Origin: a virus
IMG/VR virus record: IMGVR_UViG_3300042988_000405
Span: 1-50,017 of that record
Reading direction: 5' to 3' (one strand)
Length of the DNA stretch: 50,017 bases
Under the pieces are notes generated by a model that did no database searches, was not told where the DNA came from, and saw only the letters and a list, made by a program, of their open reading frames with translations. Each line of letters opens with the position of its first letter. The stretch's first letter is position 1. This document shows, one piece after another, positions 1-50,017 of the stretch. The position numbers were made by a program, and so were the translations under genes.

Positions 1-1
1 T

Positions 2-3000
2 GTAGAAGCGCCAATGCCGGCATATCAGGCAGGTGACTTGTTGCTTGCCTATGTTTCAATCGATGACTCAGCAGGAACCTCAGCTCAGACTATTGTGGGT
101 GGTCGACCTGTTCCTTATGTTCTTAAGGCTATTACAGGTGGAACAGTATTTTCGGACGTAACAGAATTCGCAAACGAAGCAACTGCAGGAGACTGGACGA
201 TTTCACCTACAGCACCTGCAGTCAACGATGCTTGTTATTTTGGCTCTCCTGATAAGTTCACTCAAATCAACGTTGTAAGCTCCGTTCTTGCTGTTGCAAC
301 AACCAACCCAACATGGGTCGTGGAATATTGGAGCGGCGCCGCCTGGACTACACTCACAACAACAACAAATACATTCGGCGCAAATATGAAGCCGACTGCA
401 ACTGTTCATGCTGAGTTGATTTTTGCTGTTCCAGCTAACTGGGCAACAACAACAGTCAACGGCATTGCTGGACAGTATTGGGTTCGTTTCAGATGTTCTG
501 TTACAGGTACATATACAACAGCTGGTCTACAGACACAAGCATGGATTGTTCCTGATATTAATAGTACAGCTGTCTCCAACCGTTGGAGACAGCTGTTTTC
601 TTACTATGCCGGCACCACTCCTTCTCCAATATCAGCTGTTTGGAAATATGCTACAGCAGATGAACGTGATACGACCTTCTTTTATACATCACCAGAAACA
701 GCCAACGTTGAACTAATCGCTATTCGTGACGTTGAGACAATTGCAGATTCAGGTGTTATAACTGCAGCTGTCAATGCAACAAATAGAACTTATATTAGAT
801 CGACCGGTTCATGGGTAACTGACGGATTCCAAGTTGGGATGCAAATCAATATTACCGGTTCAACATCTGCAGGTAATAATTATTTTAGACAAATTGAAAG
901 CATTTCCACAACAACCAATCCAAATGATACAATTACAGTAACATCTGGTACCGGTCTTATTACAGAAGCAGGAACAGTTAATCAACGTGTTATTTCGTTC
1001 CCGTTCAATGTAACAGTTACGGGTGTGGCTCCTGCTTCAGGTAATGCGGGTTATACTGCATCAAATGCTGCATTGTATAGAAATGCTTTGCCTACTTACA
1101 CCACAAACAAAAATGATTGTTTGTTGATATATTCTGCCAACCCTGATGGCGTAGGTATTCCTTCTATTATTGAAGGTCCTTGTCAGTTAATTGCTGGTAA
1201 AGACGGTTCTGCACACTCAGACGGTTTTGCTTGGGGTTATCAAAGAACAGCAGGAACAACATCTAATGCTGTGTTTATGACTCAAATGTCTGCATTAGTG
1301 ACAGAAATGACTATTGTTGCAATCAACCCTCCATATTCTGGACCGTTGATTCGTCCTGCATATACTATTACTGATGCATCCGTGTATGTTAATCCTCTTT
1401 CAAATGCAGCATTCGGAACAGACTCCGCTGCAGCAACATCTGTTACTACTCCATTTACCGGTAAACTAAACGGCAGACCAATTGCTGCAGGTGCGGTAGC
1501 TGCAACAACTGACGTTGGATTAAACTCATACCATGCTGTTACTCAGGTTACAGGGCTTACAACCAATGGAACATTCGCCGGAATTAGAAATACTATTGCA
1601 TCGAGAAACTTTGCAAATAAAAATATTCTGATTCACTTTCAGCCAGCTACTCCAGTTGCGCTACAAACAACAGACAAGGTAACTCTTGATGGTGCTTGTG
1701 GAGTGGCTTTTGGATTGGCTTCTGCAGCAGGTCGATATAAAGTTTATCATATCGGCGGTTCAGGTGTTCCTTCAGACTTCGGTAGACATCAGCCAGCAAT
1801 CGTTCATACAGCAGCAACTGCAGGTGTGTTGTCGCAGGCTGGGTCTTTTGCCGTATCTGGCGGCGCCGGTACATTCGTAGCTACATCAAGAATATATGTT
1901 GGTGCTAGTTGGGCAACAGCCACAAAGCGCGCTTTTATTATTTCTGTATCTGGTACATCTCCAACACAGACCATTAACTATTCTACTCTTGGTGGTTACG
2001 GTTATACGACAAATTTCGTTGCCGGTGATGCAATCAAAGAATATACTGTTTCTAATATCAACGGCGCAACCGGTACAGCTGGCACCGTTAGTACATTAGT
2101 TGATACAGCCGTAGTCGATCTAGGATTCTTTGTTTCAGGAAAAACTGTTGCTCCAATATGGATGTTTGCATCGATGTGGGCACTCGATACATGGGTTGGT
2201 GTTGGAGGAATTTCAACCGCTCCGATGGATCTACCACAAATCGTTTCTTGTTACGCTGACGGCCATGAACGTCGATCTGCAATTCAGCAAGGTTCTAAGC
2301 AAGCACTATTCCTAGGACCAGTACAAATCGGTGATGGAACAAATAGCACATATTTGCTACTTGACGGTACAGCTATTGAATTCCCACAGCAATACAACAA
2401 AGATGCTAAGCAGGTATTTTATAATTCTGTTGATAATTTTGCAGGTTTGACATACTACGCAGCTGCGTCTGATACCATCATCCATAGAAACTCTGTTATT
2501 TCATCAGGATCTAGATTCAAATGGGGACTTCATGCATCTAGCTCAACTGCAGCAACATACGATTTCTCGGGAACCGCGGTTATCGGCGCAGGTACAATTA
2601 CACTGAATCGTGCAATTACTATAACCGAACTTACCATTAATGATTACTCTAGTATTGATGCTTCAGGTTTAACACTAACATATTCAGCTATTAAGAATGT
2701 GCCTGTTACAAATGATTCTATTACATTAACCGCACTTTCTAATATTGATTACTGCACAATCGATGTTACAAAAGTTTCAGCTTCAAATAGATGGTGTTCT
2801 GTTGCTGATCCTACAATATTTGTGGGAAATACATTCATCGGAACTGCATCAACAGGACATGCTATTCGTATTACCACGCCGGGAACATACGCATTTGTTG
2901 GAAATAAGTTCACCGGTTTCGGTGCAGATGGTTCTAACTCTGCAGCAATATTCAATGAATCTGGCGGTTTGGTTACATTGAACATTACAGATGGCGATAC

Positions 3001-3367
3001 ACCAACATTTAGAAATGGTGCTGGTGCATCTACTGTCATTAATAATGCTAAAACATTCTCTGTTGCAAATATTATTGATGGTTCAGAAGTTAGATTATAC
3101 AAAGCTTCCGATCTTACTGAATTAGGTGGTGCTGAAAATATAAGTGCAAGTCCAACAGGATTAAATGCAGTAACTGTACAATCAGATCCAGATAATGCAG
3201 GTAGGTTTATCATGTCATATAGTTATAATTATACAGCAGATACTCCTATTATTATAGTAGCACTTAATAATCAGTATCAAGTATTGAGAAATACTTCAAC
3301 AATAAAGTCTACAAGTCAGACTTTTACTATTAACCAACTTTTTGATCGACAATATCAAAATCTATAA
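2..3367 (+). CDS. Large virion structural protein (5' end outside window)
   Basis: The frame is open to the first base of the window (V-E-A-P before the first ATG at 14), so the real start is probably upstream and this is a 3' part of at least 1,121 codons. The protein is rich in Thr, Ser, Ala, Gly and Asn, has almost no Cys and no membrane segment. The C-terminal third (from about residue 830) has short repeated strands of the 'x-I-x-x-N-x-F' kind typical of beta-helix or beta-solenoid phage appendage proteins. It heads a run of structural genes and its TAA stop overlaps a TATAAATA late promoter. Role as a tail or appendage protein is inferred from composition and context; no specific family was recognised. 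Confidence 0.6.
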   Translation, partial: VEAPMPAYQAGDLLLAYVSIDDSAGTSAQTIVGGRPVPYVLKAITGGTVFSDVTEFANEATAGDWTISPTAPAVNDACYFGSPDKFTQINVVSSVLAVATTNPTWVVEYWSGAAWTTLTTTTNTFGANMKPTATVHAELIFAVPANWATTTVNGIAGQYWVRFRCSVTGTYTTAGLQTQAWIVPDINSTAVSNRWRQLFSYYAGTTPSPISAVWKYATADERDTTFFYTSPETANVELIAIRDVETIADSGVITAAVNATNRTYIRSTGSWVTDGFQVGMQINITGSTSAGNNYFRQIESISTTTNPNDTITVTSGTGLITEAGTVNQRVISFPFNVTVTGVAPASGNAGYTASNAALYRNALPTYTTNKNDCLLIYSANPDGVGIPSIIEGPCQLIAGKDGSAHSDGFAWGYQRTAGTTSNAVFMTQMSALVTEMTIVAINPPYSGPLIRPAYTITDASVYVNPLSNAAFGTDSAAATSVTTPFTGKLNGRPIAAGAVAATTDVGLNSYHAVTQVTGLTTNGTFAGIRNTIASRNFANKNILIHFQPATPVALQTTDKVTLDGACGVAFGLASAAGRYKVYHIGGSGVPSDFGRHQPAIVHTAATAGVLSQAGSFAVSGGAGTFVATSRIYVGASWATATKRAFIISVSGTSPTQTINYSTLGGYGYTTNFVAGDAIKEYTVSNINGATGTAGTVSTLVDTAVVDLGFFVSGKTVAPIWMFASMWALDTWVGVGGISTAPMDLPQIVSCYADGHERRSAIQQGSKQALFLGPVQIGDGTNSTYLLLDGTAIEFPQQYNKDAKQVFYNSVDNFAGLTYYAAASDTIIHRNSVISSGSRFKWGLHASSSTAATYDFSGTAVIGAGTITLNRAITITELTINDYSSIDASGLTLTYSAIKNVPVTNDSITLTALSNIDYCTIDVTKVSASNRWCSVADPTIFVGNTFIGTASTGHAIRITTPGTYAFVGNKFTGFGADGSNSAAIFNESGGLVTLNITDGDTPTFRNGAGASTVINNAKTFSVANIIDGSEVRLYKASDLTELGGAENISASPTGLNAVTVQSDPDNAGRFIMSYSYNYTADTPIIIVALNNQYQVLRNTSTIKSTSQTFTINQLFDRQYQNL

Positions 3368-3370
3368 ATA
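3363..3370 (+). promoter_or_regulatory. T4-type late promoter TATAAATA
   Basis: An exact match to the T4 late promoter octamer overlaps the stop codon of the upstream structural gene and lies 36 bases before the next start. There is no -35 element, as expected for gp55-directed transcription. Confidence 0.7.
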
Positions 3371-3405
3371 CTAAGTAATTTGTTTTATTAACCTTGGAGA
3401 ATTAA

Positions 3406-5043
3406 ATGGCTGCATATACATCAGCCCCACTAACTGATCCGGATTCCCTTTCATATGTAATCGGAACCAACATCACTACGATGTTTAGTGCTAGCACAAC
3501 TGACGAGCTTCTTATTGACTATACAAATAAGACTATTGCTCTTAAAGCTGTCGGCACAATGAATCAGGATGGGGTAACAATTAAGTGTGTTTACTCAAAA
3601 TTAAAAGAAGTTTGGCGTACTGACGCAACCCTAGTTAAATTCCCATTCCCTATGGGCCCAATTACTGATGAACAGTTTGAAATGATCAACGGTTGGAACT
3701 GGGACAAGGTTAATACTTCAGGTTCTGGTTCAGCAACAACTGTTGAACTTCTTCGTACCGGTGGTTGGTCTGTTGTTAATACCTCAAACCAAGTTACAGA
3801 ACAGTGGGCAGGTATCGTTACACTAGGTTCTTTTGCTGCAACTACTGACCAGGCATACTATCAACAAGCTGCTGGTGGTACTCCTACTAACTTCAAACTA
3901 TCCAATAACGTTAATCAAGCCGTACAGATCCTAAGTGATCCAAATGGTGATGGTAACTTTGTTGATGGTTATGATCGTAGAGGCTATTTCAAAGTATTCT
4001 TACGAGAGTATGCAAAATCATACGCTCAGTCAGCTAATACAGAAATCGGTGCGTCATCCATGACATACCAGGCATACCGTTTCCCACTATCGAACGGTAC
4101 TGACCTTAAGATTACTCACGACGATACAGCAGTTTCTACAACTACTCCTTATACAAACGTCAACATCACTTATCTGCGCGATGCTGCAGATAATTTGTAT
4201 AATGTTCGTGGCAACTTTGCATCAGCTACCGTGTATGCATTAGCTGATGTTGTAAAAGATACAGGTAACAATCGTTGGTATAAGTGTATTCTTGCTTATA
4301 CATCAACTGCAACTCTTCCTTCTGCTAATGCAACAAACTGGGCAGCTTATGAGGGTGAACGTCAGATTGGTACTGCATGGTATCCATTCACCGTCGTTAT
4401 CGATGGTGATACAACTGTTGGTGCTTCTGGTTCTGGTGCAGCACTTCGTGCACAGGTGTATGAAAAAGTCCAGTGGTCGCTTCGCCAAGCTACTGACATT
4501 GATACTGATGCAACAGCAACAGTTACCGGTAAGACTGCTGACCTTCTATTGAAGTTCGTCGGTGATACACTTGTAACATACCCTGGTGTTTATATTGACT
4601 CTTTCAATTCAAACGACAAGAACGACATCGAATTCTATGATGCAACAAACACCAAGCGTACATTCCCGTATGTTGCTTCTGTTACACTAAACTTCGGTGA
4701 TAACTTGAAGAATGATGCTTCTGCTAAATATTGGCTATTCTTCTCTACTCTACCAGGTGCAGGTAATGACTTCGGTGAAGCAGGTGCAGTTCTAGTTCAG
4801 AATGATGCCGCGGCAGATATTACCGGTACAGTTTCTGCAGCATCCAGTGTATCATGGACATTCGACTATGATAATAATACTCAGGGAACAAGAACTGCTG
4901 GTACTGATGCTGATGTTACTGCCGTTGCTCTAGGTCTACAGACAGGGCAGTACGTTAAGGCAACAGGAACTATTGCTAAATCTAAATCTAACAGTTTATC
5001 ACTAGTTGCTGCTCTAGAGAGAAACTACTCTAATCCTGCTTAA
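3406..5043 (+). CDS. Virion structural protein with a carbohydrate-binding-like insert
   Basis: A 545-residue protein with a strong ribosome site (TTGGAG) and a late promoter upstream. It is beta-rich, without Cys clusters, signal peptide or membrane segments. Residues about 265-315 (GNFASATVYALADVV...NRWYKC...NWAAYEG) resemble the small CBM5/12-like or fibre insert found in phage appendages, with spaced aromatic residues W, Y and W. The rest resembles large unnamed structural proteins of T4-like phages with no assigned position. It is followed by a strong terminator, so it closes a transcription unit. Role in the virion is inferred from neighbours and composition; receptor binding is only a possibility. 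Confidence 0.6.
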   Translation: MAAYTSAPLTDPDSLSYVIGTNITTMFSASTTDELLIDYTNKTIALKAVGTMNQDGVTIKCVYSKLKEVWRTDATLVKFPFPMGPITDEQFEMINGWNWDKVNTSGSGSATTVELLRTGGWSVVNTSNQVTEQWAGIVTLGSFAATTDQAYYQQAAGGTPTNFKLSNNVNQAVQILSDPNGDGNFVDGYDRRGYFKVFLREYAKSYAQSANTEIGASSMTYQAYRFPLSNGTDLKITHDDTAVSTTTPYTNVNITYLRDAADNLYNVRGNFASATVYALADVVKDTGNNRWYKCILAYTSTATLPSANATNWAAYEGERQIGTAWYPFTVVIDGDTTVGASGSGAALRAQVYEKVQWSLRQATDIDTDATATVTGKTADLLLKFVGDTLVTYPGVYIDSFNSNDKNDIEFYDATNTKRTFPYVASVTLNFGDNLKNDASAKYWLFFSTLPGAGNDFGEAGAVLVQNDAAADITGTVSAASSVSWTFDYDNNTQGTRTAGTDADVTAVALGLQTGQYVKATGTIAKSKSNSLSLVAALERNYSNPA

Positions 5044-5065
5044 TTAGAGTATTACTGTGATCTAG

Positions 5066-5102
5066 GAAACCCCTATAAATAAATTATAGGGGTTTCTTTT
5101 TT
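5066..5102 (+). terminator. Rho-independent terminator containing a late promoter
   Basis: A 13-bp perfect stem (5066-5078 with 5084-5096), a 5-base loop and a T run (5097-5102) follow the 545-residue structural gene. The octamer TATAAATA sits at 5074-5081, across the top of the stem and the loop, so late transcripts starting from it would lack the 5' arm. Confidence 0.85.
5074..5081 (+). promoter_or_regulatory. Late promoter TATAAATA inside the terminator hairpin
   Basis: Exact T4 late octamer embedded in the terminator stem-loop. It would start RNA about 10 bases downstream, in the 3' arm, for the genes beginning at 5114. Confidence 0.6.
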
Positions 5103-5113
5103 AAGGATATAAT

Positions 5114-5338
5114 ATGACAAGAACACAAATTAGGTATGCTATCTTTCGTTGTAAGTCTGGTACACCTACTAAGGAACACGAAGAAATATTTGCTACATAT
5201 AGCGACCAATTAGCAGAATTTGGTTTTACATTAGATGACTTTACGACTGAATGGGACGTCCATAAGAAGGATTTAGACCAAATCGTATATGGAAAAGTTG
5301 CAAAGGCATATAATAAAAACATTCCTATTGTTACCTAA
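5114..5338 (+). CDS. Small hypothetical protein (74 aa)
   Basis: The ATG is preceded by AAGGA at a good distance and by the hairpin-borne late promoter. The 74-residue product is charged and alpha-helical in look (KSGTPTKEHEEIFATYSDQL, then LDDFTTEWDVHKKDLDQIV), without Cys-based motifs or membrane segments. It lies between two large structural genes and its stop overlaps a TAAATA late-promoter core. I do not recognise the family. A small virion component or chaperone for a neighbouring fibre is possible but only from position. Confidence 0.6.
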   Translation: MTRTQIRYAIFRCKSGTPTKEHEEIFATYSDQLAEFGFTLDDFTTEWDVHKKDLDQIVYGKVAKAYNKNIPIVT

Positions 5339-5366
5339 ATATAAAAAGTAACTATGAAAGAAATTT

Positions 5367-6743
5367 ATGTCAAGTAACTCATACATTCAAGTACCACCAG
5401 ACTCATCAGGCAAAAAGGTATACCATAAACAACATACTAATGTTGATGGTAATACTGTTCAAGCCCCAGTAATGCACATTGGTGATCCAGATAATAGTTC
5501 ATATGTACAAAAAGTAGATGTAAAAGGGCAAGCATTTACTCGCTTTGCCGATGGGTCGCCTACACTAGATGCATTTGGTAATTTAAGAGTATCTAATGCA
5601 CACGTATTGGGTGCATATGAGTTTACAAACTCTGACATGATGGATTTATTTTCAATCAAAGAATTAGTTGGTGGAACTGTAACACATAATCCTACTTCTT
5701 CTACCACAGTGCTTGGTGTAACAGGTACTATTTCCTCTGAGTCAAGAATATCTACAAACCGATATCACTATTACCAGCCAGGTACTGGTAATTTGGCAAT
5801 TATGACTCTTTCACTGAATGACTCTGGTAAAACGGGGAATGTTAGAGGATGGGGATATGGAGACTACGATAATGGTTTATTGTGGAGATTAAATGGAACT
5901 ACATTCCAGTGTGGCATTCGTTCTAAAGTAACCGGCACTGTTACTAATACTTTTATTGATCAAGCAAATTGGAATGGAGATAAACTAGACGGTAGTGGTC
6001 CTTCTGGTATGATCTTAGATTTAACCAAAGCAAATTTTTATTGGATTGACTTTGCTTGGCTTGGTGTTGGAGAAGTACGTTTTGGTGTATTAGCTCCGGA
6101 TGGTGCTAAGATAGTATGTCATACATTCCAGAATCCAAACTCAAATGTTGGTCCATACATGCAGTCTGGATCTTTGCCACTATCATACCACAACTTCAAT
6201 ACTGCACTTACTTCAGGTACATCTGAAATGAATCTAATTTGTGCTGCTGTTTATTCAGAAGGTGCAACTGATTATACATATTGGAGGTTCAACGATATCG
6301 AGCGTGATCCGACAACAGTAACAACAAATACACATATTCTATCTATGCGTCCTAGATACCAAGTAAATGGTAAGACAAATAGAGTCGGAGTTTACCCAGA
6401 TTCATTATCTGTATATGTTTCTGGTGGCAACGTAAAAATCTCTATTGTTGATGATGCAACAATATCTACTCCTACTTGGTCAATTACAGGTGAGGGAGTT
6501 GTCGATGGGGATATTTCTGCTAGTACTGTAAGCGGTGGATCCAAATTCAAAACATGGTATTTGGCACCTGGTTGCCATGACATCTGTCTAAGTTGCTTCT
6601 ATGAAACAAATGATGAAGGTTATCATGTATTGGCAGATGCAGCAACAGTAGATGATGTTTATTCACTTACGATTGTTGCAACAAAGTTAGATGGTACTAC
6701 TGTAAATGTTGGTGCTTCTATCTGCTATCGTGAGCTACGTTAA
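5367..6743 (+). CDS. Virion structural protein (458 aa)
   Basis: A 458-residue protein whose first 80 residues carry a pattern common in phage appendage proteins (DGSPTLDAFGNLRVSNAHVLGAYEF), followed by a long beta-rich region with a jelly-roll-like composition (YWIDFAWLGVGEVRFGVL, then YWRFNDIERDP). There is no signal peptide or membrane segment. The ribosome site is weak (GAAAGAAA). The stop codon overlaps the next ATG as TAATG, implying translational coupling. Structural role is inferred from the pattern and from its place in a run of virion genes; it could be a fibre, collar or baseplate periphery protein. Confidence 0.6.
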   Translation: MSSNSYIQVPPDSSGKKVYHKQHTNVDGNTVQAPVMHIGDPDNSSYVQKVDVKGQAFTRFADGSPTLDAFGNLRVSNAHVLGAYEFTNSDMMDLFSIKELVGGTVTHNPTSSTTVLGVTGTISSESRISTNRYHYYQPGTGNLAIMTLSLNDSGKTGNVRGWGYGDYDNGLLWRLNGTTFQCGIRSKVTGTVTNTFIDQANWNGDKLDGSGPSGMILDLTKANFYWIDFAWLGVGEVRFGVLAPDGAKIVCHTFQNPNSNVGPYMQSGSLPLSYHNFNTALTSGTSEMNLICAAVYSEGATDYTYWRFNDIERDPTTVTTNTHILSMRPRYQVNGKTNRVGVYPDSLSVYVSGGNVKISIVDDATISTPTWSITGEGVVDGDISASTVSGGSKFKTWYLAPGCHDICLSCFYETNDEGYHVLADAATVDDVYSLTIVATKLDGTTVNVGASICYRELR

Positions 6744-8401
6744 TGTCTCTATGGACACAGTGGCAAGAGGATTGGTTACTTTATCATAAGGTAACCATTA
6801 ATGGTGCAGATAAAACAATATCTGTAAATCCAAATGTCACGTCCCTAGATATTAGAGCAGATGTTTATTCTACTTGGAAAGAATGGTCACAGTTAAGAGA
6901 TAATACAAAATTCCTTCAGGCAATAAGAACAACCGGTGGTGACCCAATTGGCGGTGGTGCATTTACAGGTGACGTATATTTCTTAATTAATGGATGGAAA
7001 TTGTTAGTTGATGTCAAACTAACTGCTGTGACTGGAGTACTTTTCTCCGACAATTATGACACTGCATACTATGACCTAGACACAAAGCTAGCAGTATATC
7101 CAGCTCGTGTTTCCAGTATTGTTAATACATATCAACCTACAATAACAGTAAATGCTGGAGATATCACAGTACCAACAGTAAGTGATATCTGGAGTTTTGC
7201 AAATAGAACTCTTACTTCTACTCCTACTTATAATGGTCCAAGTGCAGAAGCCATACGCATTGAAATGGATACATCAAGTACAAAATTACAGGATCTGCTA
7301 TCCCATTCTTGGACTAATGATGAAAAAGCACAAATTAGAAATCGTCTAGGTATTGATGGTACGTCTGCTCTGCCTATTGCTACTCCTACATTGGGTACTC
7401 TAGCCAAACAAATAGAAATACAGAATGAGTTGGGCAATATTTCTGTTTCTTCTTCTGCACTTAATGCTCCAGCAATATCTTTTAGTCTTACTTCTGGTAT
7501 TGTTACTTCTGGGTCCTTTACAGATACAAGGTCTATCAATAGTTCAGAGCATGTAATTTCAGATAATGCTGGGGCTTTTGATGTAAAATATACATTTGAC
7601 ATCGGAATTAATGCTAAACCATCATTGTTGACTTTTGCTGGAAGAGTTACAGATCAACACGAAACAGTACATGTGTCTGCATGGAATTATACTACTTCCA
7701 CATGGGATAACGTTGGTACAGTCACAGGGTCCAAATCGACAAATACAGTATATTCTTTTGCATTATATCCAGATCATACAAGTTCTGTAGCTGGTACTAT
7801 AGGTGATGTACAGATAAGATTTAATTCTACAATAATAAGCGATTTAGTATTACATGTAGATCAACTATATGTAAGTTATGCTACACTAGAGGCAGCTATA
7901 GGATATTCTGCTCATGCTGTTTCCGCTACAGCATCTAGTATTACCTTGCCAAGCGATGCATCAAATATCGATAATTATTATGTTCCATGTTTGATAACAG
8001 TTAATCATGGAACTGGTGCTAATCAGTATGCAAAAGCATTGTCATACAATGGTAATACTAGAACTCTGCAACTAGAGTTGCCAATGGTTGTTACTCTTGA
8101 TTCATCAAGTCATATTACTCTGTCTCCATGGGCATCAACTAAATTGGAAAGTGGAGAAAGGGCTGCAATTGCAGATGAAGTCAGAGTTGAACTTACTCCA
8201 GAGCTTACTCATGTAATGACTCTTGAAAATAATCCAGGGTTAACTCCTACTCAGGCAACCATGCTACTAGAACTATATGCAATAATGGGTCTAGACCCTT
8301 TGAAGCCTTTAGTTGTTACACAGACACAACGTACAGCTGGTTCTGGTATTACTCAGACAATCAACACAAATACTACTGCCACCGCAGTCACACGTGTATG
8401 A
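6743..8401 (+). CDS. Virion structural protein (552 aa)
   Basis: Starts at the A of the upstream TAA (TAATG overlap). The N-terminal 130 residues carry a pattern I know from many phage tail or appendage proteins (YSTWKEWSQLRDNTKFLQAI...GGDPI...YFLINGWK). Residues about 230-390 look like a jelly-roll or galactose-binding-like beta sandwich (NAPAISFSLTSGIVTSGSFT, later VQIRFNSTIISDLVLHVDQL). The C-terminus ends in a helix and a Thr/Ala-rich tail. Its stop overlaps the next ATG (ATGA). Function inside the virion is not assignable from sequence alone. Confidence 0.6.
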   Translation: MSLWTQWQEDWLLYHKVTINGADKTISVNPNVTSLDIRADVYSTWKEWSQLRDNTKFLQAIRTTGGDPIGGGAFTGDVYFLINGWKLLVDVKLTAVTGVLFSDNYDTAYYDLDTKLAVYPARVSSIVNTYQPTITVNAGDITVPTVSDIWSFANRTLTSTPTYNGPSAEAIRIEMDTSSTKLQDLLSHSWTNDEKAQIRNRLGIDGTSALPIATPTLGTLAKQIEIQNELGNISVSSSALNAPAISFSLTSGIVTSGSFTDTRSINSSEHVISDNAGAFDVKYTFDIGINAKPSLLTFAGRVTDQHETVHVSAWNYTTSTWDNVGTVTGSKSTNTVYSFALYPDHTSSVAGTIGDVQIRFNSTIISDLVLHVDQLYVSYATLEAAIGYSAHAVSATASSITLPSDASNIDNYYVPCLITVNHGTGANQYAKALSYNGNTRTLQLELPMVVTLDSSSHITLSPWASTKLESGERAAIADEVRVELTPELTHVMTLENNPGLTPTQATMLLELYAIMGLDPLKPLVVTQTQRTAGSGITQTINTNTTATAVTRV

Positions 8402-8502
8402 AAATACTCTTAGAATTCTTGTCGGCTATTGCAGATCCTGAATTCTTAAGGATATATTTTGGTTTAATGTTAACTACTGCAATATTGTTCTTTAGTTTAT
8501 GA
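8398..8502 (+). CDS. Tiny single-pass membrane protein (34 aa)
   Basis: A 34-codon frame starts with ATGA overlap on the stop of the 552-residue structural gene. The product begins MKILLEFLSAIADPEF and ends in one hydrophobic segment (about residues 19-34, YFGLMLTTAILFFSL), so it would be a membrane peptide with almost no tail after the membrane span. Coupling to the upstream gene and no better use of this DNA support translation. No family recognised; a holin-accessory or lysis role is conceivable, given the spanin pair at about 15.3-16 kb, but unproven. Confidence 0.45.
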   Translation: MKILLEFLSAIADPEFLRIYFGLMLTTAILFFSL

Positions 8503-8503
8503 T

Positions 8504-8683
8504 ATGTTTTATTATTACAGAAATAAATTACAATGGATACATGCCGCCGAGATGGAAGGGTATGTCGTTGTAATTTATGATGAGTATCTATTTGCCCACG
8601 ATCCATTAAACACTAAAAATATACGTGGTCATTTTAATACTAATGATAATTATGGTTATGTAGAAAATGATTATATTCCATGA
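8504..8683 (+). CDS. Small hypothetical protein (59 aa)
   Basis: The ATG lies two bases after the stop of the 34-residue frame, and the stop overlaps the next ATG (ATGA at 8680). The product is rich in aromatic and acidic residues (MFYYRNKLQWIHAAEMEGYV, then a Tyr/Asp/Asn-rich end) with no membrane segment or Cys. The tight overlaps on both sides make it likely to be translated. The family is not recognised. Confidence 0.5.
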   Translation: MFYYYRNKLQWIHAAEMEGYVVVIYDEYLFAHDPLNTKNIRGHFNTNDNYGYVENDYIP

Positions 8684-9030
8684 GTTTTGAACATAAACAA
8701 TTTGCACTAAATGGATTATTCCCAGGTTGTAAGCACTGGGATATAGCAGTGTTTGGTCAATTTAGTATTGAAGTAACTGTTACACCAGTATCATCTGGTG
8801 GCTATAGTCCTTATTTCCCTGCTGAAGACTACCTAGTAACTGTTAAGATTACGACAAAGAAAGGTAAAGTTTACGAACAATCTTTCTATGCTTCTGCTAG
8901 TAAGCTAAGAGGCTTTGAGAAGGTCGTTGCAACATTCAAAGGATTTAAGTCAACAATAGTAAATGTTGTTGCTTCATTAAATAGTGTCATTAGAACTAAA
9001 ATTGGCATCACAATTAAAAGGAAACATTGA
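8680..9030 (+). CDS. Hypothetical small structural protein (116 aa)
   Basis: A 116-residue, basic, beta-rich protein (pattern VTVKITTKKGKVYEQSFYAS, then a helix and VIRTKIGITIKRKH). It starts inside the stop of the preceding gene and ends by overlapping the next ATG (TGATG), so it belongs to a coupled set 6743-10400. There are no catalytic motifs, signal peptide or membrane segment. It could be a small head or tail accessory protein, but this rests only on position. Confidence 0.55.
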   Translation: MSFEHKQFALNGLFPGCKHWDIAVFGQFSIEVTVTPVSSGGYSPYFPAEDYLVTVKITTKKGKVYEQSFYASASKLRGFEKVVATFKGFKSTIVNVVASLNSVIRTKIGITIKRKH

Positions 9031-10400
9031 TGGAAAATAATTTTAAGAGTCAAGTAGAAGAAGCGCTTGCTCAATCATTAGTGGAAATTGCTAAACCTAA
9101 AGGTATAGTCGATAAGACTGCTGGTCAAGGTAAGAAGGATCCAGCTGCTCCATTTACTAAAGGTCAACGTGTAGCACACTATCGTGGTATGGGTCAGACT
9201 CTACACGGTAACGTAAAGACACCTCATGTTGTTTCTGGTGGTACTAAGGGATCATTGGTTGCATTTTCTCATGGTGATGAATTTGTCCCACATAAAGAAT
9301 TAAAGGATGCATCCCAATATTGGAAGGATGAATCTGACTCTATGTATAAGAGTCGTAAGGAAGAAGTAGAACTAGAAGAATCTCTCAATAAAGTTAAAAT
9401 TGGCAGCACTGTAACTTTACATCCACAAGTTAAAGGTGGTTCTGAGGAAAAGCTTAAAGTAGTCGGTAAAGATTCAGAAAATGTGCATGTGGAATATAAT
9501 GATGCTTTCGGCAATAAGAAAGTAAAAGAAGTACATCATTCTTTTATTAAGGAAGACTTTGAACAGCTAATTTCAGAAGATTGTGTAGAATTAGACGAGG
9601 GTGTTGCTCATTCTTATTCTACAAAGAAAAATGATGATGGGTCATATTCTTGGTCAGTATCAAAAATTGAATACCAGAAACCAATGGAAATCGTCCATTC
9701 TGGTAAAGAAGATACACGTGCTAAAGCAATGGCAAGAGCAAAGAAACATCTACTAGCAGTAAGACGTTCTGTAAAAGAAGAGTTCGAACTAGAAGAAAAG
9801 CTAACAAAGGGTATGTCTGTTGATAAGTGGATTTCTGACTTCCAAGATTCTACTGATCCAAAGTTTGATGGCAAGTCAAAAGAAGAACGCCGCAAGATGG
9901 CTCTAGGTGCATACTATGGTTCGCAGAATGATATATCAGAAGGTCTAAAACAATTACCTGGCGAAACTGATAATCAATTTATGGATCGTCGTGCACAAGA
10001 TTATGTAAAGAGACAAGGTAAATCAGGAACACATCTTAATTTAGATTCTAAACCTGGTGCTCGTAATAAATCAGATGTAAGCAGAGAGTATTCTGACATG
10101 ATCAAGAATGCTGGAATAAAAGAAGATCATACACCGGATTACGAATCTACCGATTTAGATGAAGCATTAACTATGGTCCCTAAGAATCCAATTCAACATC
10201 CAGAAGAGGATGATTATGACGAGGAAGCAGAAAAGAAAAAGAAATTTGCTGCAGCAATGAGAGCAGTGTCTGATTCTGCTAAAGGTGCACCTAGACTCGG
10301 TATGACTGGTGCTACATATAAAGCAGGTTCAAGACCAGTAAAAGAGGATGTTTTATCTGAATTATTAGTAAACAAAATTAATAATTTCATTTCAAAATAA
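9030..10400 (+). CDS. Modular internal-head-type polyprotein (456 aa)
   Basis: Start taken at the ATG at 9030, 7 bases after AAGGA (a TTG one codon earlier is the alternative). The protein is highly charged and divides into small modules separated by acidic linkers of a repeated form: VELEE|S near residue 115, VELDE|G near 187, FELEE|K near 255, STDLDE|A near 377, and a last KEDVLSE near 440. These L-x-E sites match the known specificity of T4 gp21 prohead protease (I/L-x-E). Modules include an SH3-like stretch with HYRGMGQTLHGNVK near residues 50-65 and a second basic beta-rich one at 120-175. I infer an encapsidated polyprotein cut during head maturation; the job of each module is unknown. 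Confidence 0.55.
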   Translation: MENNFKSQVEEALAQSLVEIAKPKGIVDKTAGQGKKDPAAPFTKGQRVAHYRGMGQTLHGNVKTPHVVSGGTKGSLVAFSHGDEFVPHKELKDASQYWKDESDSMYKSRKEEVELEESLNKVKIGSTVTLHPQVKGGSEEKLKVVGKDSENVHVEYNDAFGNKKVKEVHHSFIKEDFEQLISEDCVELDEGVAHSYSTKKNDDGSYSWSVSKIEYQKPMEIVHSGKEDTRAKAMARAKKHLLAVRRSVKEEFELEEKLTKGMSVDKWISDFQDSTDPKFDGKSKEERRKMALGAYYGSQNDISEGLKQLPGETDNQFMDRRAQDYVKRQGKSGTHLNLDSKPGARNKSDVSREYSDMIKNAGIKEDHTPDYESTDLDEALTMVPKNPIQHPEEDDYDEEAEKKKKFAAAMRAVSDSAKGAPRLGMTGATYKAGSRPVKEDVLSELLVNKINNFISK

Positions 10401-10403
10401 ATA
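10397..10403 (+). promoter_or_regulatory. Late promoter-like ATAAATA fused to stop codon
   Basis: The TAA stop of the 456-residue gene forms part of AATAAATA, 57 bases before the next start. It matches 7 of 8 positions of the T4 late octamer. Confidence 0.45.
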
Positions 10404-10419
10404 CATAACTTAGTAAAGA

Positions 10420-10440
10420 GTGGTGACATTCCGTTACCAC
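10420..10440 (+). other. Intergenic hairpin
   Basis: GTGGTGAC and GTTACCAC form an 8-bp stem (one G-T pair) with a 5-base loop between the late promoter-like site and the ribosome site of the 272-residue structural gene. No T run follows, so a 5'-end stabiliser or processing site fits better than a terminator. Confidence 0.5.
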
Positions 10441-10459
10441 CGAATTCAAGGAGATTTAA

Positions 10460-11278
10460 ATGAGTACAATTACACAAACTTCAGGATCCTATCCACGTAA
10501 GATGCAGGGTAAGATTGTTTTTGCTGCTGGTGGCACAGGTAACTTTGCACCTGGTGATACCGTGACTGGTACTGGCTTTTCTGCTAAAGCACAAAAGTGG
10601 AATTCCACTACAAGAGAATTAACTGTTTATAAGATTACAGGTAACGTTACTTCTGGTCTTTCTATTACAAATGGTGCTGGTGCAACTTGGGTTGCTGATA
10701 CTGTAACTTCTGCTACTCTATCTGCTCCAGCAGGTGCAACTGGTTTAGGTTATTGTACTGGTGGTTGGAACATCCGTGAAACCGATTCTGGCATTACCCG
10801 TTCCTCTAAGGCTGGTTCAAGAATTAAAGTTGAAGTCCTAACCGCAGTTAAAGATATGGCTACTAATCGTGGTGACTTCGCTGTTGTTGCTACATTCACA
10901 CTAACAGGTGGTGCTTGGTCTGCAGCTACAACATATGATGTATCAAATGGTGAATCTATTACTTTCTCCATCAAGTCATCTGAACCTACTCAGATCCCTT
11001 CTGGTACAACCTATGCATTTGACCTAACAGGTAAGGGTGCTAAGACTGCTACATTCGTAACATCATCTTCTGATTTCCTAACCCATACATTTGGTTATAC
11101 TGTTGTTACTGGTGATATCGGTGCAACTGGTGCTACCGTTACAACTGGTAACTTCACAATCCCAGCAGGTAAGGTTATTAATGAAGTTGCTGCAGATGGT
11201 ACAGTTAAAGCAATTACTGCACCAGTGGCTGTTGGTGGTACACTAGCTGCTAAGACTGGCGTAACAGTTCAGGCTTAA
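10460..11278 (+). CDS. Virion structural protein, likely abundant (272 aa)
   Basis: A 272-residue Ala/Gly/Thr-rich beta protein with an excellent ribosome site (AAGGAG) and its own late-promoter and hairpin leader. It has no signal peptide, only one Cys and no catalytic motif. The first 80 residues look like a small barrel (KMQGKIVFAAGGTGNF, PGDTVTGTGFSAKAQ). Leucines are few and mostly CTA or CTT. It is flanked by hairpins on both sides and so may be separately and strongly expressed. Candidate roles are a head decoration or tail-associated protein; none can be chosen from sequence. Confidence 0.6.
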   Translation: MSTITQTSGSYPRKMQGKIVFAAGGTGNFAPGDTVTGTGFSAKAQKWNSTTRELTVYKITGNVTSGLSITNGAGATWVADTVTSATLSAPAGATGLGYCTGGWNIRETDSGITRSSKAGSRIKVEVLTAVKDMATNRGDFAVVATFTLTGGAWSAATTYDVSNGESITFSIKSSEPTQIPSGTTYAFDLTGKGAKTATFVTSSSDFLTHTFGYTVVTGDIGATGATVTTGNFTIPAGKVINEVAADGTVKAITAPVAVGGTLAAKTGVTVQA

Positions 11279-11281
11279 ATA
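11275..11281 (+). promoter_or_regulatory. Late promoter-like TTAAATA fused to stop codon
   Basis: The TAA stop of the 272-residue gene is part of CTTAAATATTG, 55 bases upstream of the next start; the core TAAATA is shared with other stop-fused sites in the window. Confidence 0.4.
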
Positions 11282-11289
11282 TTGAATCA

Positions 11290-11309
11290 GGGGAGGATTA
11301 ATCCTCCCC
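11290..11309 (+). other. Perfect 20-bp palindrome (hairpin)
   Basis: GGGGAGGATTAATCCTCCCC is self-complementary over its full length. It follows the 272-residue structural gene without a T run, so it is more likely an mRNA 3'-end protector or processing hairpin than a strong terminator. A dimeric protein site is the alternative. Confidence 0.7.
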
Positions 11310-11335
11310 ATTAAGCTATAAGCCAAAGGATTTAT

Positions 11336-11893
11336 ATGATTTTAGGTAAATTTCAACTTACTGAGAGTACAGAATTAGAATTTCAGATGGACATTTATGG
11401 TACCACTGAAAAAGCTAATCAAGTACGATTTGTAATCGAAGGAAAAGACTTTGATATTTCTTGTCGTTGTAATGTCGATAAGGGAGAAATCAAAGCAGTT
11501 ATTCCTAAGCTTAAAGGAATTTTAGAGTCTGGTGTTTATGATACTCGACTTGAAATTGTCGTTGACAATAAGATTTTCGTCCCATTAAAAGAATCTGTAG
11601 AGTTCGAACCTAATATCGAATTTGGGGTACAGAAAAAGGGTGCTACTGCAATTAAAGAGGGTGTAAAGGTAAGTCTTAAGGCTCCAATTCACTCTGAGGA
11701 TATTACAGTAAATCCACTACAAGAAGAAATGACTAAGTTAGAATCTTCTGGTTATGAAGTAGTTGACATGAATGGGTTTAGAGTAATTAAGAAGTCTAGA
11801 CTTTATCATGGTATTGTTTCAGAATCCAAGATTCTAAAGACAGATATTGGTTATGATACAATCAACGAATTAGTTGAGGCTCTAAGCAAGTGA
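11336..11893 (+). CDS. Hypothetical prohead or structural protein (185 aa)
   Basis: A 185-residue, mixed charge protein preceded by AAAGGA. The first 110 residues look like an immunoglobulin-like or beta-sandwich fold (FQMDIYGTTEKANQVRFVIE, later VYDTRLEIVVDNKIFVPLKE) and the rest is helical and charged. This arrangement occurs in conserved small proteins near the prohead-core genes of T4-like phages of the cyanophage type, but I cannot name it. Its stop overlaps the GTG start of the next gene, so the two are coupled. A head or neck assembly role is inferred only. Confidence 0.55.
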   Translation: MILGKFQLTESTELEFQMDIYGTTEKANQVRFVIEGKDFDISCRCNVDKGEIKAVIPKLKGILESGVYDTRLEIVVDNKIFVPLKESVEFEPNIEFGVQKKGATAIKEGVKVSLKAPIHSEDITVNPLQEEMTKLESSGYEVVDMNGFRVIKKSRLYHGIVSESKILKTDIGYDTINELVEALSK

Positions 11894-12642
11894 AAACATT
11901 CAGCGACTTAGTTAAAATTTCTAAGGACACTCTCCGTGACCGTTATGTGAACGGAGAGGTATTTGTCGTAGGAGAATCTGTAAAAATCAGAGGAGACCTA
12001 AACGAATACCAAATCCTTAATCGTGGATCTAATTATGTTACAGTGATTAATGAATCCGGTAAACAAAAACGTGCATGGTTATCTGACCTAATTTCACTTA
12101 ATGATGTTGATTCTGTAGATGTTGTAGAATCTTACAAGCCAAAGAATATCGTCAATGATGAATGGTTAAAGCCAGTTTTTGAGTCTACTGATCTATATGC
12201 ACGATATAATTTTCTAAAGTCGCTAGATGTTCTTTTTAAAGCCACAGAATTAACACTAGAGTCTTATGAGACAAAAAGAGTAGCTTATGAGCGCTCTTTA
12301 AAATACGTCCAGAAATTTGATTTGTCAGAAGAACCGATTTATAACATTGGTATGCAGCTTCTAGAGTTTTCTATTTTAAATACTCTTAAGTTTACAGCAA
12401 CAGATAAGATCAAAGTAGCCATAATGATCGGTACCGCTGTTGGATTATCCAATTCTGATTTAAATTCATCATCTCCAGAACTTCTAGTTAATGTTAGTGC
12501 ATCTAAGGTTAAACTTAGTAGATTAACTCCTGATGGATGGAAGATTGTTGGTCGTCTATTCAATAAGGCAACTGAAATGGGTATTAAGTGGAACAAAGAT
12601 TTATTTGCTAAACAAACACAAAAATTCATGGAGTTAGTATAA
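11890..12642 (+). CDS. Hypothetical head-associated protein (250 aa), GTG start
   Basis: Begins with GTG overlapping the upstream TGA and ends overlapping the next ATG (TAATG). The N-terminus MKTFSDLVKISKD is loosely like the T4 internal-protein capsid-targeting sequence (MKTYQEFIAEA), but lacks its L-x-E cut site. Residues 20-65 form a small SH3-like barrel (NGEVFVVGESVKIRGDLNEY), the rest is helical. With its neighbours on both sides it forms a coupled set of charged modular proteins. Function unknown; an internal or core protein of the head is a reasonable guess. Confidence 0.5.
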   Translation: MKTFSDLVKISKDTLRDRYVNGEVFVVGESVKIRGDLNEYQILNRGSNYVTVINESGKQKRAWLSDLISLNDVDSVDVVESYKPKNIVNDEWLKPVFESTDLYARYNFLKSLDVLFKATELTLESYETKRVAYERSLKYVQKFDLSEEPIYNIGMQLLEFSILNTLKFTATDKIKVAIMIGTAVGLSNSDLNSSSPELLVNVSASKVKLSRLTPDGWKIVGRLFNKATEMGIKWNKDLFAKQTQKFMELV

Positions 12643-14150
12643 TGGAATTGGAAGAAGGTTTCAATTTAAGTAAATCCCACAGAGTAGATCATTGTCCTCA
12701 TTCTGCAGAGTTTGCAAAAGACTATGTAAAAGGAATGAAGGGTGATCATCGTTCAGGTGGTCCAACAGAGGCAGATACAAAGAATTCTAATAAATTCTGG
12801 GATCGCTATGATTCTAAAGATACAAGATCTGGCTTTGCTGGATCTGGTACTACTGTATATACTCACAAGGGAACCGGTGCTAAATTTGAAGTAGATCGTA
12901 CTCCAGATGGTCGTGGTTTCTATGGAACTCATCACAATATCCAAAAGCTAAACGAGGAATCTATGCAAGAAGTAGAACAGATGGAAGAAGCCATTGATAA
13001 TGGACCAGGTAAGATCAAAGCACCAACAGTAAAATACGGTCAGACTCGTAGTACCACAGGCAGTCCAGTTTCTGTTGCTGATGCAAGAGAAAGATTGGGT
13101 CACATCAAAGCAGCAAAACAAGCCAATTCTATGGCTGGTAAATTAGCTGCAAGACAGTCTGCACATGCAGAACAACACAAAACTGCATCACATGATCTAG
13201 TAACATTACATGACTATCATCGTACATTTGATAATGTACCTGATCAGGATCCACATGATCATATTGATTCTGTTGCTAAGAAGCATCGTATCTCCTTTGA
13301 TGCTGCTGTCAAAGGATTAAGTAGACATGCAAAGAGTGATGGACATAAGGACATCTATGCTGCTCATGACCATGTAATGGGACTTTATAAAGAATATCAA
13401 AAAGAGGAAGTTGAAATGAATACAGAAGTACTTGATGAATCAATCCATGCTAAAATTAAGTCATTACTAGATGCTGGACATAAAGTAAAGAGTTTTGCAG
13501 CTGGTCGTGCTGGTATGGATATAGATAGTGTTGATGGTAATTCAGTACACTTAAGTAAGGGAACTAAGAAATATTCTACTACTTTTGCATCTGGTGACAA
13601 AGTAAAAATTGAAAAGCATCCAGATCATTACAGAGTTGTTAATGAAGAAACTGATGTACTTGATGAGTCCATTCTTGGTGATAAGAATGATGGTGCTTAC
13701 AAAGCAGGTCATCATCCAGTTGGTCGTAAGATTCAAGGTAAATCATACGGTGCAAACTATAATCCAGATGAGGAAGAAGTTAAACCAGCCGGCGAAAAGC
13801 GTGGTCGTGGACGTCCTAAGAAGGATGCAATTAATGGTGGTGCCGCTACATGGAAATTCCCAGAGGGCCCAAGCTGGATGACACCAAAAGCACCTTCCTT
13901 GACCGGCACAAAGCGTAAGGTAGTACGTGAAGATATCTACTCAGATGACTTCAATGTTATTATCGAAAAGGTTGGCTACCTATGGCAATATTCAATTGTT
14001 CTAGGTGAAGAACTACTTTATCAAGGTTCTGGTATTTCTGAATCTGCCGTTGAATCAATGGCGCAGCGTTATCTAAACCTATTGGAAGATTCTACAGAGG
14101 AGCAGTTTGATACCCTTGCTGAAGCAAAGAAGATTGGTCAAACAAAATGA
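12642..14150 (+). CDS. Modular internal-head-type protein with AT-hook (502 aa)
   Basis: A His/Lys/Glu-rich 502-residue protein made of small modules separated by acidic linkers with L-x-E-type sites: QMEE|A near 113, EVLDE|S near 262, DVLDE|S near 338 and LAE|A near 491, the last matching the T4 gp21 consensus exactly. Residues about 385-395 (KRGRGRPKKD) are a classic AT-hook, a minor-groove DNA-binding motif. The final module (430-485) is a compact alpha/beta unit ending in a helix. It is coupled to the genes before (TAATG) and after (ATGA). I infer a packaged, protease-processed, DNA-binding head protein; each module's activity is unknown. Confidence 0.55.
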   Translation: MELEEGFNLSKSHRVDHCPHSAEFAKDYVKGMKGDHRSGGPTEADTKNSNKFWDRYDSKDTRSGFAGSGTTVYTHKGTGAKFEVDRTPDGRGFYGTHHNIQKLNEESMQEVEQMEEAIDNGPGKIKAPTVKYGQTRSTTGSPVSVADARERLGHIKAAKQANSMAGKLAARQSAHAEQHKTASHDLVTLHDYHRTFDNVPDQDPHDHIDSVAKKHRISFDAAVKGLSRHAKSDGHKDIYAAHDHVMGLYKEYQKEEVEMNTEVLDESIHAKIKSLLDAGHKVKSFAAGRAGMDIDSVDGNSVHLSKGTKKYSTTFASGDKVKIEKHPDHYRVVNEETDVLDESILGDKNDGAYKAGHHPVGRKIQGKSYGANYNPDEEEVKPAGEKRGRGRPKKDAINGGAATWKFPEGPSWMTPKAPSLTGTKRKVVREDIYSDDFNVIIEKVGYLWQYSIVLGEELLYQGSGISESAVESMAQRYLNLLEDSTEEQFDTLAEAKKIGQTK

Positions 14151-14365
14151 ACTTAATTGAGGCTGTATCCTCTGCTACCGGTGTAAAAGCCGGTAGTGTT
14201 ATGGACGTCGTAAAGATGATGGTTAAGGGTGGACATTTAACAAACAAAGAAGCCAAAGAGCATAATGCATTTGGTGGTGTTGCTTCTGCTGTTCGCCACG
14301 GTATAGATCATCAAGATGTACACCCTGTAGTGCGCAAGGCACTACATAGTCTTTTGAATAGATAA
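14147..14365 (+). CDS. Small hypothetical protein (72 aa)
   Basis: Starts inside the stop of the preceding modular gene (ATGA). The helical, His-rich 72-residue product (MNLIEAVSSATGVKAGSVMD...HGIDHQDVHPVVRKALHSLL) resembles in composition one module of the two polyprotein-like genes nearby. It may be a further small internal head protein expressed on its own, but no family was recognised. Confidence 0.5.
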   Translation: MNLIEAVSSATGVKAGSVMDVVKMMVKGGHLTNKEAKEHNAFGGVASAVRHGIDHQDVHPVVRKALHSLLNR

Positions 14366-14375
14366 GTGAGATAAA

Positions 14376-14855
14376 ATGGCAGACTCTACAATTAATACAT
14401 TACCATCGCCGACAGAATCATTAGATACTTCTGATAAATTCATCTATTGGGACTCGAGTGTTGCTATAAGTAATACTAAAAGTGTTACATTGGCCAAATT
14501 AAAAACATCCATTGAGCAGTTAGAGAATTTTCCTGCAGCCAATGGTTTTGAAACTGTTGCAGGGTCTGCTGTTGGTGTTGCACTATCTACATCAAAAAGA
14601 GTAGCTTATCTTACAACCACTACGGGTAATGCAAAGTTCACTCTAGGTGCACCAGTAAATGGTTATGGTGATTATAAAGAGATTGTACTTACATCTAGGG
14701 GTGACCCAGCATTGGTTACATTAGGTGCAGCACTTACAAAATCAGTGGGTCAGGCTGGTACTTTAACTTTCAACGAAATCGGATCCAGTGTAACATTAAA
14801 AAGTCATAATGGTAAATGGGTAATCGTTGGTTTTTATAATGTAACTGTTGCATAA
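14376..14855 (+). CDS. Fibre-like structural protein (159 aa)
   Basis: The N-terminus has the pattern found at the start of many phage fibre and appendage proteins (TLPSPTESLDTSDKFIYWDS, then VTLAKLKTSIEQL), followed by a beta-rich region with NGKWVIVGFYNV at the end, typical of trimeric fibre tips. The 159-residue length suits a small fibre or head appendage. A GTGAGAT spacer rather than a clean Shine-Dalgarno precedes it. Role as a minor fibre is inferred from pattern and position; no receptor-binding evidence is visible. Confidence 0.55.
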   Translation: MADSTINTLPSPTESLDTSDKFIYWDSSVAISNTKSVTLAKLKTSIEQLENFPAANGFETVAGSAVGVALSTSKRVAYLTTTTGNAKFTLGAPVNGYGDYKEIVLTSRGDPALVTLGAALTKSVGQAGTLTFNEIGSSVTLKSHNGKWVIVGFYNVTVA

Positions 14856-14856
14856 T

Positions 14857-15210
14857 ATGGATTTTAATTTCGCTCAATATTCAATGAAACATTATGATAA
14901 TCCTCATTGTCGTACACATGAGGAATTTTTATCTGATTGTTTTAAGTTTGTAAATATTAGAAAGATGTTAGGTAAAGATAAATCAAATACTCACCTAATT
15001 CTTAATAATATAGTTGTACTTTATAATGTATTTGAGCGATATCCATGTACTGTTATGTTATTTCATAAAGTACCACAAGAACACTGGCACAAATTAAAAA
15101 CATTTCTAGTATACCTTAATACAATGCCAGAAGTTATTCCAGAACTCAATATTAAATCGGTGGATATAAATTTATGCTCGAAAACAGTAAGCGATCTGAG
15201 GAAAATCTAA
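14857..15210 (+). CDS. Conserved T4-like small protein (117 aa)
   Basis: ATG at 14857, one base after the upstream stop; a TTG three codons earlier is possible. The 117-residue product has the pattern of a small protein often found near tail and head genes of cyanophage-type T4-like phages: a Tyr/His-rich start, 'THEEFLSDCFKFVNIRKML', 'LILNNIVVLYNVF' and 'FLVYLNTMPEVIPEL'. It is helical, soluble and has Cys scattered without a metal-site pattern. The biochemical role is unknown to me. Its 3' end overlaps the next small gene by 37 bases. Confidence 0.6.
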   Translation: MDFNFAQYSMKHYDNPHCRTHEEFLSDCFKFVNIRKMLGKDKSNTHLILNNIVVLYNVFERYPCTVMLFHKVPQEHWHKLKTFLVYLNTMPEVIPELNIKSVDINLCSKTVSDLRKI

Positions 15211-15341
15211 TTGAGGATGTACCTTCTACTAGTACAGCAAATGTACCAAGTACACAGGAACCACTTAAACCTCTAAGTAAACAGCCAACGAAAAAGGTAT
15301 ATACTAGAAGTCAATTTAAGGAGAAAATGAATGTTAAGTAG
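15174..15341 (+). CDS. Small hypothetical protein (55 aa)
   Basis: ATG at 15174 lies inside the end of the preceding gene and the stop lies inside the start of the i-spanin gene, so it is tightly packed between them. The product is hydrophilic, Ser/Thr/Pro-rich in the middle and basic at the end (KKVYTRSQFKEKMNVK), with no membrane segment. Its overlap with both neighbours is the main evidence for it. No function can be proposed. Confidence 0.45.
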   Translation: MLENSKRSEENLIEDVPSTSTANVPSTQEPLKPLSKQPTKKVYTRSQFKEKMNVK

Positions 15342-15726
15342 TTTATTATTATCTCCAAGAAATATAATCATCGGTATATTAATACTTTCATTATTAACGT
15401 GTGGTATTGTCATTAAGTCTCAAAGGTCTACTCTAGATGGATTAAGAGTAACTCTTGGTGAATATACTCAAGCAAATAAAACTCTAGCAGATTTAACTAG
15501 AACTCAAAATGATAAGATACACGAAATGGGTTCTAATTTAGAACAGTTACAGTCTAGACTTAATAAAACTAGAGAGGAAAATTCTAAATTAAATAGTGCT
15601 ATAGATAAGTTAAAAACTGATATTATTATAAGTAAACCAATTACTTCCTGTGAATCAGGGTTAACTGAAATGAGAATTGTACAAGATAAGGTCAAAGAAA
15701 TATGGACTACAAGAAAACTGCCTTAA
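15331..15726 (+). CDS. Candidate i-spanin (Rz-like inner-membrane lysis protein)
   Basis: A 131-residue protein with AAGGAG upstream, one N-terminal membrane segment (residues about 10-30, NIIIGILILSLLTCGIVI) and a long periplasmic coiled coil (about 35-105, with regular L/I/V spacing and Gln/Asn/Glu-rich repeats). This type II membrane plus coiled-coil architecture is that of phage i-spanins. The next gene begins inside its 3' end in another frame and encodes a lipoprotein, which is the Rz/Rz1 arrangement. The pair would fuse inner and outer membranes in the last step of lysis of a Gram-negative host. No holin or endolysin was found next to it in this window. Confidence 0.7.
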   Translation: MLSSLLLSPRNIIIGILILSLLTCGIVIKSQRSTLDGLRVTLGEYTQANKTLADLTRTQNDKIHEMGSNLEQLQSRLNKTREENSKLNSAIDKLKTDIIISKPITSCESGLTEMRIVQDKVKEIWTTRKLP

Positions 15727-15971
15727 TTTGTGTTGCTATTTTTTTGGTAGCATGTAATCCAGTTAGACCAGATCAACCATGTGGAGATATTCCAGTTTGG
15801 AAAGCACCACAGATAGATGTACCGGAAAGGCCTACTTTGAGAGGTTCTACTGAAGGTTTACAGACTATTAGGTTGATGGAACTAGATGTTATTGATCTTA
15901 CTCAATATTCAATCAAGTTAGAGAATATTATTAATACAATAAAAGAGTATAAACCGGATACTATTAAATAA
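15702..15971 (+). CDS. Candidate o-spanin lipoprotein (Rz1-like)
   Basis: An 89-residue product with a signal sequence and lipobox (KTALICVAIFLVAC, lipidated Cys at about residue 18) followed by a Pro-rich stretch (NPVRPDQPCGDIPVWKAP). Pro-richness and lipidation are the marks of Rz1-type o-spanins, although at 89 residues it is somewhat longer than lambda Rz1. It overlaps the i-spanin frame by 25 bases. It would sit in the outer membrane and meet the i-spanin coiled coil in the periplasm. The C-terminal helix (about 50-85) is compatible with that contact. Identification rests on architecture and pairing, not on recognised sequence similarity. Confidence 0.7.
   Translation: MDYKKTALICVAIFLVACNPVRPDQPCGDIPVWKAPQIDVPERPTLRGSTEGLQTIRLMELDVIDLTQYSIKLENIINTIKEYKPDTIK
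15964..15970 (+). promoter_or_regulatory. Late promoter-like TTAAATA before the sheath gene
   Basis: TATTAAATAAG overlaps the end of the o-spanin gene, 53 bases before the gp18 start. It shares the TAAATA core with other candidate late promoters here. Confidence 0.4.
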
Positions 15972-16022
15972 GATCATTGGTTTATACCGTTGGTTTGCCA
16001 AATTTTTTAAGGAGTAATTTTA

Positions 16023-17813
16023 ATGACTTTATACAGTCCAGGAGTTGAAGTTAAGGAAAAAGATTTTTCCACTATCGTTCCTACAGTTTCAAGTGGTATT
16101 GGTGGTGCAGTTGGTCGTTTTACACGCGGTCCAGTAATGACACCAATCCTAGTAACATCAGAAAGTGATCTAGTTAATATCTTTGGCTCACCACAGGATA
16201 ATGTTACTGCTAACGATTGGTTCAATATTGCAGAATTTTTGCGCTATACAAATAAGTGTTGGGTTGTTCGTGCAAACAATGCAGCTAACTTAAATGCTGT
16301 TGCTACAGGTAGTGCAGTTTCAATCGATGATTCTACAGATTTCTATAATCAACAAGCTTCATTGGTTGCTAATGGTTCATTTATCGCTAGAGATTCTGGT
16401 TCACTAGGTAACTCTATCGAAGTTGTTGCCATGGACTTTACCTCTGGTGCAAATTATGCTAATTATGGTTTTACTTACAAGCCAAGCGAAACAGAATATG
16501 TAAAAAATCTAGTATTGGCTGGTGATGCTGTTGCTAAGAAAGATGAACTACACATTGCAGTTATCGATAAGCTAGGTAAGTATTCTGGTACGCCAGGAAC
16601 CGTACTAGAATCTTTCCAAGGTCTTTCTAAGGCTTCTGATGCTAAGAACTTCCAAGGTCAATCTACATACTATGTAAATTATGTAAATAACAATTCAAAG
16701 TATGTTTATGCTGCAAATTCAATTCTAGGTACAGTTACAACTTCAGCTACAGTTCTAGCTATTGGCACAACTGCACTAGACCTAGTTGCTACTTCAGGTA
16801 AATCATTTGCTGATCTAGGTGCTTCTTCTACAGCTGCACTATACGACGTTACACTATCAGGTGGTGCTGACGCTGCTGCTTCTGCTTATACACAGGCAAA
16901 CATTACTGATGCATACGATCTTCTAGCTAATACAGAATTGTATGATGTTAACCTATTCCCACTAGGTGCATTCGGTGGTCTATCTGGTTATGCAGGTGCT
17001 GGTCCAATCGAAACTTACGTTGTGCAGAATGTTGTATATGCTCGTAAAGATGCAATGGCATTCGTAACTCCACATGCTAATGGTCTACCACTAACTGGTG
17101 CTAATACTTCTGCAGTAGTTACAGCAACAACAAACTTCAAAGAAACAACTGTTAACCTATCTGAAATGTATGCTCAATATGCAGTTATGGATACAGGGTT
17201 CAAGTGGATCTATGACAAATATAACAGCAAGTACCGTTGGGTTCCACTAGCTGGTGACATCGCTGGTCTATGTGCCCGCACAGATGATATTGCTGATCCA
17301 TGGTGGTCCCCAGGTGGTTTCAATCGTGGTGCTGTTAAGAATGTTATCAAGCTATCACTAAATCCTAACCAAGCTCAACGTGATATTCTATATCCAAAGG
17401 GTATTAATCCAGTTGTTAGCTTCCCAGGTCAGGGAGTTGTACTATTCGGCGATCGTACAATGACAACCAAGCCAAGTGCATTTGACCGTATCAATGTACG
17501 TCGTCTATTCAATATCCTAGAGAAGGCTATTGCAATTGCAGCTAAGTATCAACTATTTGAATTTAATGACTCTTTCACAAGAGCTCAATTCAAGAATATG
17601 GTTGAGCCATACCTACGCAATATTCAAGGTCGTCGTGGTATTACAGACTTCATGGTTCTATGTGATGAAACAAATAATACCGGTATTGTCATTGATAGCA
17701 ATCAATTCGTTGCAGAAATCTTCATCAAACCTGCTCGCTCTATCAACTTCATTACTCTGAACTTTGTTGCAACTCGTACTGATGTACAGTTCAGCACATT
17801 GATCGGCGCTTAA
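16023..17813 (+). CDS. gp18: Tail sheath protein gp18
   Basis: A 596-residue contractile tail sheath protein. The start 'MTLYSPGVEVKEKDFSTIVP' and its next residues are the conserved N-terminus of T4-type sheaths (YxSPGVxxxExDxS, then GAxGRFTRGPV). The C-terminal third carries the conserved core (GINPVVSFPGQGVVLFGDRT, then NVRRLFNILEKAI and FIKPARSINFITLNF). Length is near T4 gp18 (659), with a shorter outer-domain region. AAGGAG precedes the ATG. It is followed by the tube gene in the standard order. Leucines are mostly CTA, as in the capsid gene. In the virion it forms the contractile outer tail tube. Confidence 0.97.
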   Translation: MTLYSPGVEVKEKDFSTIVPTVSSGIGGAVGRFTRGPVMTPILVTSESDLVNIFGSPQDNVTANDWFNIAEFLRYTNKCWVVRANNAANLNAVATGSAVSIDDSTDFYNQQASLVANGSFIARDSGSLGNSIEVVAMDFTSGANYANYGFTYKPSETEYVKNLVLAGDAVAKKDELHIAVIDKLGKYSGTPGTVLESFQGLSKASDAKNFQGQSTYYVNYVNNNSKYVYAANSILGTVTTSATVLAIGTTALDLVATSGKSFADLGASSTAALYDVTLSGGADAAASAYTQANITDAYDLLANTELYDVNLFPLGAFGGLSGYAGAGPIETYVVQNVVYARKDAMAFVTPHANGLPLTGANTSAVVTATTNFKETTVNLSEMYAQYAVMDTGFKWIYDKYNSKYRWVPLAGDIAGLCARTDDIADPWWSPGGFNRGAVKNVIKLSLNPNQAQRDILYPKGINPVVSFPGQGVVLFGDRTMTTKPSAFDRINVRRLFNILEKAIAIAAKYQLFEFNDSFTRAQFKNMVEPYLRNIQGRRGITDFMVLCDETNNTGIVIDSNQFVAEIFIKPARSINFITLNFVATRTDVQFSTLIGA

Positions 17814-17816
17814 ATA
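17810..17816 (+). promoter_or_regulatory. Late promoter-like TTAAATA fused to gp18 stop
   Basis: The TAA stop of gene 18 is part of CTTAAATAAAC, 42 bases before gene 19. Confidence 0.4.
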
Positions 17817-17823
17817 AACCATC

Positions 17824-17842
17824 GGGGATCCTTGTGATCCCC
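17824..17842 (+). other. Hairpin between gp18 and gp19
   Basis: GGGGATC and GATCCCC pair over 7 bp with a 5-base loop. No T run follows, so a partial terminator or RNA processing/stability element is more likely than full termination. Confidence 0.55.
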
Positions 17843-17857
17843 AATTAGGAGAATTAC

Positions 17858-18445
17858 ATGAGTATTTTAGATTTTAAAAGTAATCTACTTGGTGGTGGTG
17901 CCAGACCTAACCAGTTCAAGGTAGAATTAACTTTCCCATCATTCGTTTCTGGTGGTTCAGATGCAGGTCGTAAGGCTCAGTTCCTTTGTACCGCTGCTTC
18001 CCTACCAGGTTCTTATCTAGGTGTTGCTTCTGTGTTTTATCGTGGTCGTGAAGTAAAGCTACCAGGTGAACGTAACTTCGACAACTGGCGTATCCAGATC
18101 GTCAACGATACAGATTTCTCTGTACATGACGCATTTGAAACTTGGCAGAATTATATCAATGATGTAAAGAACAATAGTGGTATTACTAATCCTAACATGA
18201 TTACTGCTCAAATGGCTGTACATCAACTAGATCGTAATGGTGCTACACTAAAGAGTTATAATTTCGTAGATTGTTGGCCAGTTAATGTAAGTGATATTCA
18301 ACTAAACTTTGGTGCTAATAACCAAGTTGAAGAGTTCTCTGTTGAACTAGCTTATGCTTACTGGGAAACCAAGAAGTCATCTACTTCTATCGGTGGAAAC
18401 ATTGGTATAAATACTCCTTTTGGTGGTTTCGGTGTAGGGATTTAA
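17858..18445 (+). CDS. gp19: Tail tube protein gp19
   Basis: A 195-residue protein close in length to T4 gp19 (163). It has the tube signature in order: 'ARPNQFKVELTFPSF' near 15-30, 'AASLPGSYLGVASVFYRGRE' near 47-66, 'LPGERNFDNWRIQIVNDTDF' and 'DAFETWQNYIND', then 'VDCWPVNVSDIQLNFGANNQ' and 'EFSVELAYAYWE'. It would polymerise into the rigid inner tail tube within the sheath. TAGGAG precedes the ATG. It sits between sheath and portal as in T4. A second, more divergent tube-fold gene lies at 24312. Confidence 0.96.
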   Translation: MSILDFKSNLLGGGARPNQFKVELTFPSFVSGGSDAGRKAQFLCTAASLPGSYLGVASVFYRGREVKLPGERNFDNWRIQIVNDTDFSVHDAFETWQNYINDVKNNSGITNPNMITAQMAVHQLDRNGATLKSYNFVDCWPVNVSDIQLNFGANNQVEEFSVELAYAYWETKKSSTSIGGNIGINTPFGGFGVGI

Positions 18446-18470
18446 TCCTTACATTTTATAAAGGAAATAT

Positions 18471-20105
18471 ATGTTCAGTGACGGGCTTAACCTATTTGGA
18501 TTACAAATCATCCCTCAGAAGAAGGATGGTAATAATTCAGCAGCTCTTGCTGCACCATTGGATGATGACGGTTCAGTCAATGTATCCTCTGCTGCAGCTT
18601 ATTATGGTGTGTATATGGATATGGATAACGCAGCCTCTAAAAATGAGGCTGCTCTTATCCAGAAATATAGAGAGATTTCACTATATCCTGAAGTAGAACA
18701 AGCAATACAAGATATTGTCAATGAAGCTATCCCTATGGAAGATTCAGAGCAATATGTAGAAGCACTATTGGATGAAACAGAATTATCTGATAATCTAAAA
18801 ACTCTAATATCAAAAGAATTTGAGCATGTTCTTGCACTCATGGATTTCCGTGATGTTGGTGCAGATATATTCAAGCGTTGGTATGTTGATGGTAGAATTG
18901 CTTATCAGATTATTGTCGACAAGACAAATCCTAAAAAAGGCATTACAGAATTAATTCCTCTAGATGCTACTAAGGTTCGTAAGGTTAGAGATATCAAGCG
19001 AACAAAGACAGAATCTGGAGTAGATGCAATTACAGATATTTCTGAGTATTTCTTGTACTCCGAGTCTGGTTTTGCTCAACAAAATAATACATCTACTACA
19101 ACACAGACTGGTGTAAAGATCAGTAAGGATGCTATAGCATACTGTTCAAGTGGTTACATGAATACTAACAATGGTACAGTATTAAGCTATTTGGACAAGG
19201 CAATTAGACCTGCTAACCAACTTCGTATGTTAGAAGATGCATCAGTAATTTATATGCTAGCTAGAGCACCAGAACGTAGAATTTTCTACGTTGACGTTGG
19301 TAATCTGCCTAAGGCAAAAGCTGAACAATACATGCGTGAACTTATGAATAAGTATCGCAATAAGATGGTATATGATTCAGTGACCGGTGCTGTAAAAGAT
19401 GACAAGAAGTACATGAGTTTATTAGAGGATTTCTGGATGCCACGCCGTAACGGTAAAGGTACAGAAATCGATACTCTACCTGGTGCTTCTAACCTTCAAG
19501 GTCAACTAGATCAAGTAGACTATTTCCAGAAGAAATTGTGGGCTGCAATGAATGTACCACTTTCTCGTATGCAACCTGATACTGGATTCTCCATTGGTCA
19601 GTCCCAAGAAATTTCTCGTGACGAAGTAAAGTTCCAGAAGTTCATCGACAAACTTCGTATGAAGTTCTCTGGACTATTCTATGATCTACTAAAGACTCAA
19701 CTTATCCTTACTGGTGTTTGTAATGACGTTGAGTGGGAAGACCTAAAGGAAAAGATTAAATTTAAGTTCCAAAGAGATAATTACTTCTCTGAACTTAAGA
19801 ACCTAGAAATTCTACAATCTCGTATGGCTATCATGCCACAGGTTGATCCATATCTAGGTAAGTATTTCAGTAAAGATTGGGTACAGCGCAAAATCCTCAA
19901 TATGACTGATGAAGATATCAGGGATATGGATGAACAGATTGACTCTGAAAAGGGTGATCCTACTGCTCAGCCAACATTCCAAGGTATGCCAATGGATGGC
20001 ATGGGTGGTGACCCAAGTCAACAAGATTATGGTCAGGATCCTAATGATCCAAACCAACAAGATCCTAATCAGCAACAAGGTCAGCAACCATATGCACAAC
20101 AGTAA
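18471..20105 (+). CDS. gp20: Portal vertex protein gp20
   Basis: A 544-residue portal (T4 gp20 is 524). Recognisable stretches: 'EAALIQKYREISLYPEVEQA' and 'DIVNEAIPMEDSE' near residues 58-95, 'RWYVDGRIAYQIIVD' near 140, 'LDKAIRPANQLRMLEDASVI' with 'YMLARAPERRIFYVDVGNLP' near 240-285, and 'GTEIDTLPGASNLQGQLDQV' with 'LSRMQPDTGFSIG'. It forms the dodecameric ring at the packaging vertex. The last 45 residues are a Gln/Asn/Pro/Asp-rich low-complexity tail, unusual compared with T4. The next small gene starts inside its 3' end. Confidence 0.97.
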   Translation: MFSDGLNLFGLQIIPQKKDGNNSAALAAPLDDDGSVNVSSAAAYYGVYMDMDNAASKNEAALIQKYREISLYPEVEQAIQDIVNEAIPMEDSEQYVEALLDETELSDNLKTLISKEFEHVLALMDFRDVGADIFKRWYVDGRIAYQIIVDKTNPKKGITELIPLDATKVRKVRDIKRTKTESGVDAITDISEYFLYSESGFAQQNNTSTTTQTGVKISKDAIAYCSSGYMNTNNGTVLSYLDKAIRPANQLRMLEDASVIYMLARAPERRIFYVDVGNLPKAKAEQYMRELMNKYRNKMVYDSVTGAVKDDKKYMSLLEDFWMPRRNGKGTEIDTLPGASNLQGQLDQVDYFQKKLWAAMNVPLSRMQPDTGFSIGQSQEISRDEVKFQKFIDKLRMKFSGLFYDLLKTQLILTGVCNDVEWEDLKEKIKFKFQRDNYFSELKNLEILQSRMAIMPQVDPYLGKYFSKDWVQRKILNMTDEDIRDMDEQIDSEKGDPTAQPTFQGMPMDGMGGDPSQQDYGQDPNDPNQQDPNQQQGQQPYAQQ

Positions 20106-20319
20106 GTTACATGCAGACATCATTTCTATCATGGAAATGAAGAATGACACAATTTCTATGTCATTACCTTTATTCATTCGTTGCTTAGAATGGGCAAAGG
20201 AAAATGCTAGAAATGATGTTGATCTACACAGTTTTGCAGAAAATGTTGCTAAAATTAATGGTACAATAACTGTACAAGATTATGACTCTTTGATACCTAA
20301 AGGAGCTAAAGGTGAGTGA
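20092..20319 (+). CDS. Conserved small protein between portal and core genes (75 aa)
   Basis: ATG at 20092 overlaps the end of gene 20 by 14 bases; a downstream in-frame ATG is less well placed. The helical 75-residue product has a distinctive stretch (LHADIISIMEMKNDTISMSL, then PLFIRCLEWAKENARNDVDL) that I associate with small proteins in cyanophage-type T4-like phages, but no function is known to me. The next gene's GTG start overlaps its stop. Position in the prohead core block suggests an assembly role. Confidence 0.6.
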   Translation: MHNSKLHADIISIMEMKNDTISMSLPLFIRCLEWAKENARNDVDLHSFAENVAKINGTITVQDYDSLIPKGAKGE

Positions 20320-20494
20320 AGCTAGTATTAGTGATTTTATGAATTCTGTATATACAGGTAACGTTGTAGATGCTGAACAAGTGTTCAATTCTATCATGTC
20401 ACATAAGATGAATCTTGCAATAGATACTCTAAAGGTTGATTCAGCAGAAACACAATTTGGATTAAATAACTCTAGTGTTTCCAAAAAGGACTAA
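20312..20494 (+). CDS. Prohead core protein, gp67/gp68-like (60 aa), GTG start
   Basis: GTG start at 20312 with AGGAG six bases upstream. The 60-residue sequence (SISDFMNSVYTGNVVDAEQV, FNSIMSHKMNLAIDTLK) has the same pattern as T4 gp67 (I-x2-I-x3-D-x-V-x-A-x3-F-x3-M) and as the next gene, so the two look like paralogs. In T4, genes 67 and 68 lie at exactly this place between 20 and 21 and encode small prohead core proteins degraded by gp21. The acidic C-terminal part of T4 gp67 is absent. Family membership is inferred from pattern and order. Confidence 0.55.
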   Translation: MSEASISDFMNSVYTGNVVDAEQVFNSIMSHKMNLAIDTLKVDSAETQFGLNNSSVSKKD

Positions 20495-20495
20495 A

Positions 20496-20906
20496 ATGAC
20501 AACAATAAATGATCTTTTAATTGCTATATCAGCTAAAGATTCAGTAGCTGCAGAACAAGCACTTAATTCAGTTTTATCTACTAAAATGGCTGATGCAGTT
20601 AATTCTATGAAAGAATCTATTGCAGATGATGTTTTTTCCCTACAGGAACTAAGCTCAGATACAGTTAAGAGTTATATCTCTAAGGCATCTGGTATTGAAA
20701 ACCATAAAGGCTCAGTACCTAACCTAAGAAAGTCTGCTCTAGATAGCTGGCACAAATACATGAGTTCATCTAATGGCAATGTCCGTAGAGATAATGCAAA
20801 GCAATTTGAAAAGACTCAAGATAAAGCAGAAAATCGTGCTAAGAATGTAGGTAAGGCTGCAATGAAGCTAGCAAAAGAAGAAGTAGAACAAGAGGTATCA
20901 GAATGA
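20496..20906 (+). CDS. Prohead core protein, gp67/gp68-like (136 aa)
   Basis: ATG at 20496 with AAAAGGA upstream. The first 55 residues (TTINDLLIAISAKDSVAAEQ, ALNSVLSTKMADAVNSMKE) align with the 60-residue protein encoded just before it and with T4 gp67, followed by a basic region of about 80 residues. It ends in an acidic EEVEQEVSE and overlaps the gp21 start by 4 bases. Its position between 20 and 21 matches T4 gene 68, a prohead core component; a basic core protein could also bind packaged DNA or the scaffold. The assignment is by order and pattern. Confidence 0.55.
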   Translation: MTTINDLLIAISAKDSVAAEQALNSVLSTKMADAVNSMKESIADDVFSLQELSSDTVKSYISKASGIENHKGSVPNLRKSALDSWHKYMSSSNGNVRRDNAKQFEKTQDKAENRAKNVGKAAMKLAKEEVEQEVSE

Positions 20907-21556
20907 AACTACTTGTAGAATTAGCTAACGATCAAGAAGTAGAAGTACTTATTGAAAATACTGCACAAGGTAAGAAATGCTTCTTGGAAGGTAAATGGGC
21001 TGCCATTGATGAGGAAGTACGTAATGGTCGTACCTATCCTTCTCAAGTAATGGAAGGTGCTCTTGCTAAATACAATCAAGATTTTATTACAACAAAGCGT
21101 GCACTAGGTGAACTAAACCACCCAGCAAACCCAACTGTTAATCTAGATCGTGCTTCACACATCATCGAAAAGCTAGGTATTCAATCAGTCGGCGGTAAGT
21201 CTGGTGTTTATGGTAAGGCAAGAATTCTAGAATCTACACCAATGGGTGCAATTGCTAAAGCACTTATTGAAGAAGGTGTACGTCTTGGTGTTTCTACACG
21301 CGGTCTAGGTTCTATCGTTGAACGTAATGGTAAAAAGTTTGTTCACAATGACTTTATGCTAAATGCAATCGATATCGTATCAGATCCTTCTGGTCCTGGT
21401 TGTTATCCAAATGCTATGTTTGAATCTATTGACTATCAGATGTTAGAAGATGGTAGAATTATTCAACTAGCTGTAGATAAAGCCAAAAAGAAAATTAATG
21501 AAGAAGTATTATTGAAAGAAATGTCTAAGTTAATGCTACAACTAACAGGCAAATAA
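20903..21556 (+). CDS. gp21: Prohead maturation protease gp21
   Basis: A 217-residue serine protease (T4 gp21 is 212). Key parts: 'VRNGRTYPSQVMEGALAKYN' near 40-60, 'RALGELNHPANPTVNLDRAS' containing the catalytic His, and 'GVSTRGLGSIVERNGK' containing the catalytic Ser, then 'VSDPSGPGCYPNAMFES'. It cuts scaffold, capsid and internal proteins after L/I-x-E during head maturation. Matching sites appear in gp23 (LNE|A near residue 54) and repeatedly in the modular proteins at 9-14 kb and 42-45 kb. Overlaps the preceding core gene by four bases (ATGA). Confidence 0.95.
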   Translation: MKLLVELANDQEVEVLIENTAQGKKCFLEGKWAAIDEEVRNGRTYPSQVMEGALAKYNQDFITTKRALGELNHPANPTVNLDRASHIIEKLGIQSVGGKSGVYGKARILESTPMGAIAKALIEEGVRLGVSTRGLGSIVERNGKKFVHNDFMLNAIDIVSDPSGPGCYPNAMFESIDYQMLEDGRIIQLAVDKAKKKINEEVLLKEMSKLMLQLTGK

Positions 21557-21560
21557 GTTA

Positions 21561-21567
21561 ATAAATA
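21561..21567 (+). promoter_or_regulatory. Late promoter-like ATAAATA upstream of gene 22
   Basis: TTAATAAATAGATT lies just after the gene 21 stop, 97 bases before gene 22; first of two candidate late promoters in this gap. Confidence 0.4.
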
Positions 21568-21590
21568 GATTAAAGAAGTGTAAATGATGG

Positions 21591-21619
21591 ATAGTTTATC
21601 AAATTCAACAAGATAAACT
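21591..21619 (+). other. Hairpin in the gp21-gp22 gap
   Basis: AGTTTATC and GATAAACT pair over 8 bp around an 11-base loop between the two candidate late promoters. It lacks a T run; it could stabilise the 5' end of gp22-gp23 mRNA. Confidence 0.4.
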
Positions 21620-21627
21620 TAATTGAT

Positions 21628-21635
21628 GATAAATA
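21628..21635 (+). promoter_or_regulatory. Late promoter GATAAATA for gp22-gp23
   Basis: TTGATGATAAATAAGATT matches 7 of 8 positions of TATAAATA, 29 bases before gene 22. The same GATAAATAA form occurs in the hairpin loop of the homing endonuclease gene at 31625. Confidence 0.55.
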
Positions 21636-21663
21636 AGATTTAATAATATTTTAGGAGTTTCTA

Positions 21664-22686
21664 ATGAGCAAATTAGAAGATAAGATTAAAGCTCTATTGG
21701 AACAATCCGAAGGTGCGGTTTCAGAGGAAGAACTAAACGAAAAGTTCACCAAGAAAGATGCAGATCAGGATGGTGCCGATAAGGACGAAGATTCTAAGGA
21801 TGATTCTGACGAATCTAAGGACGATGATCATAAAGAGCCAGATGCAGATAATGCAGGCGGCAAATCTGATGATGACGAAGATGATTCAGACGAAACCAAA
21901 GTTTCTAAAGAAAACAAAGTAGAAGTCAAAGAAGAAGTCGAAAAATCTGAAGGAATTAACATGCAAGAACATATTGATGCAATTCTAAACGGCGAAGAAC
22001 TAACCGAAGAATTCAAGTCAAAAGTTTCAAATATTTTTGAAGCTGCTGTCGAAACTGCCGCTAAGAGCCGTATCGAAGAAGCTGCAGAAAAGTTTGAAGC
22101 TGAACTAGTTGCACTAAAAGAAGAACAGCAAGTTCAAATTAACGAAGCTGTTGAAGCAGTACGCTCCGAACTCGAGGAGCAAATTGATGGATTCCTAAAT
22201 GTTGTTGTTGAACAGTGGGTTGAAGATAATCGAGTTGCTCTAGAACGTGGTATTCAAGTGGAATTAACAAATTCATTTATTGATGGACTTAAGAATCTAT
22301 TTAAAGAGCATTATGTGGAAGTACCAGATAGCAAGGTTGATGTTGTGGAAGAACAAGCCTCACGTATCTCTGAGCTAGAAGCTACTATCGAAGAAGCTGT
22401 TGAAGTTGCAGAATCTCTTTCTGAACAAGTAACAGCCCTAGAGAAAGCCGCAATTGTTGAACAAGCTGCTGCTGATCTAACAGCTGTTGAGAAGGAAAAG
22501 TTTGCTGGACTCACCGAATCAGTCGACTTCGTTTCTAAGGATGACTTTGCTGCTAAGGTAAAGACTATCAAAGAAAATTATTTCGGTAATAAAAAGACAG
22601 TAACAGAAAGTGTTGAAGTTGCACCTTTAGTTGAAGGCACAATGAATGCTTATGTAACTGCTCTAGCCAAAAATCTTAAGTTTTAA
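21664..22686 (+). CDS. gp22: Prohead scaffold/core protein gp22
   Basis: A 340-residue, very acidic, helical protein directly before gene 23, as T4 gp22 (269). Residues about 20-90 are Asp/Glu/Lys/Ser repeats, then 'NMQEHIDAILNGEELTEEFK', 'VSNIFEAAVETAAKSRIEEA' and a long coiled coil to about 290, with a conserved C-terminal 'LVEGTMNAYVTALAKNLKF'. It forms the internal scaffold that is cut to peptides by gp21; I-E-E|A and similar sites are present. TAGGAG lies before the ATG. The acidic N-terminal extension is longer than in T4. Confidence 0.93.
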   Translation: MSKLEDKIKALLEQSEGAVSEEELNEKFTKKDADQDGADKDEDSKDDSDESKDDDHKEPDADNAGGKSDDDEDDSDETKVSKENKVEVKEEVEKSEGINMQEHIDAILNGEELTEEFKSKVSNIFEAAVETAAKSRIEEAAEKFEAELVALKEEQQVQINEAVEAVRSELEEQIDGFLNVVVEQWVEDNRVALERGIQVELTNSFIDGLKNLFKEHYVEVPDSKVDVVEEQASRISELEATIEEAVEVAESLSEQVTALEKAAIVEQAAADLTAVEKEKFAGLTESVDFVSKDDFAAKVKTIKENYFGNKKTVTESVEVAPLVEGTMNAYVTALAKNLKF

Positions 22687-22704
22687 TCACAAAAGGAATA
22701 TAAA

Positions 22705-23997
22705 ATGGAATATCTAAAGCCAGAAGCCCTTGTTGAAAAATGGGCCCCAGTACTAAATCACGATGGTATGGAAGCAATTACTGACACCCATCGTCGTCAG
22801 GTTACCGCAGTTCTTCTAGAAAATCAGGAACGTGCTCTACGTGAAGATCGTCAGATGCTAAACGAAGCTGCACCAAACTCTGTTTCCGGTAACGTTGACA
22901 AGTATGATCCAGTTCTAATCTCCATGGTTCGCCGTTCTGCTCCACAACTTATCGCTTATGATATTTGTGGTGTACAGCCAATGACCATGCCTACAGGTCT
23001 AGTTTTCGCTATGACCGCTCGTTATACCGACAAGAACGGTAACGAAGCTCTATTCAACGAAGCTGATTCTGCTTTCACTGGTACAGGTACACAAGCTGGT
23101 TCTTCTCCAGTTAACGGTACAACTGGTCTAGATCCATGGGATGCTTCACCAGGTTACGGTGCAGGTGGTCCAGTTTCTACAGCCGTTGGTGAAGGTGATG
23201 TAACTGCTCAGATGTCTTTCCGCATCGACAAGCACTCTGTTACAGCTAAGACCCGTGCTCTAAAGGCTGAATACTCACTAGAACTACAGCAAGACCTTAA
23301 GGCTGTTCACTCTATGGATGCAGAAGCTGAACTAAGCAACATTCTATCTACCGAAATCCTAGCTGAAATCAATCGTGAAGTTGTTCGTACAATGTACAAG
23401 ATTGCTAAGCCAGGCGCTCAAGAATGTACCACCGCTGGTACTTTCGACCTTGACGTTGATGCTAACGGTCGTTGGTCTGTTGAACGTTTCAAGGGTCTAA
23501 TGTTCCAAATCGAACGTGAAGCTAACCGCATTGCACAAACAACCCGTCGTGGTCGTGGTAACTTCCTACTAGTATCTGCTGACGTAGCTTCTGCTCTAGC
23601 TATGACCGGTCTACTAGATTATAAGACTGGCGTTTCTGCTAATCTAAACGTTGATGAATCATCTGTTACTTTCGCAGGTATTCTAAACGGTAAGTACAAA
23701 GTGTATGTTGATCCATATGCATCTTCTGCAGTTGGCGATCAGTACGCTATGGTTGGTTACAAAGGTACATCCGCATTCGATGCTGGTCTATTCTATAGCC
23801 CATACGTTCCACTACAACTAATGCGTGCTACCGATCCAGCTACCTTCCAGCCTAAGATTGGTTTCAAGACCCGTTATGCTCTATCTGGTCACCCACTAGG
23901 TGGTCTAGGTGATCTAGCTCAGCAACAAGCTAGCCAGACCCTAACCGCTCAATCTTCTGCTTACTACCGTTTGCTAAAGATCAGCAACCTAGCCTAA
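22705..23997 (+). CDS. gp23: Major capsid protein gp23
   Basis: A 430-residue HK97-fold major head protein (T4 gp23 is 521; shorter forms occur in cyanophage-type phages). Signatures: 'MLNEAAPNSVSGNVDKYDPV' near 51-70, 'ISMVRRSAPQLIAYDICGVQ' near 73-92, 'MPTGLVFAMTARYT', 'YSLELQQDLKAVHSMDAEAE' and 'NLNVDESSVTFAGILNGKYK'. LNE|A near residue 54 is the expected gp21 cleavage site, removing the delta domain. Leucine is written almost only as CTA, a sign of expression-tuned codon use. A strong terminator follows. Confidence 0.98.
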   Translation: MEYLKPEALVEKWAPVLNHDGMEAITDTHRRQVTAVLLENQERALREDRQMLNEAAPNSVSGNVDKYDPVLISMVRRSAPQLIAYDICGVQPMTMPTGLVFAMTARYTDKNGNEALFNEADSAFTGTGTQAGSSPVNGTTGLDPWDASPGYGAGGPVSTAVGEGDVTAQMSFRIDKHSVTAKTRALKAEYSLELQQDLKAVHSMDAEAELSNILSTEILAEINREVVRTMYKIAKPGAQECTTAGTFDLDVDANGRWSVERFKGLMFQIEREANRIAQTTRRGRGNFLLVSADVASALAMTGLLDYKTGVSANLNVDESSVTFAGILNGKYKVYVDPYASSAVGDQYAMVGYKGTSAFDAGLFYSPYVPLQLMRATDPATFQPKIGFKTRYALSGHPLGGLGDLAQQQASQTLTAQSSAYYRLLKISNLA

Positions 23998-24017
23998 GTT
24001 TTACTAGGTGTAATATC

Positions 24018-24045
24018 AAAAAGGGACTTCGGTCCCTTTTGTTTT
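24018..24045 (+). terminator. Rho-independent terminator after gene 23
   Basis: AAAAGGGAC and GTCCCTTTT form a 9-bp stem capped by the very stable TTCG tetraloop, followed by GTTTTG. It closes the head gene transcript. Confidence 0.92.
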
Positions 24046-24085
24046 GTCTGTAATATTTGACAAAAACTCTAGTTTTACTAATATA

Positions 24086-24114
24086 TTGTACAACTCAAAA
24101 AACTCTGATATAAT
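24086..24114 (+). promoter_or_regulatory. Extended -10 sigma70 promoter upstream of candidate sRNA
   Basis: TG-A-TATAAT at 24106-24114 is a perfect extended -10; the -35 region TTGTAC (24086-24091, 17-bp spacing) is weak. A TTGACA at 24057 lies further upstream with a poor partner TATATT. RNA would start near 24121. Confidence 0.6.
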
Positions 24115-24120
24115 CGACTT

Positions 24121-24264
24121 GTGAGGTCGATGATGATTAAAAGAATTACTAGATACTAAGAAGAAAACTGATACTATCTAGATGTATACCATTAGAGTTA
24201 CTTTAAGTATCCTAATATACCTTTAATGATACAAATAAGGATTCTTAAAGAGTCCTTTTATTTT
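24121..24264 (+). ncRNA. Candidate small non-coding RNA
   Basis: Between the gene 23 terminator and the next gene (24312) there are about 315 bases without a credible ORF. A perfect extended -10 promoter (24106-24114) and a rho-independent terminator (24237-24264) bracket about 144 bases. Internal pairs such as TAGATA/TATCTA suggest structure. It has no tRNA-like T-loop sequence, and the only ATG-started frame (ATGATGATTAAAAG...) ends after nine codons. A phage sRNA, or the leader of a short attenuated transcript, are the two readings; no family recognised. Confidence 0.4.
24237..24264 (+). terminator. Rho-independent terminator
   Basis: AAGGATTCT and AGAGTCCTT form a 9-bp stem (one T-G pair) with a 3-base loop, followed by TTATTTT. 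It ends the putative small RNA. Confidence 0.75.
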
Positions 24265-24277
24265 GTCTACTAATACA

Positions 24278-24284
24278 TTAAATA
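24278..24284 (+). promoter_or_regulatory. Late promoter-like TTAAATA
   Basis: ACATTAAATAGTG lies 28 bases before the tube-fold gene at 24312, downstream of the small terminator, so that structural gene can be read late and independently. Confidence 0.4.
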
Positions 24285-24311
24285 GTGTATTATTACTAGT
24301 AGGATTAAATT

Positions 24312-24833
24312 ATGTCAGTATGTTATCCTCACCCACAAGGTGATATATCGATGCCAGATGGTGCAGTTGTTAACTATGATGGCGTGCCAGATACTAGCTT
24401 CAGATTGATATTTCCTAAATTACCATGGGTAGTATTATTCATGCAGGGATTTCAGATGCCTGGGTTTAGAGTACAAGAAGTTACTCGAGTTACTCCATAT
24501 GTCGACATGAATGAGATTGGTGAAAAGATTGTGTATGAACCATTCACTGTTACTTATTTCGTAGACTCTGGTTTAAAAAATTATAAATCAGTCTACGACT
24601 GGACAAAGAGAATGTCCGTTGCTGGTACATCAGTAGGTGAATCCTCAGAAGCCATTCTTGTAATTAATGGAGTTGAAATGATTAGGTTTAATGGATGTTG
24701 GCCTATGAGTACTACAGGCTTTAACTTCGAAACCACAGGCTCCGACGTCAACTATCTAAGGGCATCGACCACTTTTAATTATGACTACTACGAGTTCTTG
24801 AACGATCCAGAACCAATTTACATGAATAATTGA
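24312..24833 (+). CDS. Tail-tube-fold protein (gp19/gp54-like)
   Basis: A 173-residue protein whose pattern follows the tube fold seen in gp19: 'DTSFRLIFPKLPWVVLFMQG', 'FQMPGFRVQEVTRVTPYVDM', 'GEKIVYEPFTVTYFVDSGLK' and 'NYKSVYDWTKRM', then 'FNGCWPMSTTGFNFETTG'. The same order occurs in the tube-like part of T4 gp54 (baseplate tube initiator) and its relatives. It is too short for full gp54 and distinct from the gp19 copy at 17858, so it may be a tube initiator, terminator or second tube protein. It sits between capsid and uvsY, where cyanophage-type phages also carry a small tail gene. Confidence 0.6.
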   Translation: MSVCYPHPQGDISMPDGAVVNYDGVPDTSFRLIFPKLPWVVLFMQGFQMPGFRVQEVTRVTPYVDMNEIGEKIVYEPFTVTYFVDSGLKNYKSVYDWTKRMSVAGTSVGESSEAILVINGVEMIRFNGCWPMSTTGFNFETTGSDVNYLRASTTFNYDYYEFLNDPEPIYMNN

Positions 24834-24858
24834 CAAAAAGTCTTTCCTGATCTATAAT
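24830..24858 (+). promoter_or_regulatory. Consensus sigma70 promoter for uvsY-uvsW
   Basis: TTGACA at 24830-24835, a 17-bp spacer and TATAAT at 24853-24858: a perfect host-type promoter overlapping the stop of the tube-fold gene, 29 bases before uvsY. It starts the early recombination/transcription/replication block. Confidence 0.92.
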
Positions 24859-24886
24859 AGATCATCTAATGTAGAAGGAGAGACTT

Positions 24887-25330
24887 ATGTCTTTTGATAT
24901 TTCTGTAGTCCTTGAAGAGTGGAAAGTAGATAGTACTATGACTGAAACAAAGGTCGTAGAAGAACTACTTCGTACACCAAATCTCCATGCTAAGTATCTC
25001 CAGTATTTCCTATACTGTAAAGCAAAGATGAGTAATGCTGATGCTAACTTTAATCGCTTAAAGGGAGTAAAGCGCAGATACTATAAAGGAGAAATGACTC
25101 TCCAAGAATTGCAACAGCGTGGTTGGGATCAATATCAAGGTCTTAAAATGTCCATGTCTGAATTCAATAACATGGTTGAAATGGACGATGACCTTATTTC
25201 CTTACAGGAAAAGGTAGATTATTGGAAATCCAATATACAGATCCTTGAATATATCATGCGCCAGATCCAATCCCGGGATTTTCAACTTAAAGCAATCGTA
25301 GATTATAAAAAATTCATTGAAGGTAACTAA
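24887..25330 (+). CDS. uvsY: Recombination mediator UvsY
   Basis: A 147-residue helical protein (T4 UvsY is 137), preceded by AAGGAGAG. The C-terminal part 'YIMRQIQSRDFQLKAIVDYK' matches the T4 end (ALDAIKSRGFAIKHIQDMRA), and the middle 'KRRYYKGEMTLQEL' matches the T4 'RLDYYSG' region. UvsY forms hexamers, binds single-stranded DNA and gp32 and loads UvsX onto DNA. Its place just before uvsW is as in cyanophage-type phages. It overlaps uvsW by one base (TAATG). Confidence 0.9.
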   Translation: MSFDISVVLEEWKVDSTMTETKVVEELLRTPNLHAKYLQYFLYCKAKMSNADANFNRLKGVKRRYYKGEMTLQELQQRGWDQYQGLKMSMSEFNNMVEMDDDLISLQEKVDYWKSNIQILEYIMRQIQSRDFQLKAIVDYKKFIEGN

Positions 25331-26835
25331 TGTCTGATCTAAAAATAAAAAAGAAAAACGAGACATATCTTTATATTGATTGTGATAGAGGAATAGCACA
25401 AGAACTATCTGATCATTTTTCCTTCTTTGTTGAAGGTTATAAGTACATGCCTAAATTCAGAGCAGGTCTATTTGATGGTAAAATCAGACTGTTCAATTTA
25501 CAGACAAGTTCAATTTATGCTGGTTTATATCCAGATATTATTGAGTTCTGTAAAGCGCAAAATTATACTCATGAACTTATTGATAGTCCAGCTTATGGTT
25601 TACCTGGTTCCATAGAAAATGTTACACCTGACGATATTAAGTCTTTTGCTGATACTTTAGATATTCATTCTCGTGGAGAAAAGATTGAGTACCGGGACTA
25701 TCAACTTAATGCTATTTTTCATGCTTTAAAGTATAAGCGCAAGACAATCTTAAGTCCTACAGGTTCTGGTAAATCTGCCATTCAATATTTTATTGCTAGA
25801 TATTTGACAGAACAAGATTTAAAGGTGCTTATTGTTGTACCAACTACTCAGCTAGTACATCAAATGTACTCTGACTTTGAGGACTATAGTTCAGAAGATG
25901 AATGGGTAGCTAAAGATAATGTTACTAAGATCATGGCTGGCTATGAAAAATCAGCTAAGTCTCCAATCACAGTAAGTACATGGCAATCTATCAGCAAATT
26001 ACCAGCACCGTGGTTCAATCAATATGATGCAATTCTTATTGATGAATGTCACCTAGCTAAGGGTAAGGAGATATCTGGTATCCTAGAAAAAGCAACAGAT
26101 GTTTCCTATAGATTAGGGTTCACTGGATCCTTAGATCGTTCTAAGACTAACCAGCTAGTCATTAGGGGAATTTTTGGTGATGTTATCAAGGTATCAACAA
26201 CAAAGAAGTTGATGGATGATGGTCACCTTACACCTATCAATATCAAAGCAATTGTACTGAAATACAATAAAGATACAAAGGCCCTTCTTGCCAAGAACAA
26301 AGACTACAAGAAGGAAGTAGATTTCCTTGTAGCACATGACCGTAGAAATAAATTTATCCGAAACCTAGCACTTTCGCTGGAAGGAAATGTCTTACTATTG
26401 TACACTTATGTTGAAAGTCATGGAGAAGTCTTATATAATATGATCAAAGAGAAGGCTGGTGATCGTAAGATTTTCTTCGTGCACGGTGGAGTAGATTCTA
26501 CTGAACGGGATGAAATCCGAGAGATCATGGAAAACAATAACAACTGTATCCTTATCGGATCCGTTGGTACAGTTTCCACTGGTGTTAACATTAGACAGAT
26601 ACACCATGCAATTTTTGCCTCTCCAACTAAATCTGCAATTAGGGTAATCCAGAGTATTGGTCGTGGTTTGAGATTGTCTAAAGGTAAGAAGGAATTTGTA
26701 CTTTATGATATTGCTGATGCCTTGAATGTATCCAAGACTAAGCGCAATTTTACATATGGACATTTTATTGAAAGATTATCCATATATACTGAGCAACAAT
26801 TTGATTATAACATTGTGGAATTGGATATTGAGTGA
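25330..26835 (+). CDS. uvsW: ATP-dependent helicase UvsW
   Basis: A 501-residue superfamily 2 helicase of T4 UvsW length (about 500). Motifs in order: Walker A 'LSPTGSGKSA' near residue 139, Ia 'LIVVPTTQLVHQMYSDF', motif II 'AILIDECH' (DECH), III 'RLGFTGSLDR', IV/V 'IGSVGTVSTGVNI' and VI 'IQSIGRGLRLSKG'. The first 100 residues are the UvsW N-terminal substrate-binding domain ('YKYMPKFRAGLFDGKIRLFN'). It unwinds R-loops and branched recombination intermediates and shifts replication from origin- to recombination-dependent initiation. Overlaps uvsY and the next gene. Confidence 0.96.
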   Translation: MSDLKIKKKNETYLYIDCDRGIAQELSDHFSFFVEGYKYMPKFRAGLFDGKIRLFNLQTSSIYAGLYPDIIEFCKAQNYTHELIDSPAYGLPGSIENVTPDDIKSFADTLDIHSRGEKIEYRDYQLNAIFHALKYKRKTILSPTGSGKSAIQYFIARYLTEQDLKVLIVVPTTQLVHQMYSDFEDYSSEDEWVAKDNVTKIMAGYEKSAKSPITVSTWQSISKLPAPWFNQYDAILIDECHLAKGKEISGILEKATDVSYRLGFTGSLDRSKTNQLVIRGIFGDVIKVSTTKKLMDDGHLTPINIKAIVLKYNKDTKALLAKNKDYKKEVDFLVAHDRRNKFIRNLALSLEGNVLLLYTYVESHGEVLYNMIKEKAGDRKIFFVHGGVDSTERDEIREIMENNNNCILIGSVGTVSTGVNIRQIHHAIFASPTKSAIRVIQSIGRGLRLSKGKKEFVLYDIADALNVSKTKRNFTYGHFIERLSIYTEQQFDYNIVELDIE

Positions 26836-27158
26836 CTAATCTTTATGTAGTAAAAATGAAAACCGGGGAGACCATTTTTACAGAAATGGTCGTTGATGCT
26901 AAAAATGAAAATATTGTAATGTTTAGTTATCCTTTCATTATAAAGCATGTTGATAATTCTACACTTATGGCCACTCCCTGGCTACCTTATACGAAGGAAC
27001 AACTGTTCCCCGTTGCAACAAACAACTTATTGACACTTGGTAAGTTGAATAATGAGTTTGAAAAATACTACATAAAACTCGTGAGAAATTATGTAGAAGC
27101 TGAAACTGAAACCAAAGTCGATTCGACTGAGGATAACTATAAACTTAAAATGCACTGA
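26832..27158 (+). CDS. Sm-like small protein (108 aa), GTG start
   Basis: GTG start inside the uvsW stop (GTGA). The 108-residue product begins 'LYVVKMKTGETIFTEMVVDA', then 'IVMFSYPFIIKHV', an SH3/Sm-like small barrel of a kind frequently found between uvsW and gene 55 in cyanophage-type T4-like phages. The C-terminal part is a helix (NEFEKYYIKLVRNYVEAETE). Function is not established; an RNA- or transcription-related role is suggested only by the fold and by the adjacent late sigma gene. It is not an obvious gp33. Confidence 0.55.
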   Translation: MTNLYVVKMKTGETIFTEMVVDAKNENIVMFSYPFIIKHVDNSTLMATPWLPYTKEQLFPVATNNLLTLGKLNNEFEKYYIKLVRNYVEAETETKVDSTEDNYKLKMH

Positions 27159-27167
27159 GGTATTATT

Positions 27168-27719
27168 ATGAGTCGTGAAAAAGTATTCTATGTAAGTAAT
27201 AAAGAATTGTTTGCAGCATATATGGCATGGTATGCTAAAATTGCTGAAGCCAAAGAGGCTGGTTTAGAAGAACCACCTTTACCAAATTATATTGCTGAAT
27301 GTATGATGAAGATTTGTCGCCGATTATCCTATCGACCAAACTTTGCTAATTATTCATACCGTGACGAGATGATTTCTGATGCAATTGAAAATTGTGTAAA
27401 GAAAGCTCAAAAGTTTAATCCTGAGAAGAGTGATAACCCTTTCTCCTATATTACTACAATTGCATATCATACATTCGTAAATCGTATTACTACTGAAAAG
27501 AAGCAGGCTGCTATCAAGGGCCGACTAATTTCAGAAATTGATTTAAATGATATCATGGACTGTCAGGATCACGATAGTGGTGAGCATAATATTCATGCAC
27601 AGTTTGTAGATTATCTAAAGGAAAACTCATACTTGGTAAATGCTAATGTTGTAGCTCAACCAAAGAGAGTATCTGTAAAGGAAAGTGACGAATTTAACCT
27701 CACAGAATTTGAGGTATAA
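27168..27719 (+). CDS. gp55: Late transcription sigma factor gp55
   Basis: A 183-residue protein (T4 gp55 is 185). Recognisable are 'PLPNYIAECMMKICRRLSYR' near 45-65 and the sigma region-2-like segment 'SYRDEMISDAIENCVKKAQK' with 'FNPEKSDNPFSYITTIAYHT' (near 66-106), which bind core RNA polymerase and the late -10 octamer. The C-terminus is acidic and hydrophobic (EFNLTEFEV), matching the gp55 tail that contacts the sliding clamp. Together with gp45 (encoded at 30879) it would read the TAAATA-core promoters. No gp33 coactivator was recognised in this window. Confidence 0.93.
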   Translation: MSREKVFYVSNKELFAAYMAWYAKIAEAKEAGLEEPPLPNYIAECMMKICRRLSYRPNFANYSYRDEMISDAIENCVKKAQKFNPEKSDNPFSYITTIAYHTFVNRITTEKKQAAIKGRLISEIDLNDIMDCQDHDSGEHNIHAQFVDYLKENSYLVNANVVAQPKRVSVKESDEFNLTEFEV

Positions 27720-27720
27720 T

Positions 27721-28788
27721 ATGTCAAAGATTGTAGTATTGGGTGACCTACACATCGGTGCTAGAAATGCATCGATGCCAGTAGCACAACACCAGTTAAA
27801 ATTTCTTAGCGAACAACTAATCCCTTATTGTTTGGATAATGGTATAGACACCATTTTTCAGCTTGGGGATTCTTTTGACTCTAGAAAATTTACATCCCAC
27901 ACAGTCTTCCATGAATGGGATCAAAAGTTTTTCCAGATTCTTCGGTTATACGATATCAAATTCCACATGTTGCTTGGTAACCATGATATCGCTACAAAGA
28001 ATACTTTAGAGATTAATAGTCCAAGTATTTTCCTCTCTAAGTATGATAACATTCACATTTATGATCGACCAAAGAATGTAAACTTTGGTGGTATAGATTT
28101 CTTGTTCATGCCATGGATAAACATCAACAATCATGGATTATCCTTTGAAGCGCTAGAATCAGCGCCAGATATGGCTTGGGTACTTGGTCACTTTGAAATT
28201 GAAAACTTCGAAATGCACAGAGGTCAAGTATGTACAGATGGTATTTCTGCTTCTACTTTTAACCGCTTCGATACAGTCCTATCTGGTCACTTCCATACCA
28301 AATCATCTAAGGGTAATATCAGATATGTTGGTACTCCCTACCAAATGACTTGGATCGACCATGGTGAAGACAAAGGTTTCCACGTAATAGACACAGATAC
28401 TAAAGAACTTACATTCATCAAAAATAAATTTGAACTTTTTAACAAAATTTATTATGATGATAGAGATGCAGAATTAGGTTACCATAAAACAATCGATCTA
28501 TCTGGTGTTGAAGATAGCTATGTAAAAATCATGGTACTGAGTAAAACTCAACCTTATGAGTTTGAAAAGTTGATGGATCGATTTAATGGTATTCCTACCC
28601 TTGACCTAAAGGTAGTAGAAGATCTGTCAGAAATGTCTGACTCTGTAGATGATTCTGCTCTAAAGATGGAAGATACTATGTCGCTCATCGATTCTTACAT
28701 TGATGGTGCTGATATTTCTCTTAATAAGGAAACTGTGAAGAAGATTATGCGTACTTTATATTTGGAGAGCTTAGAGGTTTTATCTTGA
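27721..28788 (+). CDS. gp47: Recombination endonuclease subunit gp47 (Mre11-like)
   Basis: ATG at 27721 with GAGGT upstream is preferred to an in-frame ATG 36 bases earlier inside gene 55. The 355-residue product (T4 gp47 is 339) has all phosphoesterase motifs: 'IVVLGDLHIGAR' (D-x-H), 'FQLGDSFDSRK' (G-D), 'MLLGNHDIAT' (G-N-H-D), 'WVLGHFEI' and 'LSGHFHTKSS' (G-H-x-H), which bind two metals. It forms the nuclease of the gp46/47 complex that resects DNA ends for recombination-dependent replication. Overlaps gene 46 by four bases. Confidence 0.96.
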   Translation: MSKIVVLGDLHIGARNASMPVAQHQLKFLSEQLIPYCLDNGIDTIFQLGDSFDSRKFTSHTVFHEWDQKFFQILRLYDIKFHMLLGNHDIATKNTLEINSPSIFLSKYDNIHIYDRPKNVNFGGIDFLFMPWININNHGLSFEALESAPDMAWVLGHFEIENFEMHRGQVCTDGISASTFNRFDTVLSGHFHTKSSKGNIRYVGTPYQMTWIDHGEDKGFHVIDTDTKELTFIKNKFELFNKIYYDDRDAELGYHKTIDLSGVEDSYVKIMVLSKTQPYEFEKLMDRFNGIPTLDLKVVEDLSEMSDSVDDSALKMEDTMSLIDSYIDGADISLNKETVKKIMRTLYLESLEVLS

Positions 28789-30494
28789 TAGTTTTTGAAA
28801 AGGTAACATATAAAAATTTCCTATCTGCTGGTAATGTTCCTATCGAAATTTGGCTCAATGCTAGACATATGACACTAATTAACGGTAAGAATGGTGCTGG
28901 TAAGACTATGTCCATGGAGGCCATTACTTACGGCCTCTTTGGTGTACCTTATCGTAATATCAATAAACCGCAACTTATTAATTCCATCAACCAAAAGCAG
29001 ATGGAAGTTACTATTGAATTTACTACTAACAGTAAGACTTATAAAGTAGTACGAGGTATGCGACCTGGTATTTTTGAAATCTACGAGAATGGAGAATTGA
29101 TTAATCAGGATCCATCCATCAAGGACTATCAAAAAGTACTAGAGCAACAAATCCTTAAAATGAATTACCGTGCATTTACTCAGGTTGTCGTTATGGGATC
29201 TAGTAGCTACATTCCATTTATGAAACTAAGTGCAGGTGCTCGTAGGGAATTTATTGAGGACTTGTTGGACATTAGAGTTTTCGGCATCATGCAGCGTACT
29301 CTAAAGGACAAACAAAGAACTCTTGCTGATGATCTAAAAACTATTACTTTAGAACTTAAATCCTTGAAGGAAAAGATTGTTCTACAGGATTCTTTTGTTA
29401 AGAAGCAACTAAAAGAGCGATCTGAATCTGTAGAGTTGGTTAGAGAGGAAATTTCTTCCTATCAATCTGCTAATGAAAAGATAGTTGCTAAGATAACCAA
29501 ACTTCAAGCTAAGATTGAGGAATTAAAGTCTAAAGCAAACAAATATTCAAATGTAGATGAACAACTTGCCGACCTTCGTAGGATCAAAAAGAATATGGCA
29601 GATTCTTTGAAGAAGGTTGAAAAGGAAAGTACTTTTTACTCAGAGATTTCTGAATGTCCTACATGTAAACAAAATGTAGGTTCTGACCATAAAGACCACA
29701 TCCTTGTTGCAATTAAAGAACAAGAGGAATCTATCGTTCAAAGTCTTACTTCTATCGAGGAAGATGTTAAGCGTGTAGAAAGTAGGTATAATGAATGGAC
29801 AGAGTATGAAAATGAAATTTCAGCTATAAATTCTGAAGTATCTGCAGAAAATCGTACAGTATCAATCAATCAAGAACTTATCAAGCAAAAGCTGAGGTAT
29901 ATTGAAAAGTTAAACAGTGACACGGATTCTATTGATGAGGAAAGATTAAAGTTAAAACAGCTAGCAAAGGATGCTGTAACTACATCTGATCAAAAAGATA
30001 AGTTATCTGTAACAAAGCAATATTATGATGTTGTACAGATGTTACTTCAGGACTCAGGTATCAAGTCCAAGATTATCAATCAATACATCCCAGTCATTAA
30101 CAAACTCATCAACAAATACTTAACAGATTTGGACTTCTTTGCCAACTTTAATCTTGACGAGAACTTCAACGAAGTGATAAAATCTAGGTATCGGGATAAT
30201 TTTTCCTATGAGTCTTTCTCTGAAGGTCAGAAGTTGAGACTTGATCTAGCCATTATGTTTACGTGGCGAGAGGTTGCTAAACTCAAGAACTCCGTAAATT
30301 GTAATTTACTCTTCATGGATGAACTTCTTGATGGTAGTGCAGATAACGTTGGTCTAGATATGGCATTGCATCTACTTCGTACTTTCAAGGATACTAACAT
30401 ATTTGTTATTTCCCATCGTGAAGAGGTTGGTGACAAATTTGATGCTACAATCACAATGGACTTGAGAAATAATTTTACATATATAAAGGAGTGA
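28785..30494 (+). CDS. gp46: Recombination ATPase subunit gp46 (Rad50-like), TTG start
   Basis: TTG start overlapping the gene 47 stop (TTGA). The 569-residue protein (T4 gp46 is 560) has Walker A 'LINGKNGAGKTMSMEAI' near 30-45, 'NYRAFTQVVVMGSSSYIPFM' (Q-loop region), two long coiled-coil arms flanking a zinc hook 'CPTCKQNVG' (about 292-300), the signature 'FSEGQKLRLDLAIMF' and Walker B 'LLFMDELLDGSAD' near 510. It is the SMC-like ATPase that gates gp47 nuclease on DNA ends. Translation is probably coupled to gene 47. Confidence 0.96.
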   Translation: MIVFEKVTYKNFLSAGNVPIEIWLNARHMTLINGKNGAGKTMSMEAITYGLFGVPYRNINKPQLINSINQKQMEVTIEFTTNSKTYKVVRGMRPGIFEIYENGELINQDPSIKDYQKVLEQQILKMNYRAFTQVVVMGSSSYIPFMKLSAGARREFIEDLLDIRVFGIMQRTLKDKQRTLADDLKTITLELKSLKEKIVLQDSFVKKQLKERSESVELVREEISSYQSANEKIVAKITKLQAKIEELKSKANKYSNVDEQLADLRRIKKNMADSLKKVEKESTFYSEISECPTCKQNVGSDHKDHILVAIKEQEESIVQSLTSIEEDVKRVESRYNEWTEYENEISAINSEVSAENRTVSINQELIKQKLRYIEKLNSDTDSIDEERLKLKQLAKDAVTTSDQKDKLSVTKQYYDVVQMLLQDSGIKSKIINQYIPVINKLINKYLTDLDFFANFNLDENFNEVIKSRYRDNFSYESFSEGQKLRLDLAIMFTWREVAKLKNSVNCNLLFMDELLDGSADNVGLDMALHLLRTFKDTNIFVISHREEVGDKFDATITMDLRNNFTYIKE

Positions 30495-30495
30495 T

Positions 30496-30876
30496 ATGGC
30501 AGAAGCTGTAAACCATCCAGACCATTACCTAGGTGAGAGGAAGTATGAACCAATCGAAGTAATCGAAGCGGGTGACTTAGATTTCTCTATAGGTAATGCA
30601 CTAAAGTATCTGTCAAGGGCTGGTAGAAAATCAGATGAAGTAGAAGATGTAAAGAAGGCTCTATGGTATATTAATCGTGCTATTGTGTATGCTGGAAATA
30701 CTGTCGTGTATGCAAAACCTTACAATAAGCATTACATCGATGGAGTGTTGACAGACTGGAAACAATCTGATAAAATTAGAAAGTCAACAAGGTATATTTT
30801 AGAAGGGAATCTGGATGCAGCATCCGTTGCTCTAGAGTGGTATTTGAGTGAAGTAAACTTTAAAATGGAGAAGTAA
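30496..30876 (+). CDS. DUF3310-type protein (126 aa)
   Basis: The first 65 residues carry the DUF3310 pattern: 'NHPDHYLGERKYEPIEVIEA' then 'FSIGNALKYLSRAGRKSDEV' and 'EDVKKALWYINRAI'. This domain is common in phages, often annotated loosely as nucleotide kinase-related, but its biochemistry is not established. Residues 70-126 are an extra helical part. It starts two bases after gene 46 and lies just before the clamp gene. An internal promoter (30748-30776) lies near its 3' end. Confidence 0.8.
   Translation: MAEAVNHPDHYLGERKYEPIEVIEAGDLDFSIGNALKYLSRAGRKSDEVEDVKKALWYINRAIVYAGNTVVYAKPYNKHYIDGVLTDWKQSDKIRKSTRYILEGNLDAASVALEWYLSEVNFKMEK
30748..30776 (+). promoter_or_regulatory. Internal sigma70-type promoter for gene 45
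   Basis: TTGACA at 30748-30753, 17-bp spacer and TAAAAT at 30771-30776, inside the DUF3310 gene and about 100 bases before gene 45. It could raise clamp and clamp-loader expression above that of gp46/47. Confidence 0.7.
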
Positions 30877-30878
30877 AC

Positions 30879-31541
30879 ATGGAACTATCAAAAACAACAG
30901 TCGACATCCTATCTTGCTTTAGTGGGATTAATACAAATCTAGTTATTCGTGAAGGTAATGTGATTTCTACAAAGTCACAGAATTCTACAATTTATGCAGA
31001 ATTTGAGGGTGAAGATACTTTCGACAAACAGGTTTCTATTTTTAACCTAACAGAATTCCTTGGTGCATATGCAGCTTTTACCAAGCCAGAACTTATCCTA
31101 GATGATAAGTATTGTACAATCAAAGAAGGTCAACAGAAGGTCAAGTATGTTTATGCCGATGAGTCACTCTTGACCATTCCTAACAAGTCTGTTAAACTAC
31201 CTAGTACTGAAATCGAATTTCAACTAACCGCAGATGACCTAGCAAAACTAATCAAGATGGCCGGTGTACTAGCGGTTGATGATCTTGTGTTTGTTGGTGA
31301 CGGTAAGGGTATTGTTGCTAAGGTTTGTGATGACAAGAATCCAACAGGTAACTCTTTCGATATCGGACTAGATGCATCTACAGATCTAAAGTTCAATGTA
31401 AAGTTGAAGGTCGACAAGCTAAAGATGCCAAAGGGTGCATATAATGTCAAGATCAGCAACAAGAAGGTTGGTCAATTTACTCACATGGAACTAAAACTCC
31501 GTGTTATGATTGCACTAGAAACTTCTAGCTCTTTTGAATAA
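30879..31541 (+). CDS. gp45: Sliding clamp gp45
   Basis: A 220-residue DNA polymerase processivity clamp (T4 gp45 is 228). Agreement with T4 is seen at the N-terminus (MELSKTTVDILSCFSGINTN against T4 MKLSKDTTALLKNFATINS), in 'VSIFNLTEFLGAYAAF' and at the C-terminus (VMIALETSSSFE against T4 VVALEADSTHDF). Three copies form a ring that tethers gp43 and, as a mobile enhancer, activates gp55-dependent late transcription. AAATGGAGAAG lies before the ATG. A homing endonuclease gene separates it from the clamp loader. Confidence 0.94.
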   Translation: MELSKTTVDILSCFSGINTNLVIREGNVISTKSQNSTIYAEFEGEDTFDKQVSIFNLTEFLGAYAAFTKPELILDDKYCTIKEGQQKVKYVYADESLLTIPNKSVKLPSTEIEFQLTADDLAKLIKMAGVLAVDDLVFVGDGKGIVAKVCDDKNPTGNSFDIGLDASTDLKFNVKLKVDKLKMPKGAYNVKISNKKVGQFTHMELKLRVMIALETSSSFE

Positions 31542-31561
31542 CAACAAATAAGTAGTGAGTT

Positions 31562-31625
31562 TGATAAAGCTCCATTTCGATAAATAAACATGTCACCGTT
31601 TAAACATCAAATAGGAGCTTTATCA
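31562..31625 (+). promoter_or_regulatory. RBS-hiding hairpin with late promoter in its loop
   Basis: The arm at 31562-31573 (TGATAAAGCTCC) pairs perfectly over 12 bp with 31614-31625, which contains the GGAG ribosome site and the A of the ATG start of the homing endonuclease gene. The 40-base loop holds GATAAATA at 31579-31586, a late-type promoter. Early read-through mRNA would fold and be untranslated; late RNA starting inside the loop would lack the 5' arm. Confidence 0.8.
31579..31586 (+). promoter_or_regulatory. Late promoter GATAAATA in hairpin loop
   Basis: Same octamer as the site before gp22 (21628). Transcription expected to start near 31592-31596, between the two hairpin arms. Confidence 0.55.
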
Positions 31626-32545
31626 TGTTTATTTATACACCATTTACTTACTTAATTGGTTGGTCTTCTAATAATACTTATTACTATGGAGTAAGATATG
31701 CTAAAACAGCACATCCATCAGAACTCTGGACAGTTTATAAAACTTCTTCACCAATAGTAAAAAAGTATGTTGAAGAATTTGGAGACCCTGACATATTAGA
31801 AGTTAGAAAAACTTTTGATAATGCTGAAAGTGCAAGAGATTGGGAAACAAAGGTATTATGTAGGATAAATGCAGCCGGCAGGAGTGACTTTCTAAATCAA
31901 CATAATTTACCTGCACCACCTACATTTTCTGGGGATGAAAATCCATCAAAAAGACAAGATGTTAGGAAAAAGTTATCAGATCAAAAGAAAATCAATAATC
32001 CTATGAGTGATCCTATAATAAGGTCTAATGCAACAGACTCGCTCAAAAGGACAAATATTGAAAAATTCTTAGCGAAGAGACAATTATCTAAGAACTCCAA
32101 AGTTACGGCACTAAGATACTTTAATGACTGTGTTGCATTATATCCTGATAATTTTGTCGACATTCAATGTAAATTGCTAGGATTAATTGAAGAAATTGAC
32201 CAATGGTTAATTGATAATACTCCAAGTAAAGAAGAACTCAAACTTGCTAAGGGACGAGCTATAGCAGCAGGTAAGTTAAAAAATGGCAATAAAAAGTGGT
32301 ACCATGATCCTATTACTTTAGAAACTAGACCATTTAAAGAAGGAGAACAACCATCAGGCTGGGTGTTGGGTATGATAAAAAATACTCCGAACAATAATAC
32401 ACCCGAAGTCAGAAACAAATTAAGTAAAGCACAAAAGGAATATAGAGCAAATGAATCTGAGGATAAGAAAAATTCTAGATTAGCTAAATTTTATGATACT
32501 ATTAATGAACGTAGAACTCTAAATGAAGAAGGAACTAAATTATGA
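31625..32545 (+). CDS. GIY-YIG homing endonuclease with NUMOD3
   Basis: A 306-residue protein inserted between clamp and clamp-loader genes. The N-terminal 100 residues form a GIY-YIG nuclease: 'FTYLIGWSSNNTYYYGVRYA' (YLI and YYG motifs, Arg in GVR), 'LWTVYKTSS' and 'DWETKVLCRI' with the catalytic Glu. Residues about 100-125 (SGDENPSKRQDVRKKLSDQK) are a NUMOD3 DNA-binding repeat, and the C-terminal part has 'KKWYHDP...GEQPSGWVLGMIK', an element common in phage homing nucleases. It would cut unoccupied phage genomes near this site and spread by repair. Its start is hidden in a hairpin. Ends overlapping gene 44 by four bases. Confidence 0.85.
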   Translation: MFIYTPFTYLIGWSSNNTYYYGVRYAKTAHPSELWTVYKTSSPIVKKYVEEFGDPDILEVRKTFDNAESARDWETKVLCRINAAGRSDFLNQHNLPAPPTFSGDENPSKRQDVRKKLSDQKKINNPMSDPIIRSNATDSLKRTNIEKFLAKRQLSKNSKVTALRYFNDCVALYPDNFVDIQCKLLGLIEEIDQWLIDNTPSKEELKLAKGRAIAAGKLKNGNKKWYHDPITLETRPFKEGEQPSGWVLGMIKNTPNNNTPEVRNKLSKAQKEYRANESEDKKNSRLAKFYDTINERRTLNEEGTKL

Positions 32546-33486
32546 ATGTTGATCATTTCTTGTGGGTTGAAAAGTATAGACCTAAAGACGTAGAATCATG
32601 TGTTTTATGTAGTGATACAAAAAAGATTGCACTAGCATTTGTTGCTCAAGGCAGAATTCCTCATATGTTACTATCTGGTGGTGCCGGCACTGGTAAGACT
32701 ACTCTAGCCAAAGCCATGTGTAACATGGTAGGAGCAGAGTGGATTATCATTAATGCTTCACATGATAATGGCATCGATACTATTCGCACTAAAATTTCAC
32801 AATTTGCATCCACTGTTTCTTTTTCTGATGCAAAGAAAGTAGTTATTTTAGATGAAGCAGACCATATTACTCCACCAGCGCAAGCCGCATTGAGGGGCAT
32901 GATGGAAGAATACTCTGCGAATTGTACATTCATTCTTACCTGTAACTATAAAAATCGAATTATTGATGCTATTCATTCTCGCTGTAAGTGCATCGATTAT
33001 AAGATTCCTACTACAGAAAAACCAGAATTGGCTGGTGCATTCTTTAAACGTGTATGCAATATCCTTGATGGTGAGAGTATTGAGTATGACAAGAAAACTG
33101 TAGCTGAACTTGTTCAGAAAAACTTCCCAGACTTCCGCCGTTGTTTAAATGAACTACAGTCATATTCTGCTTCTGGTAAGATTGACTCTGGTATTTTGTT
33201 GAACATGAATGATGAATCCTTTAAGGTTCTAATTTCTGCTCTTAAAAATAAGAAGTTCACAGAAATGCGCAAATGGGTTGCCAATAACAAAGACATCGAT
33301 ACTACCATCCTCTTTAATGACTTCTTTGAAAAGGCAGAAGATTTACTAGAACCTAGTTCTGTACCTAATGTCATTCTGTACATGGCTGACTATCTGTTCA
33401 AAGCATCATTTGTTGCAAACCAAGAAATCAATACTACTGCTTTCTTGACAGAACTTATGATGAACCCAGCTATAAAGTGGAAGTAA
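32542..33486 (+). CDS. gp44: Clamp loader large subunit gp44
   Basis: A 314-residue AAA+ ATPase (T4 gp44 is 319). 'DHFLWVEKYRPKDVESCVL' is the conserved loader N-terminus, followed by Walker A 'LLSGGAGTGKTTLAKAMCNM' near 45-60, Walker B 'VVILDEADHI' near 105, sensor 1 'ILTCNYKNRI' and the SRC motif 'HSRCKCIDYK' (Arg finger). With gp62 it opens and loads gp45 at primer-template junctions. It begins inside the homing endonuclease stop and is followed one base later by gene 62. Confidence 0.96.
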   Translation: MNVDHFLWVEKYRPKDVESCVLCSDTKKIALAFVAQGRIPHMLLSGGAGTGKTTLAKAMCNMVGAEWIIINASHDNGIDTIRTKISQFASTVSFSDAKKVVILDEADHITPPAQAALRGMMEEYSANCTFILTCNYKNRIIDAIHSRCKCIDYKIPTTEKPELAGAFFKRVCNILDGESIEYDKKTVAELVQKNFPDFRRCLNELQSYSASGKIDSGILLNMNDESFKVLISALKNKKFTEMRKWVANNKDIDTTILFNDFFEKAEDLLEPSSVPNVILYMADYLFKASFVANQEINTTAFLTELMMNPAIKWK

Positions 33487-33487
33487 T

Positions 33488-33886
33488 ATGAAACTCTTTG
33501 ATGTTGTCAATGGCATTAATTCCCATGAAGGTGACATTGATGAAATGGTGGCGGCATACAATCCGTGGATGATAAACAGTGCTCTCTCCATGAACAGAGA
33601 GACTGTTTTATTTGCTAATGAAATGAATCGTTGCTATGATCTTACTAATCGCCAACAATTCTTATTCTACTGGGGAGTTGTACCAAAAGGAAAAAGATTT
33701 GGTAAATGGCAAAAGCAAGACGAAACCGAAGAAGATATAAATAACATTGCACATGTCTATGGTGTCAATCTTCGGTTGGCTGAGCAATACTTAAAACTAT
33801 TAACCGCCGATCAATTGGAAATTATAAGAACAAAAAATATGAAAGGTGGAAAATATGGAACAGGTGGGAGTAAAGGTAAAGCTTAA
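33488..33886 (+). CDS. gp62: Clamp loader small subunit gp62
   Basis: A 132-residue protein, shorter than T4 gp62 (187). The telling stretch is 'FLFYWGVVPKGKRFGKWQKQ' near 60-78, matching T4 'LMAAVPRGKRYGKWAK', with the preceding helix 'NSALSMNRETVLFANEMNRC'. The C-terminal half is short and ends in a Gly/Lys-rich tail. It is the single non-ATPase subunit of the loader pentamer. Reduced size is common in cyanophage-type relatives as far as I know. It overlaps regA by 32 bases. Confidence 0.88.
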   Translation: MKLFDVVNGINSHEGDIDEMVAAYNPWMINSALSMNRETVLFANEMNRCYDLTNRQQFLFYWGVVPKGKRFGKWQKQDETEEDINNIAHVYGVNLRLAEQYLKLLTADQLEIIRTKNMKGGKYGTGGSKGKA

Positions 33887-34253
33887 AAAGCCAGAGGACT
33901 TTCTTCTAGTTAGAGAGACATTAACTAGAATTGGGATTGCACCACGAGGCAAGAAAGTACTTTATCAATCTGCTCACATTCTCCATAAACGTGGAGAATA
34001 TTATATTTGCAATTTCAAAGAGTTATTCTTACTTGATGGTAAGAAATCAACTATTACTGATGAAGACTATGAGCGCAGAAATCTTATAGTTGACCTTCTA
34101 GAAGGTTGGGGACTTATTGATGTTGTAGATGAATGGTTTGAAGAAGTAAACCTAGCAAGCATGAGTACTATTAAAATTATTCCACATTCAGAAAAGAATG
34201 ATTGGATTCTTGAAGCAAAATATACATTAGGAGCTAAAAAATGGACAAAGTGA
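33855..34253 (+). CDS. regA: Translational repressor RegA
   Basis: ATG at 33855 chosen because AAAGGTGG lies at the right distance; a GTG nine bases earlier lies in the ribosome site itself. The 132-residue product (T4 RegA is 122) matches through 'VKLKKPEDFLLVRETLTRIG', 'KVLYQSAHILHKRGEYYICN', 'FKELFLLDGK' and 'LLEGWGLIDVV'. It binds initiation regions of early phage mRNAs and represses their translation, including clamp-loader mRNAs in T4. Located directly after 62, as in T4. Confidence 0.95.
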   Translation: MEQVGVKVKLKKPEDFLLVRETLTRIGIAPRGKKVLYQSAHILHKRGEYYICNFKELFLLDGKKSTITDEDYERRNLIVDLLEGWGLIDVVDEWFEEVNLASMSTIKIIPHSEKNDWILEAKYTLGAKKWTK

Positions 34254-34417
34254 TTACACTAGAATTTTCAATTGCAGAAGTTAATGCTATTCTCGGTGCT
34301 CTAGCACAGAAGCCTTATGCAGAAGTAGCAACACTACTTACTCGTATTAAGCACAGCGCTGAACTTCAAGTAAATGGTGATCAACCACAAGAGGCTACAG
34401 ATGGCACTGAGGGCTAA
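34241..34417 (+). CDS. Small hypothetical protein (58 aa)
   Basis: ATG at 34241 overlaps the end of regA (13 bases), with GGAGC upstream as ribosome site. The 58-residue product has one amphipathic helical region (IAEVNAILGALAQKPYAEVA, TLLTRIKHSAELQ) and a polar C-terminus. This 'x-E-V-N-x-I-L-x-x-L-x-x-x-P-Y-x-x-V-x-x-L-I' pattern is frequent in small phage proteins next to regA in cyanophage-type relatives. Function unknown. The following gene starts inside it. Confidence 0.6.
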   Translation: MDKVITLEFSIAEVNAILGALAQKPYAEVATLLTRIKHSAELQVNGDQPQEATDGTEG

Positions 34418-34751
34418 TTTTAAGACAGATACACATTCCGTAACCGATGCCTATATCAAGATTGTAGAAATCTGGGGTAATAAGGGCGGTTGGAATGCAC
34501 GAGTTGGTGTATTCAGCAATGAAGCTGATCAAGTACCAGCTACTGTTTTTATTGTATCTACTGAGTATGATGAAAGTGTAAATCCTTTCGTTTCAGTATA
34601 TAAAAAGATTGAGTCTATTTCTGCTCTTACTGATGTAAGACACAGTGATGGACAATCTGCACCAGCTTTACCAGTTGTTGAGGTTTCTGAGGTTCAGGAA
34701 GAACCAAAGAAAAAGGCTGCTAAACCTAAGAAGGCTAAAGCAGCTGAGTAA
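34401..34751 (+). CDS. Hypothetical protein with basic C-terminus (116 aa)
   Basis: ATG at 34401 is preferred over one 27 bases earlier because AAGAGG lies just before it. The 116-residue product has a beta-rich body (AYIKIVEIWGNKGGWNARVG, VFSNEADQVPATVFIVST) and a C-terminus of repeated Lys/Ala/Pro (EPKKKAAKPKKAKAAE) like histone-H1 tails, suggesting nucleic acid binding. No family recognised. It sits between regA and the small heat shock gene. Confidence 0.55.
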   Translation: MALRANFKTDTHSVTDAYIKIVEIWGNKGGWNARVGVFSNEADQVPATVFIVSTEYDESVNPFVSVYKKIESISALTDVRHSDGQSAPALPVVEVSEVQEEPKKKAAKPKKAKAAE

Positions 34752-34835
34752 CAGGTTGGGTGGTTCCTGATTTAACCACTCATTTATCGCTATGCCTTAG
34801 GGGTAGCTAATTTAACTTGCTTAAAAGGAGCTAAA

Positions 34836-35240
34836 ATGAATCCACATGATCTACTTGCACAAACTTATATTGGGTTTGAGGACTTGTTTAATCGTGCATC
34901 AAAATTGACAAAAGTTGGTGGTTTCCCACCATACAACATTGTTAAACTTGGTGAAGATGATGAGTATGTTATTGAGTTATGTGTTGCTGGTTATACAAAA
35001 GATGACCTTAAAGTTACACACGACAATCAAAAACTTATCATCGTTGGTGATAAATCAGTTGAGTATGATGAATCTTGGTACATCTTTAAAGGGGTATCAA
35101 GTAGAAAATTCACAAAGGAATTTACTCTTGCTGAAGATGTTGTAATTAAAGGATCAAGTCTGAATAATGGTATCCTTAAAATTACACTTGAGAGAGTAAT
35201 ACCAGATGCAAAGAAACCTAAGACAATCTCCATAGATTGA
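34836..35240 (+). CDS. Small heat shock protein (Hsp20/alpha-crystallin)
   Basis: A 134-residue Hsp20 with AAAAGGAG upstream. The alpha-crystallin domain covers residues about 25-125: 'GGFPPYNIVKLGEDDEYVIE', 'LCVAGYTKDDLKVTHDNQKL', 'FKGVSSRKFTKEFTLAEDV' and 'NNGILKITLERVIPDAKKPK', the last being the G-x-L-x-I/V hallmark, and ends with an I-x-I-like 'TISID'. It would hold unfolding proteins as an ATP-independent chaperone; such genes are typical of cyanophage-type T4-like phages. A terminator follows. Confidence 0.95.
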   Translation: MNPHDLLAQTYIGFEDLFNRASKLTKVGGFPPYNIVKLGEDDEYVIELCVAGYTKDDLKVTHDNQKLIIVGDKSVEYDESWYIFKGVSSRKFTKEFTLAEDVVIKGSSLNNGILKITLERVIPDAKKPKTISID

Positions 35241-35245
35241 TGAAC

Positions 35246-35269
35246 AAGCCCCGAAAGGGGCTTTAATTT
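35246..35269 (+). terminator. Rho-independent terminator after Hsp20 gene
   Basis: AAGCCCC and GGGGCTT pair over 7 bp with a GAAA tetraloop, followed by TAATTTG. Confidence 0.88.
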
Positions 35270-35274
35270 GTCTG

Positions 35275-35303
35275 TTGACTTTATATCCATTCTTTGATAC
35301 TAT
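35275..35303 (+). promoter_or_regulatory. Sigma70-type early promoter
   Basis: TTGACT (35275-35280), a 17-bp spacer and TACTAT (35298-35303) follow the Hsp20 terminator and precede the gene at 35332 by 28 bases. It starts a unit that runs toward gene 43. Confidence 0.8.
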
Positions 35304-35331
35304 GTACTCACGGTGAGATAAGGAGACTGTG

Positions 35332-35592
35332 ATGAACCCTATGGTGATTGAACTTTCAAAATGTGAATATATCAAACATGCTAAGAAGATGTTACTTTCA
35401 TCCGAAGTCTTCGGTGGTGGGTTTCCTGACTCTTTCATGGTACATTCAAACCATACTGGCCGCTTAGTAAAATTTGAAGTAGATTTAGAAGCTGCAATAA
35501 ACAATGAATTTTGGGATGGTGAAATGTGTGAATACATCCCAACAGAAGTTCTTCCTAATTGTAAAAGAATTGTAGTACATCATACATACTGA
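35332..35592 (+). CDS. Hypothetical early protein (86 aa)
   Basis: ATG at 35332, six bases after AAGGAG; a GTG one codon earlier is the alternative. The 86-residue product is alpha/beta mixed (CEYIKHAKKMLLSSEVFGGG, later TGRLVKFEVDLEAAINNEFW) with no recognised motif. As the first gene after a strong early promoter it is a good candidate for a host-takeover or metabolic accessory protein, but that is position only. Confidence 0.55.
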   Translation: MNPMVIELSKCEYIKHAKKMLLSSEVFGGGFPDSFMVHSNHTGRLVKFEVDLEAAINNEFWDGEMCEYIPTEVLPNCKRIVVHHTY

Positions 35593-35601
35593 GGGAATAA
35601 A

Positions 35602-35706
35602 ATGACAAATCTTACTTTTGATGAAATGTATACTCTGTTTAAACAGAATGTAATTACGAAATCTGAATTTTTTGAGTATCTGTGGGAAATTGCTACCGGA
35701 GTTTAA
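35602..35706 (+). CDS. Very small hypothetical protein (34 aa)
   Basis: ATG at 35602 has GAGGGAA upstream and lies between two coupled small genes; the stop is one base before the next ATG. The 34-residue peptide (MTNLTFDEMYTLFKQNVITK, SEFFEYLWEIATGV) is a clean amphipathic helix pair of the 'SHOCT-like' short style, without membrane segment. Function unknown. Confidence 0.5.
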   Translation: MTNLTFDEMYTLFKQNVITKSEFFEYLWEIATGV

Positions 35707-35707
35707 T

Positions 35708-35941
35708 ATGTTTGTAAAATTTTGTGCTGATTGTAAGTGGAGTAAAACTGTAGATAACTCATCTTGGGAACTTCGATGTATGAATCCTTACATCAATAAA
35801 GATGATTCATGGGCCCTGGGGAAACTTAATCATAATGGTTCTGACTGCCAATCTGAGCGAGCAAAGAAGGGTATTATCGGTTTCTTTTCCGAATGTGGTG
35901 TGAAGGGTAAACGATGGGAACAGAAGGATAATGCAGAATAG
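35708..35941 (+). CDS. Cys-rich probable zinc-binding protein (77 aa)
   Basis: ATG at 35708 with CGGAGTTTAAT upstream. The 77-residue product has a metal-site pattern: C-x2-C (CADCKW near residues 6-11), a third Cys in 'ELRCMNP' and further Cys in 'DCQSERA' and 'ECGVKGKRWE'. Similar short proteins with an early C-x2-C and terminal 'CG-x-x-GKxW' occur in many phages without known function. It overlaps the phosphoribosyltransferase gene by 11 bases. Confidence 0.6.
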   Translation: MFVKFCADCKWSKTVDNSSWELRCMNPYINKDDSWALGKLNHNGSDCQSERAKKGIIGFFSECGVKGKRWEQKDNAE

Positions 35942-36404
35942 GTACCTAACTTTAACTTGGACATGGGGTGATTTCGTAGAAGGATTAGAACGACTTAAAG
36001 AAAAATTAAGTGAACAACCTCGACCTAAAGCTATATTTGGTTTAGGTCGAGGTGGGTTGCCTTTGGCAACATGTCTTTCTAATCACTTCAATGTTGAGTT
36101 GATTCCAATTTCATGGACTCCAACATTTAAAGACAAAGACCTGCTAATAAATTCATTATTGGAACACGATTCAAGTTCTACTATCTGGCTTGTCGATGAT
36201 CAAATTGTCACTGGTAATACGATGTGGGAAATCAACAGTTGCATCAATATTCACCCATTCAGTAGGTCTGCAGTTAAGCCAAGGCTGTTAGCAGTTGTCC
36301 TAGAAAATAATTGTGATACAGCTATACCGTATGATATAATTAGTAGTATATCCTATGATTTGTCAAAGGATAGTAGAAGTAGAATTTTTCCTTGGGAGAA
36401 GTAA
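35931..36404 (+). CDS. Phosphoribosyltransferase-fold protein (157 aa)
   Basis: Overlaps the preceding Cys-rich gene. The 157-residue protein has the type I PRTase hallmark 'IWLVDDQIVTGNTM' (residues about 83-96: hydrophobic strand, D-D, T-G-x-T), which binds PRPP, and a first 'IFGLGRGGLPLATCLSNHF' loop. The substrate is not evident: there is no clear purine or pyrimidine hood. It would act in nucleotide salvage or modification. Members of this group occur in T4-like phages next to gene 43. Confident on fold, not on substrate. Confidence 0.8.
   Translation: MQNRYLTLTWTWGDFVEGLERLKEKLSEQPRPKAIFGLGRGGLPLATCLSNHFNVELIPISWTPTFKDKDLLINSLLEHDSSSTIWLVDDQIVTGNTMWEINSCINIHPFSRSAVKPRLLAVVLENNCDTAIPYDIISSISYDLSKDSRSRIFPWEK
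36311..36340 (+). promoter_or_regulatory. Extended -10 promoter for gene 43
   Basis: TG-A-TATAAT (36332-36340) with TTGTGA (36311-36316) at 18-bp spacing inside the end of the PRTase gene, about 65 bases before the polymerase start. Confidence 0.5.
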
Positions 36405-38945
36405 TTGTCAGAATTTTATACTTATGTAAACCAGTGGGGAAATAATATCCTATATCGTGGCATCAAAAACGGTAGGGATGTTATTCTCAAAACTCCTTTT
36501 TCTCCTTCTCTGTTCACAAAGTCTAAGTCTAAAGACACTGAATGGAAGTCAATTTACGGTCATCCTATGGATGAAATTGTGTTCCCAGATATTCGGGATG
36601 CAAAAGAATTCTGTAAAAAGTATGATAGTGTTTCTGGGTTTGAAATCCATGGCATGCAGAATTTCCAATACCAGTATATCGCAAATAAATTCCCAGGTGA
36701 AGTCAAATACTCTTTGACTGATATGAATATTGTAACAATCGACATTGAAACTCGTGTAACGGACAGCCAAGGTCGACAATCTTTCCCAGATATCCAAAAG
36801 GCAGATAATGAAATTCTGCTGATTACTTTGTTTGATAAACATACAAAGAAAGCTACAACATTTGGTGCTCAGCCGTGGGATAAGAGTAAGTGTTGCTTAG
36901 AAGCAAAAGATATCCTAAAAGACATTGTTGTGGACTATCGTTGTTATGATTCAGAATATGCAATGATGTCTGCATTCATCGATTTTTGGTCTAGTAATTA
37001 TCCACATATTGTTACTGGCTGGAATTCTGAGACATTCGACTTCCCATATGTCTGTAACCGTATTGCCAAAATCTTCGGTGAAGATAAGGTAAAACAGCTG
37101 TCTCCTTTTGGCATCGTTAACGAAAAGAAGATGGAAATATTCGGTAAAGATGTACAGATGTTTGATATTGTTGGTATTATTGATGCCGACTTGCTAGTTT
37201 GTGTAAAGAAATATACATACGGCAACAGAGAATCCTATTCGCTAGAGTATGTTTCTACTGAAGAACTTGGTGTTGGTAAGTTACCACATCATGGTACGTT
37301 CCGTGAACAATATGAAAACCACTGGGCAGATTTCGTTGCATATAATATCATCGACTGTTTGCGAGTTGACCAGCTTGATGAAAAGATGCAACTGATCAGT
37401 CTATTGATGGAAATTACCTATACAATCAAATGTAATGCTAAAGATACCTTCGGTACAGTTAAACCGTGGGACATTTTCATCTATAACCATCTAAACGGCA
37501 AGAAGGTATGTGTACCACCTGGTCGTCATAGTAAGAAAGAACCATTCATTGGTGGTTGGGTTAAACCTCCGCAGCTTGGTATGCATGGTTGGACAGTATC
37601 TGTTGACTTTTCGTCACTATATCCTACTATCATTTGTCAGTGGAATATTTCACCAGAAGTATATACTCGATTTAAAGAAACATTTACTATCGACGAATTC
37701 ATTGATACGATTGATTCTGATCAAGAGTATGTTTCTGAGTATGCAGCCTTCAATAATTTGACAGTGTGTGCTAATGGCACGACATACTCCAAAGAAAGAT
37801 TGGGATTTTTGCCAGAGATCATTTTGGGACTTTTGGCTACTCGTAAAGTCGCAAAGAACAAAATGTTGCAACATCAACAAGACAAAGAGTCTGGCAACTA
37901 TACTGATCTTGCAACAATCGAGGCTTTGATTGCATCATTAAACAACAAACAGATGGCGGTGAAGATTCTTAATAACAGTCTTTTCGGTGCTATCGGTAAC
38001 GTTGCATTTAGATACTATGAGTTGCTCATGGCTGAGGCTATTACTTCCACAGGTCAAGCATCTGATCGTCACCTTGAACGTGCTATTAATAAATTCCTTA
38101 ACAAGATCCTTAAGACCACTGACTTTGATTATGTTATCGCAGGTGATACTGACTCATTGTACATCAATGTTGATGCAGTTGTAAAACAACACTGTCCACA
38201 TAAAGATGTTGAAAGTATTACTAAATGGTTGGATGAATTCTGTGAAGGTGTTATCCAACCTGTAATTAACAAGAGTGTCACTTCTATCTTTAAAAAATGT
38301 AATGCTCATACCAAGTTGATGGGTGCTAAACGGGAAGCTATTGCTAGTAAGGCACTATGGCAGGCAGCTAAACGGTATGGTATGGTTGTACATAATTCAG
38401 AAGGTGTGGATTATAAACCATACAAAATCAAGGTTCAAGGTTTGGACATGGTAAAATCAAGTACACCAAAGATTGTACGAGATGATCTTAAAGAATGTTT
38501 GACCAAGATGTTTATCGAAGGTGAACAGGGTATGCAGGATCACGTTCAGAAGGTAAAAGAATCATTCTACAATACTGAACCTGAACTTATTGCTTTCCCT
38601 CGTGGAGTTTCTGATCTTGACAAGTATGTCGATGGGCAAACATATAAATCTGGTTGTCCTATCCACGTTCGTGCAGCTATCATGTACAATAATAATCGTA
38701 CATCGGAGGAACAGACTCCAATTCGCAATGGAGATAAGATTAAGTTCTTGATGTTGAAGTTACCTAATCCTATCAAAGAAAATGTCATTGGTTTCCCTGC
38801 TGATGGTCAATTACCAAACAGAGATGTTTTACTTAAGTATGTTGACTATGATACTATGTGGGAAAAGACATTTGTCGCACCTTTGACTGGATTAACAGAT
38901 GTTTGTGGTTGGAATGTTGAAGAAGTATTTACTTTAGATTGTTAA
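36405..38945 (+). CDS. gp43: DNA polymerase gp43 (family B), TTG start
   Basis: Starts with TTG right after the PRTase stop, with GGGAGAAG upstream; the N-terminus 'SEFYTYVNQWGNNILYRGIK' parallels T4 'KEFYISIETVGNNIVERYID'. At 846 residues it is slightly shorter than T4 gp43 (898). Exonuclease motifs: 'IVTIDIETRV' (D-x-E), 'VTGWNSETFDFPYVC' and 'YNIIDCLRVDQL'. Polymerase motifs: A 'SVDFSSLYPTII', B 'KILNNSLFGAIGN' and C 'AGDTDSLY'. The last residues (WNVEEVFTLDC) match the clamp-binding tail. Single uninterrupted reading frame, no intein. Confidence 0.97.
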   Translation: MSEFYTYVNQWGNNILYRGIKNGRDVILKTPFSPSLFTKSKSKDTEWKSIYGHPMDEIVFPDIRDAKEFCKKYDSVSGFEIHGMQNFQYQYIANKFPGEVKYSLTDMNIVTIDIETRVTDSQGRQSFPDIQKADNEILLITLFDKHTKKATTFGAQPWDKSKCCLEAKDILKDIVVDYRCYDSEYAMMSAFIDFWSSNYPHIVTGWNSETFDFPYVCNRIAKIFGEDKVKQLSPFGIVNEKKMEIFGKDVQMFDIVGIIDADLLVCVKKYTYGNRESYSLEYVSTEELGVGKLPHHGTFREQYENHWADFVAYNIIDCLRVDQLDEKMQLISLLMEITYTIKCNAKDTFGTVKPWDIFIYNHLNGKKVCVPPGRHSKKEPFIGGWVKPPQLGMHGWTVSVDFSSLYPTIICQWNISPEVYTRFKETFTIDEFIDTIDSDQEYVSEYAAFNNLTVCANGTTYSKERLGFLPEIILGLLATRKVAKNKMLQHQQDKESGNYTDLATIEALIASLNNKQMAVKILNNSLFGAIGNVAFRYYELLMAEAITSTGQASDRHLERAINKFLNKILKTTDFDYVIAGDTDSLYINVDAVVKQHCPHKDVESITKWLDEFCEGVIQPVINKSVTSIFKKCNAHTKLMGAKREAIASKALWQAAKRYGMVVHNSEGVDYKPYKIKVQGLDMVKSSTPKIVRDDLKECLTKMFIEGEQGMQDHVQKVKESFYNTEPELIAFPRGVSDLDKYVDGQTYKSGCPIHVRAAIMYNNNRTSEEQTPIRNGDKIKFLMLKLPNPIKENVIGFPADGQLPNRDVLLKYVDYDTMWEKTFVAPLTGLTDVCGWNVEEVFTLDC

Positions 38946-38957
38946 CAGGAGATTATT

Positions 38958-39359
38958 ATGAGTAAGAAAGTGAAAAAAGCACAAGAAACAGAAATTAAGA
39001 ATTGGGAATTCTATACTGGTTGTGCTATGGGTATACAACTAACTAAGTTCTTTGATGATGATAATGAGGAATTTTATAGTGTATCACTCATGAATGTTTT
39101 AGAGTTTAGCGAATCTGGTGAACCATCTAAGGTTGTATTCCAAGAGACTGCTTTAGTTACTGATACGAAGGAAGAAGCAATCGTTATAACTGCACAATCT
39201 TTGTCTCCATTTTATGATCTATTCGGTACAGTAGTTGTATTCGATGAAGAAGGAGAGGAACTTGAGACTCTTGATCTGACTGAGGTTGTAGAAGAATACA
39301 TGAGTGCTGAAGCAGAACCGGTTGTTGATGAAACAAAGCCTCGAGTAACATTCCATTGA
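38958..39359 (+). CDS. Hypothetical acidic protein (133 aa)
   Basis: CAGGAGA precedes the ATG, 12 bases after gene 43. The 133-residue product has a basic first ten residues (MSKKVKKAQE), then 'NWEFYTGCAMGIQLTKFFDD' and a beta-rich, strongly acidic rest (VVVFDEEGEELETLDLTEVV). It has no catalytic pattern. It stands between polymerase and recombinase genes, followed by a hairpin. Not recognised; a DNA-mimic or accessory replication protein are ideas only. Confidence 0.55.
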   Translation: MSKKVKKAQETEIKNWEFYTGCAMGIQLTKFFDDDNEEFYSVSLMNVLEFSESGEPSKVVFQETALVTDTKEEAIVITAQSLSPFYDLFGTVVVFDEEGEELETLDLTEVVEEYMSAEAEPVVDETKPRVTFH

Positions 39360-39371
39360 CCTAAATAGGTT

Positions 39372-39396
39372 AGTGCAGGGAAACCGAACCTGCACT
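39372..39396 (+). other. Hairpin upstream of uvsX
   Basis: AGTGCAGG and CCTGCACT pair over 8 bp around a 9-base loop, 40 bases before uvsX, without a T run. A weak terminator or mRNA stability element. Confidence 0.45.
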
Positions 39397-39435
39397 CTAA
39401 TATCAAACACGTCGGATTAAATCTAAGGAGAAGTT

Positions 39436-40359
39436 ATGTCATTACTAGAAAAGTTAAAAGCATCTGGATCCATCAAAGGAACAACCGTTGCAGAATCCAA
39501 ATTCTTTGGTGTAAAAGAATTTGCACCAACAAGAATCCCAATTATTAATGCAGCACTAAGTGGTACATTAGATGGTGGATTATCCTCAGGTCTTACAGTA
39601 ATCGCTGGTCCATCTAAGCACTTCAAGTCAAACCTAGGGCTGGTTATGGTTCAGGCTTACATGAAGCGACACAAAGATGCAATCTGTTTATTTTATGATT
39701 CAGAATTCGGTGTTACTCCAGAGTACCTAGAAGCCCACGGCATTGAATCTGAGCGAGTACTACACCTACCTATCGAGCACATTGAGCAACTCAAGTTTGA
39801 TATGGCAAAGAAACTTGAAGATATCAAACGTGGCGACAAGATTATTATCTTTATTGACTCGGTTGGTAACCTTGCTTCCAAGAAGGAAGTAGAAGATGCA
39901 CTAGATGAAAAGTCTGTTGCTGATATGACTCGTGCTAAACAGATGAAGTCACTATTCAGAATTGTTACTCCTCATTTCACAATGAAGGATATTCCTTGTG
40001 TTGTAATTGGTCACACTTACGATACTCAAGAAATGTTCAGTAAGAAGGTTCTGTCTGGTGGATGTTTACTTGCTGGTACAAAGATTCAGATGGCTGATGG
40101 TACTCTGAAAAATATTGAAGACATTTCTCCTTATGATAAAGTACGTACATTACTTGGTCCTAAAGAAGTAACTCATACTTGGAATCCTGAAACACTAGCA
40201 GATGGTGAACCAGAATGCTATGAAATTGAGTTTGAGGATGGATATAAAGTTACTTGCTCTGATAAACATAGATTCATTGTAAACGGTGAATGGGTTGAAG
40301 CCAGAAACCTATCAGAGGGTCAAATTGTTAAATCCATTGATGAATATCTTGTTACCTGA
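39436..40359 (+). CDS. uvsX: UvsX recombinase N-extein fused to split-intein N-half
   Basis: Residues 1-209 are the N-terminal part of the RecA-like UvsX: Walker A 'AGPSKHFKSNLG' near 56, 'CLFYDSEFGVTP' near 83, Walker B 'IIIFIDSVGNLAS' near 137 and 'VIGHTYDTQEMFSKKVLSGG'. At residue 210 an intein begins with Cys ('CLLAGTKIQMADGTLKNIED', block A), with block B near 'YKVTCSDKHRFIVNGEW', and the frame stops (TGA) after 98 intein residues. The rest is encoded at 41299. The joined protein would have about 346 residues. AAGGAG precedes the ATG. UvsX catalyses strand exchange in recombination-dependent replication, so splicing would be essential. Confidence 0.93.
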   Translation: MSLLEKLKASGSIKGTTVAESKFFGVKEFAPTRIPIINAALSGTLDGGLSSGLTVIAGPSKHFKSNLGLVMVQAYMKRHKDAICLFYDSEFGVTPEYLEAHGIESERVLHLPIEHIEQLKFDMAKKLEDIKRGDKIIIFIDSVGNLASKKEVEDALDEKSVADMTRAKQMKSLFRIVTPHFTMKDIPCVVIGHTYDTQEMFSKKVLSGGCLLAGTKIQMADGTLKNIEDISPYDKVRTLLGPKEVTHTWNPETLADGEPECYEIEFEDGYKVTCSDKHRFIVNGEWVEARNLSEGQIVKSIDEYLVT

Positions 40360-40368
40360 ATAGTATAA

Positions 40369-40410
40369 TCTCCATTTGTATAAATAACTATATTACACTG
40401 CAAATGGAGA
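40369..40410 (+). promoter_or_regulatory. RBS-hiding hairpin with late promoter in its loop
   Basis: TCTCCATTTG (40369-40378) pairs perfectly with CAAATGGAGA (40401-40410), covering the GGAGA ribosome site of the homing endonuclease. The 22-base loop begins with TATAAATA (40379-40386), so a late transcript would start inside the loop and lack the 5' arm. The same design precedes the other homing nuclease gene at 31625. Confidence 0.85.
40379..40386 (+). promoter_or_regulatory. Late promoter TATAAATA in hairpin loop
   Basis: Exact T4 late octamer. Start of RNA expected near 40392-40397, just before the 3' arm with the ribosome site. Confidence 0.75.
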
Positions 40411-40415
40411 ATATT

Positions 40416-41318
40416 ATGTACATAGTTTATAAACTAACTTTTAAAACCAGAGAATCTACAAACACATTACCTTGTTATTATATTGGATCCAAATCTAATT
40501 GTAAAGTAATAAATGGTGTTATAATAAACGAAGATGGAAGTGAATATTGGAGTAGCTCTAAATCTTCCTCATTTGCTGAGAGTCTAAGTAAAGAATTACC
40601 AGAAGTGGAAATCTTATACGAAGGTACATCAGCAAAAGATGTAAATCAGGAAGAAAACAGATTACAGAGATTAGTAAATGCTGATACTTCTCCATATTAT
40701 TTTAACCAGTTTGTTGCACCAGTTAATAACTTTACTTGGGATAATTATGGTTCATTTAAGCATATAGATTATCCTGAAAAATGCTGTAGATTACCTTTAG
40801 ATCACCCATTAGTACTCAATAGAACATATGTTGGTGTTACTTATGGTGTAAGACTTACCGAAGAGGAAAAGTTTAAAAGGTATGGTGATGATTTTATGAT
40901 TGGTGAAAAAAATCCATTCTTTGGTAGAACTCACTCAGATGAAACAAAGAAAGTTTTATCTGAAAAGAGGATGGGTAAAGATTATCGCTCTAGTGATCAA
41001 ATTGATGAATGGGTTGCTAATATTGCCAAAAAACCTAAATCTGCTGAACATAGAAGTAAGATTGGTAGAAAAGGTTATATTATGCTCAAAAGTGCAATAA
41101 CTGGCGAAACCATTAGAGTTTTAAAAGAAGAATCTGTAAACTATAATCCAGAAGAATGGAAAAATCCAGCCGCATTTAAAACTGGAATTCCTAATGGATC
41201 AAAGTGGTGCAATAACGGTTCAGTTAACTTAAAGATAAAATCAACAGAAGAGTTGCCATTAGGCTATTCTTATGGTAGAATAATGAAAAGGAAAAGTAAT
41301 GAAAATCAAATCAATTAA
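40416..41318 (+). CDS. GIY-YIG homing endonuclease inside the split uvsX
   Basis: ATG at 40416 preferred (GGAGA five bases upstream); an ATG at 40404 lies within that site. The 300-residue protein has a GIY-YIG domain: 'MYIVYKLTF' (IVY), 'PCYYIGSKSNC' (YIG) and 'EYWSSSKSSSF', with a likely catalytic Glu in 'VNQEENRLQRLV', then 'SPYYFNQ'. NUMOD3 repeat at about 163-190 (GEKNPFFGRTHSDETKKVLS). The C-terminus has 'SKWCNNGS...LPLGYSYGRIMK', like the nuclease at 31625. It is encoded between the two halves of the intein, in a different frame from them, and overlaps the C-half by 20 bases. It would promote spread of the intein insertion. Confidence 0.88.
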   Translation: MYIVYKLTFKTRESTNTLPCYYIGSKSNCKVINGVIINEDGSEYWSSSKSSSFAESLSKELPEVEILYEGTSAKDVNQEENRLQRLVNADTSPYYFNQFVAPVNNFTWDNYGSFKHIDYPEKCCRLPLDHPLVLNRTYVGVTYGVRLTEEEKFKRYGDDFMIGEKNPFFGRTHSDETKKVLSEKRMGKDYRSSDQIDEWVANIAKKPKSAEHRSKIGRKGYIMLKSAITGETIRVLKEESVNYNPEEWKNPAAFKTGIPNGSKWCNNGSVNLKIKSTEELPLGYSYGRIMKRKSNENQIN

Positions 41319-41817
41319 GAGTATCGGTAAACAAAAAGTATATGATGTGACTGTTGAGGATGCAGAACACTATGTGCTAGAAAATGGGGTTGTAACACAT
41401 AATACTGGTCTTTACTATAGTGCAAATCAGATTTTTATGATTGGTCGTAGTCAAGAGAAGGATGGTACAGAAGTCTCTGGATATAATTTTACTATCAATA
41501 TTGATAAATCACGATTTGTTAAAGAAAAGTCAAAGCTGGCATTCTCTGTTAACTTCGATGCAGGTATCAATAAATGGTCAGGTCTAATGGATTTAGCACT
41601 AGAATGTGGTCTAGTGAAGAAACCAAGTAATGGTTGGTTCTCCCATGTAGATGCAGAGACTGGTGAAATCTCCGATAAGAAATGGAGAATGGCAGATACA
41701 AATTCTAAGGAATTCTGGCTACCGGTATTACAACAAAAGGCTTTCCAAGATTTTGTTGAGCAGAAATTTAAACTTGCCACTGCATCGATGATGCAGTTTG
41801 ATGATTCAGAAGATTAA
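41299..41817 (+). CDS. uvsX: Split-intein C-half fused to UvsX C-extein
   Basis: ATG with its own ribosome site (AAGGA six bases upstream) inside the end of the endonuclease gene. Residues 1-35 are an intein C-half: block F 'VYDVTVEDAEHYVL' and block G 'NGVVTHN' with the penultimate His and terminal Asn. Residue 36 is Thr, the +1 nucleophile, starting 'TGLYYSANQIFMIGRSQEKD', which continues UvsX exactly where the N-part stops (T4: SGG/TGVMYSAD). The C-extein (137 residues) ends with 'NGWFSHVDAETGEISDKKWR' and an acidic tail. Trans-splicing with the 39436 product would restore UvsX. Confidence 0.93.
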   Translation: MKIKSIKSIGKQKVYDVTVEDAEHYVLENGVVTHNTGLYYSANQIFMIGRSQEKDGTEVSGYNFTINIDKSRFVKEKSKLAFSVNFDAGINKWSGLMDLALECGLVKKPSNGWFSHVDAETGEISDKKWRMADTNSKEFWLPVLQQKAFQDFVEQKFKLATASMMQFDDSED

Positions 41818-41818
41818 C

Positions 41819-41840
41819 AAAGGCCCGAAAGGGCCTTTTT
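41819..41840 (+). terminator. Rho-independent terminator after uvsX
   Basis: AAAGGCCC and GGGCCTTT form an 8-bp stem with a GAAA tetraloop followed by TTC. It separates the replication block from the next genes. Confidence 0.92.
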
Positions 41841-41842
41841 CA

Positions 41843-41849
41843 TTAAATA
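41843..41849 (+). promoter_or_regulatory. Late promoter-like TTAAATA
   Basis: CATTAAATACTTAAT directly follows the terminator, 31 bases before the gene at 41880; suits late expression of packaged proteins. Confidence 0.45.
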
Positions 41850-41879
41850 CTTAATATTTTAACATCTGGGTTTAACAAC

Positions 41880-42884
41880 ATGATTTCATTTAAAGAATAC
41901 TTGTCAGAAGCAAAAAGTAACGCAGCACACATAAGTGCTAAAGATAATACAGCCATAGCAACAGCAGGTGAACATCTAGTTACTCATCATTTACTTACTC
42001 ATGCTGCAGACAATCACCCAGACCAAAAACATGCTGAGCACTTAAGGAATAAAGCAGCAGAACATTTAGCTGCAGCTAATAAACACTTACACGGTATTGA
42101 TTCTGGTGTCGTGGCTGATGCTCACGGTAGAGCAAAAGCAGGTGCAGATCACTTCTTAAAGCATCATGCTGATGCTGGTACAATTCATGATGTACATCAT
42201 ACAGCAAAGGCAGGAGATGTTACTAGAGTTACTGGTGTAAAGACAAATCAAACTGATGACCCTGCAGATATGGTTGTACATTTTAAGAAAAAAGATGGAC
42301 AAGATTATCATAGAGGTATATCATATAAACATAATAAATCTAATACTTTAGGTACACCTGGTCTAGGAAACATCGATTCAAGATTTGGAACAAAGTTACA
42401 AGCAATGCACACTGAATTTCAAAATTCTCTAAAGTCAAAATTTGGTGCTGAAACAACTGCAAATAAAGCCAAACGTAAAGAATTAGCAGCAAGTAGTCCT
42501 GAAGCAAATGAAATGGCGAAGAAATTTGCCGAGAAGGCAGCAGACCACTATCATGGTGCTTTTAATGGTGCTTCACATGAACACAAATCTGCGCACTTGA
42601 AAGAACTCTTTAAAGCCAATTCTAAAATCCATACTGATACTTTAAAGGTAAAGGGAACTGGTGGTGCTTATTCTTCTGAGTTACATAGCCATGAAGATAA
42701 TAAGTTACACAAAGCAATAAATGATGCTCACCATTTTTCATCTGAAAGAGTTGGATCCACTGTTCATTACTATGCACACGATAAAGATGGTAAAAAGACA
42801 AAGCTAGGATTCTCTGAACACAGATTCACACATGGTGGATTTACTTCTTTTGGTTCACCTACACATAGCGCTAAAATAAAATGA
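41880..42884 (+). CDS. Internal head protein candidate, nuclease-like (334 aa)
   Basis: Begins 'MISFKEYLSEAKSN', closely matching the capsid-targeting sequence of T4 internal proteins (MKTYQEFIAEA) with a gp21-type cut site L-S-E|A. The body is His/Lys/Ala-rich. A possible PD-(D/E)xK nuclease core: 'ATAGEHLVTHHLLTHA' (Glu near 31), 'DPADMVVHF' (Asp near 130) and 'HRGISYKHNKS' (Lys near 150), with 'GLGNIDSRFG' after. This is a pattern judgement, not a recognised family. If both readings hold, it would be a nuclease packaged in the head and injected with DNA. Its stop overlaps the next ATG (ATGA). Confidence 0.55.
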   Translation: MISFKEYLSEAKSNAAHISAKDNTAIATAGEHLVTHHLLTHAADNHPDQKHAEHLRNKAAEHLAAANKHLHGIDSGVVADAHGRAKAGADHFLKHHADAGTIHDVHHTAKAGDVTRVTGVKTNQTDDPADMVVHFKKKDGQDYHRGISYKHNKSNTLGTPGLGNIDSRFGTKLQAMHTEFQNSLKSKFGAETTANKAKRKELAASSPEANEMAKKFAEKAADHYHGAFNGASHEHKSAHLKELFKANSKIHTDTLKVKGTGGAYSSELHSHEDNKLHKAINDAHHFSSERVGSTVHYYAHDKDGKKTKLGFSEHRFTHGGFTSFGSPTHSAKIK

Positions 42885-44686
42885 TCACTTACTCAGAACT
42901 TACTGAATCTATCTTTTCCAATCTAGGTGGCTCTAGAGGACATTATAGACACCCAGAGGAATTAGCACTAGATTCAGGAAAATCTGGTGCCATTGCTGCT
43001 CATCAGCTATTGCACGATACTGTAAGAAATAGACATCCACTACAAAAGAAGGGTGACGGTTCACTTGCTTTCCATATTGTTACTGATAAGAATGGAAACA
43101 AGGGTGTAGCTACAAAGTCAATCGACAATAAAGATGCAAAAATAAATTATTCACATGCTGACATAGAAAAGAATCATGGACATGCTCCAGGATTGGTCAA
43201 AAAATTAAAGGTACTATTAGATAATGCATATAAAATTTCTGGAAACAATCGTCACATCTCAGGTGAGTTTCTTTTCACTCCTGATGAAGTTGAACATAAC
43301 AACGGCAAAGCTTCTTTTAAACCAAACACAATCCGCAACGAAGTTAGCCACCCTGAAGAAGTAAAAAAGATTAAGTCTGCTAAGATTGGTGTTGCTGTAC
43401 ATAGTGCTTTTGATGAATCACATGAGCGCAAGCCTTTGGCTAAAGGTGATGTTGCTAGACACCCAGATGTGTACAATATGAACTTGAGTGCACCAAATAT
43501 TTCCCCAACAAAGGAAACACATCAACACTTGGGTAATCTTGCTTCTGCTATCAGAAACAGTACACCAGAGTCCTATGCACTAGGTAAGAAGCATGCAGAA
43601 CATATTAAAACTTACATCAATCAAACTGTAAGGAATGGTACAAAAGCAAACACAACAGACTTTATCAAGCATGTTGCAGCTCAACATCAGAAGGGTATTG
43701 ATTCTGTAAAAACTGAAAAGTCAAAGTCTGCTAAGACTGAAACCATGAATAATCATATTGCCGAATTGCATGACAATATTGAACATCTAAATCATGTCTT
43801 TAATTTACACCATGCAACTGTTGCTGCAAAGAATCATGTAGTTGGTCTTATTGATGCTGCAGATTCTCATGGAAAAGTAACACACCATCTAGAAAATGAA
43901 GATGGTAGCTATAGGCAGACTGGTGCAGAAGGTTGGACTTATAATAGTTCACATCATCCATCAGTAAATACACTAAAGTTAGTTAATAGAGAAGGATTCT
44001 CCAAGAATAACTTTAATCTAAATGCTAGATTTAAACGAGCACCTGTAAAGGAAGAACTTGAATTATTGGATGAGTCAGTTGAAAGATACAACAAAACCTC
44101 TGATCATGCTGTACTTACATTTGGTAGATTTTCACCACCTCATGTTGAACACAGTAACTTAATTCATGCTGTTGCCGACCACGCACAAAAGATTGGTGGT
44201 GATGCTCACGTATTCGTAAGTCATTCACACGACAATGACAAGAATCCACTAACAGTATCAGAAAAGATTGCTGTACTTAGAAAAGCACATCCTGAGCATA
44301 AGAGGATCCTACATGCTGCAAGTAAGGCTTCTCCTAGTATTTTTACTTCCCTTGCTGATCTACATGCTAAGGGATATAAACATGCAACTGTAGTATTAGG
44401 TGATGATCGAACAGACGAAATGAAGTCCTCTTTGGAGAAGTATAATGGAAAGTTTAACAAAGAAGGTAAAGGATATCATTTCGACAGCATCAATGTTATA
44501 TCCCGTCATGATGTGCATGACCAAAGACATTCTGATGGATCGGATGGTGTACATGCGTCAGATGTTCGTAAGGCTGCTAAAGCAGGTGATGTAGCTACAG
44601 TTAAGTCTCAATTACATCCTAACCTATCTAACGGCATGGTTGCAGCTGTTGTTAACAGAATTCAAAAAAGGTCTAGACAAAAATAA
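42881..44686 (+). CDS. Bifunctional nucleotidyltransferase-like internal protein (601 aa)
   Basis: Starts 'MITYSELTES', a weaker form of the targeting sequence. Residues 20-380 look like a ligase-type covalent nucleotidyltransferase: motif I K-G-D-G (57-60), motif III 'SGEFLF' (127-132), IV 'EGWTYN' (about 350) and V 'TLKLVNREGFS' (365-374). An acidic linker 'VKEELELLDE|S' near 389-399 fits a gp21 cut site. Residues 405-595 are a separate NMNAT/cytidylyltransferase-type fold: 'LTFGRFSPPHVEHSNLI' (H-x-x-H), 'VSEKIAVLRKA' and 'GVHASDVRKAA'. Substrates are unknown. The two domains may be released as separate enzymes after head maturation. Confidence 0.6.
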   Translation: MITYSELTESIFSNLGGSRGHYRHPEELALDSGKSGAIAAHQLLHDTVRNRHPLQKKGDGSLAFHIVTDKNGNKGVATKSIDNKDAKINYSHADIEKNHGHAPGLVKKLKVLLDNAYKISGNNRHISGEFLFTPDEVEHNNGKASFKPNTIRNEVSHPEEVKKIKSAKIGVAVHSAFDESHERKPLAKGDVARHPDVYNMNLSAPNISPTKETHQHLGNLASAIRNSTPESYALGKKHAEHIKTYINQTVRNGTKANTTDFIKHVAAQHQKGIDSVKTEKSKSAKTETMNNHIAELHDNIEHLNHVFNLHHATVAAKNHVVGLIDAADSHGKVTHHLENEDGSYRQTGAEGWTYNSSHHPSVNTLKLVNREGFSKNNFNLNARFKRAPVKEELELLDESVERYNKTSDHAVLTFGRFSPPHVEHSNLIHAVADHAQKIGGDAHVFVSHSHDNDKNPLTVSEKIAVLRKAHPEHKRILHAASKASPSIFTSLADLHAKGYKHATVVLGDDRTDEMKSSLEKYNGKFNKEGKGYHFDSINVISRHDVHDQRHSDGSDGVHASDVRKAAKAGDVATVKSQLHPNLSNGMVAAVVNRIQKRSRQK

Positions 44687-44701
44687 AATGTGTGATATAA
44701 T
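44674..44701 (+). promoter_or_regulatory. Sigma70-type promoter
   Basis: TAGACA (44674-44679), a 16-bp spacer and TATAAT (44696-44701) with a TG extension, just before the gene at 44725. Confidence 0.65.
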
Positions 44702-44724
44702 AAACACATACTCAGGGAACAATT

Positions 44725-44925
44725 ATGATTACATTTAAAGAATACATTGCTGAATCTAAAAAGCCAAAGCATAATTATACCATTGAGAAATCCTATGAGG
44801 ATGAGGACAACCAAAAGGGTCATAATGGTTGGAACTTATTTCACAATGGAAATTGGTGCTCATTCCACAAACTAAAACGGGATGCTAAATTTACCATGGA
44901 TTCTGCAATAAAAGATAAGAAATAA
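44725..44925 (+). CDS. Small internal head protein candidate (66 aa)
   Basis: The N-terminus 'MITFKEYIAESKKP' is a near copy of the T4 capsid-targeting sequence, with cleavage expected at I-A-E|S. After it a small basic, aromatic-rich domain of about 55 residues follows ('NGWNLFHNGNWCSFHKLKRD'). Size is similar to mature T4 internal proteins. CAGGGAAC lies before the ATG and a sigma70-like promoter is present, so it might also be made early. The stop abuts the next ATG by one shared base (TAATG). Its activity is unknown; T4 IPI* blocks a host restriction enzyme. Confidence 0.6.
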   Translation: MITFKEYIAESKKPKHNYTIEKSYEDEDNQKGHNGWNLFHNGNWCSFHKLKRDAKFTMDSAIKDKK

Positions 44926-45344
44926 TGTCGGCATTTAAAGAATACTTGGCAGAGTCAAAGTTAGTTCCTGATAGTATTTCTAAACCCATGACTACCAATG
45001 AGTTGATGAATACTATCGGTAAGACTCGTACTAAGGCTTTACTCAATCATCCATACATCCAAAAGCACTTCGGTTCACATGAGTCGCTTGGTATGCCACT
45101 TGTACATAAAGTATTGGTTGATAAGTATGGATATCCTGAAGTAATGACTTCTTCTGCTTTTACTTATACTAATCCTCATGGTCAAAAGACAAGAAAGATG
45201 GTACGTACAAGTCTCTCTAAAAATGCTGATTCTAAAGTCCATCAAATTCACCTATTCCATAATTATGACAATGAACGTCATCGGGAGAATGAAGGTGGAG
45301 GTCCTCTGTGGAGATACAGAGAAAGTTTACACAATGACGAATAA
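44925..45344 (+). CDS. Internal head protein candidate (139 aa)
   Basis: Overlaps the stop of the preceding gene by one base. The N-terminus 'MSAFKEYLAESKLV' again matches the capsid-targeting sequence, with cleavage expected at L-A-E|S. The mature part (about 128 residues) is basic, His-rich and helical/beta mixed ('GKTRTKALLNHPYIQKHFGS', 'KNADSKVHQIHLFHNYDNER'). No family recognised. By T4 analogy it would be packaged in the head, trimmed by gp21 and injected with the DNA. A terminator follows. Confidence 0.6.
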   Translation: MSAFKEYLAESKLVPDSISKPMTTNELMNTIGKTRTKALLNHPYIQKHFGSHESLGMPLVHKVLVDKYGYPEVMTSSAFTYTNPHGQKTRKMVRTSLSKNADSKVHQIHLFHNYDNERHRENEGGGPLWRYRESLHNDE

Positions 45345-45346
45345 GT

Positions 45347-45375
45347 TTGACTAATAGTACAAGAGGATCTAAAAT
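45347..45375 (+). promoter_or_regulatory. Sigma70-type promoter overlapping a terminator
   Basis: TTGACT (45347-45352), 17-bp spacer, TAAAAT (45370-45375). The -10 lies at the top of the terminator stem and in its loop, so RNA starting near 45382 lacks the 5' arm. Confidence 0.6.
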
Positions 45376-45395
45376 AAACATTAGATCCTCTTTTT
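45361..45395 (+). terminator. Rho-independent terminator
   Basis: AAGAGGATCTAA and TTAGATCCTCTT form a 12-bp perfect stem with an 8-base loop and a T run. It ends the internal-protein unit and overlaps a promoter for the next genes. Confidence 0.9.
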
Positions 45396-45406
45396 AAAGG
45401 TATATT

Positions 45407-45706
45407 ATGATGCACGTGAATTTGGACAAAGAAGTCGTCCAACAAATTTGTCAAGCTTTCATTGACAAAATGTCCCCAAAGTTCTATAATACAAGAGGTG
45501 GTGCTATTGCCGTAGTTTTACATGAATCCACAGGTGAGTCATGGGATAAATTACTTGGTGCTTATTATAATACAATCGACATGGAAGGAGACTGGATTCC
45601 ATGTAAGTGGGGTGCTGATGGTACCTTCGGTTCTATTAATGAAAATGTGCAACACTCACCTCTTGATCTAATAATGAAACCTGCTGAAACTAAGGATGGT
45701 GCATGA
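45407..45706 (+). CDS. Hypothetical protein before gene 41 (99 aa)
   Basis: AAAGG six bases before the ATG. The 99-residue product ('VVQQICQAFIDKMSPKFYNT', 'GGAIAVVLHESTGESWDKLL') is alpha/beta mixed with no recognised motif. A perfect consensus promoter lies inside its codons 19-28, so it must tolerate DNA-level constraint there. It overlaps gene 41 by four bases (ATGA). Function unknown. Confidence 0.55.
   Translation: MMHVNLDKEVVQQICQAFIDKMSPKFYNTRGGAIAVVLHESTGESWDKLLGAYYNTIDMEGDWIPCKWGADGTFGSINENVQHSPLDLIMKPAETKDGA
45462..45490 (+). promoter_or_regulatory. Perfect consensus sigma70 promoter inside a gene
   Basis: TTGACA (45462-45467), 17-bp spacer and TATAAT (45485-45490), within the gene at 45407 and about 215 bases before gene 41. 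It can supply helicase and primase mRNA early. Confidence 0.85.
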
Positions 45707-47115
45707 GAGAACAAATTGAAAAAGTAATCCTTGAGTCTCTACTTTCTGTAGAGAAATTTACAAGACTTGCTATGCCTCACCTACGGGAAGATTTTTTCAA
45801 TTCCCGAATCGAAAAGGAAATCTTTAAGGAAATCCGAGAGTTTTTCGATAAGCATAATCGTGTACCTACAAAGAAAATCCTAAGTTTAGCACTAGATGAT
45901 AATCCACGACTTAAACAGGATGAATTTGAACAAGCACTAAGTTTCGTACAGGACTTTTCAGAAACTCCAGAGGATTATGATTGGCTAGTGGCAAGTACAG
46001 AGAAATTCTGTAAGGACAAAGCGATCTACCTAGGGATTATGAAATCCATTCAAATCCTAGAAGGAAATGATAAGGAACTATCTAAGGATGCAATCCCTTC
46101 AGTCATGACTGAAGCACTATCTGTATCCTTTGACAAAACCATCGGCCACGATTATTTTACAGAATCTGGTGCTCGGTTTGAGATGTACCATACAAAAGAA
46201 GATCGTATCCCATTTGACTTGGATATGTTTAACAAGATCACTCGTGGAGGTCTACCACGTAAGACATTGAATGTAATTCTTGCAGGTGTTAATGCAGGTA
46301 AATCAGCTTTCATGTGTCATTGTGCAGCATCATACATTCGCCAAGGTTTCAATGTGTTATACATTTCCATGGAAATGGCTGAATCTAAGATTGCCGAACG
46401 CATCGACTGTAATATGATGGATATTCCAATCGGCGACCTTTATAAAATGAAGCGAACAGCCTATGAGGACAAAATCTCCGAGCTTCGCATGAAGAATAAA
46501 GGACAACTGGTTATCAAAGAGTATCCTACTGCGTCTGCACACGTTGGACATTTCAGAGCTCTTATTGAGGAACTTAAGTCAAAGAAAGACTTTAAGCCAG
46601 ACGTGATTATGATCGACTACCTTAATATCTGTGCTAGTCAAAGATTCAAGGGTGGCGGCAATGTAAACTCTTACAATTATGCTAAGGCTATCGCTGAAGA
46701 AATCCGTGGATTGTTTATTGAGACAAATGTTGTTGGTATTACAGCTACTCAGTTGACACGATCTGGCTTTGCATCTAGTGATGTAGAAATGACAGATACT
46801 TCTGAATCCTTTGGTGTTCCTGCACTAGCTGACATGTTATTTGCACTTACTCGTACAGAAGAACTTGACGAGATGGGACAGGTTTTGGTTAAACAACTAA
46901 AATCACGATACGGAGATGTAAATTACTACAAGAGATTTGTTATCGGTTCTGAATTCCAGAAATTTAAGTTCTACGATGTAGATGCTGTTGAACAAGAAGA
47001 TATCTCAGGTAAAGGAAAAACTGATGATGACAAACCACTATTTGACCGTTCTGCATTTGGTAAGAGAATGAGTGGCCGTGGTGATACTGGTGGTGTTGAC
47101 TTAGACTTTAGCTGA
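45703..47115 (+). CDS. gp41: Replicative DNA helicase gp41
   Basis: A 470-residue DnaB-type helicase (T4 gp41 is 475). Walker A 'VILAGVNAGKSAFMCHCAAS' near 190-210, 'VLYISMEMAESKIAERID' (H1a), Walker B 'PDVIMIDYLNICAS' near 300 and 'VVGITATQLTRSGFASSDVE' (H3), then 'MLFALTRTEELDEMGQVLVK' with the C-terminal arginine finger region. It unwinds the fork as a hexamer and works with gp61. This gene is a known intein host in other phages, but here it is a single frame without insertion. Confidence 0.96.
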   Translation: MREQIEKVILESLLSVEKFTRLAMPHLREDFFNSRIEKEIFKEIREFFDKHNRVPTKKILSLALDDNPRLKQDEFEQALSFVQDFSETPEDYDWLVASTEKFCKDKAIYLGIMKSIQILEGNDKELSKDAIPSVMTEALSVSFDKTIGHDYFTESGARFEMYHTKEDRIPFDLDMFNKITRGGLPRKTLNVILAGVNAGKSAFMCHCAASYIRQGFNVLYISMEMAESKIAERIDCNMMDIPIGDLYKMKRTAYEDKISELRMKNKGQLVIKEYPTASAHVGHFRALIEELKSKKDFKPDVIMIDYLNICASQRFKGGGNVNSYNYAKAIAEEIRGLFIETNVVGITATQLTRSGFASSDVEMTDTSESFGVPALADMLFALTRTEELDEMGQVLVKQLKSRYGDVNYYKRFVIGSEFQKFKFYDVDAVEQEDISGKGKTDDDKPLFDRSAFGKRMSGRGDTGGVDLDFS

Positions 47116-47125
47116 TTGGTATACT

Positions 47126-48151
47126 ATGTTATGGATTGATGTAACTTACCTTAAACAACTCACTTATGTTTTGAGGAATTTTAAGGAAAAACAGATCGGT
47201 AAATTGTTTGTAGCTAGTTGTCCACTCTGTGGTGATTCGTCTAAGAGTAAGACTAAGGCTAGATTGTACTTCTTTGAACACAAAGGACATTTGACTTGTA
47301 AGTGTCATAATTGTCAAGCATCAATGTCCTTTGGTAAGTTCTTAAAGCAGGTGGACTTTAACCTATATGAGAAGTATGTTTATGAAAGATTCAAGACTGG
47401 TGCTAAACATCAAGATACAATAAAAGTACCAGAAGAGGATATAGAAAAACTTTTAAAGATTGAAGTCAAAAAGCCAGATCAAAGTTTATCAGGACTTACT
47501 TCAGTACTTAGATTATCATCTACTCATCCTGCACGGGAATATCTTTCCTCTAGAAAAATTCCACAAGAGCGACTGAAAGATATCTATTATGTGGAGAAGT
47601 TTTTCGAGTGGGCTAAACAGCATACTGATAAATTTTCTACATATACAACAGATCATGCTCGTATAGTAATACCTTGGATATCTAGGTCTGGTAAGATGAT
47701 TGCATTTGATGCAAGAGCTATTGACAAAAAAGTACAACCAAGATATTATCACTTAGTGTTAGACGACAAAGAGCCTTTATTCTTTGGACTTAATAGGGTA
47801 GATTTTGATGCACCCATGTATGTTGTAGAAGGATCCTTCGACTCTATGTTTATCGATAATTGTATTGCTGTTGGTACTTCAGCACTTTATCGATATCAGT
47901 CACTCGATGATGTTACTTACATACCTGACAGAGATGTTAGAAATGTAGAAGTAATGAAGGGTGTAAAGAAAATGGCCAAGATGGGATTGAAAGTTTGTAT
48001 GTTACCACCAGATTTTAGTGGTAAAGATTTAAACGAATTTATAGTCAATGGAAATAGTAAAGAGGATCTAAAAAAGGTAATAGATTCAAATACTTATTCA
48101 GGATTATCCGCTTTAAATCACTTTTTATTTTGGCAGAAGTGTGCTAGATGA
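47126..48151 (+). CDS. gp61: DNA primase gp61
   Basis: A 341-residue primase (T4 gp61 is 342). Zinc-binding domain: 'VASCPLCGDSSKSKTKARLY' and 'LTCKCHNCQASMSFGKFL' near 28-75. The RNA polymerase/TOPRIM part has 'ARIVIPWISRSGKMIAFDAR', 'MYVVEGSFDSMFIDNCIAVG' (Glu of the TOPRIM) and 'YIPDRDVRN' (D-x-D). It makes RNA primers on the lagging strand in complex with gp41. Ten bases separate it from gene 41; an internal promoter lies in its second half. Confidence 0.95.
   Translation: MLWIDVTYLKQLTYVLRNFKEKQIGKLFVASCPLCGDSSKSKTKARLYFFEHKGHLTCKCHNCQASMSFGKFLKQVDFNLYEKYVYERFKTGAKHQDTIKVPEEDIEKLLKIEVKKPDQSLSGLTSVLRLSSTHPAREYLSSRKIPQERLKDIYYVEKFFEWAKQHTDKFSTYTTDHARIVIPWISRSGKMIAFDARAIDKKVQPRYYHLVLDDKEPLFFGLNRVDFDAPMYVVEGSFDSMFIDNCIAVGTSALYRYQSLDDVTYIPDRDVRNVEVMKGVKKMAKMGLKVCMLPPDFSGKDLNEFIVNGNSKEDLKKVIDSNTYSGLSALNHFLFWQKCAR
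47721..47749 (+). promoter_or_regulatory. Internal sigma70-type promoter in gene 61
   Basis: TTGACA (47721-47726), 17-bp spacer and TATTAT (47744-47749), in the coding region, about 500 bases before thyX. Confidence 0.5.
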
Positions 48152-48184
48152 TAGAAGATACAATAAGTGTTAAAAAGTCGCATT

Positions 48185-48214
48185 TTGGTCTTGTAAGATA
48201 TTGATTAGTATAAT
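48185..48214 (+). promoter_or_regulatory. Sigma70-type promoter for thyX
   Basis: TATAAT (48209-48214) with weak TTGGTC (48185-48190, 18-bp spacing) in the 95-base gap before thyX. Confidence 0.5.
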
Positions 48215-48246
48215 GAATTTTTCGACAATTTTGATTGGAGATGTTA

Positions 48247-49173
48247 ATGGGTGAACTTAAGAAATATTTTGGTAAAAGCTGTGAAGTAACAATCGTACAA
48301 GACTCTATTTCTAGCACAGGTAAGAGAATTACAACATTTCAGTTACGGTATCCAAGATTAATTCATGCAGAATTAATGACTCACCGACTATTTTCCCGTA
48401 ATGCCTCAAGCACAAGAGCTGTACCTATTACAAGCATTTCTTCCGTAGTGGAAGATGATCCAGTGTATCCAATGGTTTGGGGTAAAAATAAGTCTGGTAT
48501 GCAATCCTCTGAGGAACTAAGTGGAATAGAGGCAATCAAGTGTGCTAGTATTTGGAAAGGTATATTAGAGCGAACCATTGTTGCTGCACGTGCACTGTCT
48601 GACATTGGATTACATAAACAGTGGGCTGGTAGAATCCTTGAACCATATCAGATGATGAATACTATCCTTACAGCAACAGAATATGAAAATTGGTTCTGGC
48701 TACGAGATCACAATGAAGCACAACCAGAAATCCAAGAACTTGCTCATATAATGCATACAGCGATGGAAGAAAGTACACCTGTTAAAATCCTTTCAGGAGA
48801 ATGGCATCTACCTTTCATTACTCGTGAAAACATTATTGTAAATGACGAAGATATTGTAACTTATTCTGCAGATGGTTTACCATTAAACCTAGAAGAAGCA
48901 AAAATGATTTCTGCTAGTGCATGTGCACAAGTAAGTTATAGAAAGAATGATGTTTCTTTGGAAAAGGCAAAAGATATTTGGACTCGACTATTTGATACAG
49001 ACCATGTACATGCTAGTCCTCTAGAGCATCAAGCTACTCCAATCGTAGAAGAATGTGATTGGTTAGATACTCCGGGTATTACACATGTTGATACACAAGG
49101 TCGTCTATGGTCTGGTAATTTCTGTGGTTGGATCCAACACCGACAGCTAATTCCAAATAATGCAAAGTGGTGA
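48247..49173 (+). CDS. thyX: Flavin-dependent thymidylate synthase ThyX
   Basis: Start taken at ATG 48247, six bases after TTGGAG (an in-frame ATG at 48241 overlaps this spacing). The 308-residue enzyme is at the long end for ThyX. The signature R-H-R-x7-S is seen as 'MTHRLFSRNASSTRAVP' near 42-58, which binds FAD and dUMP. Conserved His/Arg also lie in 'SACAQVSYRKND' and 'DHVHASPLEHQATP', and 'FCGWIQHRQLIP' near the end. It makes dTMP from dUMP using methylene-tetrahydrofolate and FAD, unlike the ThyA-type td of T4. dUTPase and dCMP deaminase genes follow, giving a dUMP-to-dTMP route. Confidence 0.95.
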   Translation: MGELKKYFGKSCEVTIVQDSISSTGKRITTFQLRYPRLIHAELMTHRLFSRNASSTRAVPITSISSVVEDDPVYPMVWGKNKSGMQSSEELSGIEAIKCASIWKGILERTIVAARALSDIGLHKQWAGRILEPYQMMNTILTATEYENWFWLRDHNEAQPEIQELAHIMHTAMEESTPVKILSGEWHLPFITRENIIVNDEDIVTYSADGLPLNLEEAKMISASACAQVSYRKNDVSLEKAKDIWTRLFDTDHVHASPLEHQATPIVEECDWLDTPGITHVDTQGRLWSGNFCGWIQHRQLIPNNAKW

Positions 49174-49453
49174 AATCTATGTAAGGACTCGTGGGACATT
49201 AGAAGTACACGAGTCCGAATCTACTCTAAGGACAGGAAAGAGATTAAACTTTGAGGATGTATGTGATTATACTGTGGTATGTTTTATAGGATCCGAAGAG
49301 TATATTTTTCAGAAGGTGCTTTCTTATTCATCAAAAGATTATAGTTTGCACATAACCGAAGAGTATGGATCAAAAGCTTTATATGTAAGAAAGATAGGAT
49401 CGCAAGCATTTAATATAATTTATAGTGATAGATTAAAGAAAGGTAAAATATGA
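49160..49453 (+). CDS. Hypothetical protein (97 aa)
   Basis: ATG overlaps the end of thyX by 14 bases and the stop overlaps dut by four bases. The 97-residue, beta-rich product ('LNFEDVCDYTVVCFIGSEEY', 'IFQKVLSYSSKDYSLHITEE') shows no recognised motif. Packed between three dTMP-pathway genes, it may be related to nucleotide metabolism, but this is only from context. Confidence 0.5.
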   Translation: MQSGEIYVRTRGTLEVHESESTLRTGKRLNFEDVCDYTVVCFIGSEEYIFQKVLSYSSKDYSLHITEEYGSKALYVRKIGSQAFNIIYSDRLKKGKI

Positions 49454-49899
49454 AAGTTCCAGTAAAAGTATGGTTTGATTTTAAGCACAATGACGGTCAA
49501 CCAAAATATGAAACTGTCGGTGCTTCAGGTATGGATGTTAGAGCTAATGAAGCACTAATGATTCGCCCAGGTGAGACTAAATTAATCCCAACCGGTATTT
49601 TTATGGCAGTACCAGATGGTTATGAAGTACAAGTCAGACCGCGTTCAGGTATGTCATACAAGACAAAATTCCGTATTCCAAATTCCCCAGGTACTATAGA
49701 TTCTGACTATCGTGGTGAGTTATGTGTAATTTCTGAAAACATTGGAAATGATGAAATCAAGATTCCTTTAGGTGAGCGAATTGGTCAGATTGTTATTAAG
49801 GAAGTAGATCAAATTGTTTGGGATGTTGTTATTTCTAGGGAAGCACTTCCATCTACAGAACGTGGAGCAGGTGGTTTCGGATCAACCGGCACCAAATAA
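49450..49899 (+). CDS. dut: dUTP pyrophosphatase
   Basis: A 149-residue trimeric dUTPase of normal size. All five motifs are present: I 'GASGMDVRANEAL', II 'RPRSGMSYK', III 'PGTIDSDYRGELCV', IV 'GERIGQIVI' and V 'ERGAGGFGSTG'. It hydrolyses dUTP to dUMP and PPi, protecting DNA from uracil and feeding ThyX. Overlaps the preceding gene (ATGA); an AAAGG site is upstream. Confidence 0.97.
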   Translation: MKVPVKVWFDFKHNDGQPKYETVGASGMDVRANEALMIRPGETKLIPTGIFMAVPDGYEVQVRPRSGMSYKTKFRIPNSPGTIDSDYRGELCVISENIGNDEIKIPLGERIGQIVIKEVDQIVWDVVISREALPSTERGAGGFGSTGTK

Positions 49900-49902
49900 A
49901 TA
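49896..49902 (+). promoter_or_regulatory. Late promoter-like ATAAATA at dut stop
   Basis: AAATAAATAAC overlaps the dut stop. Because AAA-TAA-ATA can arise by chance at such stops and the next gene is metabolic, this is weak. Confidence 0.25.
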
Positions 49903-49921
49903 ACATCCCAATAGGAAGAGC

Positions 49922-50017
49922 ATGAAAGAAAAATATATTAAACCTCATATGGAAACTGCCATTGCATGGGCAAAATTATCCTATGCTGAGAGGAAAAAAG
50001 TTGGTGCTGTGCTAGCA
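49922..50017 (+). CDS. cd: dCMP deaminase family protein (3' end outside window)
   Basis: ATG with AGGAAGAG upstream; 32 codons are visible before the window ends. 'YIKPHMETAIAWAKLSYAER' with 'KKVGAVLA' matches the start of T4-type deoxycytidylate deaminase (x-F-I-K-x-H-M-E-T-A-x-x-x-A-x-L-S-Y-A-x-R). The zinc-binding HAE motif would lie downstream. It would deaminate dCMP to dUMP for thymidylate synthesis by ThyX. The next gene in sequence, not the visible part, must confirm the active site. Confidence 0.75.
   Translation, partial: MKEKYIKPHMETAIAWAKLSYAERKKVGAVLA

What the first reader, a model, noticed from the sequence alone, without database searches (positions are those of the whole stretch)
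39436..41817. UvsX recombinase encoded as a split intein with a homing endonuclease gene between the halves
Seen: the first ORF carries UvsX residues 1-209 and then a Cys-started intein N-half of 98 residues ending in a stop; 939 bases later a second ORF with its own ribosome site starts with a 35-residue intein C-half ending His-Asn, then Thr and the rest of UvsX. A GIY-YIG/NUMOD3 nuclease gene lies between in another frame. The two halves are in the same frame, as expected if a nuclease gene broke a once contiguous intein. Block B has S-x-x-H after Cys (TCSDKH), as in the gp41-1 type fast split inteins. Known: 'fractured' split inteins with a nuclease gene between halves have been described from environmental phages in gp41, IMPDH, DNA polymerase and nrd genes. 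A uvsX case with a GIY-YIG nuclease may be new.
Basis: partly seen in the sequence, partly recalled or inferred. Interest (0 to 1): 0.92.

Follow-up and report, generated by a model that had tools for sequence, protein, structure and literature searches.

The report
Split phage recombinase rejoined by intein
In this T4-like phage the essential recombination protein UvsX is made in two pieces, with a DNA-cutting gene between them, and is almost certainly stitched together by a split intein; near-identical copies of the same insert sit in phages of different genera, including phages of common laboratory E. coli, so its spread can be tested.

Summary
ORF A (39436-40359) is UvsX 1-209 plus a 98-residue intein N-half; ORF C (41299-41817) is a 35-residue intein C-half plus the rest of UvsX. 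A 300-codon Seg-type nuclease gene (start 40416, not 40404) lies between. Splicing is inferred, but strongly: catalytic residues conserved in 94 of 95 related loci, purifying selection on both halves, no other uvsX in 16 complete relatives, and a contiguous relative folds as an intein. It is not unique: the arrangement sits, unrecognised, in about 20 cultured Straboviridae and many IMG/VR contigs, nearly always at GG|TG. New here: (1) the nuclease has a T4 late-promoter box in a hairpin hiding its ribosome site, a switch known from I-TevI and mobE; (2) the cassette is 99.5% identical between isolates whose UvsX flanks are 81-85% identical, so it moved recently; (3) GIY-YIG, HNH and PD-(D/E)xK-like nucleases occupy the same break, some sharing a tail; (4) one contiguous intein looks re-fused; (5) two contigs carry three-piece uvsX genes. 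The window is a new member of the 'fractured gene' kind. SYGD1 (fractured) and FL23 (empty site), both on E. coli MG1655, make homing testable.

The parts
39436..40062 (+). UvsX N-extein (residues 1-209, up to ...VLSGG)
40063..40356 (+). Intein N-half, 98 aa, starts Cys1, block B CSDKH; stop codon 40357-40359
40360..40417 (+). Predicted RNA hairpin hiding the SD and start of the nuclease gene (outer arms 40360-40380 / 40399-40417)
   Evidence: -17.8 kcal/mol, z -3.54, 0 of 200 shuffles as stable; conserved in kind, not in sequence
40379..40386 (+). T4-type late promoter box TATAAATA at the 5' arm/loop of the hairpin, so late transcripts should lack the 5' arm
   Evidence: on its own this match is at chance level for the window; its position is what is conserved
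40406..40409 (+). Shine-Dalgarno GGAG of the nuclease gene, inside the 3' arm
   Evidence: sequence
40416..41318 (+). Seg-type homing endonuclease, 300 aa: GIY-YIG-like head (about 1-105), NUMOD3, C-terminal tail shared with HNH-type nucleases at the same site
41288..41292 (+). Shine-Dalgarno AAGGA of ORF C (inside the end of the nuclease gene)
   Evidence: sequence
41299..41403 (+). Intein C-half, 35 aa, ends VVTHN
41404..41814 (+). UvsX C-extein (137 aa, starts Thr+1: TGLYYSANQ...), stop 41815-41817

Best explanation
A naturally split intein plus a homing endonuclease gene occupies a highly conserved part of uvsX (GG|TG). The two ORFs are translated separately, the intein halves associate, excise themselves and ligate UvsX 1-209 to the C-part, giving a 346-aa UvsX (inferred; not assayed). 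On early or middle transcripts the nuclease ribosome site is buried in a hairpin; a late promoter inside that hairpin makes late transcripts that lack the 5' arm, so the nuclease is made only late (inferred from sequence and the T4 precedent). In a mixed infection the nuclease cuts or nicks an empty uvsX allele near GG|TG and recombinational repair copies the whole IntN-nuclease-IntC cassette (past transfer is shown by sequence; the cut itself is inferred). Splicing makes the insertion harmless to UvsX.
For: Intein: complementary Pfam, NCBIfam and PDB matches; C1 in 94/95, His-Asn|Thr in 94/95, S-x-x-H in 91/95, Gly(-1) in 92/95 loci; dN/dS of the halves about 0.00-0.17 in pairs where dS is not saturated; contiguous relative L016 folds as HINT (pLDDT 92.6; gp41-1 6qaz TM 0.77/0.83). 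UvsX needs it: 16 complete genomes hold one UvsX-N and one UvsX-C piece, the only extra matches being weak (E>1e-4). Precise insertion: W143 ATGACAGGTGGT|ACAGGCGTAATG against SYGD1, identical up to both junctions. Mobility: UFV01, CF-SP2 and Lion_ER11 (Enterobacter, Salmonella and Klebsiella phages) differ at 5 of 1157 cassette columns while UvsX flanks are 81-85% identical, identity dropping within tens of nt. Late switch: exact TATAAATA in 30 of 44 non-redundant nuclease leaders against 0 of 57 ORF-C and 0 of 53 uvsX leaders; hairpin z < -2 in 28 of 44 against 4 of 57 and 2 of 53; T4 precedent in PMC2988022.
Against: No splicing, cleavage or transcript data for any member. The window is a 50-kb fragment, so a second uvsX elsewhere in this phage cannot be excluded. 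The window nuclease has YWSSS where most relatives have Y(F/Y)GSS, so it may be weakened. The single late box is at chance level for the window (6 found, 5.4 expected), and the box is absent from a minority of loci. The GIY-YIG fold match is weak (E 1.9).
Confidence: 0.88

Rival explanations
1. Gene in pieces without splicing: the two ORFs form a two-subunit UvsX, as in the mobE-split nrdA of Aeromonas phage Aeh1, and the intein remnants are dead.
For: A phage reductase gene split by a nuclease gene works as two peptides (cited in PMC10448857).
Against: Catalytic intein residues kept in 94/95 loci; purifying selection on both halves; cassettes spread intact; the break falls at GG|TG inside the recombinase core, so unspliced halves would carry 98- and 35-residue extensions there.
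Confidence: 0.05
2. The nuclease and intein halves are a decaying insertion in a non-functional uvsX, with recombination supplied by the host or by another recombinase.
For: Some loci have lost the nuclease (about 24 of 84).
Against: UvsX pieces are under strong purifying selection (dN/dS about 0.00-0.22 where measurable), no other uvsX in 16 complete genomes, all reading frames open in the window.
Confidence: 0.03
3. The cassette moves by general homologous recombination only; the nuclease in the window is inactive or has another target.
For: Contiguous inteins without nuclease are also identical between diverged hosts (L016 and L139 intein 100%, flanks about 78-80%); YWSSS change in the window nuclease; no cut site known.
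Against: Nuclease reading frame open, with dN/dS 0.09-0.16 between several related loci (the window-L168 pair is higher, 0.49); nuclease types replaced repeatedly at the same break; tight cassette borders.
Confidence: 0.15

Closest known systems
Fractured genes with split inteins (Dassa et al. 2009, NAR 37:2560; full text not held; cited in PMC3653736 and PMC10448857)
   Same: Conserved phage enzyme gene interrupted by a split intein with a free-standing endonuclease gene between the halves (from memory of that paper, and the NrdA/NrdJ cases mentioned in PMC3653736)
   Different: Host gene uvsX; GIY-YIG or HNH/NUMOD3 nucleases in most loci; late-promoter and hairpin control; evidence of recent transfer between cultured phages. 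Whether that paper already lists a uvsX case could not be checked.
gp41-1 and other phage split inteins (NrdJ-1, Aes123 and CP21 PolB1)
   Same: Typical split site, HINT fold (6qaz, 8ubs, 9hth found by fold search), about 100 + 35 residues
   Different: About 17-24% sequence identity in the fold alignments; +1 residue Thr and -1 Gly; host protein UvsX
T4 I-TevI / I-TevII / I-TevIII, segB, and Aeh1 mobE
   Same: Nuclease ribosome site hidden by a hairpin in early or middle transcripts, late promoter placed so that late transcripts escape (PMC2988022)
   Different: Here the host gene is rejoined by protein splicing, not RNA splicing (I-Tev) and not left in pieces (mobE)
T4 SegA
   Same: Seg-type nuclease acting on uvsX (PMC2988022)
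   Different: segA lies beside uvsX, not inside it, and carries no intein; sequence relation not tested

Membership tests
Naturally split intein | Complementary N- and C-splicing regions on two ORFs | tested here: met
Naturally split intein | Catalytic Cys1, block B His, penultimate His, Asn, Cys/Ser/Thr+1 | tested here: met
Naturally split intein | HINT fold | tested here: met
   Met for the contiguous relative L016; the window's own halves could not be folded as a pair
Naturally split intein | Trans-splicing activity | not testable with these tools
   needs co-expression
Fractured gene (split intein with nuclease gene between) | Free-standing endonuclease ORF between the intein halves of a conserved enzyme gene | tested here: met
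GIY-YIG (Seg-type) homing endonuclease | YIG motif, conserved Glu and FN motifs, GIY-YIG fold | tested here: inconclusive
   Motifs conserved in relatives, PHROG 1.7e-24, I-TevI top fold hit but E 1.9; no Pfam GIY-YIG hit over cut-off
GIY-YIG (Seg-type) homing endonuclease | Site-specific cleavage of the empty allele | not testable with these tools
   needs purified enzyme
T4 late-regulated HEG leader (I-TevI / mobE type) | Hairpin sequestering SD plus late promoter inside it | tested here: met
   met by sequence and predicted structure, transcript start not mapped

The most novel reading that the evidence does not exclude
uvsX of T4-like phages hosts an actively homing split-intein element with a late-stage off/on switch on its nuclease, exchangeable nuclease heads, a reversible split (re-fusion into a contiguous mini-intein), and stacking into natural three-piece proteins joined by two split inteins with an 11-residue middle extein (L082, L178).
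Probability: 0.6. Interest if true: 0.8.

Novelty: new member of a known kind. Interest (0 to 1): 0.64.

Why it matters
It shows a split intein with its nuclease behaving as one mobile unit between sequenced, cultured phage genera, in the very gene (UvsX) that carries out homing recombination in T4-like phages. It links protein trans-splicing to the T4 early/late switch, and it supplies crossable laboratory phages (fractured SYGD1, intein-free FL23, both recorded on E. coli K-12 MG1655) in which homing of a fractured gene can be measured. The family is also a large natural stock of split inteins, including three-piece cases and very short N-halves.

Tried and rejected
Sequencing error or single frame: rejected, 939 nt with an intact nuclease ORF, and the same layout in about 20 isolates. 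'VmeM-32 DNA polymerase also fractured': not claimed, because the two ORFs overlap at a G/A homopolymer run and look like a one-base frameshift. Single-linkage clustering of nucleases merged GIY-YIG and HNH types, explained by a shared tail. Alignment A6 mixed N- and C-halves and was discarded. Trees show many changes of nuclease type (28 on the intein tree of 84 rows) and at least 12 changes of intein presence; branch support was not examined and I lean on pairwise identities instead. Bog contigs L140/L149 share UvsX-N but not UvsX-C and may be assembly chimeras across the identical cassette, so mobility is argued from isolates. A scan for other three-piece genes found only L082, L178 and a two-piece relative L260. 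My typing of L020 as GIY-YIG by pattern was wrong and was changed to PD-(D/E)xK-like.

Full report
What is there. ORF A (39436-40359) encodes UvsX residues 1-209, then 98 residues that begin with Cys and carry the intein N-region and block B; ORF C (41299-41817) encodes 35 residues ending His-Asn, then Thr and the remaining UvsX. The Pfam intein model is matched at positions 36-92 by ORF A and 122-155 by ORF C. Joining the exteins gives 346 aa that align with an intact 355-aa UvsX without a gap at the join. Between the halves is a nuclease gene; by its ribosome site and its relatives it starts at 40416 (300 aa). Pfam sees NUMOD3 only, PHROGs calls it a homing endonuclease at 1.7e-24, relatives share Y-I-G-S-K, a Glu and F-N motifs, and the best fold match is the I-TevI catalytic domain, weakly.

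It is a family. The same layout is in cultured Straboviridae: UFV01, EnC07, TG1, Pm5461, PM2, VmeM-32, SEA1, CF-SP2, Lion_ER11, Thanatos-1, HY03, SYGD1, SNUABM_01, PspYZU05, RPN226, EniLVp02 and BYEP01 were inspected; ELT1 and SP21535 were matched but not fetched. The records name the parts DNA repair or recombination protein, homing endonuclease and recombinase; only the VmeM-32 record notes a 'HintC' domain. PHROG 8337 and 18112 look to have been built from these halves. Scans of IMG/VR, with the isolates, gave 95 distinct IntN+IntC pairs, nearly all at GG|C...HN|T; 84 have both UvsX flanks well enough to be typed: 25 GIY-YIG, 24 HNH, 3 of a second GIY-like type, 3 large PD-(D/E)xK-like nucleases, 24 without an intact nuclease, 5 contiguous. 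Some of the 24 'without' are long gaps with decayed genes.

Is splicing likely? Cys1 in 94 of 95, His-Asn|Thr in 94, S-x-x-H in 91, Gly(-1) in 92. The few exceptions include contig-edge truncations and members of the second insertion site (L082, L178). dN/dS of intein halves is about 0.00-0.17 in the pairs where dS is not saturated, like UvsX itself. A contiguous relative (L016) is predicted as a HINT fold at pLDDT 92.6 and matches gp41-1 and other inteins. In 16 complete phage genomes the only strong UvsX matches are one N-piece and one C-piece. These phages must therefore either join the pieces or work with an interrupted recombinase core; joining is by far the better reading, but no assay exists.

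The late switch. The window has CTCCATTTG-TATAAATA...CAAATGGAG, with the nuclease SD inside the 3' arm: -17.8 kcal/mol, z -3.54. TATAAATA is the T4 late promoter box. Alone it means little (6 in the window, 5.4 expected), but in 44 non-redundant nuclease leaders it occurs exactly in 30, against 0 of 57 ORF-C leaders and 0 of 53 uvsX leaders, and the hairpins are far more stable than shuffles (28 of 44 at z < -2, against 4 and 2). Stems differ in sequence and in design: some hide the SD, others the start codon. The review PMC2988022 describes the same arrangement for I-TevI, I-TevII, I-TevIII, segB and Aeh1 mobE. So the nuclease is probably silent while uvsX is made early, and is translated late.

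Mobility. In isolates UFV01, CF-SP2 and Lion_ER11 the 1157-nt cassette differs at 5 columns while UvsX-N flanks are 81-85% and UvsX-C flanks 81-84% identical; identity falls from the first tens of bases outside. The records come from Brazil, Malaysia and the Chicago area and from different hosts, so assembly chimera is not the cause. Intein-free W143 and FL23 against SYGD1 show a base-precise insertion. Among IMG/VR contigs, L260 (site empty) and L178 (site filled) are near-identical further away and diverge for roughly 100 nt left and 450 nt right of the site, as co-conversion would leave.

Nuclease exchange and healing. The tail of the window's GIY-YIG nuclease (residues about 165-259) is up to 55% identical to tails of HNH nucleases at the same break: heads are swapped on a common tail, probably the part that recognises the site (inference). 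In one group of contigs the same intein (97-100% in IntN) occurs with an intact HNH gene (L137, L140, L149), with the gene deleted to a 36-nt spacer (L152), and as a contiguous intein (L016 and relatives) in which an SD-like stretch and the old ATG (GAGGAAATTATG) are read through in frame. The last is best read as re-fusion of a split intein; the reverse order is not excluded by sequence alone. Several other short-gap loci keep scraps of the nuclease tail.

Stacking. L082 and L178 encode uvsX in three ORFs: UvsX 1-203 + IntN; IntC + 11 residues (SMFPxxxxSGG) + IntN; IntC + UvsX-C. L260, a close relative of L178, has only the first split. L059 is split in the Walker A motif (HFK|TS) by a different intein with a 12-residue N-half and a large nuclease, and again at GG|TG.

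Known or new. Split inteins with a nuclease gene between the halves are a known kind (Dassa et al. 2009, not readable here). Ten searches of the held open-access papers found no description of a uvsX case, but subscription papers are missing. I therefore file the window as a new member of a known kind, and put the switch, the recent transfers, the re-fusion and the three-piece genes as the parts most likely to be new.

Noticed in passing
L082 2082-4010; L178 1430-5398: uvsX in three ORFs joined by two different split inteins with an 11-residue middle extein; L178 has a nuclease gene in both gaps, L082 in neither.
   Followed up: partly
L059 85-2719: Second split intein in the UvsX Walker A motif (HFK|TS) with an N-half of only 12 residues (CLSGDTPISVYY) and a 425-aa nuclease-like ORF in the gap.
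   Followed up: partly
L178 5462-6091; L004 3900-4598: gp41 helicase ORFs that end in short intein-N-like tails (CVHPDTKIRIRKKRRN; CFVAGEEIEVEMNEQ...), so gp41 may be fractured in the same phages.
   Followed up: no
L004 20-1511: VmeM-32 DNA polymerase carries an intein whose halves are in two overlapping frames at a G/A homopolymer run; probably a one-base frameshift or sequencing error.
   Followed up: partly
L003 4079-5458 and L005 4188-5567: A second, 459-aa nuclease gene directly after uvsX in Proteus phages resembles by eye the 483-aa nuclease that sits inside the intein split in L008.
   Followed up: no
window 5059-5100: Terminator-like hairpin AAACCCCTATAA-ATAAA-TTATAGGGGTTT plus T-rich run that also contains a late promoter box (TATAAATA at 5074).
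   Followed up: no
window 36405-38945: DNA polymerase (gp43) ORF whose listed start is a TTG directly after the stop of the upstream in-frame ORF 35931-36404.
   Followed up: no
L014 2447-5086: Ribonucleotide-reductase-like ORF with a contiguous mini-intein whose C-part resembles the window's.
   Followed up: no

What the first reader, a model, noticed from the sequence alone, without database searches (positions are those of the whole stretch)
40364..40418. Hairpin with exact late promoter in its loop controls the intein-associated nuclease
A 10-bp perfect stem covers the GGAGA ribosome site; TATAAATA forms the first eight bases of the loop. Read-through RNA from early uvsX would hide the site, while late RNA starting in the loop would expose it. 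T4 I-TevI is known to use exactly this logic to confine a toxic nuclease to late infection. Finding it between halves of a split intein suggests the nuclease is temporally separated from UvsX itself.
Basis: partly seen in the sequence, partly recalled or inferred. Interest (0 to 1): 0.78.

Follow-up and report, generated by a model that had tools for sequence, protein, structure and literature searches.

The report
Late-only switch for a phage nuclease
A hairpin in front of a homing-nuclease gene, which sits between the two halves of a split recombinase gene of a T4-like phage, should keep the nuclease off in read-through RNA and on in late RNA, and unrelated hairpins doing the same job are found at nearly every related nuclease-bearing locus examined.

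Summary
A perfect 10-bp stem (40369-40378 with 40401-40410) holds the GGAG ribosome site in its 3' arm. TATAAATA (40379-40386) opens the 22-nt loop. The GIY-YIG nuclease starts at 40416, between UvsX/intein-N and intein-C/UvsX. Predicted cost of opening the start site falls from 15.5 kcal/mol on read-through RNA to 2.2 on RNA starting at 40392.

The decisive evidence is comparative. In 33 distinct loci with a nuclease at this same uvsX split point (GIY-YIG or HNH), 28 have a strong stem over the nuclease start, against 3 of 131 other gene starts; exact TATAAATA is near 15 of 33, against 2 of 131. Stem sequences are largely unrelated between families, stems inside two families show compensatory changes, and six loci lacking a nuclease show no such structure. 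The window encodes gp55 and gp45, and TAAATA clusters upstream of its genes.

The mechanism is known from T4 (I-TevI, segB) and Aeh1 mobE. What appears new is its near-universal, apparently repeatedly evolved use inside a split-intein gene, with the promoter in the loop here. 'Toxic nuclease' is not the supported rationale; keeping UvsX expression undisturbed is likelier. Nothing was measured.

The parts
39436..40062 (+). UvsX N-extein
   Evidence: RecA Pfam hit; 46-68% identity to relatives
40063..40359 (+). Split intein N half, ends at TGA 40357-40359
   Evidence: Intein_splicing hit 7.8e-06, below the family cut-off; 43-65% identity to intein-N in other phages, same insertion point
40360..40366 (+). 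5' side of weaker lower stem, pairs with 40411-40417 (reaches AU of the start codon)
   Evidence: MFE structure
40369..40378 (+). 5' arm of hairpin
   Evidence: sequence
40379..40386 (+). T4-type late promoter TATAAATA, first 8 bases of the loop
40392..40392 (+). Predicted late RNA start (6 nt after the last A of the motif); any start 40389-40397 gives the same result
   Evidence: T4 spacing from own knowledge; opening energy 2.2-2.5 for all of these starts
40401..40410 (+). 3' arm of hairpin
40406..40409 (+). Shine-Dalgarno GGAG, inside the 3' arm
40416..41318 (+). GIY-YIG/NUMOD3 homing endonuclease (300 aa)
   Evidence: phrog_7504 homing endonuclease 1.7e-24; NUMOD3; 42% identity to Vibrio phage EniLVp02 homing endonuclease
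41289..41292 (+). AGGA ribosome site of the intein-C/UvsX-C gene, inside the nuclease gene; accessible
   Evidence: opening energy 1.0 kcal/mol
41299..41403 (+). Split intein C half, start overlaps the nuclease end
41404..41817 (+). UvsX C-extein
   Evidence: T4_UVSX_C 2.4e-18
27168..27719 (+). gp55-type late sigma factor
   Evidence: phrog_234 1.8e-49
30879..31541 (+). gp45 sliding clamp (late-transcription co-activator in T4)
   Evidence: phrog_223 3e-63

Best explanation
It is a translational timing switch. RNA that reads through from uvsX-N forms the hairpin, which buries the nuclease's ribosome site; on the same RNA the ribosome sites of UvsX-N and UvsX-C stay open, so both halves are made and can trans-splice while the nuclease is not. 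Late in infection gp55-RNA polymerase starts in the loop at TATAAATA (about 40392), the RNA lacks the 5' arm, the site is open and the nuclease is made. Shown here: sequence, predicted fold, late-factor genes, recurrence in relatives. Inferred: the actual transcripts, their timing, translation and trans-splicing.
For: Opening energy of the start site 15.5 vs 2.2 kcal/mol, robust to context length and start position. 33 distinct nuclease-bearing loci at the same uvsX split: strong stem over the start 28/33 vs 3/131 controls (Fisher 3e-23); exact TATAAATA 15/33 vs 2/131 (2e-10); by nuclease family at 60% identity 17/20 have the stem. Predicted late start falls between the arms in 22 of the 26 loci with a motif. 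Mean opening energy 12.8 read-through vs 3.9 late for nucleases, but only 4.4 for uvsX-N and 2.7 for intein-C starts. Compensatory changes: 2 of 11 pairs in one family, 4 of 10 in another, every sequence fully paired. Six nuclease-free loci: intein-C start 0.7-4.2, no motif. The same test picks out T4 I-TevI (12.9 to 1.6) and segB (16.2 to 4.9) but not nrdA, td or frd. gp55 and gp45 genes present; TAAATA 15/26 upstream of gene starts vs 6% expected.
Against: No RNA or protein data for this phage. The 33 loci are not fully independent (20 families at 60% identity), nuclease starts were partly chosen by hand, and the covariation sets are small (4 and 3 sequences; 29/500 and 4/500 shuffles as high). 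Five of 33 lack a strong contiguous stem (L024, L029, L056, L060, L065), and in L015 and L016 the predicted late start lies inside or past the 3' arm. Several loci have only variant motifs (AATAAATA, CATAAATA, CTAAATA) or none. Timing of uvsX transcription is assumed from T4.
Confidence: 0.87

Rival explanations
1. Same switch, but its benefit is to keep ribosomes from translating the nuclease gene into the overlapping start of intein-C/UvsX-C, protecting UvsX assembly, rather than to limit harm by the nuclease.
For: The nuclease gene overlaps the intein-C start by 20 nt; the intein-C ribosome site is open (1.0; family mean 2.7). For I-TevI the hairpin protects td intron splicing, and its removal did not reduce viability or burst size (PMC3014915).
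Against: Some loci with the hairpin have a gap of 100 nt or more between nuclease and intein-C (for example L019, L072), so overlap cannot be the only reason. Untested.
Confidence: 0.45
2. The hairpin is a transcription terminator or attenuator after uvsX-N.
For: It lies 10 nt after the UvsX-N stop codon.
Against: AT-rich stem, 22-nt loop, no T-run after it; no plus-strand terminator-like site found in 39300-41950. Termination here would also remove UvsX-C.
Confidence: 0.03
3. The region is also a DNA operator: the nuclease binds near its own late promoter, as I-TevI does, to repress itself.
For: Review of I-TevI autorepression. In this window the hairpin region resembles the joined uvsX insertion site more than 96% of other uvsX segments.
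Against: Across 32 loci the mean percentile is only 0.63 and 3 exceed 0.95 (about 1.6 expected): no clear family-wide signal.
Confidence: 0.15
4. Chance hairpin plus chance TATAAATA in AT-rich DNA.
For: TATAAATA count in the window is what chance gives.
Against: Recurrence in 28/33 loci with mostly unrelated stems, compensatory changes, specific position over the start, absence at other gene starts.
Confidence: 0.02

Closest known systems
T4 I-TevI (td intron) late-promoter/RBS hairpin
   Same: Hairpin hides ribosome site and start on read-through RNA; late promoter inside the structure frees it; GIY-YIG nuclease inside a nucleotide/DNA-metabolism gene
   Different: I-TevI sits in a group I intron (RNA splicing); its promoter element (AATAAATA) lies 31 nt from the start. 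Here a split intein (protein trans-splicing) and TATAAATA in the loop
T4 segB and Aeh1 mobE switches
   Same: Free-standing homing endonucleases with RBS-hiding hairpin and late promoter (PMC2988022); mobE also splits a gene (nrdA)
   Different: segB lies between tRNA genes; Aeh1 nrdA pieces assemble without an intein. Here the pieces carry intein halves
Fractured genes with split inteins and a nuclease between the halves (Dassa 2009, cited; paper itself not held)
   Same: Gene split at an intein with a free-standing nuclease between the halves
   Different: Expression control of the nuclease was not among what I could read about this class; here a timing switch is found
T4 gene e, soc early-silent hairpins
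   Same: Early read-through RNA silent, late RNA translated (PMC3014915)
   Different: Phage's own late genes, not a mobile element

Membership tests
T4-type late-promoter/RBS-hairpin switch | Ribosome site or start codon paired in read-through RNA | tested here: met
   15.5 kcal/mol to open; GGAG inside stem
T4-type late-promoter/RBS-hairpin switch | Late promoter placed so that its RNA lacks the 5' arm | tested here: met
   TATAAATA 40379-40386, predicted start 40392 between the arms
T4-type late-promoter/RBS-hairpin switch | Phage has the T4 late transcription machinery | tested here: met
   gp55 and gp45 genes in the window; gp33 not sought
T4-type late-promoter/RBS-hairpin switch | Gene lies on an early or middle read-through transcript | tested here: inconclusive
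   Collinear with uvsX-N, no plus-strand terminator-like site between; timing unmeasured
T4-type late-promoter/RBS-hairpin switch | Mapped late 5' end and hairpin-dependent early repression | not testable with these tools
   needs infection RNA and reporters
Fractured gene with split intein | Two separate genes carrying N and C intein halves at one extein site, nuclease between them | tested here: met
Fractured gene with split intein | Halves trans-splice | not testable with these tools
   protein assay needed
GIY-YIG homing endonuclease | GIY-YIG nuclease N-terminus plus NUMOD DNA-binding motifs | tested here: met
   phrog_7504 1.7e-24, NUMOD3 above cut-off, conserved Y-I-G-S block; Pfam's SegE_GIY-YIG model only 0.36, below cut-off
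GIY-YIG homing endonuclease | Cuts uvsX lacking the insertion and homes | not testable with these tools
   cleavage assay needed
Intrinsic terminator | GC-rich stem followed by T-run | tested here: not met

The most novel reading that the evidence does not exclude
A late-only translational switch is a near-obligatory, repeatedly re-evolved part of nuclease-bearing split-intein (fractured) uvsX genes: whichever nuclease class occupies the gap (GIY-YIG or HNH), it acquires its own unrelated hairpin plus late promoter, because early translation of the nuclease would disturb expression of the C-terminal intein half.
Probability: 0.4. Interest if true: 0.72.

Novelty: new variant of a known kind. 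Interest (0 to 1): 0.6.

Why it matters
It joins two things studied apart: fractured genes with split inteins, and the T4 late-hairpin switch of homing nucleases. If borne out, it explains how a nuclease gene can sit between two intein halves of an important recombinase without upsetting its supply, and it gives a natural series of unrelated RNA hairpins under the same selection, including cultured E. coli, Salmonella, Proteus, Yersinia, Pseudomonas and Vibrio phages in which it can be tested directly.

Tried and rejected
Single-protein search for close relatives of the nuclease in viral contigs gave none; an alignment of cultured-phage relatives solved it. Terminator reading rejected. Operator/homing-site similarity: suggestive in the window only, no family-wide signal. 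The overall TATAAATA count in the window is at chance level, so frequency alone was rejected as evidence; position was used instead. The ORF start at 40404 was rejected in favour of 40416. A first guess at T4 coordinates for td missed it. The original papers on fractured genes and the mobE hairpin are not in the held library. A literature search for uvsX with split intein and homing endonuclease found nothing, which covers open-access papers only.

Full report
What is there. The window is a 50,017-base virus record with T4-type genes including portal, major head protein, clamp, clamp loader, RegA, DNA polymerase, UvsX, helicase and primase. UvsX is split. Its N-terminal part ends in half an intein (39436-40359), its C-terminal part begins with the other half (41299-41817), and a 300-residue GIY-YIG/NUMOD3 homing endonuclease lies between them (40416-41318). 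In front of the nuclease a perfect 10-bp stem, 40369-40378 with 40401-40410, holds GGAG in its 3' arm and TATAAATA as the first eight bases of the loop.

Is it more than chance? The fold is stable (-19.2 kcal/mol, z -2.98), and the RNA from 40392 cannot form it. None of 12 shuffled windows held a stem of 10 bp or more containing TATAAATA. Among 54 gene starts tested in the window, this one ranks third for cost of opening, and the cost collapses from 15.5 to 2.2 kcal/mol when the RNA starts at 40392, whatever start is chosen between 40389 and 40397.

Relatives settle it. Searches of phage records and viral contigs gave a large set of uvsX genes split at the same point by the same intein. I reduced these to 33 loci with a nuclease and a distinct leader, covering 20 nuclease families at 60% identity. 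Nucleases are GIY-YIG or HNH. In 28 of 33 a contiguous stem of 8 bp or more, with score 20 or more, covers the nuclease start region, against 0/31 uvsX-N starts, 0/32 intein-C starts and 3/68 other gene starts in the same loci. Exact TATAAATA lies upstream in 15/33 against 2/131. With variants (nATAAATA or CTAAATA) 22 loci have a motif. The predicted late start separates the two arms in 22 of the 26 loci scored for this. Opening energy averages 12.8 kcal/mol on read-through RNA and 3.9 on late RNA, while uvsX-N and intein-C starts on the same stretches cost 4.4 and 2.7. So the same polycistronic RNA should allow both UvsX halves and forbid the nuclease.

The stems are largely not inherited copies. 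Grouping 5' arms by any shared 6-mer leaves 17 groups, and several of those are joined only by short AT-rich words or the promoter motif itself. Within two families whose stems are homologous, base pairs change on both sides: 2 of 11 pairs among Proteus, Escherichia and Klebsiella phages, 4 of 10 among three contigs with HNH nucleases, with 100% of cells paired (small sets, 29/500 and 4/500 shuffles as high). In L023 and L040 the 14-bp stem is identical while the loop has diverged. Six split loci without a nuclease have open intein-C starts (0.7-4.2) and no motif. The L045 family, whose nuclease start overlaps uvsX-N, still has a hairpin with AATAAATA (16.1 to 2.1).

Late transcription. The window encodes a gp55-type late sigma factor (27168-27719) and the clamp (30879-31541). 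On the coding strand 15 of 26 TAAATA words lie 20-75 nt upstream of a gene start, in 6% of the sequence; other arrangements of the same letters reach at most 8 of 35, and the opposite strand 1 of 3. This phage therefore very probably uses T4-type late promoters.

Comparison with what is known. The same test picks out T4 I-TevI (12.9 to 1.6) and segB (16.2 to 4.9) but not nrdA, td or frd. The switch is established for I-TevI, with similar arrangements reported for I-TevII, I-TevIII, segB and Aeh1 mobE (PMC2988022), and for phage genes such as e and soc (PMC3014915). So the logic is known. Differences here: the host is a split-intein gene, the promoter lies in the loop rather than in the 5' arm as in I-TevI and segB, and the arrangement recurs with unrelated sequences over two nuclease classes. 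The claim that the purpose is to contain a toxic nuclease is not supported by the I-TevI precedent: loss of its hairpin did not reduce viability or burst size but impaired splicing of the host intron. By analogy I favour protection of UvsX supply; this is inference.

Limits. No expression data exist for this phage. Loci are related to differing degrees, start codons were partly chosen by hand, and five loci lack a strong contiguous stem. Timing of uvsX transcription is inferred from T4. Novelty rests on an open-access literature search only.

Noticed in passing
window 31545-32545: A second probable GIY-YIG homing endonuclease (31625-32545, between clamp gp45 and clamp loader gp44) has a very strong leader hairpin (z -6.18) that hides ribosome site and start codon, with GATAAATA at 31579 in the alternative 5' arm; opening energy 17.7 falls to 4.2 for a late start. 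Same kind of switch, geometry closer to I-TevI.
   Followed up: partly
window 24830-24887: uvsY (24887-25330), downstream of late head genes, has a strong hairpin over its ribosome site and a perfect sigma-70 promoter TTGACA-17-TATAAT (24830-24858) whose start would fall between the arms: possibly the mirror image, silent on late read-through RNA and open on early RNA (18.9 to 7.9). Two distant relatives (L139, L140) did not show it.
   Followed up: partly
window 5066-5096: 13-bp stem with a 5-nt loop that contains TATAAATA (5074-5081), but the downstream ribosome site (ORF 5114) stays open (0.4): a late promoter inside a palindrome without hiding a start.
   Followed up: no
L007, L052, L055, L060, L063-L068, L070, L072-L075, L077: At the same uvsX split point the GIY-YIG nuclease domain is replaced by an HNH-like one while the NUMOD3/C-terminal part (residues about 161-255 of the window protein) stays similar: nuclease domain swaps over a shared DNA-binding tail.
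   Followed up: partly
L040, L053, L076, L126: Stages of nuclease loss between the intein halves: truncated or remnant nucleases, and loci with only a short gap; in L040 the stem is intact although the nuclease is reduced to 48 codons.
   Followed up: no
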